Position numbers and translations under genes: made by a program. Below the pieces are notes generated by a model. The model searched no databases, was not told where the DNA came from, and saw nothing but the letters and a program-made list of their open reading frames with translations. Source: Thermoplasmata archaeon (GTDB taxonomy: Archaea; Thermoplasmatota; Thermoplasmata; Thermoplasmatales; GCA-001856825). From it: a stretch of 32,134 nucleotides of DNA. This document shows positions 1 to 32,134 of this stretch, in pieces (within the stretch, counting starts at the first letter, position 1; each line of letters begins with the position of its first letter). The stretch is taken from assembly GCA_023256615.1 (NCBI GenBank), contig JAGDXO010000054.1, positions 1 to 32,134 of the forward strand. The letters are read 5' to 3'.

Positions 1-20
1 AAAAAAATATAAGTATTATC

Positions 21-2702
21 CTACTCCTTTATCAGATTCTTCGCAACGAAAGGTATATTCTTGCTGGCCACACCAACCCTTATTCTAAAATCAACGACCT
101 TTGCACCCTTCCCCTTTTCCATTACAAGAACTGGATTCAAATCTAGCTCCATTATTTCGGGATTTTCATAAACAAGGGATGAAACTCTTGTTATGATGTC
201 CTTGTAGGCTTCAACATCAGCTACTATACCGCCCCTATAACCGTAGAGGACTTTCGATGTTTTTAATTCTGAGATCATCTCATCTGCATCATTTTCGGAT
301 ACTGGGGCTAACCTTATTGATATGTCCTTGAGGAGCTCTACAAGTTTTCCCCCCATTCCTGTAACTACCACGGGTCCGAAGCTGGGGTCCAGAGAAGATC
401 CTACAATCATTTCTATTCCTTCAGGTATCATTTCCTGTACAACAAAATAGTCGACTTCCACTCCAATATTCTTCAGAGAATTCAGCATATCTGCGGCTAC
501 ATCCCCTGCCTTAAGTGGTAGAACGTTTAATTTAACAGCTCCCATATCGCTCTTATGTACCAGCTTAGGACCATATGCCTTTACCACAACATTCCCCTCT
601 ATAGTCGCTACTTTGCTCCTGATCTCTTCAGGTGTTTTTGCTATTATTGTTTTAACTACAGGAATTCCATAGTTTTGAAGAATTCTGGAAGCCTCGTCAT
701 AGGTGAGCCAACCGTCCTTATTTTTCAGACCATTGGATATTATTGCTTTAACTTCTTCCCTATCCTTAACCTTAATGTCCCTGGGTTTAGAGAGAGGAGA
801 GTATTTCCATTTTCCATACTCCGTTGCTTTAGCTAGCGCTGATGCTGCATCCTCTGGGAATGGGAATGACGGTATCTTTACACCTTCGCCAATGAGTATA
901 TCTGGGACACCTCTGTATGCCATAAATACAGATGCTATAGTTTTCTTTCCATCAATTCTTTTTGCAGCACTTAGAATCTTGGAACTCACAACACTCTGAT
1001 CCATGACCACAGGGGGTATGAAAATCACAATGATGGAATCAATATAATCTGTGTCTTTTAGCACATCCAGCACTTTCTCATAACCCTCAGGACCTGCGGC
1101 TGCACTCATATCCACGGGATTCTTCACGCCGGCTATTGGAGGTAGAAATTCCCTCAGCTTTCTCTGTGTTTCCTCTGTAAGTTCTGGAACCTTTAGACCC
1201 TGAGCTTCGCATGCATCTGCTGCGAGTATTCCAGCACCCCCTGCGTTTGTAACAATTGCCACCCTGTTGCCTTTAGGGACTGGCTGTGATGATAAAAGGG
1301 CCGCTAGGTCAAACATTTCGTCAAGAGTCTGAGCCCTGATAACACCGCTCTGCTTGAAGAGGGCATCTACAGTAACATCAGATGCTGACAGAAGGGCACC
1401 TGTATGAGACTGGGTTGCCCTAAATCCTGCCCCAAATCTTCCACTTTTAACCACGATTATTGGTTTAGTTTTTGATACCCTCTTAGCAATTCGGGAGAAT
1501 TTTGTTGGATTTCCAAATGATTCCAAATACATCAATATAACATCAGTATTTGCATCCTGTTCCCAGTACTGGATAAGGTCATTACCTGAGATATCTGCTT
1601 TATTCCCTACCGAAACAAAGCTTGACATACCGAGACCTAGTTTATTTGTAATGTCTATTACTGCTATCCCAAGAGCTCCAGATTGTGAAAGAAATGATAT
1701 TCTTCCTCTCCTCGGCTTGAATGGGGAGAACTGACCATTCATGTTGACTTTCGGGTCTGTATTGGCAACACCCATACAATTAGGGCCTATCACCCTCATC
1801 CCATAATCTGAACATATTTTCATGAGTTCCTGCTGTCTCTTTACGCCATCTCCTCCTACCTCTGAAAATCCTGAAGATATTATTATTAGACCCTTAACGC
1901 CTTTCTGACCACATTCCCTGGCCACATTATTTACAAACTGGTATGGAACCACTATAAACGCAACATCTACGGGATAAGGGATGTCAAGTATTGATTTGTA
2001 AGTTTTTATTCCCTGTACGAATTCCCTTGATGGATTCACAGGGAAAATAGGCCCCTGGTAATCACTTTCTATCAAATTGAAAAATAGCTGGCCGCCAATA
2101 GCATTTCTGTCCCCTGAAGCACCAATAATTGCTATGCCCTTAGGTTCAAGGAAAAATTTGACTGCATTGACAGCTGAGATTGCATCCCTGTGCTCAAATT
2201 TATCAATTGCCTCCGGAAGAGAAGATGGAGGGAATCTTACCTCAAGTACTCCTGGTTTAGCTTCTGATTCAACTGGGAAACCAAGGTTCTTCAAAACACC
2301 GATCATCTTGTAATTCTGGGGAGAGACATAAGATTTGACCTCATAAACGCCAGATCTGATTGAGTATTCAGTAAGCAGTCCAAGCATTGATGTTCCAAGA
2401 CCTTTTGACTGATAATCTTCCGAGACTAAAATAGCTATTTCTGCTGATCCAGAACCCTTCTGGTAAATCGCTCCATGCCCGATGATCTTGTCATTCCTGA
2501 TAGCAACTATTGAAAGAGTTTTATCTTTTCTTAATAGTTCAAGGGCAAGGTCCCTTGGGATTTTCTGCATGAACCTTCCTTCTATGGAAGAGTCCGATAG
2601 TGAATTTACAAATTCCTTTAATTTTTCAATATCATCATCTCTACATTCCCTTATGAGAACACTGGTTCCGTCCTTTAAAACAATATTTGAATTTATGGAC
2701 AT
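21..2702 (-). CDS. GNAT acetyltransferase fused to NDP-forming acyl-CoA synthetase
   Basis: An 893-aa fusion protein. Residues about 10-155 form a GNAT domain, with the acetyl-CoA loop Q98-x-x-G-x-G103. Residues about 183-640 hold the CoA-binding and ligase domains of the acetate-CoA ligase (ADP-forming) family, including GASGDRNAIGG near 194 and the SHTGALLS motif whose H433 matches the phosphorylated histidine of the family. Residues about 655-893 form an ATP-grasp domain with VVKAYGP and VHKSD. The family either makes ATP and free acid from acyl-CoA or, when fused to GNAT as in bacterial Pat/PatZ, acetylates protein lysines. Here GNAT is N-terminal, whereas it is C-terminal in E. coli PatZ. 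Because H433 and the ATP-grasp domain look intact, real ligase activity is possible. An AT-rich TATA-like element centred about 26 bp before the ATG suggests a leaderless transcript. Family assignment is sure; the physiological substrate is not. Confidence 0.9.
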   Translation of the reverse strand: MSINSNIVLKDGTSVLIRECRDDDIEKLKEFVNSLSDSSIEGRFMQKIPRDLALELLRKDKTLSIVAIRNDKIIGHGAIYQKGSGSAEIAILVSEDYQSKGLGTSMLGLLTEYSIRSGVYEVKSYVSPQNYKMIGVLKNLGFPVESEAKPGVLEVRFPPSSLPEAIDKFEHRDAISAVNAVKFFLEPKGIAIIGASGDRNAIGGQLFFNLIESDYQGPIFPVNPSREFVQGIKTYKSILDIPYPVDVAFIVVPYQFVNNVARECGQKGVKGLIIISSGFSEVGGDGVKRQQELMKICSDYGMRVIGPNCMGVANTDPKVNMNGQFSPFKPRRGRISFLSQSGALGIAVIDITNKLGLGMSSFVSVGNKADISGNDLIQYWEQDANTDVILMYLESFGNPTKFSRIAKRVSKTKPIIVVKSGRFGAGFRATQSHTGALLSASDVTVDALFKQSGVIRAQTLDEMFDLAALLSSQPVPKGNRVAIVTNAGGAGILAADACEAQGLKVPELTEETQRKLREFLPPIAGVKNPVDMSAAAGPEGYEKVLDVLKDTDYIDSIIVIFIPPVVMDQSVVSSKILSAAKRIDGKKTIASVFMAYRGVPDILIGEGVKIPSFPFPEDAASALAKATEYGKWKYSPLSKPRDIKVKDREEVKAIISNGLKNKDGWLTYDEASRILQNYGIPVVKTIIAKTPEEIRSKVATIEGNVVVKAYGPKLVHKSDMGAVKLNVLPLKAGDVAADMLNSLKNIGVEVDYFVVQEMIPEGIEMIVGSSLDPSFGPVVVTGMGGKLVELLKDISIRLAPVSENDADEMISELKTSKVLYGYRGGIVADVEAYKDIITRVSSLVYENPEIMELDLNPVLVMEKGKGAKVVDFRIRVGVASKNIPFVAKNLIKE

Positions 2703-2753
2703 ATACCCTTATTACATTATCATTATTAAAAATGAAGTTATCATTTAAATGGT

Positions 2754-3398
2754 TTATATAATAGAATAAAAAAAATCTTTTGTTATTACATTAAATTTAT
2801 GTATTCTAAATGAGAAGTTTTTAATTATATCCTTTTTTATTTTCTCCCCATCTACATTGACATATGATATATAAGAAGGATCCAAGCCACAGGCTTTTAT
2901 TCGAGCAAAACCTGAAAGAACTTCCTGTGATATATTCAGAGAGAACCCATGGAATGAAATTCCATTGTTTATTGCCATTCCTATTGAGGCAACCTTCTTC
3001 CCTTGAACCCATATCCCTGGCTCATTCCCAACAGATGCCTCATAACCGTTATCTTTAAGTGAATCTATGATTATTCCTTCAACCATTTCCACATATCTCC
3101 TAACACCCCCAATTCCATTTCTTTCAAGATCTATGATTGGATATACAACAATCTGTCCAGGGCCGTGATATGTCACGTCGCCACCCCTCTCAGTTTCTAC
3201 AACCTCAACCTCCTTGTAATTCTCTGGAATACCTCCTCTACCTACTGTAAAAACAGGAGGATGTCCCATTATTAGGAGGACATCACCATAATTCCACGAT
3301 CTAATCTTACTGACTATATTCCTCTGTAATTCGAGGCTTTCTTCATATTCAAGAATTCCAAGATCAACGGCTGGATTTATAATGTAATGACTTTCCAT
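2754..3398 (-). CDS. lipB: Lipoyl(octanoyl) transferase LipB
   Basis: Transfers octanoyl groups from acyl carrier protein to the lipoyl-domain lysine, before LipA adds sulfur. From the chosen ATG the protein is about 214 aa, the usual LipB length. It shows the conserved RGGDVTYHGPGQ motif, K135 in KKVASIG, HGFSLN, and the catalytic cysteine C170 in KACGLDP; E. coli LipB uses K135 and C169. The usual PCG triplet reads ACG. The frame stays open upstream to a GTG at 3425, but the ATG at 3398 has an AGAGG site before it and gives the normal N-terminus. The gene starts inside the 3' end of the dihydrolipoyl dehydrogenase gene, so it is the last cistron of the lipA-OADHC operon. The overlap suggests translational coupling. 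A second LipB-like gene lies at 25897-26541. Confidence 0.93.
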   Translation of the reverse strand: MESHYIINPAVDLGILEYEESLELQRNIVSKIRSWNYGDVLLIMGHPPVFTVGRGGIPENYKEVEVVETERGGDVTYHGPGQIVVYPIIDLERNGIGGVRRYVEMVEGIIIDSLKDNGYEASVGNEPGIWVQGKKVASIGMAINNGISFHGFSLNISQEVLSGFARIKACGLDPSYISYVNVDGEKIKKDIIKNFSFRIHKFNVITKDFFYSII

Positions 3399-4683
3399 AG
3401 GTTGCCTCTGATGATTCCTGAACACCCTCGGATAAAGTAGGATGTGGATGGATCGTCAGACCGATGTCCCTGCTTGTCAAGCCTGACTCGACTGCCAATG
3501 ATATCTCACTAATGAGTTCAGAAGCCCTCGGGAGCACAAATGCCCCTCCTTTCACCACAAGTTTTTCATCAGTATATATTCTATAAACTCCAAGGGATGC
3601 GTTCATTCCCAGTGCCCTTCCATTTGTTGCAAGTGGTACATTTACAAAATTGTCAGTTCTTTCCCCCGTGATTGCAATTTCTGGATCTGAATATATTACA
3701 AAAGGCATAGCCTTGTAATCTATTTCATTCTCATTTCCTGATATATTATCCGCCGCTATCATGGCATCATAGAAAGCTTTGTGCGCAAGTAATGGAGGCC
3801 CGCTAATGTCCCCCACAGCATAAACTCCTTCAACGCTGGTTTTCTTTCTTTTGTCTGTTTTAATGAATTTGCCGTCCATTTCTAGATTCAAATTTTCTAG
3901 TCCGAATCCCTTTGTGTTTGGTTCTCTCCCTATTGACAGGACCACCATTTCCGCCTTTATTTCCGATCCATCTGATAGAGTCACTTTATATGAACTATCC
4001 TTCTTTACCTCCTGCACCCTCGTTGATGTCAATACTTTTATGCCAAGAGAAGAGACTTTTCTTTCCACATATCTTGTAAGATCCTGATCTATACCGGGCA
4101 GAATAGTTGGCATCATTTCAACTATAGTCACGTCGGTTCCGAGCTTTCTGAATGCCGTTCCCAGCTCTATCCCTATATAACCTCCGCCTATTATTACCAA
4201 TGATTCCGGTATATGGTCAACGTCCAGGATATCACGATTGAACATTGATGAATCCAATCCCTTTACTTTTATTGGAATAGAGCCTGTTGCTACAACAAGA
4301 TTTTCGGCAGTGTATATCTCGTTATCAACCTTCACCTTGTTTTTGTCGACGATGTAGCCTTTCCCCTTGATTACATTACCCCCATAACTTTTAACAAGTT
4401 TTTCTACACCAGATGTTAGTTTGTTAATCATACCCCATTTCCATTCCTGCCATTTTTTCATATCAATATTGAAGGATAATTCAACACCGGGCATTTCCTT
4501 AAGATAATTTATGGAATCTGCCATTTCTATGAGCGCCTTGCTAGGAATACAGCCATAATTCAGGCATTCTCCACCAATCTTATTCTCTTCAATGAGAAGA
4601 GCTTTTTTGCCGTACTGCCCTAGCCTAATGGCAGTTGCATATCCTCCTGGACCCCCACCAATTATAATTGCATCATAATCCAT
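3364..4683 (-). CDS. lpdA: Dihydrolipoyl dehydrogenase (E3)
   Basis: A 439-aa FAD/NAD(P) flavoprotein that re-oxidises the dihydrolipoyl arm of E2 and passes electrons to NAD+. Visible landmarks are the N-terminal GGGPGG dinucleotide motif (residues 9-14), the redox-active disulfide C40-x4-C45 within GGECLNYGCIPSK, a second nucleotide motif IIGGGYIGIELG, the FAD-binding AVGDI stretch, and the C-terminal catalytic pair H414-x4-E419 in HPHPTLSE. It is slightly shorter than most E3 enzymes but all active-site elements are present. Its ATG follows the E2 stop codon after 2 nt, and its own 3' end overlaps the start of lipB, so it sits fully inside the 2-oxoacid dehydrogenase operon. E3 can also serve glycine cleavage, but no such genes are in this window. 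Confidence 0.95.
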   Translation of the reverse strand: MDYDAIIIGGGPGGYATAIRLGQYGKKALLIEENKIGGECLNYGCIPSKALIEMADSINYLKEMPGVELSFNIDMKKWQEWKWGMINKLTSGVEKLVKSYGGNVIKGKGYIVDKNKVKVDNEIYTAENLVVATGSIPIKVKGLDSSMFNRDILDVDHIPESLVIIGGGYIGIELGTAFRKLGTDVTIVEMMPTILPGIDQDLTRYVERKVSSLGIKVLTSTRVQEVKKDSSYKVTLSDGSEIKAEMVVLSIGREPNTKGFGLENLNLEMDGKFIKTDKRKKTSVEGVYAVGDISGPPLLAHKAFYDAMIAADNISGNENEIDYKAMPFVIYSDPEIAITGERTDNFVNVPLATNGRALGMNASLGVYRIYTDEKLVVKGGAFVLPRASELISEISLAVESGLTSRDIGLTIHPHPTLSEGVQESSEATYGKSLHYKSSR

Positions 4684-4685
4684 AA

Positions 4686-5834
4686 TTACACCATTACTGT
4701 AACCGGAACTTCAAGATATTTTTTCACCTTTACTATGAATCTTGCTGCCATCGCTCCGTCTATCAACCTGTGATCTGCAGAAAGTGTTATGAACATATAT
4801 TTTCCATTTGGCAATTCCCTGACTCTGTGAACCCCAAGTATTGCAACTTCAGGATAGTTGATTATGGGTGTTGAAAATATTCCCCCTATAGAGCCTACAT
4901 TTGTGACTGTGAAAGTGGAGTCCTTTACCTCCTCCAACTTGAGTTTACCTTCCCTTGCCCTGGATGCAAGATCTTCAATTTCCCTTGCTATTTCCACAAT
5001 AGATTTCCTGTCAGCATTTTTTATAACTGCCACCGTTAACCCTTCCTGCGTATCGACTGCAATCCCTATATTGTAGTATTTTAGTAGCTCAAATTTTCCG
5101 TCATCCAGTGATCTGGCATTCAAGTAAGGAAATTCCTTAAGCGCAAGAACAGCTGCCTTTACGAAGAATGGCGTGAAGGAAACGTTTATTCCATTTGCCT
5201 TAAGTGTCTCCCTAATTTTCAACAATTCTGAAACATCAACTTCCTCAGCAACTGAGTAATGGGGTATTATGCTCTTTGATTTTGTCATCTTCTCAGATAT
5301 AATTCTCCTTAGACCCTTCATCTCTACAATTTCTGAATTTTTCTTAATTTCCTGAATCCTTTCCTTATTATCCACAGGAGGTGATACTTCATTGAAAGAT
5401 TCAATATCATATAGCATAATTCTACCATTGGGACCTGATCCTTTAATTCTCGTTAAATCTATACCCCTTTCTCTGGCCATTCTCCTTATGCCTGGAGGCG
5501 CAAGCACTCTCATATTTTCTTCTGATTTTGTTTCTAATTTTTTTTCTGGAATCTTATCCTCTGATTTCACCTCACTCTTGTCTGATTGAATTTCCGAAAC
5601 TCCATTGCCTATTTCTATGAGCGGTTCACCGACCCTTGCAATATCTCCTTCCTTGTGGTATATCTTTAATACCTTTCCTTCCAGGGGTGAGGGAATCTGT
5701 ACGGTTACTTTGTCAGTCATCACTTCAACAATGATCTGGTCCTTTTTGACAGTATCCCCTTCCTTTACATTCCATTTAACTATTTCTCCTTCCTGGACCC
5801 CTTCGCCTATATCCGGTAATTTGAATGTTGACAT
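4686..5834 (-). CDS. 2-oxoacid dehydrogenase E2, dihydrolipoamide acyltransferase
   Basis: The 382-aa core of the complex: it takes the acyl group from E1 on a lipoyl arm and hands it to CoA. In order it has one lipoyl domain (residues 1-80, modified lysine K42 in MTDKVTV), an acidic/lysine-rich linker, a peripheral subunit-binding domain (about 113-150, with PPGIRRMARERGID), and the catalytic domain ending in the DHRLIDG motif (H355, D359). The frame is open to 5861, but the ATG at 5834 is preceded by GAGGTGA at a proper distance and gives the typical start MSTFKLPDIGEG. It lies 10 nt after the E1 beta stop. The motifs do not decide between pyruvate and branched-chain specificity. The complex known from Thermoplasma acidophilum uses branched-chain 2-oxoacids well, so that is the favoured guess. 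Confidence 0.94.
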   Translation of the reverse strand: MSTFKLPDIGEGVQEGEIVKWNVKEGDTVKKDQIIVEVMTDKVTVQIPSPLEGKVLKIYHKEGDIARVGEPLIEIGNGVSEIQSDKSEVKSEDKIPEKKLETKSEENMRVLAPPGIRRMARERGIDLTRIKGSGPNGRIMLYDIESFNEVSPPVDNKERIQEIKKNSEIVEMKGLRRIISEKMTKSKSIIPHYSVAEEVDVSELLKIRETLKANGINVSFTPFFVKAAVLALKEFPYLNARSLDDGKFELLKYYNIGIAVDTQEGLTVAVIKNADRKSIVEIAREIEDLASRAREGKLKLEEVKDSTFTVTNVGSIGGIFSTPIINYPEVAILGVHRVRELPNGKYMFITLSADHRLIDGAMAARFIVKVKKYLEVPVTVMV

Positions 5835-5844
5835 ATTTTTCACC

Positions 5845-6810
5845 TCAATAATTAATGACACTGTTTATAGCGGCCAGAATCCTTTTTTCATCAGGTATGT
5901 AAATTTCTTCATTAACATATGGAAATGGAATGTCAGGACCTGTTACTCTCATAATAGGAGATAAAAGATACTCAATAGCCCTTTCACTTATTAGAGCGGA
6001 TATTTCTGCACCAAGGCCCAGTGTTCTTGGAGCTTCATGAACTATGATTACCCTTCCAGTTTTTTTAACTGACTTAAGTATTGCATCCAAATCCATTGGA
6101 AGAAGCGTCCTTAAATCTAGTATATCTGCATCTATATTATTTTTTGAAATGACGTTCTCAACAATTGGAACCATGCTACCATATGTTATAACAGATATGC
6201 TCCTACCCTCTTTTAATAACCTTGCCTTACCTAATTCAATCTGGTAAAGAGAGTCAGGTACCTCCATTTTGATTGAACGATAGAGTCTCTTGGGTTCCAG
6301 AAATATTACTGGATCCCCTGACCTCACTGATGAAACAAGCAATCCCTTAGCATCGTACGGATTTGAAGGTGTGACTACCCTTAAACCTGCGGTATGGACG
6401 AAATATGATTCCCCGCTCTGAGAATGATATAAACCCCCTTTTACCCCTCCACCGTAGGGTGTCCTTATTACCATGGGGACCTGGAACTGATTGCCTGTCC
6501 TGTACCTTATCTTAGCCATCTGATTTACTATCTGATCAAAGGCAGGGAATATGAAATCCTGGAATTGTATTTCTGCTATCGGCTTCAGTCCGTACATCGC
6601 CATACCTATAGCCATGCCAACTATTCCTAGCTCATTCAACGGAGTATCTATTACCCTGTTTTCTCCGTACTTCGCCTGCAATCCATCCGTTACCCTGAAT
6701 ACTCCACCATCCCTACCGATATCCTCTCCAAGGAGTATTATATCATCATCCTCTGCCATCATTGAGTACAGTGCTTCATTCATTGACTGAACCATTGTTT
6801 TGCTGCTCAT
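5845..6810 (-). CDS. 2-oxoacid dehydrogenase E1 component, beta subunit
   Basis: A 321-aa transketolase-type beta subunit. With E1 alpha it forms the thiamine diphosphate-dependent decarboxylase that acylates the E2 lipoyl arm. Family hallmarks are the N-terminal LLGEDIGRDGG segment, the TPP-site stretch with PLNELGIVGMAIG, PYGGGVKGGLYHSQSGE with the conserved histidine, and the C-terminal VHEAPRTLGLGAEI. Its ATG overlaps the E1 alpha stop codon (ATGA), and a GGAGGG site lies just upstream inside that gene, so translation is coupled and the 1:1 subunit ratio would follow. It resembles the branched-chain and acetoin types as much as pyruvate dehydrogenase, and the sequence alone does not settle the substrate. 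Confidence 0.95.
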   Translation of the reverse strand: MSSKTMVQSMNEALYSMMAEDDDIILLGEDIGRDGGVFRVTDGLQAKYGENRVIDTPLNELGIVGMAIGMAMYGLKPIAEIQFQDFIFPAFDQIVNQMAKIRYRTGNQFQVPMVIRTPYGGGVKGGLYHSQSGESYFVHTAGLRVVTPSNPYDAKGLLVSSVRSGDPVIFLEPKRLYRSIKMEVPDSLYQIELGKARLLKEGRSISVITYGSMVPIVENVISKNNIDADILDLRTLLPMDLDAILKSVKKTGRVIIVHEAPRTLGLGAEISALISERAIEYLLSPIMRVTGPDIPFPYVNEEIYIPDEKRILAAINSVINY

Positions 6811-7814
6811 AGCATATCCCTCCTCTCCTCATCCTGTATCCACAGGGTCTCTGCATAAAGATCATCAAACATTGTTGATCTATCTGGAAAACCAATTTTC
6901 CTTCTTTCTTCAACTATCTCATCCATTTCTCTCTTTGCGTCTGCTTTAATCTGACTTATTTTCCCTTCGTCCAGGATACCCATAGACAAGAGGAGGTTTT
7001 CAAGCCTTCTAATAGGATCTTTCTCGCTCCCGTCAGTAATCTCATCCACCCTGTATTTTTTTGTATCATCGGATGTTGAGTGCGGTCCGATCCTGTAAGT
7101 TACAGCTTCCAAAATGTATGGTCCTTTCCCATCTCTTATATAGTTCATTGCCTCTGTAATTCCATTTATAGAGGATAATAAATCATTGCCATCGATCCTC
7201 TTTCCCATAATCCCATAAGCTTCTCCTTTCCTGTAAATTTCTCCCTTTGTCTGTTTCTCTGTGGGGAGAGATATTGCCCAGCCATTGTTTTCGCATAGGA
7301 ATAGTATCTTTAAGTTGAATACGCCGGCGAAGTTCATGGCAGCGTGAAAATCTGAGGTTGAGGTTGCACCGTCGCCGAAATTGGCTATGACTATCCCTTC
7401 CCTTCCTTTGTATTTCAGCATGTATGCCGCACCAACTGCCAGCGGTAAGTGTGCTCCAACAGGGCTCTGAATGCTTGAAAAATTATAATCCTTGAAGGAG
7501 AAATGATCTGGCATCTGCCTGCCCTTTTGCATATCTTCCTTATTTCCCAAAAGCTGATCTATGATTTTGTCTAGAGGAATACCCCTTTGTATCAGAAGTG
7601 CGAGGTCTCTGTAGTATCCAAATATAATATCTTCCCTTCTTGCAAGCATTCCAAGTGCTACCTGAATGATCTCCTGACCTGCCGATGGCACGTGGAATCC
7701 AATTATACCCTGTCTCTGAGAGTTCACTATCTTTATATCCAGAGTTCTTGACCTTACTGCATTCCTGTACGCTTCTATAAGCTGGTCGTTTGAAATGTTA
7801 CTCAATGGACTCAT
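6807..7814 (-). CDS. 2-oxoacid dehydrogenase E1 component, alpha subunit
   Basis: A 335-aa alpha subunit of the TPP-dependent E1 component. The thiamine diphosphate signature is complete: GDGA begins at residue 147 and closes with the NN pair at 176-177, and HVPSAGQE (41-48) and GPHSTSDD mark the family. The second of these holds the HSTSDD segment at the phosphorylation loop position of mitochondrial homologues. The ATG at 7814 is preceded by a strong GGAGGG site and lies 17 bases inside the end of lipA, so lipoyl synthase and the complex are translated from one message. The GPHSTSDDxxKYR stretch is more like the branched-chain E1 alpha group than the pyruvate group, which supports a branched-chain or mixed substrate range. 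This substrate call is inference. Confidence 0.94.
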   Translation of the reverse strand: MSPLSNISNDQLIEAYRNAVRSRTLDIKIVNSQRQGIIGFHVPSAGQEIIQVALGMLARREDIIFGYYRDLALLIQRGIPLDKIIDQLLGNKEDMQKGRQMPDHFSFKDYNFSSIQSPVGAHLPLAVGAAYMLKYKGREGIVIANFGDGATSTSDFHAAMNFAGVFNLKILFLCENNGWAISLPTEKQTKGEIYRKGEAYGIMGKRIDGNDLLSSINGITEAMNYIRDGKGPYILEAVTYRIGPHSTSDDTKKYRVDEITDGSEKDPIRRLENLLLSMGILDEGKISQIKADAKREMDEIVEERRKIGFPDRSTMFDDLYAETLWIQDEERRDML

Positions 7815-8658
7815 TGTTATCCCTCCTTAATGCCCAGGCTTCAGCAGCTCTGTAAGAAGTCCTAACGAGTGGTCCTGAAGCGACAAAGGAGAAACCCATT
7901 CTGTATGCTTCTTCCTCAAGCATTTTGAATCTTTCTGCACTGCTGTATTCAAAAACAGGAAGTTGCATCTTGGAAGGTCTGAGATACTGGCCTATAGTTA
8001 CTATATCAACTCCCACATCCCTGAGGTCTCGAAGAGATGATAAGACTTCTTCATCCCCTTCACCCAGACCCAACATAATAGAACTCTTAGTTATGAAACC
8101 CTGACTTTTAATAAATTTCAATACTCGTAGGGATTGATCATATTTAGCTCTCGGATCCCTTACAAAAGGTGTCAGTCTCCTGACTGTCTCAATATTATGG
8201 GCAATTACATCCGGCCTTGCTTCACATATTGATTTCAAGGATTTTTCATTCCCCTGAAAATCAGGGATCAGAACCTCTACTTTTACCCCGGATTTTTTAA
8301 CCTCTTTTATTACATTTGCAAAATGCTGAGCACCACCATCAGGAAGATCATCCCTATCTACAGATGTGATTACAGCATATCTGAGTTTCATATCTCTGAC
8401 AGCCTTTGCGACCTTCTCAGCCTCCAATGGATCCAATGGTTCCATGTGACCGTGCGTAACAGAACAGAATCTACAATTCCTTGAACAATTTTTACCCATT
8501 ATCATAAATGTGGCAGTACCCATCGTCCAGCATTCTGATATATTTGGGCATCTGGCCTCTTCACAAACTGTATGTAATTGAAGATCCTTTACCTCTTCCC
8601 TGGTCCGGAAATAAGATTCTTCAGTTGGCAATCTCACTTTTACATAATCTGGTCTCAT
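7798..8658 (-). CDS. lipA: Lipoyl synthase LipA
   Basis: A 286-aa radical SAM enzyme that inserts two sulfur atoms into octanoyl groups already bound to lipoyl domains. Both cluster sites are visible: the auxiliary [4Fe-4S] motif C32-x4-C37-x5-C43 and the radical SAM motif C58-x3-C62-x2-C65. The C-terminal RSSY motif, which supplies a serine ligand to the auxiliary cluster, reads RTSY (266-269). The gene is first in the operon, followed without a gap by E1 alpha, E1 beta, E2, E3 and lipB, so cofactor synthesis and the enzyme needing it are co-transcribed. A TATA-like element (TTTTAAAAATA on the minus strand) is centred about 26 bp before the ATG, which suggests a leaderless transcript starting here. 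Confidence 0.95.
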   Translation of the reverse strand: MRPDYVKVRLPTEESYFRTREEVKDLQLHTVCEEARCPNISECWTMGTATFMIMGKNCSRNCRFCSVTHGHMEPLDPLEAEKVAKAVRDMKLRYAVITSVDRDDLPDGGAQHFANVIKEVKKSGVKVEVLIPDFQGNEKSLKSICEARPDVIAHNIETVRRLTPFVRDPRAKYDQSLRVLKFIKSQGFITKSSIMLGLGEGDEEVLSSLRDLRDVGVDIVTIGQYLRPSKMQLPVFEYSSAERFKMLEEEAYRMGFSFVASGPLVRTSYRAAEAWALRRDNNESIE

Positions 8659-8790
8659 TGAGTTGTTAGTGACTCTTATTTTTAAAATTTTTCCGTATTG
8701 ATTTAGGATAAAATTCCTTTTTCCAAGAAGATAAGACTTTATATTTCATTTGAGACGCAAATTCTAAATCTTCATCACCATTCATAATCC

Positions 8791-9711
8791 ATGAAATTTC
8801 TGGATGGAATGGAAAACAATAACTGGAAATATTCTTGGAGCAATTGGGAGAAGCCTATAATGACAATAGATTTGAATGAAGAGATCAATATTTCTGTTCC
8901 AGATTCCTCTTCCCTTCAGATAAATGAGAAATGGGATACGGAAACTCTTAAACAAATAGATAACAGTAAGGTTGATGCTCTCGTTGGTCCTATTAAGGTG
9001 AACGGAATAAAAAAAGGTGATTTCATAAAAATTGAGATTATAGATTTAAAACCCGGGAAATTTGGATGGTCCGCAATATTAGATGATTTTGGTCTCCTCA
9101 AAAACAAGTTCCCGGAGAAGCTTGTCCTATGGGATATTTATGATAAGTATGCTGTTGCTAGAAATAATTTCCTGAAGGGATTGAAGATTCCTTTAGATCC
9201 AATGCTAGGGATAATAGGGACGTCTCCTTCTTCAGGTAATTTCCCAGTTATTCCACCACAGTTTTTTGGAGGTAATCTTGATAATAGATACATTAAAAAG
9301 GGATCTTCCATCCATTTACCGGCCAACAATGATGGTGCATATTTTGCAATTTCCGACCCACATGCATCACAGGGAAATGGAGAAGTCTGCGGTACTGGAA
9401 TAGAGACGTCGGCTGAAGTTACTATCAGGGTAAGCAGATCTAAATTTAATTCAAAATATCCCATTATAGAGTCCCATTCCTATATCAACAATGATGTGAT
9501 TGTCTTCACAGGAATTGATGAGGATTTATATAAAGCTGCGCAAAAGGCACTTGAAAGTTTCATAGACTATTGCAAACTATTTGGTATGAGTGGTGAAGAA
9601 GCCTATATTCTTGCCAGTGTCTCAGGGAACCTTGAAATATCTGAGATTGTAGATGAACCGAATATGGAGGTATCGCTTGTATTTCCAAGAAATTTATTAG
9701 ACAATCCTTAA
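8791..9711 (+). CDS. Acetamidase/formamidase family protein
   Basis: A 306-aa protein of the FmdA/AmdA family, which hydrolyses short amides such as formamide or acetamide to ammonia and the acid. The family signature DPHASQGNGEVCGTGIE is present near residues 188-204 (metal-site histidine, glutamate and the conserved CGT), as are the N-terminal GPIKVNGIKKGD strand and the GNFxxIPPxxFGGN-like block. It is transcribed divergently from lipA. The start could be M1 or M6 (8806); I kept the first ATG. No transport or other amide-metabolism gene is adjacent, so the substrate is unknown. Many archaeal members of this family are uncharacterised, and the amidase role is from family knowledge only. Confidence 0.85.
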   Translation: MKFLDGMENNNWKYSWSNWEKPIMTIDLNEEINISVPDSSSLQINEKWDTETLKQIDNSKVDALVGPIKVNGIKKGDFIKIEIIDLKPGKFGWSAILDDFGLLKNKFPEKLVLWDIYDKYAVARNNFLKGLKIPLDPMLGIIGTSPSSGNFPVIPPQFFGGNLDNRYIKKGSSIHLPANNDGAYFAISDPHASQGNGEVCGTGIETSAEVTIRVSRSKFNSKYPIIESHSYINNDVIVFTGIDEDLYKAAQKALESFIDYCKLFGMSGEEAYILASVSGNLEISEIVDEPNMEVSLVFPRNLLDNP

Positions 9712-9723
9712 AAAAATCCGGGA

Positions 9724-9733
9724 AAAATTTAAT
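9724..9733 (+). promoter_or_regulatory. BRE/TATA element of the 9755 gene
   Basis: AAAATTTAAT lies centred 26 bp upstream of the ATG at 9755 and is preceded by CCGGG. This spacing fits a leaderless transcript. The 14-bp block CCGGGAAAAATTTA (9718-9731) recurs exactly before the nucleotidyltransferase gene at 20685-20698. Confidence 0.6.
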
Positions 9734-9754
9734 TCCAAATTATGATAACGTTCG

Positions 9755-11143
9755 ATGGAAAATAACGAATTGAAAATTCAAGAATTAATGAACATGGTAG
9801 AGGGGGATAGAATAGACGAAAAAATGCAATATGTGATATACAAACTTGCATCTGGATTAAAAATGACCTCATATGACGATAAGATAGTTGAGGAAATAAA
9901 TAATTTTTTCAATAATATCGGAGAGGAGGGAACAGATTTTGAGAGATATTTGGATTTCACTAAAATGAACATATTGGTCAATAATATAGATTTAGCTAAA
10001 GGATTGATAGGCGAAATTGAGAAGGAACTTGAAAAAAATTTTATGCTGCCGAATGGTGATATATTCTCTATCTACAGAGATGTGGCCATTCTAGAAGCGC
10101 TTGCCATGATGGATTCAAAGGCTCTTGACTATGTGAATGACATTCTAACTTTCTTCCCTAAGAAGGATGCGTCTATGGTTGAACCCATAACCGAACTTGC
10201 CCTCACCATCGTTGATACTATTCACCTTAATAATGGGAATTTCCACAGAACATCAATGATAAAAGAATTTTTAGCGCTTATACCTAATAAGAAAGATAAG
10301 GATTCTTTCAGAGGATCAGTTGCTAGAAAAATGGTTATGAGAGATGAATTTACATCAACACTTAATGAGAATATGATATATTTTGCCGAAAAGGAATTAT
10401 TTGAGGATATTGAAGATAAAATTGAGAAAATTTTTACTGCGTCCCAGATAGCTATTGCCAAGATTATGCTTGGAAAGATAGAGAATAATGGTAAGCTAAT
10501 AGAGGAAGGTAAAGAGATAATAGAATATATTAAGAATTCAATTCCTAAAAATTCTTCCAAAATGTTAAAGATTTTCAGGGATATAACACTGTTCAAGATT
10601 TATTTAAGGCTCGATTTGCAAGAAGAGGCAGATGTTATTCTTGAAAATATTAAATCCAAAATGGAGGAATTCTTAGCTCAGGATGGAAAAGAAAATGAAA
10701 AGGGTGGGGTAATATATTTCTTGATTTCATCATTATTTTTAAGGAAGTTTAAAAATACTTCTGATTATGAAAAAGCAAAAAAAATATCCGATTCATTCCT
10801 TGAGAAAGCTCCACAGGATGTAAAATTATGGAGTTATGTTGACATGTCAACATCCCTTGCCAAAATTGGAAAATCAGAGGAATCTTTTAAGGAACTCAAA
10901 AATGCTGAAAGTTACATTGAGTTCTTTGAAAATGATGAAAAGTCCGCTATAATAGATGACATTTTCGGGTCTGCAATTTCTGAAAATTATTTCCACACGG
11001 CCTATGAAAAATTTATTGATGAGCTCATTAAATTACTTGTTAACGTTAGCAAAGAAGAAAAGGCTGAAATTTCTTCTGAATTCTTTTACAGTCTTGCCCA
11101 GGAAGCAATAAATAAAAAAATGAGCTTATCAATTAATTTTTAA
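9755..11143 (+). CDS. Helical-repeat protein of unknown function
   Basis: A 462-aa soluble, acidic protein with no cysteine, no signal peptide and no membrane segment. I do not recognise the family. The chain is almost entirely predicted amphipathic helix, and the region about 290-420 has pairs of helices spaced like TPR or similar solenoid repeats, for example around YEKAKKISDSFLEKAPQDVKLWSYVDMSTSLAKIGKSEES split over two helices. No catalytic motif is apparent. The start ATG has a TATA-like element at the leaderless distance. The gene ends 45 bp before the riboswitch-like leader at 11189, which has its own promoter, so the two are probably separate units. A scaffold or regulatory role is only a guess. 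Confidence 0.75.
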   Translation: MENNELKIQELMNMVEGDRIDEKMQYVIYKLASGLKMTSYDDKIVEEINNFFNNIGEEGTDFERYLDFTKMNILVNNIDLAKGLIGEIEKELEKNFMLPNGDIFSIYRDVAILEALAMMDSKALDYVNDILTFFPKKDASMVEPITELALTIVDTIHLNNGNFHRTSMIKEFLALIPNKKDKDSFRGSVARKMVMRDEFTSTLNENMIYFAEKELFEDIEDKIEKIFTASQIAIAKIMLGKIENNGKLIEEGKEIIEYIKNSIPKNSSKMLKIFRDITLFKIYLRLDLQEEADVILENIKSKMEEFLAQDGKENEKGGVIYFLISSLFLRKFKNTSDYEKAKKISDSFLEKAPQDVKLWSYVDMSTSLAKIGKSEESFKELKNAESYIEFFENDEKSAIIDDIFGSAISENYFHTAYEKFIDELIKLLVNVSKEEKAEISSEFFYSLAQEAINKKMSLSINF

Positions 11144-11153
11144 TTTTTTATTT

Positions 11154-11167
11154 AGAAAGTTATTTAT
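11154..11167 (+). promoter_or_regulatory. BRE/TATA promoter of riboswitch leader
   Basis: AGAAAG followed by TTATTTAT gives a BRE-like purine run plus TATA box. The centre lies about 26 bp before G11189, the first base of the P1 stem of the riboswitch-like RNA, so the transcript would begin at or just before the aptamer. Confidence 0.55.
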
Positions 11168-11188
11168 TCTTATTGGAAATAGTAAAAT

Positions 11189-11256
11189 GGAGATGGAATC
11201 CTCCTGGTAAAGAACCAAACCTCCCGCTAGGGATGATGATTCCTTTTTAAAAGGTG
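11189..11256 (+). ncRNA. Fluoride (crcB-motif) riboswitch candidate
   Basis: The leader shows the architecture of the fluoride riboswitch. P1 is GGAG (11189-11192) with CTCC (11201-11204), closing an 8-nt loop ATGGAATC. Six loop bases, GGAATC (11195-11200), form a pseudoknot with GATTCC (11238-11243). The linker ends in the conserved AAAC (11217-11220), then P3 TCCC/GGGA (11222-11225, 11230-11233) with loop GCTA, then TGATGA, matching the family's GAUG...AAAC...UGAUGA..CC order. An extra small hairpin (TGGT/ACCA, 11205-11217) sits between P1 and AAAC and is atypical. The 3' strand CCTT (11242-11245) can instead pair with the Shine-Dalgarno AAGG (11251-11254), which predicts translation ON with ligand. 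It precedes two tiny ORFs, not a known exporter. Recognition is by eye, without a covariance search. Confidence 0.75.
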
Positions 11257-11262
11257 TTTCAT

Positions 11263-11388
11263 ATGTATGAGAAGGAAATAGAAGAAAAAGAAGGGAGGGT
11301 TAAATTACTCAAAAATAAAATAAGTCAGGCTAAAATACACAATAAAATTTTGACTGAATTGGCAAAAAATTGTGATGAAAATGAGTGA
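11263..11388 (+). CDS. 41-aa ORF directly under riboswitch
   Basis: A small ORF, MYEKEIEEKEGR... to ...CDENE, starting 6 nt after an AAGGTG Shine-Dalgarno that is part of the riboswitch expression platform. The product is a highly charged lysine/glutamate-rich single helix with possible coiled-coil character, no membrane segment and one cysteine near the end. It matches no family I know and does not resemble the fluoride exporters Fluc/CrcB or CLC-F. Its last codons overlap the start of the next small ORF in a different frame, so the two are translationally coupled or, less likely, joined by frameshifting. The placement and the good ribosome site are the main evidence that it is real. Confidence 0.6.
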   Translation: MYEKEIEEKEGRVKLLKNKISQAKIHNKILTELAKNCDENE

Positions 11389-11584
11389 TGATAGGGAAAA
11401 ACTTATAAGAGTTTGGCAGCTTGATATGGAAATAGCATCCTTGACATACAAATATTTTGAGCTGTATTCAGATAATAAGAATTTATCTATGAAGCTTTAT
11501 GGATGCTTTGCTAGAAAAAAGAATATTCCCAGGGAGGGTGTTTTGGACATAATGGATCATTATGTATTTGGGAAAGAATTTTAA
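11375..11584 (+). CDS. Small protein (about 69 aa), second ORF under riboswitch
   Basis: A small soluble ORF overlapping the end of the 41-aa ORF. Three start codons are close together (GTG 11372, ATG 11375, ATG 11381); I chose the first ATG, and ATG 11381 within ATGAGTGATGA is equally plausible. The product has aromatic-rich helical segments (VWQLDMEIASLTYKYFELY and LSMKLYGCFARKK), one cysteine and no membrane span. I do not recognise the family. No separate Shine-Dalgarno is clear, so expression probably depends on coupling to the upstream ORF and hence on the fluoride-type riboswitch. It ends 12 bp before the stop of the convergent 286-aa gene. Joining it to the first ORF would give a protein of about 110 aa, so an ancestral fusion or a frameshift cannot be excluded. 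Confidence 0.65.
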   Translation: MKMSDDREKLIRVWQLDMEIASLTYKYFELYSDNKNLSMKLYGCFARKKNIPREGVLDIMDHYVFGKEF

Positions 11585-11596
11585 TGGTTTTCACTA

Positions 11597-12457
11597 TTAA
11601 TATTGAAGACTTTGGGAATGTGCAATCCTTAGATTCTTAACTTTAGCCTTTTTAATTTGGAGCAAGAATGTATTCATATAATCTTCCTCCATTCTCAAAA
11701 ATAAGGAGCATATGTGATCTTTCCTCTGGATCATCATTTCTAGTGGTGCCTTATGAATCGATTCCCACGCTCTATTAATGGCATTAATAACCTCCGAGAT
11801 TTCAGATCTTCCATCATAGCTCATTAGGCCTTTCTCAGTTATTATATCAAATTTTCCTGATTTCCCCGGGGTAATTTTAACTAAACCCCTTTCAATTTCA
11901 CAGTCAGAGTCAAATTCTATTTCCATGTTGTTTACCTTTATATTACCTCCATAGGATTTTATAAAATCTCTAATGCCTCTGGCTTCGCCATAATAATCTA
12001 TTTTGAAATAATTAGGTATCATTTGGCTATTTATAACAGAATTCATAAAAATCAACCTGTCTGATACACTCTTCTCAGAACTTGACGAAAATTGAAAAAA
12101 CCTGAAAATCCGCCCCTTCCAGTAAAGGTTGAATGGTGCAAATAGTCCCATCTCAATCTTGTCTAGTGATGTGAATTCATTATTTTCCTGCAATGACTTA
12201 ATTTCCAATACCTTTGGTTTAAAGGCGAACCAGATTCCATACTCTTCTTCTTTGAAATTTATTCCATTCTTCTTAAGCAAGAATTTAACAGATTGATACT
12301 TGGGATTATCTTTAATGATTGAACCTACCTGATTGGAAGTTTCATATTCTCTATAATAAATGGATATTGTCTCCTCGAAACCACGAAGGAAATACAGATC
12401 TTCCCCCGCATCATACGAATATATAACCTCCTTGTCCAGGAAGAAATTTTCCTGCAT
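11597..12457 (-). CDS. Hypothetical protein, 286 aa
   Basis: A soluble protein of mixed alpha/beta character with no signal peptide and no clear membrane helix. I do not recognise it. The N-terminal part is rich in aromatic residues and short strands (FFLDKEVIYSYDAGEDLYFL), the middle has LFAPFNLYWKGRIFRFFQF, and a beta-rich segment follows with GGNIKVNNMEIEFDSDCEIERG-type strands broken over two repeats. The C-terminus is a charged helix, KKAKVKNLRIAHSQS. A GGAG Shine-Dalgarno stands 8 nt before the ATG, with a TATA-like TTTATTTAG farther up at about 12491, so unlike many neighbours it has a leader. It converges on the riboswitch-controlled small ORFs. No function can be assigned. Confidence 0.72.
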   Translation of the reverse strand: MQENFFLDKEVIYSYDAGEDLYFLRGFEETISIYYREYETSNQVGSIIKDNPKYQSVKFLLKKNGINFKEEEYGIWFAFKPKVLEIKSLQENNEFTSLDKIEMGLFAPFNLYWKGRIFRFFQFSSSSEKSVSDRLIFMNSVINSQMIPNYFKIDYYGEARGIRDFIKSYGGNIKVNNMEIEFDSDCEIERGLVKITPGKSGKFDIITEKGLMSYDGRSEISEVINAINRAWESIHKAPLEMMIQRKDHICSLFLRMEEDYMNTFLLQIKKAKVKNLRIAHSQSLQY

Positions 12458-12537
12458 TTTATGTCTCCTACTCTTTTTATCTTTTATTACTAAATAAACA
12501 TTTCTTTTTTAATGATTTTTAATTTCTGCACGCTTAT

Positions 12538-12559
12538 AAATTAATCTTCCGATTAATTT
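12538..12559. repeat. 9-bp inverted repeat in intergenic region
   Basis: AAATTAATC and GATTAATTT form a perfect 9-bp inverted repeat around TTCC. It lies about 80 bp upstream of the 286-aa gene's start and about 140 bp before the tRNA. It could be an operator or a hairpin; the AT-rich context makes chance possible. The rest of 12458-12697 is very AT-rich with only promoter-like elements. Confidence 0.5.
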
Positions 12560-12663
12560 TGAATTTTACTTAAAGGGAAAATATTTTTGATAAATAATTA
12601 TTTATAATTATTATATTTATTAAATTAAATTATAGAATTTTTTGGTTCGGGGTATCAGCATAA

Positions 12664-12675
12664 AAGCATATATAT
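12664..12675 (+). promoter_or_regulatory. BRE/TATA promoter of tRNA-Met
   Basis: AAGC followed by ATATATAT, centred 26-27 bp before the first base of the tRNA at 12698. This is the expected archaeal spacing for a transcript beginning at or next to the mature 5' end. Confidence 0.65.
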
Positions 12676-12697
12676 TGACTTGCTATTTCATTAACAC

Positions 12698-12772
12698 AGC
12701 GGGGTGGGGTAGCCAGGAAATCCCGACGGGCTCATAACCCGTAGACCGGTGGTTCAAATCCACTCCCCGCTA
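12698..12772 (+). tRNA. Initiator tRNA-Met (CAT)
   Basis: A 75-nt cloverleaf: acceptor AGCGGGG/CCCCGCT, a D-arm with GGG/CCC, anticodon stem ACGGG/CCCGT with anticodon CAT at 12733-12735, and T-arm GGTGG-TTCAAAT-CCACT. The A1-U72 end pair and the three consecutive G:C pairs at the base of the anticodon stem mark it as the initiator, not the elongator. No intron is present and CCA is not encoded. The membrane-protein ORF starts 5 nt after the discriminator base. Confidence 0.95.
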
Positions 12773-12777
12773 TTATT

Positions 12778-13698
12778 ATGGATAAACAACGATCAGCGGA
12801 TGCCTTCCCGGCGATATTCATAGTTCTGTTGATAGCCCTGTATGTGATTATGAAGTTAGGATTTTATACTTATTACCAATTTTATATCTATCTGCTGATT
12901 TTGATACTGGAAGCTATTTCAATAATGTTCTCTAATTATGGAACATTCGTGTCGTCAGTCCCATATATTTTGCTAATGCTTGAAAGGGTAAAATATTATA
13001 TTCCTTCGCTTCCCCTCAATGATGTAATTTTAATGGCAATAATCTCCTTTCTCTTAGTCCCAACCAGAATTTTTATGAAAAGAGGAAATTTATCTTCTTT
13101 CATTTCATTTTCTTTAATTAGTATACTTTATTTCTTCTTGAATTTTTCAATATATTCTCATTACACATATTATTTATTATTCATTATAGGTATATTTATA
13201 ATAAGTTATTTTCTTTCGGCTAAGAGCGACGCTTTTGTCTCATATTTGATTTCATTCTTTTTAATAACATCTTTGGTGTCCATTCCATCAATTTACATCA
13301 ATAATATTCTCAACATGAACTTTTATTCAATGCTTGATATATCATCTATTGTCATTTTACCTATTTCTCTAATAGTTTTTCTACAGGATTCACTGTATGA
13401 CAAAACTTTACCTTATACTGGAATAATAATTTCTGGATTATTCTTAATCTCATTTTATTTCTTTGAAATCAATTTTATAATTTTTACGTTGTTGATATTG
13501 GCAATCGCAGTTATAATTCCAATTGTCTTAAAAAAATTATTTTACAGTCATGACGCAGATATCAGCTTTTACGGTCTTGTCCTAATATTTTTTGTTAAGT
13601 TTTTCCCATTTAACAAAACATTTTACCTTTTATCATTCCTATTATCATTTATAATATTTTATATAACTATTAAAAAAATAAAAAAATCAAATAAATGA
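12778..13698 (+). CDS. Polytopic membrane protein of unknown function
   Basis: A 306-aa, very hydrophobic protein with roughly ten to twelve predicted membrane helices, beginning at residues 12-29 and running almost without soluble loops to a lysine-rich tail (KKIKKSNK). I recognise no transporter or enzyme family and see no conserved charged motif inside the helices. The ATG lies 5 nt after the 3' end of the initiator tRNA. The stretch that would hold a TATA box for a separate start is the T-arm of the tRNA, so the gene is probably co-transcribed with the tRNA and released by 3' tRNA processing, giving a near-leaderless mRNA. The 3' end overlaps the convergent oxidoreductase beta gene by 12 bp. 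Confidence 0.75.
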   Translation: MDKQRSADAFPAIFIVLLIALYVIMKLGFYTYYQFYIYLLILILEAISIMFSNYGTFVSSVPYILLMLERVKYYIPSLPLNDVILMAIISFLLVPTRIFMKRGNLSSFISFSLISILYFFLNFSIYSHYTYYLLFIIGIFIISYFLSAKSDAFVSYLISFFLITSLVSIPSIYINNILNMNFYSMLDISSIVILPISLIVFLQDSLYDKTLPYTGIIISGLFLISFYFFEINFIIFTLLILAIAVIIPIVLKKLFYSHDADISFYGLVLIFFVKFFPFNKTFYLLSFLLSFIIFYITIKKIKKSNK

Positions 13699-14592
13699 CT
13701 GCATTATTTCTGATATGTCATTTATTGGTTTTCCATCTTTATGGATCGGTTCCATCACCATATTTCTTTCTTCATACCCTTTTATCAATTTAGAGAGCCT
13801 TTGGGCATATGTTTCCCTTTCATACTGAATGAACACACCCATTGGAATCTTATCTCCCCATTCCATTGATTTCAGAACAGCTTGAGATACTTTTGTTTCG
13901 TATTCCTCTTCGGATTTAGCAACTGGATTCCATCCAGAAGCTTCAATATCGTATAATCTTGCATCATAAAATTCCTTGGTGTTTATATTATTGTAGGTGA
14001 CACACGGCTGCATTATGTCAATCATTGCCATTCCTTTGTGCTTTATTGCCCTCACTATTGTGTCCTTTAGATGTTTTATATTATAAGCATAAGATCTGGC
14101 TACGAAGGTATATCCGCTGGCTAGGGCTACAAATAATGGATTTACTGGGAACTTAATATTTTCTGTTTCAATACTTTTAATATTTTCTCCGTAAGGAAGT
14201 GTTGGTGAAGCTTGACCCTTGGTTAAACCATAAACCCCGTTGTCAAAGATGAGATATGTCATATCTATGTTTCTTCTCCCAGCTGCAACTAAGTGCGCCA
14301 TTCCAATACCTAGTGCATCACCATCACCAGAGGCTGATATTACTTCCAAATGAGGATTCGCAATTTTAACTGCCTCCCCCTGTGCAAGGGATCTCCCATG
14401 AAGTGTGTGAAGCGCATTTACATTCACATAATGGGGAATCTTAGAGCTGCACCCAATACCTCCAGTAAGAACTACATTCTCATTGGGTATTTTTAATTCC
14501 TGCAATGCTAGTGTTAAGGCATTTAATATACCAAAATCACCGCATCCTGGGCACCAATCAATTTCCACATTTGTCTTATAAGTATTATGCAT
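13687..14592 (-). CDS. 2-oxoacid:ferredoxin oxidoreductase, beta subunit
   Basis: A 301-aa TPP-binding subunit of an OFOR, which oxidatively decarboxylates 2-oxoacids to acyl-CoA while reducing ferredoxin. The four cysteines for the single [4Fe-4S] cluster are visible: C14 and C17 in DWCPGCGD, C48 in GIGCSSK, and C197 in QPCVTY. The TPP motif starts with GDGDALGIG at residue 89. It has no separate ferredoxin-type delta domain, as in the Sulfolobus-type two-subunit enzymes that accept several 2-oxoacids. The start overlaps the end of the alpha gene by 8 bp, so the two are co-translated. Pyruvate versus 2-oxoglutarate preference cannot be read from the sequence. Confidence 0.93.
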   Translation of the reverse strand: MHNTYKTNVEIDWCPGCGDFGILNALTLALQELKIPNENVVLTGGIGCSSKIPHYVNVNALHTLHGRSLAQGEAVKIANPHLEVISASGDGDALGIGMAHLVAAGRRNIDMTYLIFDNGVYGLTKGQASPTLPYGENIKSIETENIKFPVNPLFVALASGYTFVARSYAYNIKHLKDTIVRAIKHKGMAMIDIMQPCVTYNNINTKEFYDARLYDIEASGWNPVAKSEEEYETKVSQAVLKSMEWGDKIPMGVFIQYERETYAQRLSKLIKGYEERNMVMEPIHKDGKPINDISEIMQSFI

Positions 14593-16330
14593 ATGTTAAC
14601 ACCACCTTTTTATTCTTTTGAGCATCTTTAATTGCGTCTACCAACTCTTCATAGGCCATTGGCCTACCATTGAATTTTAATATCCTTGAATTTACTTCTA
14701 TGCCTGTTTTCTCTTTGATTATATCAGCAAGTTGTCCACTGTAATTCTGCTCTATGTCTATAACATATTTTCCTTTGAGATATTTAGAGACTTCTTCAGA
14801 CGGGAATGGTTCCATCATTCTTACCTGGAGGAATGATATCTCAGGATAGTAGTCAAGTGCATCTAATATAGCCCCTTTTGGGGAACCCCATGATACTATA
14901 ACCGTCTTGTTGCTTGATTTACCATAGAATTTTACTTTAAGTTCCTCCGGGATTTCCTTCAAAACAAGATTCATCTTGTTCATTCTCTTATTCATCATCG
15001 TAATCCTGTTATCAGGATCTTCTGAGAAAATATGCCCATCTTCTTCGTGTTCATCTCCTGCTACAGTTATGATTCCTCCTTTGATTCCAGGAACTGATCT
15101 TGGGGAAATTCCATCATCTGTCAGTTTATATCTCAAATAATTTGATGTTTCCTGCAAAATCAGTTTTCCTCTATCTATTCTAACTTTAGATGTATCAAAT
15201 ATCTCAGTAGTCGTATTGCTCATGGCCATTGATTTATCTAAGAGAACTATAACAGGAAGTTGGTAATGTTCAGCAATGTTAAATGACTCCACAGTATCGT
15301 AAAATGATTCTGTGTGGTCTCCGGGAGCTATAACTACCCTTGGAAATTCTCCGTGACCTGCAGTCAATGCAAATTTTATGTCTCCCTGCTCGTGCCTTGT
15401 AGGCATACCTGTAGATGGCCCAGCTCTTTGGTAATAGAATATAACGACGGGAGTTTCAGTCATTCCGGCATATGATAATGCTTCTACCATCAAATCAAAA
15501 CCAGGGCCCGATGTGCTTGTGGCGGACCTTAAACCTGTGTTTGCTGCGGCAATGGCCATATTTATAGCAGCTATTTCATCCTCGGTTTGCTCTACTACGA
15601 ATCCGTATTTATCCATTATACTTTCAAGATAGTTTGATTCATCACTTGCAGGGGTGATTGGATAGTATGACTGGAACTTTAAACCAGATATGACTTTCCC
15701 CATACCTACTGCCTCGGCAGAATTTATAAGCATCCTTTTAGATTTTGTTACTTTTGGAAGATTGAAAGACTTCTTGCTGTTAAATGAAGCATAAACTTCA
15801 TCAACAACAGCATTATTCATTTCTGCAATATTTTTTCTCGTTGCAAAATTTTCCGATATTACCTTCTTCAGTTCCTCTGACGCTATTCCGGCCATTTTGA
15901 CAGCAGCTGCAAGTGCAACAGTATTTTTCATAACATTCAGTTCTGATAAATTCTTGTTGAATTTGGCTGCCACTTTCTGTAAAATTTCTCTGTATTGTAG
16001 AGCTTCATATCTATTATCATCAATCTTATCCTCAGAGAGTATCACTCCGTTATCGGAGACTTCGTCCTTATGTAATATGATACTTTTGGAGTCGAGGGGG
16101 ATTAAAATATCAACTCTTTTCGAATAGCTTGCAATTTCGGAATCGCTCACTCTAACTCTGAAGTATGAATGCTCTCCCTTTATTGTTGAAAAAAGTTCAG
16201 CATTTGTGAATACATAAAATCCCTGTCTGCTCATGACCTTTGCAAAGGTATCGGATGTAAAATTTATACCACTACCTTGAGGTCCAGCAACCATTAAATT
16301 TAGATCTTTTTTCATGGTTTCGCCTTTCAT
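14585..16330 (-). CDS. 2-oxoacid:ferredoxin oxidoreductase, fused gamma-alpha subunit
   Basis: A 581-aa alpha subunit with an N-terminal gamma domain (residues 1-190, starting with the VAGPQGSG glycine motif) joined to the pyrimidine-binding alpha domain (from about 200). The YPITP signature of two-subunit archaeal 2-oxoacid:ferredoxin oxidoreductases is at 223-227, followed by the TSGPGFDLM stretch and a C-terminal domain. With the beta subunit it supplies reduced ferredoxin and acyl-CoA in central metabolism. Two starts are possible: the ATG at 16330, which has a TATA-like element at leaderless distance, and an ATG at 16315 with AAAGG upstream. Either gives a normal N-terminus. The organism thus keeps an OFOR beside the NAD-linked 2-oxoacid dehydrogenase complex. 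Confidence 0.93.
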   Translation of the reverse strand: MKGETMKKDLNLMVAGPQGSGINFTSDTFAKVMSRQGFYVFTNAELFSTIKGEHSYFRVRVSDSEIASYSKRVDILIPLDSKSIILHKDEVSDNGVILSEDKIDDNRYEALQYREILQKVAAKFNKNLSELNVMKNTVALAAAVKMAGIASEELKKVISENFATRKNIAEMNNAVVDEVYASFNSKKSFNLPKVTKSKRMLINSAEAVGMGKVISGLKFQSYYPITPASDESNYLESIMDKYGFVVEQTEDEIAAINMAIAAANTGLRSATSTSGPGFDLMVEALSYAGMTETPVVIFYYQRAGPSTGMPTRHEQGDIKFALTAGHGEFPRVVIAPGDHTESFYDTVESFNIAEHYQLPVIVLLDKSMAMSNTTTEIFDTSKVRIDRGKLILQETSNYLRYKLTDDGISPRSVPGIKGGIITVAGDEHEEDGHIFSEDPDNRITMMNKRMNKMNLVLKEIPEELKVKFYGKSSNKTVIVSWGSPKGAILDALDYYPEISFLQVRMMEPFPSEEVSKYLKGKYVIDIEQNYSGQLADIIKEKTGIEVNSRILKFNGRPMAYEELVDAIKDAQKNKKVVLTYA

Positions 16331-16395
16331 ACCTTATGCCATCAAAGTTTAAAAAAATATCCCAAATAGATTATATTTTTTAGTAATAAACTAAT

Positions 16396-18837
16396 TTATC
16401 TTAATAAATGTGACACATCTACATTCTTCTTTTTCTTCAACATATCTATAATTATTTCCCTTTCTCCTTCTTTTAAAATCTTCCCCACTGCTATAAGAGT
16501 AAGAGCATTTCCACTCCTAATATATTTTTCATAGTCAATTATTCCATTAGCTCTAATGTTAAACAAATCTCTAAGAAAATCAGAGAATATACTCCGCCTC
16601 TGTAAAAATTTTTCCATTTCCATTTTAATATTATCTGTATTTTCTCCTCTCATTATCCTGATTAAAGATTTGAAAAATATGCTTTCGTTCTCATCTGGAA
16701 GTCTTGCTGTAAATTTATAGGCCTCATCTATCTCATTCTGCAGGATTTTGATGACTACATAATCAAGTGAATTGAGCTGATTTATATCTTCAATTCTTAT
16801 ATTTGTCTTCTTGCCCAATATAGTTTCCTGAAGTGCCTTGAGAATTTCCATTCTTCCTGCCTGGAATTTGTTTCCTCTTTTGTTAATTTCACGCTCTGCC
16901 TTATTTATGTATTCATTAAATCCTTTAAATTCAAGAGAGAACAAATGAATTGAGGCGAGTGTCAATAAATAATTTTGAATAAGCGTTGGACTTCCATATT
17001 TCATAACTATATTTTCCATTCTCTCGAGTTTCTTTACTAATTGATCATAGCTTATAAGCTGATAATCATATTCTGCGATTGCTTGATTATAATCAATTAT
17101 AACATATACAGGGATATCAAAATTCTCTTTTGCTATAGCCTTGGATTTGCGCATATATTCAAATGCCTTTTCTTCTTCCCCTTTTGCGAAATATACATTT
17201 GACTCATTGCTTAGAATTCTTGACAGGTTCCTGAAATCACCTATATTTTCTGATATTATCCTAGCTTTCTCGTAATAATCTATAGCCTTTTCATATTCCT
17301 CATTATCAAGTGCAATATTTCCCATGATTCTTAGTGCCTCGCCCCTTATCTGGATTGAATCACATGAATTGATAAGCTCTTGACCAACTTTAACAGCTTC
17401 TTCAATTTCTCCTTTCTGCCATAGGTTATACACCTTGTAGAAAATAATCCAGTTCTTATCTGTTGGATCCTTGGCCTTTTCCAATAAATCATCAATATGA
17501 CTTAATTCATCTATTCCCATAGCCCAGGCCTTAAGAGCATAGAATCCTGACGATGGTTCTTTGTATTTTTCTTCTATTTCCTTTAAGACTTCATTTGCTT
17601 CATTTTTGTATCCCTGGTACAGCAATAATCTTGCATATCTCCTGAGTAGTCTTTCTGACCTTCTGTATCGGAGTAGAGATTCGATCAAGCTCTGATTTCT
17701 ATTTATATTCCTGCTTGAAATTCTGTCAGTGTATTTTATTATCACTTCCTCTGCTTTATCAAATTCCTTGGCTTCCATTAGAATTTCTACAAATGATGGG
17801 GACTCCTCATCAATATTATTCAATATTATTTTTGCCATGGATGTTTTAGAATATTCGGAAATTGAAGACCTGATAAAATTCATCATTTTTTTATCTTCGA
17901 AAATTACATTATTTCCATTTATCTTCACTATTCCTGATTCATTAAGTCCCTCCAGGGCATTTATGAACTGATTTTCATTTAAACCACTAATTTTTTTAAG
18001 GGTTTCAGCTTCAATTCCTTCCTCAAGCATTGAAAGCCATCTCAATAAATCCTTCTTATTATCATCTAATATTTTGTATCTATATGATATCATTTCATTA
18101 AATCCACGTGGAATTTCATCTGGTATTTTGTTTCCACCCGACCATCTGCCAATGTCGTCTATGTATCTTTTGCTTCTCAGTATAGAAAGTTCAGAATATG
18201 TATATTCCAGAGACCCCTCTGATCTTTCATATAATTCCAGCAATATATCAAGTGGAAGGAAATATTCCTTTTGAAGGATGTCTTCATATTCTTCAAAGTT
18301 CAAATTTCTTACCTTGTAATATTCAAAATTTTTAGAATTCTTGATTCTGCTTATTTCTTGTAGGTTCTCCGTATTGTAATTTTTTGAATTTGCAAATATT
18401 ACTGTCACCACTTTCGTTTCTGTTGACAATGAGGTCATACCCTCAATGAGGTCGATTAGTGATTTCTTAGCCTCCTCAAGTTTTTCTATAATTAATATTA
18501 AGTTTGCATATTTTGAAATATATTCTATCAATTTAATGACTTCAACCTTCCTTGAATCAGATTTGTTATTTGATAAAGAAAAAGATGCCCCTCGGGTCAA
18601 TTTTCTGAAGGATTCCTCCAGTCTTTTCTGTAAATCATTAATGAATGTTTCATAATCACGAGCCTCCTCTCTTATGAAAATAGCTTTTCTTAACTTATTG
18701 CTGTTTATGATCTCGTCTATAATCAGGCCCTTCAAATAATTATCTTCAACTTCTATAAAAATATTTTTTTCACCTTTCTCAATAATATTTAAAATTCTTT
18801 GAGCTTCAGATGAAACTAACCCATAAATATGGTTCAT
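16396..18837 (-). CDS. Degenerate STAND/AAA-like ATPase with TPR domain
   Basis: An 813-aa protein organised like a STAND or MalT-type signal protein. Residues 1-200 resemble an AAA/NACHT-like core, but at the P-loop position (about 27-38, FIEVEDNYLKGL) the glycine-rich GxxGxGK[ST] motif is missing. A Walker B-like strand, LILIIEKLEE (113-122), and a sensor-like strand, KVVTVIFAN (142-150), remain. A winged-helix-like segment follows (about 255-335), and residues from about 400 carry helical repeats, with clear TPR units around EEYEKAIDYYEKARIIS and KGEEEKAFEYMRKSK. The likely role is a scaffold or regulator that no longer cycles ATP. The ATG has a TATA element at leaderless distance. Partner and signal are unknown. 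Confidence 0.75.
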   Translation of the reverse strand: MNHIYGLVSSEAQRILNIIEKGEKNIFIEVEDNYLKGLIIDEIINSNKLRKAIFIREEARDYETFINDLQKRLEESFRKLTRGASFSLSNNKSDSRKVEVIKLIEYISKYANLILIIEKLEEAKKSLIDLIEGMTSLSTETKVVTVIFANSKNYNTENLQEISRIKNSKNFEYYKVRNLNFEEYEDILQKEYFLPLDILLELYERSEGSLEYTYSELSILRSKRYIDDIGRWSGGNKIPDEIPRGFNEMISYRYKILDDNKKDLLRWLSMLEEGIEAETLKKISGLNENQFINALEGLNESGIVKINGNNVIFEDKKMMNFIRSSISEYSKTSMAKIILNNIDEESPSFVEILMEAKEFDKAEEVIIKYTDRISSRNINRNQSLIESLLRYRRSERLLRRYARLLLYQGYKNEANEVLKEIEEKYKEPSSGFYALKAWAMGIDELSHIDDLLEKAKDPTDKNWIIFYKVYNLWQKGEIEEAVKVGQELINSCDSIQIRGEALRIMGNIALDNEEYEKAIDYYEKARIISENIGDFRNLSRILSNESNVYFAKGEEEKAFEYMRKSKAIAKENFDIPVYVIIDYNQAIAEYDYQLISYDQLVKKLERMENIVMKYGSPTLIQNYLLTLASIHLFSLEFKGFNEYINKAEREINKRGNKFQAGRMEILKALQETILGKKTNIRIEDINQLNSLDYVVIKILQNEIDEAYKFTARLPDENESIFFKSLIRIMRGENTDNIKMEMEKFLQRRSIFSDFLRDLFNIRANGIIDYEKYIRSGNALTLIAVGKILKEGEREIIIDMLKKKKNVDVSHLLR

Positions 18838-18903
18838 CCATCTTATAATATTAAGCTAAATAAAAATATTTAGTAAATACTTTTTTAAAGTTTTAGTTTA
18901 AAA

Positions 18904-18919
18904 TTCAATTTTAATTGAA
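18904..18919. repeat. Small dyad between STAND-like gene and sec61 beta
   Basis: TTCAATT and AATTGAA form a perfect 7-bp inverted repeat around TT, about 70 bp upstream of the STAND-like gene's start. The rest of 18838-19029 is AT-rich and holds only the two divergent promoter elements. It may be an operator or chance in AT-rich DNA. Confidence 0.35.
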
Positions 18920-18994
18920 AAGTTTTTTATTCATTTTCTGAATTTTTAATAATTATTTACATGTTATTATAGAAATTCTATTGGATATTATAGA

Positions 18995-19008
18995 AAAAGA
19001 TTAAATTA
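18995..19008 (+). promoter_or_regulatory. BRE/TATA promoter of sec61 beta
   Basis: AAAAAG then ATTAAATTA, centred 26 bp before the GTG at 19030. This supports both a leaderless transcript and the GTG start. Confidence 0.55.
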
Positions 19009-19029
19009 CCTTTTATCATTAGCGTTTTA

Positions 19030-19197
19030 GTGGCAGAACAGAAAAAAGGTTCAGGATTCCAGTCGGCAGCTGGATTGATTCGTTATTTCGATGAAGAGGA
19101 GGATTTAGGTCCTGTTATGGATCCTAAGCTTGTTCTATATATTGCTATAATCTTCGGTGTTACAATAGAATTATTGAAGGTATTCTGGCCCATATAA
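19030..19197 (+). CDS. Preprotein translocase Sec61 beta subunit
   Basis: A 55-aa protein starting at GTG. The N-terminal half carries the archaeal Sec61 beta signature (GSGFQSAAGLIRYFDEEE), then MDPKLVLYIAI leads into the single membrane helix (about residues 35-52), ending KVFWPI. It is the small tail-anchored-like subunit of the SecYE-beta protein-conducting channel. Length and order of elements match the family. There is no Shine-Dalgarno, and a TATA element is centred 26 bp upstream, so the mRNA is probably leaderless on a GTG codon. The 3' end overlaps the 3' end of the convergent DUF488 gene by 27 bp. It is easily missed because of its size and start codon. Confidence 0.9.
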   Translation: MAEQKKGSGFQSAAGLIRYFDEEEDLGPVMDPKLVLYIAIIFGVTIELLKVFWPI

Positions 19198-19527
19198 ATC
19201 TCTAATATATTCTTCTAGAACAGTGGCATTATTGCAGTCATCCTTGGAAGCGTATGCAAGAATGATATTCTTTGATCTTGAAATATCTATTAATTTATTG
19301 ATTAGGTCTCCCTTCTTACCTAATTCCTGTATATACCTTTCCCTGAATTCTTGGCATCTTTGATCCCTATGCGAATACCACTTTCTTAGTTCATCAGATG
19401 GAGCTATTTCTTTCATCCATAAATCAACGAGTTCCTTCTTAATCCCCCTTGGCCATAGGCCATCTATTAAAATAATATAATAATCCGGTTCCCTTTTTTT
19501 GATATTATAGATTCTCTCAAATTTCAT
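19171..19527 (-). CDS. DUF488 family protein
   Basis: A protein of about 118 aa from the DUF488/YeaO family. The typical motifs are present: LIDGLWPRGIKKE, LWMKEIAPSDELRKWYSHRDQ split over two elements, and the C-terminal YASKDDCNNATVLEEYI. The biochemical role of the family is not established. The frame is open nine bases farther to a TTG, but the ATG at 19527 is the better start, with a TATA-like TTTATTTATG at leaderless distance. That element lies inside a 16-bp dyad that recurs before the divergent amrS gene, so the two may share a regulator. Its end overlaps sec61 beta. Confidence 0.85.
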   Translation of the reverse strand: MKFERIYNIKKREPDYYIILIDGLWPRGIKKELVDLWMKEIAPSDELRKWYSHRDQRCQEFRERYIQELGKKGDLINKLIDISRSKNIILAYASKDDCNNATVLEEYIRDLYGPEYLQ

Positions 19528-19542
19528 AATAGTCAATTTTAA

Positions 19543-19558
19543 ACTTCATAAATAAAGT
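19543..19558. promoter_or_regulatory. Operator-like dyad, copy 1
   Basis: ACTTCATAAATAAAGT is an imperfect palindrome. It covers the TATA region of the DUF488 promoter (16 to 31 bp before its ATG). It matches copy 2 at 19605-19620 in 14 of 16 positions. Position over TATA would suit repression. Confidence 0.45.
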
Positions 19559-19604
19559 TTCTTATCCATTATTCTGAATCTCCACTCAAATAAAAAAATG
19601 AAGA

Positions 19605-19620
19605 ACTTTATAGATAAAGT
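19605..19620. promoter_or_regulatory. Operator-like dyad, copy 2
   Basis: ACTTTATAGATAAAGT is a perfect 7-bp inverted repeat around AG. It lies 49-64 bp before the amrS start, just upstream of the likely TATA element at about 19640. Position above BRE/TATA would suit activation. It is the near-twin of the dyad at 19543-19558. Confidence 0.45.
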
Positions 19621-19668
19621 AATTTTAAACAAAGGAAGGTTATTATTTCAATTTTCATTATTATAATT

Positions 19669-20679
19669 GTGAAAGAGGCTTCTCTTTATGAAAAAATAGA
19701 TGGGAGGGTAGTCTGCACTGCATGCAATAGATATTGCGTTTTAAAGGACGGACAGATTGGTTTTTGTGGTATAAGAAAAAATGTAGGAGGAAAATTGTAT
19801 CTCCTGTCGTGGGGTTTGACTGCCTCCATGAATATAGATCCAATAGAGAAAAAACCCCTATTTCATTTTAAGCCGGGATCAAGAGTACTTTCAATATCAA
19901 CCACAGGATGTAACTGGATGTGCAAATACTGCCAGAATTACGATATATCGCAGAGAAGAACTGTGGAGGGGTACTCACTTTATCCCGAAGATGCAAGAAA
20001 AATCCTTAAGGAATATGGAGCCGATGGGGCATCTTATACCTATAATGAGCCTACGATTTTTGCAGAATATGCAAGAGACATTGCTGCTGAAATAAAAAAA
20101 GTAAAAGGTTTTAACACCTTTGTCTCCAATGGTTATTTAAGCAGGGAGGCTGTGGATTATGTTTCATCTTTCCTTGATGCTATTACAGTGGATTTTAAGG
20201 GAAATGCAAATGATTCCTTTGCAAGGAAATACATAAACATTAAATCTTACGATCCCGTTTTTCAAACATTAAAATCATTGAAAGAAAAGGGAATACACAT
20301 TGAGTTAACGGATCTAATAGTACCTGTGGAAGGAATTGGCGACAATATTGAGGATGCCAGGCAACTGGTATCGTGGATTAAATTGAACCTTGGTGAGAAT
20401 GTTCCTCTTCACTTTACAAGGTTTCATCCTGATTACCTGATGAGTGAGGTCCCTCCGACGCCCATAAGTGTTTTAGAAGACCACTACAGGATGGCAAAGG
20501 ATGAAGGTATGAAGTTCGTCTATTTGGGCAATGTCCCAGGAAGCAAACTTGAAAATACTTACTGCCCCAGATGTGGGAGACTTGTCGTTGAAAGGGAAGG
20601 TTTTTCAATTAAAAGGAAGTTTTTTGATAATTCAGGACATTGCAGTTTCTGTGGTGAAGATCTGCACATAGTAACCTGA
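19669..20679 (+). CDS. amrS: AmmeMemoRadiSam system radical SAM enzyme
   Basis: A 336-aa radical SAM protein with the family's order of motifs. An N-terminal cysteine cluster (C16, C19, C23, C33) is followed by the radical SAM motif C81-x3-C85-x2-C88 inside TTGCNWMCKYCQNYDIS. The SAM-contact segment DGASYTYNEPTIF comes next, then a C-terminal zinc-ribbon-like CPRCG...CSFCG pair. AmrS is usually found with AmrA and MEMO-type AmrB, and the modification it makes is not settled; neither partner is in this window. The start is a GTG with an upstream TTATTATTT at leaderless spacing. It is divergent from the DUF488 gene, with two matching dyads between them. Confidence 0.9.
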   Translation: MKEASLYEKIDGRVVCTACNRYCVLKDGQIGFCGIRKNVGGKLYLLSWGLTASMNIDPIEKKPLFHFKPGSRVLSISTTGCNWMCKYCQNYDISQRRTVEGYSLYPEDARKILKEYGADGASYTYNEPTIFAEYARDIAAEIKKVKGFNTFVSNGYLSREAVDYVSSFLDAITVDFKGNANDSFARKYINIKSYDPVFQTLKSLKEKGIHIELTDLIVPVEGIGDNIEDARQLVSWIKLNLGENVPLHFTRFHPDYLMSEVPPTPISVLEDHYRMAKDEGMKFVYLGNVPGSKLENTYCPRCGRLVVEREGFSIKRKFFDNSGHCSFCGEDLHIVT

Positions 20680-20691
20680 AATTCCCGGGAA

Positions 20692-20700
20692 AAATTTATG
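20692..20700 (+). promoter_or_regulatory. BRE/TATA element of nucleotidyltransferase gene
   Basis: AAATTTATG is centred 26 bp before the GTG start at 20723. It is part of CCGGGAAAAATTTA (20685-20698), identical to the promoter block at 9718-9731. Confidence 0.55.
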
Positions 20701-20722
20701 GTATTGTATAAAATGTGTATCT

Positions 20723-21640
20723 GTGATTGGTGCAATACTTACCGGAGGATATGGAAAACGAATGCAGTCCGTTGCAGAAAATATTCCGAAAACCATGCTA
20801 AAACTTAAGGAAAACTACACGATCCTTGACAGACAATTAATGGATTTTGGTAGCGCTGGAATTAAGGATGTTTACCTCTTGATAGGATTCAAGAAGGAGG
20901 TAATAAAGGAGAGATATGGAAATTCATTTTATGGAATCAACATACATTATTTTGAAGAGGAAAAACCAATGGGAACATTATGGGCTATAAGAAATCTTTT
21001 CGATAATGTGGACGACGATGTTATACTTAGAAATGGTGATACAATCTGTGATATGGATATGATTGATTTAATTGATTTTTCAAAAAAGCATGATAAAATA
21101 TTTTCAATGGTGCTCGTCAAAATGATCAGCCCATTCGGTATTGTTAAAGTAAGGGGTAAAGAGGTCGTTGAATTTCAGGAGAAACCAATTTTGAATCATT
21201 ATATAAATGCAGGCTATTACCTTATCAGGAAGGAAATTAGGAGATTTCTTGAAAGGGAATATCAAGATAAGGATATTGAAAAATCTGTTTTCCCTGTCCT
21301 TGCAAAAGAGGGACAAATTGCAGGTCTCAAATATCAGGGATTCTGGAAATCTGTTGACAGCGCTAAGGACTACGAAGAAGTCGTAAAATCATATTCAAAT
21401 AGAGATGATTTTGACTTTGGGTCGCTTATTAGGGGAGAGAGATCGTCATTCCTCAGAATACTTAGAAACAAAGAAGTTCCTGTTTCAGGGAAAGGATGGA
21501 TTATCATTAGAGAGGGAAGAATAAGAATTGACGGTAAGCTGAGAAAAAATAATACAATGATAGAATTAAATGGAGAAAAGATAATCAAAGCTGAGAGAAT
21601 GTCACTTATAGAAATGGGTGAAGGATTTGAAAATAGGTAA
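20723..21640 (+). CDS. Sugar-phosphate nucleotidyltransferase
   Basis: A 305-aa protein with a GT-A-fold nucleotidyltransferase domain in residues 1-230: the nucleotide loop AILTGGYGKRM, PKTMLKL, the GTLWAIRN segment, and NGDTICDMD with the metal-binding aspartate. It would activate a hexose-1-phosphate with NTP for glycan or nucleotide-sugar synthesis; glucose or mannose are the usual substrates. Residues about 231-305 form a tail that lacks the hexapeptide repeats commonly attached to such enzymes. It starts at GTG, with a promoter at leaderless distance. The end overlaps the next gene by 23 bp, which itself encodes a hexapeptide-repeat protein. Specificity cannot be deduced. Confidence 0.85.
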   Translation: MIGAILTGGYGKRMQSVAENIPKTMLKLKENYTILDRQLMDFGSAGIKDVYLLIGFKKEVIKERYGNSFYGINIHYFEEEKPMGTLWAIRNLFDNVDDDVILRNGDTICDMDMIDLIDFSKKHDKIFSMVLVKMISPFGIVKVRGKEVVEFQEKPILNHYINAGYYLIRKEIRRFLEREYQDKDIEKSVFPVLAKEGQIAGLKYQGFWKSVDSAKDYEEVVKSYSNRDDFDFGSLIRGERSSFLRILRNKEVPVSGKGWIIIREGRIRIDGKLRKNNTMIELNGEKIIKAERMSLIEMGEGFENR

Positions 21641-22124
21641 AAATGTATTTATTGCCTATAATGCAACTCTTATAGGTGATGTGACAATTGATGATGATTC
21701 TGCTGTGCTTTATGGGGCAGTGCTGAGAGCAGATCAGAATTCCATATATCTGGGCAAAGGTAGTAACATTCAGGATAATGTGGTTGTTCATACTGATAGG
21801 GAAAATTGTACTAAAATAGGCAACAATGTTTCTGTTGGGCATAGCGCCATAGTTCACGGCTCTATAGTAGGGAATAACGTGATCATAGGCATGGGTGCCA
21901 TTTTGCTATCAGGATCAAAGGTAGAAGATGGAGCAGTGGTAGGGGCCGGAGCTCTTGTTACCTCAAGTATGGTTATAGAAAAGAAGTGTCTTGCAGTTGG
22001 CTCCCCTGCAAAAATTGTCAGATGCGGAGATGATATAGAAAAAATGGCAATAGAAAATGCGCTTATTTATAGGAATTTAAAATATCAGCATTCTCAGGGT
22101 ATATATGAGAGGTATATTCATTGA
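21618..22124 (+). CDS. Gamma-carbonic anhydrase family protein
   Basis: A 168-aa left-handed beta-helix protein built of hexapeptide repeats. The three zinc/iron histidines of gamma-class carbonic anhydrases are in place: H58 in VVVHTDR, H75 in VGHSA and H80 in IVHG, with LYGAVLRADQ before them. Many YrdA/CaiE-type members show weak or no carbonic anhydrase activity, so the reaction is uncertain. The acidic proton-shuttle loop of the methanogen Cam enzyme is not seen. The start is a GTG inside the end of the nucleotidyltransferase gene, with GGGTGAAGG-like sequence nearby, which implies co-translation. The end overlaps the convergent SRP54 gene by 7 bp. Confidence 0.88.
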   Translation: MKDLKIGKNVFIAYNATLIGDVTIDDDSAVLYGAVLRADQNSIYLGKGSNIQDNVVVHTDRENCTKIGNNVSVGHSAIVHGSIVGNNVIIGMGAILLSGSKVEDGAVVGAGALVTSSMVIEKKCLAVGSPAKIVRCGDDIEKMAIENALIYRNLKYQHSQGIYERYIH

Positions 22125-23479
22125 TTGCCAAGATCACCTAGATTCTCAGGGAGACCGCCTTTCATCTGCTTTTTCATTACATTCAATATTCTTCTGTTGC
22201 TTTTAAGATTTTTTACCATGTCCTTCATTCTTTTATAATCCTTCAAAAGTTCTTTGACATCGGAAGTGTCTACTCCAGCACCTCTTGAGATTCTATCAAT
22301 TCTTGTCCCCTTGATAATATCAGGATTTTCCATTTCGAAATAAGTCATTGAATCCATTATTATTTTATATCTCTTTATCTTGGTTTCTGAACTTGAAAAA
22401 AATTCATCATCAACTTCCTTTTGCTGTATTTTTGCCATAGGAAGTGAATCAAACAGCTTCTTGAAAAGCCCTGGCTTTGACATCTGATCCCATACATCAT
22501 ACATCTCCTTCAGTGTAAATTTGCCTTTGGCCATTTTTTCCATTGCTTCTTCATCTATGTTTTCCTGCATCTCTTTAGCAGTTGACATAAGTGTTTCAAA
22601 ATCACCCATGCCCAAGAGCCTTGAAAGGAATCTTGCTGGATTAAAATATTCCATATCGTCCATGTGCTCTCCAGTTCCTATAAACAATATAGGGGCTCCA
22701 GTTGATGCAACTGCGCTAAGTGCACCGCCTCCCTTCGCGGTTCCATCCAGTTTGGATAGAAAAACACCTGTAATCTTAACGGCATCGTTAAATGCCTTGG
22801 CCTGTTTTCCTGCTTGTTGACCTACGCTTGCATCCAGAACGAGAACAACTTCATCTGCTCTGGATATCTCATATATATCCATTATTTCTTTGGTCAAATT
22901 GTTATCTATTGCATTTCTCCCACTGGTATCAATGATCTTTACGTCCCAGTCTTTATATTTAGAAAGACCTTCTTTAACTATCTTGGAACTGTTCTTTTCA
23001 CCATAAATGCCGAAGAAATCAGCTCCTACCGACTGTGCTACCTGTTGCAACTGCTCGAAAGCCCCCAATCTTTGAGTGTCTGCTGCTATTAGTACAACCT
23101 TGAGACCGTGCTTCAAATAAAATTTGGCAAGTTTTCCTGCACTCGTAGTCTTTCCCTGCCCATAAAGACCAACAAGCATTATGGTTGCTGGCTTAACTTT
23201 AAATTCCCTGGGTTTCCCGAGTATTTTCAAAAGTTCTTCATATATTATTTTAATCAGATGATTCCTTGGGTTAGAGTTATTGGGGACCGGTTCTTCCTTT
23301 GCTCTCCTCTCAACCCTAGATGTTAGCTCAAGCGTTAAATTTACGTCAACATCTGAAAGGAGTAGTGCCCTCTGCATTTCCTTAACAATTTCATCTATTA
23401 ATTTCTCATCTACCAAGGAACTTTTCGTAATTTTCTTTAGTGCGTCCCGAAGGCTTTTAGCTAGATTATCAAGGACCAT
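22118..23479 (-). CDS. Signal recognition particle GTPase SRP54
   Basis: A 453-aa SRP54 that binds signal sequences on the ribosome and hands them to FtsY at the membrane. The N-domain (1-90) is followed by the G-domain with P-loop GLYGQGKTT (104-112), DTQRLGAFEQL, DTSGR and the SKLDGTAKGGG base-recognition motif. The methionine-rich M-domain from about 300 binds 7S RNA and ends in MKGGLPENLG. All elements and length are normal for archaea. A TATA-like TAAATATATAC on the minus strand lies across the stop codon of the upstream rpoD gene, 26 bp before the ATG, so it may have its own leaderless promoter besides read-through from the ribosomal cluster. Confidence 0.96.
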   Translation of the reverse strand: MVLDNLAKSLRDALKKITKSSLVDEKLIDEIVKEMQRALLLSDVDVNLTLELTSRVERRAKEEPVPNNSNPRNHLIKIIYEELLKILGKPREFKVKPATIMLVGLYGQGKTTSAGKLAKFYLKHGLKVVLIAADTQRLGAFEQLQQVAQSVGADFFGIYGEKNSSKIVKEGLSKYKDWDVKIIDTSGRNAIDNNLTKEIMDIYEISRADEVVLVLDASVGQQAGKQAKAFNDAVKITGVFLSKLDGTAKGGGALSAVASTGAPILFIGTGEHMDDMEYFNPARFLSRLLGMGDFETLMSTAKEMQENIDEEAMEKMAKGKFTLKEMYDVWDQMSKPGLFKKLFDSLPMAKIQQKEVDDEFFSSSETKIKRYKIIMDSMTYFEMENPDIIKGTRIDRISRGAGVDTSDVKELLKDYKRMKDMVKNLKSNRRILNVMKKQMKGGLPENLGDLGNQ

Positions 23480-23506
23480 TGCTTACCCATGCAAATTCGT
23501 ATATAT

Positions 23507-24328
23507 TTATTCTCCAGGTACCTGTTCCCTTAGAAATGACAATCTATTCTTTATTCTATCAAGTGCATATGTAAGTACTTCTCTAGCTGTAAGGCTCCCG
23601 TCTGTCTCAAAATGGAATATGAATCTCGTATCATCTTCTTTGATTTTCAGTGAATCCATTCTGTATAATTTTGCAATATACTTAGAAGGATAATCTGTCG
23701 TGAAAGTGATTTCATTGTCATCCTGAGATATTACGTTTTTTGGTGCTTTCTCAACTATTTCTTCAATATCGGGTTCCCTTTTTGAAACAGTTAATTCTCT
23801 ATGGTATCTGTAAGCAACTCCTATTGCCACCTGGAATCTAGCGTGATCTTTTGCACGGCCCATATAAGCCTCCGCATCAAGCATTATTGCTTGTCTTTCA
23901 TTCAGTTCTACAATTGGTATATCCTTATCAACTGGGGCAAACTTTGCATCCCCCAATGGCACAAGATCTCCGCTCGTAACAACTTTTGGTCCAACTGCAA
24001 AAATGCTATAGTTCACTGTGCATAATGGACAACCCTGACCTCCACATGAGCATGATTCACGTTCGTTCATAGATAAATCAGTGGGCAAAGGTATCATGCC
24101 AAGCCTTGAAGCAATTACCTCATCGAATAGCGATGTGGATGATGAATAAACCTTATCCTCTCCCTGCCTAATTTCTCCGTGATGGAAATTAACCTTTGAA
24201 ATTGCTAACTTGGGGATATCATTTATCAGGGTCCTTCTTAACATATTTGCATATGCCGGTGTGACATCCGATATTTCGAATGTGATGTGGGTACTTCCTT
24301 CTTCAATTATTTTTATGTTCTGGGTCAT
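23507..24328 (-). CDS. rpoD: DNA-directed RNA polymerase subunit D (Rpo3)
   Basis: The 273-aa platform subunit that pairs with subunit L at the start of archaeal RNA polymerase assembly, homologous to Rpb3 and bacterial alpha. The alpha motif [17 protein letters not shown] (27-43) and the C-terminal dimerisation helix are clear. A cysteine set C93-x-C95-x4-C100-x2-C103 sits where yeast Rpb3 has its zinc loop. The ferredoxin-like iron-sulfur domain found in subunit D of Sulfolobus and others is not visible, since no cysteines follow residue 103. It overlaps S11 by 4 bp (ATGA) and is the fourth gene of the S13-S4-S11-D cluster. Confidence 0.96.
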
Positions 24329-24708
24329 ACCCTTCTTCCCCTCTTGCCCCCTTTCTTCTTTGTACCATCGTGGGGGACAGGTGTAGCATCTTCTATCCTG
24401 GCAATTTTTATCCCAGCTCTGGCAAGTGCTCTAACCGCAGCCTGAGCCCCGGGTCCAGGATTATGGCTTTTAGCTCCTCCAGGTGCCCTTATCTTGATAA
24501 CTACATCAGTTACTTCTTTTTCCCTTAATTTTTCTACAATTATATCTACAGCTTTCATGGCTGCATAAGGAGAACTTTCATCCCTATCTGCCTTAACGAC
24601 CATACCTCCTGATGCTTTAGCCAATGTTTCTGCGCCTGTGATATCCGTTACAGTTATAACAGTATTATTTTGGGATGCATATATATTAACTACTCCTAAT
24701 TTTCCCAT
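24325..24708 (-). CDS. rps11: 30S ribosomal protein S11 (uS11)
   Basis: A 127-aa small-subunit protein of the platform that contacts the decoding-region RNA near the E site. It has the family's [15 protein letters not shown] segment, the [21 protein letters not shown] core split around the GPG turn, and the basic C-terminus with [11 protein letters not shown] and [10 protein letters not shown]. Length matches archaeal S11. It shares one base with the S4 stop (TGATG) and overlaps rpoD by 4 bp, so all three are coupled. Confidence 0.97.
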
Positions 24709-25256
24709 CAGTTCGCCTCCTGAGTTTCATTTTGGGCTCCAGCTCTCATAGGATGAAGCTCATTTGCAAATGGTGAATTTGGTGCATATCCAATAAGTTC
24801 TTCCTGCTCTTTTAGCACCTTAAAACTTGGTATTGTTACCTTTCTATCTCCCACGACTATGTGACCGTGGACAATTAATTGCCTAGCCATATTTGGTGTT
24901 TTAGCAAGTCCTTTCCTGAATACCAGGGTCTGCAATCTCCTATCCAAAAATGATTCGACGTTGAGAGCAAGAATATCATCGGCAGTTGCATTCTCCGAAA
25001 GTATTCCATATCTTGATAGTTTGGATACTATACTCCTCATTAGTTCTTGGGCTTTCTTATCACCCAGTCTAAGACTTGCCTGAAGATCCCTTGCATTTCC
25101 TCTGTATTTCCTCAATTCTGATTCGGCCTTCCACAATTCCCTTTTATTTTTTAGCCCATATTTTCCAAGTATCTTATTTTCAGATTTTATTCTTGCACCT
25201 TCGAAAGGATGCCTTGGTGTTTCAAACTTCTTCCTTATCTTTTTTGTATCTCCCAT
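24708..25256 (-). CDS. rps4: 30S ribosomal protein S4 (uS4)
   Basis: A 182-aa primary assembly protein of the small subunit. The N-terminal arm ([15 protein letters not shown]) is typical of archaeal S4, and the S4 RNA-binding domain follows with [18 protein letters not shown] and [16 protein letters not shown]. It lacks the N-terminal zinc-finger cysteines of many bacterial S4 proteins, as expected for archaea. It lies between S13 (11-bp gap) and S11 (1-bp overlap) in the conserved archaeal order. Confidence 0.97.
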
Positions 25257-25267
25257 TCAACTCACCC

Positions 25268-25759
25268 TTATGCTCCTTCCTTCTTCTCACCCGCAGCTGG
25301 TGCCTCTTTCTTCTTCACTACACCCACGGCGAGTCCTTTTCTTCCATTTGATCTTGTTCTTTGACCCCTAACCTTTTTCCCTCTTTCATGCCTGATTCCT
25401 TTATAACTTCTTATCCTTTTCATTCTGTTTACATCATCAGAAACAGCTACCTCCCAGTCGGGTCCAACTTTCAAGAGGTCTTCACCTGTTTGAATATCAT
25501 TCCTGTGGTTTAGTGCCCACTTAGGAATAATCTCTCCATATTTTTTCTCAATAGCATCCTTGATCTCATCAAGCTTCTGATCGTCAATTTCGCCAAGCTT
25601 TATATCCCTTGGTATACCAAGTTTCTTAAGGAGGACCTCTGCAGTCCTATAACCAATTCCCTTAATATTGCTTAGCGCGTATATTGCCGGCTTAGTTCCA
25701 TCAAGGTTCGTGCTCGCAAGTCTAACTATATATTTTATATTCTCGTTTTGATCTGCCAT
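25268..25759 (-). CDS. rps13: 30S ribosomal protein S13 (uS13)
   Basis: A 163-aa head protein of the small subunit that contacts the large subunit and the P-site tRNA. The helix-two-turn-helix YALSNIKGIGYRTAEVLLKKLG and the basic tail with SYKGIRHERGKKVRGQRTRSNGRKG, each seen in parts, identify it. The C-terminus adds a lysine/glutamate/alanine tail usual in archaea. It is the first gene of the S13-S4-S11-RpoD unit and has the upstream promoter noted at 25793-25805. Confidence 0.97.
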   Translation of the reverse strand: MADQNENIKYIVRLASTNLDGTKPAIYALSNIKGIGYRTAEVLLKKLGIPRDIKLGEIDDQKLDEIKDAIEKKYGEIIPKWALNHRNDIQTGEDLLKVGPDWEVAVSDDVNRMKRIRSYKGIRHERGKKVRGQRTRSNGRKGLAVGVVKKKEAPAAGEKKEGA

Positions 25760-25792
25760 CGTATCACTCGAAGGGTATCACGATAAACCTTT

Positions 25793-25805
25793 CTAAATAT
25801 AAATT
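25793..25805 (-). promoter_or_regulatory. TATA element of ribosomal protein cluster
   Basis: On the minus strand this reads AATTTATATTTAG. The centre is about 40 bp before the S13 ATG, giving a short leader of about 14 nt, so this operon seems not to be leaderless. Confidence 0.5.
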
Positions 25806-25896
25806 CTTTTACCATTGAAAATATCTCATAAATATATATAATAATAACAGAATAACAAATACTGAAATTATAATAATTTGATTTCCTTTTCTAAAC

Positions 25897-26541
25897 GTGA
25901 TTGAAGTACAGATTTGCATTCCTTCTCAATATGAAAAATGCCTAGAATTTCAAAGAAAACTCAATGAAATGAGAAATAATGATATTATTCCGGATACGAT
26001 AATAGTTACTGAACATGAAGATACCTATACGGCAGGGATTCATTTTAATTCTGAGAATGAAAAGAACTATTCTGTCCCTATAATAAAAGTTGAAAGAGGG
26101 GGTGCTTTAACTTATCATGGCAGAGGGCAAATAGTTTTTTACTTTATTTTCAAACTTAACGAGAGAGGTTTCAATGTTAAAGATTTGATTCTTAAAATAC
26201 AGGATTCTGTAAATCTCACCCTGTCTGATTATGGACTTAAATCCGAGGGCAGACTTTTTAAGGAGACGGGAGTTTGGACAAATGGCAGAAAGATATGCTC
26301 CATAGGACTTGCACTAAAGGGATTTTCCACACTCCACGGTATAGCAGTAAACGTAAATACCGATCTAAAAAAATTTTCTTATATAAATCCATGTGATTTT
26401 GATCCTAACATTATGACTTCCATTGAACACGAAATAGGCAGAAAAGTCCAGACAGACGAGTTCATAACCAAGTTTTTGAATAATTTTTCAAACGCTATCT
26501 CGGATAAAATCATAAGTAGGGAATGCCAAATAAATAAATAA
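25897..26541 (+). CDS. LipB-like octanoyl/lipoyl transferase paralogue
   Basis: A 214-aa member of the LipB/LplA fold, the second in this window. It keeps RGGALTYHG (68-75), the lysine K132 in RKICSIG, LHGIAVNVN and the cysteine C166 in INPCDFDP, so both catalytic residues of LipB are present. It differs from canonical LipB where TYHGPGQ reads TYHGRGQ (R76) and PCG reads PCD (D167), and PGVW becomes TGVW. It stands alone, not near lipoylated proteins, and starts at a GTG with a TATA element (AATTATAATAA, about 25867) at leaderless distance. It might serve a different lipoyl domain or acyl donor, or be a diverged duplicate. Codon use looks like its neighbours. Confidence 0.85.
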   Translation: MIEVQICIPSQYEKCLEFQRKLNEMRNNDIIPDTIIVTEHEDTYTAGIHFNSENEKNYSVPIIKVERGGALTYHGRGQIVFYFIFKLNERGFNVKDLILKIQDSVNLTLSDYGLKSEGRLFKETGVWTNGRKICSIGLALKGFSTLHGIAVNVNTDLKKFSYINPCDFDPNIMTSIEHEIGRKVQTDEFITKFLNNFSNAISDKIISRECQINK

Positions 26542-26582
26542 TTTGTTTTATTTAAATGTATAAATAATTTTAAAATTACCAA

Positions 26583-26593
26583 AAATATTTATT
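26583..26593 (+). promoter_or_regulatory. TATA element of lysine transaminase gene
   Basis: AAATATTTATT is centred 26 bp before the ATG at 26614, which fits a leaderless transcript. Confidence 0.5.
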
Positions 26594-26613
26594 TTTAAAA
26601 GCAATTTTGTTGT

Positions 26614-27951
26614 ATGATGTCATTTGAGAGGATAACCCCAAAGGATGTCCATAAGATCATTGGATCAAGGATGCTTGCCGATGGATTTGATATGGTACTT
26701 GACCTTGAAAAGAGCAAGGGAATGATCCTTCACGATTCAAGGTTTAACAGGGATATACTTGATTTCTTTGGTTTTTTTGCTTCTAACCCGGTGGGAATTA
26801 ATCATCCAGATATGTTTGATCCCGAGTTCCTGAAGGATTTGCAAATTGCCGCATTGAATAAGGTTACAAATTCTGATATATATACAGTTCAAATGGCAGA
26901 ATTTGTAGATACCTTCTCAAAAACTGCAACACCTTCATACATGAAATATATGTTCTTCATAGACGGGGGGGCACTTGCAGTTGAGAATGCGCTGAAAGCA
27001 GCATTTGATTGGAAAATAAAGAAAAATTTTAAAAAAGGGATGAAAGAGGAAAAAGGAACAAAGATCATGCATTTAAAGGAAGCTTTTCATGGGAGGAGTG
27101 GTTATACCTTATCGCTCACTAATACCTATGATCCCAGGAAGACACAATATTTTCCAAAATTCGATTGGCCAAGAGTTATAAACCCAAAGATAAGATTTCC
27201 GATGGATGCAAAATCCCTTGAGGAAGTTGAAAAGTTGGAAGAGCAGGCTCTTTCTCAGATGCAGGGTTACTTTGAAAAATACAAGGACGATGTGGCAGCT
27301 TTCATAATGGAACCCATACAGGGAGAGGGAGGAGACAATCATTTCAGGAAGGAGTTCATACAGCAGGCATACAAGATAGTCCATGAGAATGATTCTCTCT
27401 TCATAGTAGATGAGGTGCAATCAGGCATGGGAATTACAGGCAAATGGTGGGCACATCAGCATTTCGGTATTGAACCGGATATTATAGCATTCGGTAAGAA
27501 ATCACAGGTATGTGGTATCTTAGTAGGAAAGAAAATAGATGAAGTTGAAGATAATGTTTTCAAGGTCCCCAGCAGGATTAATTCCACATGGGGTGGAAAT
27601 CTTGCAGATATGGTCAGGGCCAAGAAATATCTGGAGATAATGGAAAGGGAAAAACTACTTCAAAATACGGAAAGGGTAGGAAAAATCCTGGTTGAAACCA
27701 TTAACAACATTTACAACAAGTATCCGAAACTTGTACAGAATCCAAGAGGAAGAGGATTCATGGATGCATTTGACCTGAAAGATGAAAAGACAAGGGACGA
27801 TTTCTACAACAAGCTGTATTCAAAAGGAGTTATGACGCTTAAAGCAGCTGAAAAGACAATAAGACTAAGGCCTCCACTAATTGCATCAGAAGAAGATGTT
27901 AAAGTATTTGAGCAGAAAGTTCTCGAAACCTTGAAAGAAATGTCCCTATAA
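26614..27951 (+). CDS. lat: L-lysine 6-transaminase
   Basis: A 445-aa class III PLP-dependent aminotransferase. Lysine 6-transaminase moves the epsilon-amino group of lysine to 2-oxoglutarate, giving 2-aminoadipate semialdehyde. Features shared with the LAT subgroup include the N-terminal FDMVLDLEKSKG, the phosphate-site FIDGGALAVENALK, AFHGRSGYTLSLTN, MEPIQGEGGDNHFR, IVDEVQSGMG with the cofactor aspartate, and the Schiff-base lysine in IIAFGKKSQVCG (K295 or K296). The GDN after EGG and the KSQVCG loop point to LAT over ornithine or acetylornithine enzymes. It is a single gene with its own promoter. Whether it serves lysine breakdown or another pathway is not shown by neighbours. Confidence 0.88.
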   Translation: MMSFERITPKDVHKIIGSRMLADGFDMVLDLEKSKGMILHDSRFNRDILDFFGFFASNPVGINHPDMFDPEFLKDLQIAALNKVTNSDIYTVQMAEFVDTFSKTATPSYMKYMFFIDGGALAVENALKAAFDWKIKKNFKKGMKEEKGTKIMHLKEAFHGRSGYTLSLTNTYDPRKTQYFPKFDWPRVINPKIRFPMDAKSLEEVEKLEEQALSQMQGYFEKYKDDVAAFIMEPIQGEGGDNHFRKEFIQQAYKIVHENDSLFIVDEVQSGMGITGKWWAHQHFGIEPDIIAFGKKSQVCGILVGKKIDEVEDNVFKVPSRINSTWGGNLADMVRAKKYLEIMEREKLLQNTERVGKILVETINNIYNKYPKLVQNPRGRGFMDAFDLKDEKTRDDFYNKLYSKGVMTLKAAEKTIRLRPPLIASEEDVKVFEQKVLETLKEMSL

Positions 27952-27993
27952 AAGAGACAAATATTTTATTATTATTTTATTATAACGTTTATA

Positions 27994-28608
27994 ATGGATT
28001 TTAAAATAGAAAAGAATGACGATAATAAAGAAGGAAACAAAAAGGTAGAGAAGGCTGAGGTATACTTCGATAGAGGTTCAAGATATCTTTCACTTAAAAA
28101 ATACAAAGACGCTATAGAGAATTTTGAAAAGGCACTTGAGATCGACAAGGATGATTATGAAACCCGTTTTAACCTTGCAGTTGCTTATTTTCATGGGGGA
28201 AAATACGATAAGGCAATAGAAATTCTAGAAAAGTTGATTGAAGAAGGACATCAAGATCAGGACATATACTTCAATTTAGGAAGTATATTTTTAGAGACAA
28301 AGAAATATGATAAAGCTATAGAGTATTTGAAGAAAAGTATAGAAATGGATGATCTTTATCTAGAGGCCTACGTGAACCTTGGTAATGCATATTTCTATTC
28401 TAAAGACTATGATAGGGCAATAGAATACTACAACAAAGCTATAAATCTGAGTCCTCATGATGCTGATTATTACGTTAACAGGGGGCTTGCGTATTCATTG
28501 AAAGGTGATAAGGCAACTGCAATTGCAGACCTTGAGAAGGCTCTTTCTCTTGATCCTACTAATTCAAAGGCAAAAATGAATCTTCAGAAGATAGAGTCAG
28601 AATTTTAA
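27994..28608 (+). CDS. TPR repeat protein
   Basis: A 204-aa soluble protein made of five consecutive 34-residue tetratricopeptide repeats from about residue 22 to 195, with regular YDKAIEYLKKSIE-type second helices and almost no other sequence. The charged N-terminal 20 residues are probably flexible. TPR arrays bind peptides or proteins; no partner is evident. A TATA-like TTTATTATTA is centred 26 bp before the ATG. The last codon and stop overlap the convergent GGGP synthase gene by 4 bp. Confidence 0.9.
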   Translation: MDFKIEKNDDNKEGNKKVEKAEVYFDRGSRYLSLKKYKDAIENFEKALEIDKDDYETRFNLAVAYFHGGKYDKAIEILEKLIEEGHQDQDIYFNLGSIFLETKKYDKAIEYLKKSIEMDDLYLEAYVNLGNAYFYSKDYDRAIEYYNKAINLSPHDADYYVNRGLAYSLKGDKATAIADLEKALSLDPTNSKAKMNLQKIESEF

Positions 28609-29321
28609 CCTTTAATTGTTCTTACTATTTCAACAAGTTTAGCAGGATCTTGCTCACCTATGGTACCGGTCACAATACTTGCGGCCCCGGCCTCCATCAT
28701 ACTTTTTGCAGTATCTGCATCCCTTATTCCTCCACCCACTATAACTGGCACTGTAACATCTTCAGTTACCTTTCTAACAACATCTGGATCTATACTTTGA
28801 GCTGCTCCGGATCCTGCTTCCATGTAAATTGCTTGAAATCCTATAAGCTCGGCAGCATTTGCATAAGATAGTGCAGTCTCCCAATCACTCCTGCCAATCA
28901 ATTTAGCTTTTCCTACTCTTCCAACAGTCATTCCAGGTTCAAATACTAAATATGCAACGGATATTACTTCCATTCTTGTCTTTTTCAATAGTCTTGAGGA
29001 TAGTACCTGGTACCCAATAACGTAATCCAGTGATTCTGAATTTAAAAGGCTAAGATATAAGATCGCATCAGCATTGAGCGACACCGCACCGGGATGAGAG
29101 GGAAATAAAATTACTGGTTTTTTTGTATGCTCCTTAATCTTTCTGACAGTTATATCCACATTTGTCTGGTTAGTCCCCGTAGAACCTCCAACCAGAATTC
29201 CGTCTGTTCCTGCCTTATCTATCCTGTCCAGAATTTCTTCTATATCCCCAGAATAATTCTTCTCTGGATCTATTAGAGTAAGGTGTCTCATCCTGCCGTA
29301 TTTTATATTTTCAAGTATCAT
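28605..29321 (-). CDS. Geranylgeranylglyceryl phosphate synthase
   Basis: A 238-aa TIM-barrel prenyltransferase that joins geranylgeranyl diphosphate to sn-glycerol-1-phosphate, the first ether bond of archaeal lipids. Signature segments are HLTLIDPEK, DGILVGGSTGTN, ILFPSHPGAVS, YMEAGSGA and the phosphate-binding VPVIVGGGIRD and GAASIVTGT loops. The ATG overlaps the stop of the upstream DGGGP synthase gene by 4 bp (ATGA). The two consecutive enzymes of the pathway are thus coupled, with the second step encoded first. Confidence 0.95.
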   Translation of the reverse strand: MILENIKYGRMRHLTLIDPEKNYSGDIEEILDRIDKAGTDGILVGGSTGTNQTNVDITVRKIKEHTKKPVILFPSHPGAVSLNADAILYLSLLNSESLDYVIGYQVLSSRLLKKTRMEVISVAYLVFEPGMTVGRVGKAKLIGRSDWETALSYANAAELIGFQAIYMEAGSGAAQSIDPDVVRKVTEDVTVPVIVGGGIRDADTAKSMMEAGAASIVTGTIGEQDPAKLVEIVRTIKG

Positions 29322-30136
29322 AATATACCCCCCACCAAGAATGCTATAAGCCCCATAATCATCGCCAACTTAATGAAATTTTGGCCTTTGGATTGGTTGG
29401 AAAAAGAGTAAACAGCTGCAAAAACAAATAGTAAATCTGCAATGGATACCACGCCAATATACCATCCTTTCCACCCAAAATAAAGATATGGTACCGGAGA
29501 TAATGAAATTGCAACAAATATAAAGAAAGCCGCTGAAATGATGCTCAGTTTAGTTCCTATCTTTTTCGGCAAGGTTTTCCTATTTACATCTCCTTTTACA
29601 TCCTCTACATCTTTAACTATTTCCCTAGCAAGATTAGCCAATATGGCCATTAAAGCTAGTATAACCACTATATATGAAAACCTGATTGAAATTGACCCGA
29701 ATATAAAGACCAGACCTACTAGGAATGATATTATTATATTGCCTATCAAACCCGAGGCTTTTGCCTTCCATTCGTAAAATATTAAAAGAGCTATTGCAAG
29801 AATAACAATAACCATCTGTATTATATTGTTGAGTAAAAATGATAAAATAATACCTATAATGAAGAATATTATCGCAATATTCCTGGCGACTCCCTTAGAT
29901 ATTTCACCTGAGGGCAATGGTCTATTCGGATGATTTATTCTGTCTATTTCAAGATCAAAATAATCATTTATTATGTTCCCAGCCATCAATACGAAAAATA
30001 CGGCAAGTGTGGCTATATAAAGTTTATAATTCAGAAGGGCCTTTACACTTTCTAGTGCTACAATTCCTCCTATAACAGTACCAAGAGATGCCATTATAGC
30101 ATTGACAGGTCTCAAAAGCCTAAGATATCCCTTCAT
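29318..30136 (-). CDS. Digeranylgeranylglyceryl phosphate synthase (UbiA family)
   Basis: A membrane prenyltransferase of about 272 aa that adds the second geranylgeranyl chain to make digeranylgeranylglyceryl phosphate. It has 7-9 membrane helices and both aspartate-rich motifs: NDYFDLEIDRINHPNRP in the first half and DVEDVKGD in the second, with GxxPKKIG-like text after it. The frame is open to a GTG at 30157, but the ATG at 30136 gives the usual MKGYLRLLRPVN start and has a TATA element about 30 bp upstream. It is co-translated with GGGP synthase. The assignment over other UbiA enzymes rests on this pairing. Confidence 0.92.
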   Translation of the reverse strand: MKGYLRLLRPVNAIMASLGTVIGGIVALESVKALLNYKLYIATLAVFFVLMAGNIINDYFDLEIDRINHPNRPLPSGEISKGVARNIAIIFFIIGIILSFLLNNIIQMVIVILAIALLIFYEWKAKASGLIGNIIISFLVGLVFIFGSISIRFSYIVVILALMAILANLAREIVKDVEDVKGDVNRKTLPKKIGTKLSIISAAFFIFVAISLSPVPYLYFGWKGWYIGVVSIADLLFVFAAVYSFSNQSKGQNFIKLAMIMGLIAFLVGGIL

Positions 30137-30193
30137 TGTTAAAAGCGAAATGCTCACAATTACATAAATTTGTTGTATTAATAATTAATTATT

Positions 30194-31192
30194 TTATAAA
30201 TTATATATTATATTTTTGAATTCATCCTGACTCGCATTCGTCTTTATACCCTTTTCGTAAAAATTTGTCTTACCGGCTTTAAAGCCATTTTCTCTAAGTT
30301 TATTTATTATCATATCCATGTTTAATTCTTCCGTCCCCCTACTATTTGTGAAAAAGAGAAACATTAGATCCTCATTCCAAAACCTTTCAAGTAACTTTAT
30401 TGAGTTGGTTGAGAGGCCATTTTTATCTATAGAAGATATAACTTCTTTATTATATAGCTCCCCCATGTATAAGGGACCAACCTTCTTTTCATCTACTGTT
30501 GATTCATGAATTTTCTCCAGAATTTTATCTGAAACGCCTGATCCCTTTTTGAATCTTACAAACGCCCTTATGTAATGTTTTTCCCTTATAACAAGTAATG
30601 GAGTACCACCATAACCTAATGATGCGCCCCTTTTCAATATGTAGCCTAAGAAAATTCTGGTAGCAAGTTCCCTTGAATAAATACCTCTCTGTGAGATTCC
30701 TCCATAAATTCTAAATCCTTTCTTCAGAGATTTTCCTTCTAAATTGGCCGTATCTGTCATTGTAACTCCAATTATACCATTATTTTTTAAATTGAAAATA
30801 GCTGCTTCAATAAATCCTGATGGACTGCCATACGGATCTATATCTATATAGTCCCATTTCTTTTCAGACACTGCAGAAAAAAAATTTTTGTTCCAGATTT
30901 CTACATTGATATTATTCTCATTTGCATTCCTTTCAATTATTTCAACATTTTTTTTGTTTATGTCATTAACTACAACATTCCAACCTGCTTCTAAAGCAAT
31001 TCTCAAACCCCGGATTCCTGTCCCAGCCATGGAATCTAGGGCATTTCCCCTCCCAATTATTTTGAGAATAGAAACAGTAAAGTCTCTTGAGGTTTGCATC
31101 TCCCTGTTGTAGAAACCATCTCCTCTAGCACCTGGACCCTTTTCAAACCCTTTCAGTATTTCCAGGTTCAATGATCCTTCTCTTATAATCAA
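30194..31192 (-). CDS. trm1: tRNA (guanine26-N2)-dimethyltransferase Trm1
   Basis: A 332-aa SAM-dependent enzyme that makes N2,N2-dimethylguanosine at position 26 of tRNAs. Recognised by the N-terminal GPGARGDGFYNREMQTSRD, the SAM-binding LDSMAGTGIRGLRIA, the catalytic IDIDPYGSP motif and the TDTANLEG segment. The C-terminal domain is shorter than in many Trm1 proteins but appears complete. Its ATG overlaps the THEP1 stop by 4 bp, so it is the third gene of an MptD-THEP1-Trm1 run. Confidence 0.95.
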   Translation of the reverse strand: MIIREGSLNLEILKGFEKGPGARGDGFYNREMQTSRDFTVSILKIIGRGNALDSMAGTGIRGLRIALEAGWNVVVNDINKKNVEIIERNANENNINVEIWNKNFFSAVSEKKWDYIDIDPYGSPSGFIEAAIFNLKNNGIIGVTMTDTANLEGKSLKKGFRIYGGISQRGIYSRELATRIFLGYILKRGASLGYGGTPLLVIREKHYIRAFVRFKKGSGVSDKILEKIHESTVDEKKVGPLYMGELYNKEVISSIDKNGLSTNSIKLLERFWNEDLMFLFFTNSRGTEELNMDMIINKLRENGFKAGKTNFYEKGIKTNASQDEFKNIIYNL

Positions 31193-31728
31193 GTTTCCTC
31201 TCCTTTCAATAACTGCACTATCTTATATGGAAGCAAAGTTCTATTTATCTGTGTGACCTCGAGATTCCTTATATCGTCCCTCTTCTTGACTTCTTGAAGC
31301 AATGGGTTTCTACCCTTTTTATGCAGTGTAATTATCATCATTCTGTCCATTTCCAGAACTTCCTTCACCAAATCTGTATATTGCTTGCTTTCCTGTTCAA
31401 CTTTGCCAATCTCGTCTATTACTATGATATTGGCATTATCCTTTGCCCATTTAACTGCAGGAATTGCAACCTGATCAAATGCCTTCAGGTCAACACCAAA
31501 TTTTCCAATTCTTATCCTTGAATTAATACTCTTATGAGCAAATATAATCGAATCCTTTGAGTGCCAATCTACCACCTTTAGGCCAGCTGGTTCTTTATCT
31601 TCAAATACCTTTTCCGTTATAATGCCCCCAATAACATTGCCTTCCTTTTCTAAAATTTCAATTGTTTTAAGAAGTGTCTGAGTTTTTCCCACACCTGGCA
31701 GTCCTGCAAGAGATACTTTAACCATCAT
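31189..31728 (-). CDS. Nucleoside-triphosphatase THEP1 family
   Basis: A 179-aa P-loop NTPase of the THEP1 family, which hydrolyses NTPs in vitro and whose cell role is unsettled. Walker A is GLPGVGKTQT (residues 9-18) and Walker B is NIIVIDEIGKVE, with the family's GGIITEKV and LHKKGRNPL segments. The start may be M1 or M2. It shares one base with the stop of the upstream MptD gene and 4 bp with Trm1. The operon link to a pterin enzyme and a tRNA methylase gives no clear hint to its substrate. Confidence 0.92.
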   Translation of the reverse strand: MMVKVSLAGLPGVGKTQTLLKTIEILEKEGNVIGGIITEKVFEDKEPAGLKVVDWHSKDSIIFAHKSINSRIRIGKFGVDLKAFDQVAIPAVKWAKDNANIIVIDEIGKVEQESKQYTDLVKEVLEMDRMMIITLHKKGRNPLLQEVKKRDDIRNLEVTQINRTLLPYKIVQLLKGEET

Positions 31729-32096
31729 TACTTTATCACCCTGAAGGTCATGAGTGGATAATCCATCTCCTCAACATAATGCATACTTCCTTCAACTCTA
31801 GACCCTTCGTAATTTATTGTAAGAGAGACATTGAGCATATCGCCTGTGAGTGTCTTGTATTTGTAAGAAGATTGATTCTTTCCAACCTTATTCCTATCTA
31901 TCTTAATATTTACTTCCTCTACAAAAGGCTGCACTTTTACTGCTCTCTCTATAGCCCTTTCAAGAAGGTCCACATTGCTTTCATTTATTGGTATGCCTGT
32001 GTATTGATGGTAAATGGAGCCCAATTTTATACCAGCCTCAAATATAGCCCTTTCCTGACTTGAACAAGAAAAATACTTAGAAGCCGGATCTTCCAT
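31728..32096 (-). CDS. mptD: Archaeal dihydroneopterin aldolase MptD
   Basis: A 122-aa protein of the archaea-specific dihydroneopterin aldolase family (MptD), which releases glycolaldehyde from dihydroneopterin to give the pterin used for tetrahydromethanopterin or related folates. The family pattern is clear: YFSCSSQERAIFEAGIKLGSIYHQYTG in the first third, AVKVQPFVEEVNIKI in the middle, and YKYKTLTGDMLNVSLTINY near the end. Length fits. A TATA-like AAATTAATATTG is centred about 26 bp before the ATG, so this is the leaderless first gene of the MptD-THEP1-Trm1 operon. Confidence 0.88.
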   Translation of the reverse strand: MEDPASKYFSCSSQERAIFEAGIKLGSIYHQYTGIPINESNVDLLERAIERAVKVQPFVEEVNIKIDRNKVGKNQSSYKYKTLTGDMLNVSLTINYEGSRVEGSMHYVEEMDYPLMTFRVIK

Positions 32097-32134
32097 TAAC
32101 CGTTATTAAGGCATCAATATTAATTTTTATTGTT

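Follow-up and report, generated by a model that had tools for sequence, protein, structure and literature searches.

What does a fluoride riboswitch control when it stands in front of two very small open reading frames? The usual targets of this RNA class are the CrcB/Fluc and CLC-F exporters (PMC11139923). A preliminary description of the archaeal DNA considered here, a stretch of 32,134 nt that we refer to in its entirety as the window, had placed a fluoride riboswitch upstream of two tiny, unassigned ORFs, followed by a gene on the other strand, and had proposed that the small proteins may be a new fluoride-response module. We found no exporter gene of the CrcB/Fluc or CLC-F type behind the riboswitch of the window.

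The window RNA belongs to the fluoride riboswitch class

A cmscan search of the window against 4227 Rfam families returned only two matches in all 32 kb, a tRNA and the fluoride riboswitch RF01734. The latter is a full-model match at positions 11180-11252 of the forward strand with a score of 44.0 bits (E = 3.4e-9), above the Rfam gathering score of 34 bits, and it is the single RF01734 copy in this 1.2-Mb genome (84% complete). The structural elements listed in the preliminary description are all present on re-reading the sequence, each on the forward strand. P1 is formed by GGAG (11189-11192) and CTCC (11201-11204), which enclose the loop L1 (ATGGAATC, 11193-11200); within this loop, GGAATC (11195-11200) provides the 5′ strand of a 6-bp pseudoknot whose 3′ strand is GATTCC (11238-11243). 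P3, consisting of CCC (11223-11225) and GGG (11230-11232), follows AAACC, and TGATGA (UGAUGA in the RNA) occupies 11234-11239. The two P3 strands are paired in the Rfam alignment; in our own alignment, the P3 columns are out of register in many rows. The window RNA thus has in common with the crcB motif its full-model match, P1, the pseudoknot, P3, AAAC, UGAUGA, and its place 5′ of a start codon. Its small coiled-coil-like targets, the proposed masking of the Shine-Dalgarno sequence by the pseudoknot strand, and an insert set it apart. The insert, specific to the family of the window (f1), lies between P1 and AAACC (11205-11217) and appears as an insertion in the Rfam alignment; its UGGU and ACCA could pair as a small extra hairpin, and a short hairpin is possible in several f1 leaders.

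A putative TATA-like promoter element (TTATTTATT, 11160-11168) is located ~25 nt 5′ of P1, and the AGAAAG before it is a possible BRE. Downstream of the pseudoknot, a Shine-Dalgarno-like AGGTG (11252-11256), complementary to the 3′ end of 16S rRNA, precedes ORF1. The region just 5′ of the riboswitch is occupied by a gene for a 462-aa protein (9755-11143) with no significant match to a Pfam family. Farther upstream, on the reverse strand, positions 3364-8658 hold a single run of apparent 2-oxoacid dehydrogenase complex genes together with a lipoyl-synthase-like gene, as read from their sequences.

Riboswitch leaders and their targets in related genomes

Among the 61 nearest genomes, 46 have an RF01734 copy; across the archaeal order compared, probably Thermoplasmatales s.l., the count is 91 of 117. 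We read 63 of these leaders together with the genes that follow them. Three kinds of target account for the set: a NuoH-like membrane subunit (29 leaders; PF00146 at 2.8e-30 in one example), a coiled-coil pair homologous to the two ORFs of the window (24 leaders), and a MutS-like ATPase (10 leaders; PF00488 at 2.1e-23 in one example). The order riboswitch-ORF1-ORF2 is thereby found in 24 genomes of three families (11 in f1, 2 in f3, and 11 in f4). In one f1 genome, G003, two consecutive MutS domain V matches lie behind a single riboswitch (contig C48, 1620-2042 and 3134-3613).

For covariation, we used a set of 24 leaders, of which 20 precede the pair, 3 a NuoH-like gene, and 1 crcB. In this set, pairing holds in 99.0% of cells for P1 and in 100% for the pseudoknot, and changes on both sides are seen in 8 of the 10 base pairs of P1 and the pseudoknot (5 of 6 for the pseudoknot itself). 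The covariation score of the whole structure is 0.488, which falls to 0.18 or less when the partner is shifted by one column. The preliminary description had proposed a covariance-model search, a look at stem conservation in relatives, and a search for the same leader-ORF pair elsewhere; all three gave positive results, and the fluoride riboswitch call agrees with every available sequence test. The RNA is, on this evidence, a further representative of the known class RF01734. A TATA-like element is found 26-35 nt 5′ of P1 in 20 of the 24 leaders of the pair, a position from which transcription would probably begin at the aptamer.

ORF1 and ORF2 are conserved genes

Only two small ORFs lie 3′ of the riboswitch, both on the forward strand: ORF1 (11263-11388; 41 aa), a coiled-coil-like protein, and ORF2 (11381-11584; 67 aa, or 69 aa from an alternative in-frame ATG at 11375), a helical protein whose start overlaps the stop codon of ORF1 at ATGAGTGA. 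As the preliminary description had it, the gene that follows (11597-12457) lies on the opposite strand. Beyond it, at 12698-13698, a tRNA gene (RF00005) is followed by a gene for a polytopic membrane protein of 306 aa that has no Pfam family.

The "tiny unknown ORFs" proved to be conserved. Profile A1 finds ORF2 of the window with E = 1.7e-21, and below E = 1e-20 it detects ORF2 in 28 genomes from families f1, f3, and f4. Homologs of ORF1 occupy the same place in the 24 genomes with the riboswitch-controlled pair, and profiles A1 and A3, the alignments, and the loci agree that an ORF1 with a homologous core lies directly 5′ of ORF2. The two genes overlap or adjoin in most homologous loci. In size, the pairs range from about 41 + 66 aa in f1 to about 115 + 132 aa in f4. 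ORF1 homologs share a short coiled-coil core, and the ORF2 alignment centers on a core resembling (E)IASLxFEYxxILxxNRxLAxxLxG, followed by a C-terminal helix with an invariant tyrosine. Between closely related genomes, dN/dS values of about 0.1-0.4 indicate purifying selection. ORF1 and ORF2 are, judging from this conservation, real genes and a conserved riboswitch target. A pattern scan of genome contigs with ORF2 returned one short clostridial stretch, which we judged spurious, and a relationship between ORF1 and ORF2 as mutual paralogs is unsupported (hhalign probability 0.6%).

The predicted structure of ORF2 from the window consists of two helices (residues 2-46 and 54-63; pLDDT 92.8), for which Foldseek returned nothing significant. 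Comparison of ORF1 and ORF2 with Pfam, NCBIfam, and PDB sequences gave generic coiled-coil matches only and no family, and neither protein matches an exporter family. Both lack membrane segments and are therefore not exporters on their own. We consider it probable that ORF1 and ORF2 work together in a heteromeric coiled-coil complex.

The pair extends beyond riboswitch control

Of 400 genomes of the class searched with a wider profile, 71 contain ORF2, and 65 of the 71 belong to this order. In f1, f3, and f4, the riboswitch almost always precedes the operon. Homologous pairs without a riboswitch occur in family f6 and in genus g4 of f1, and a comparison of coordinates showed no RF01734 5′ of the pair in f6 or in the f1 genomes G003 and G005. 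The protein pair is thus, as its distribution indicates, broader than its fluoride control, which has been gained or lost by lineage, and fluoride may play no part in its basic function. The idea of a new fluoride-response module holds in part: the regulation is well supported and the leader-pair arrangement recurs in 24 genomes, but the switch-free pairs of f6 and f1-g4 mean that the pair cannot be regarded purely as a fluoride module.

The switch-free pair often lies 3′ of an RPA operon or beside gyrB. In f6, it is found directly 3′ of two RPA-type OB-fold genes at loci L134, L135, L144, L145, L152, L106, and others, and it adjoins gyrB at L136, L121, and L105. Some f4 genomes carry a second coiled-coil pair directly 5′ of the riboswitch that has no RF01734 of its own (G017, L095 4684-5383; also G027, G032, and G054). 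We left other neighbors out of the module. The MFS transporter and cation-efflux genes beside the pair in G017 and G021 are absent there in G024, and the CLC gene beside it in G003 and G005 is divergently transcribed and not general.

The long f4 versions of ORF2 offer a further clue. In their model (pLDDT 81), two extra strands and two helices look like a ribbon-helix-helix (RHH) domain. The likeness is weak in sequence (phrog_3887, 2.7e-5; PSK_trans_fac, 9e-4 at best) and in fold, with CopG, VapB, AmrZ, and KacA among the Foldseek matches, all at E > 1. RHH regulators such as CopG, VapB, AmrZ, and Rv0623-like proteins have a strand-helix-helix N terminus like that of the long f4 ORF2, whereas this domain is missing from the window proteins; the model of the window ORF2 shows its two helices (2-46 and 54-63) and nothing else. 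Because of the RHH-like N termini in f4 and the RPA and gyrase neighbors in f6, a nucleic-acid-associated or regulatory factor is the likeliest role for the pair, an assignment that we make with low confidence.

These observations bear on a different reading, in which the pair has a general housekeeping role, for example in DNA maintenance or chromatin, and its level is merely raised under fluoride stress in some lineages. The order-wide spread of the pair, its switch-free copies behind RPA and near gyrase genes, the second switch-free copy in f4, and the presence of mutS-like genes among the other targets of RF01734 make this a serious possibility, one that nonetheless falls short of probable given that the operon in f1, f3, and f4 is nearly always under riboswitch control and is the sole target found in genera g1-g3 of f1.

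A putative translational ON switch

The sequence of the leader suggests how the RNA could act. The 3′ strand of the pseudoknot may double as an anti-Shine-Dalgarno sequence: in the ligand-free model of the window, it forms a hairpin with the Shine-Dalgarno region (CCUUU/AAAGG). As long as fluoride is absent, this strand, which ends in UUCC(U), would pair with the Shine-Dalgarno sequence; in its presence, the same strand would be held in the pseudoknot, leaving the ribosome site free. RF01734 would thereby exert translational ON control over the two-gene operon, and the two small helical products would be made when fluoride enters the cell.

The pseudoknot strand differs among the families (GAUUCC in f1, GGCUCC in f4, and AACGCC in f3), and, together with the U 3′ of it, this strand can base-pair with the Shine-Dalgarno region in 23 of the 24 pair leaders; the hairpin is missing from the G001 leader. 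On average, 5.0 of the 6 nucleotides of the strand are paired, compared with 2.5 when the spacer is shuffled, a comparison among phylogenetically related leaders. For most single leaders, the shuffle p-values lie between 0.03 and 0.5 (0.1 for the window). Since these individual values are weak and the leaders share ancestry, it is the recurrence of the pairing with three different strands that counts, a pattern that fits a translational ON switch, the most likely mechanism.

Control could instead be transcriptional, with an archaeal U-tract terminator at 11244-11248 ending transcription unless fluoride holds the pseudoknot. A T5 run does lie directly 3′ of the pseudoknot strand in the window, f4 leaders have a T4 run, and most of the bacterial fluoride riboswitches studied are transcriptional according to two reports (PMC11077080; PMC2864571). 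We nevertheless consider this mechanism unlikely because the T run is absent from f3 and from most other f1 leaders, in which the Shine-Dalgarno pairing is kept, and because the sole archaeal fluoride riboswitch tested, that of Thermococcus kodakarensis, is presumably translational according to PMC8241225, which cites Speed 2018. Intrinsic termination as a mechanism shared by all leaders was set aside, as the T run is not conserved. The NuoH-like leaders of f4 (L005, L013, L032, and others) present a separate arrangement: the region of their ribosome site repeats the 3′ strand of the pseudoknot, TGACGCC. L1 could pair with either copy, making a decoy-strand switch possible in these leaders.

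That the window RNA is a variant sensing a ligand other than fluoride is very improbable; the f1 RNA does have its extra insert between P1 and AAACC, but the GAUG, AAAC, and UGAUGA core is strongly conserved, the full model scores 44 bits, and RF01734 precedes crcB in another genome of the set (G095). The notion that the ORFs are not genes and that the switch is either a relic or the leader of a noncoding transcript, suggested by their extreme shortness and by the lack of a convincing relative in the contig scan, can be dismissed for practical purposes, given homologous pairs with intact frames behind the riboswitch in 24 genomes, the dN/dS values, and the coupled start and stop codons.

Discussion

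We consider it likely that RF01734 switches on translation of the pair in response to fluoride, and that the products are small helical proteins, probably heteromeric, which belong to an inducible fluoride response. The T. kodakarensis riboswitch is a close parallel, as it is archaeal, of the same class, and presumably translational; it controls fluoride export genes according to PMC8241225, whereas the window operon contains no exporter, and compared with CrcB/Fluc and CLC-F the pair is soluble and helical. The mutS and formate hydrogen lyase genes noted downstream of the crcB motif in 2010 (PMC2864571) involve the same RNA in the same order, and correspond here to the 10 MutS-like and 29 NuoH-like targets among 63. 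The window genome has no such riboswitch-type copies, and the pair stands in their place. We found no description of the coiled-coil pair as a riboswitch target in the literature searched; as far as could be checked, it is a third kind of target, new for this class.

The gene content of the genome gives this placement its interest. No CrcB (PF02537) was found in this genome, although at 84% completeness an exporter may have escaped detection. Its CLC protein is encoded on another contig, unlinked to the riboswitch. CLC-F proteins differ from ordinary CLC proteins at the GREGP motif, and the CLC of this genome has the ordinary motif; CLC proteins are common outside f4. The genome encodes one normal NuoH, with no riboswitch-type NuoH-like gene found and no MutS domain V protein detectable. 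Within f1, riboswitch-linked NuoH-like and MutS-like genes were encountered only in G003, whose own pair is switch-free, and the pair is therefore the only riboswitch target seen in g1-g3. Because the pair comprises the only riboswitch-controlled genes found in this genome, it is probably the inducible part of its predicted fluoride response.

Control of the small proteins by a fluoride riboswitch is thus well supported by the sequence comparisons, and a role for them as a fluoride-defense module is plausible. A stronger version would make the soluble coiled-coil complex of the two proteins a riboswitch-induced factor dedicated to fluoride tolerance, operating without a dedicated exporter and accounting for the whole inducible response of one family; we regard this tentative proposal as less likely than not.

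At low pH, fluoride reaches the cell interior as HF, and the order is known for its acidophiles. CrcB scores above the cut-off in only 3 of its 117 genomes; in G095, crcB lies directly behind an RF01734 copy (L116, 1907-2402) and serves as a natural positive control. The order is thus nearly devoid of CrcB, yet 91 of the 117 genomes retain the riboswitch, which makes riboswitch-controlled genes the best pointers to fluoride tolerance in these archaea. The coiled-coil pair is the smallest of these targets and the sole one found in most of the family of the window, and it hints at a previously undescribed way of coping with fluoride without a dedicated exporter in this archaeon and its closest relatives.
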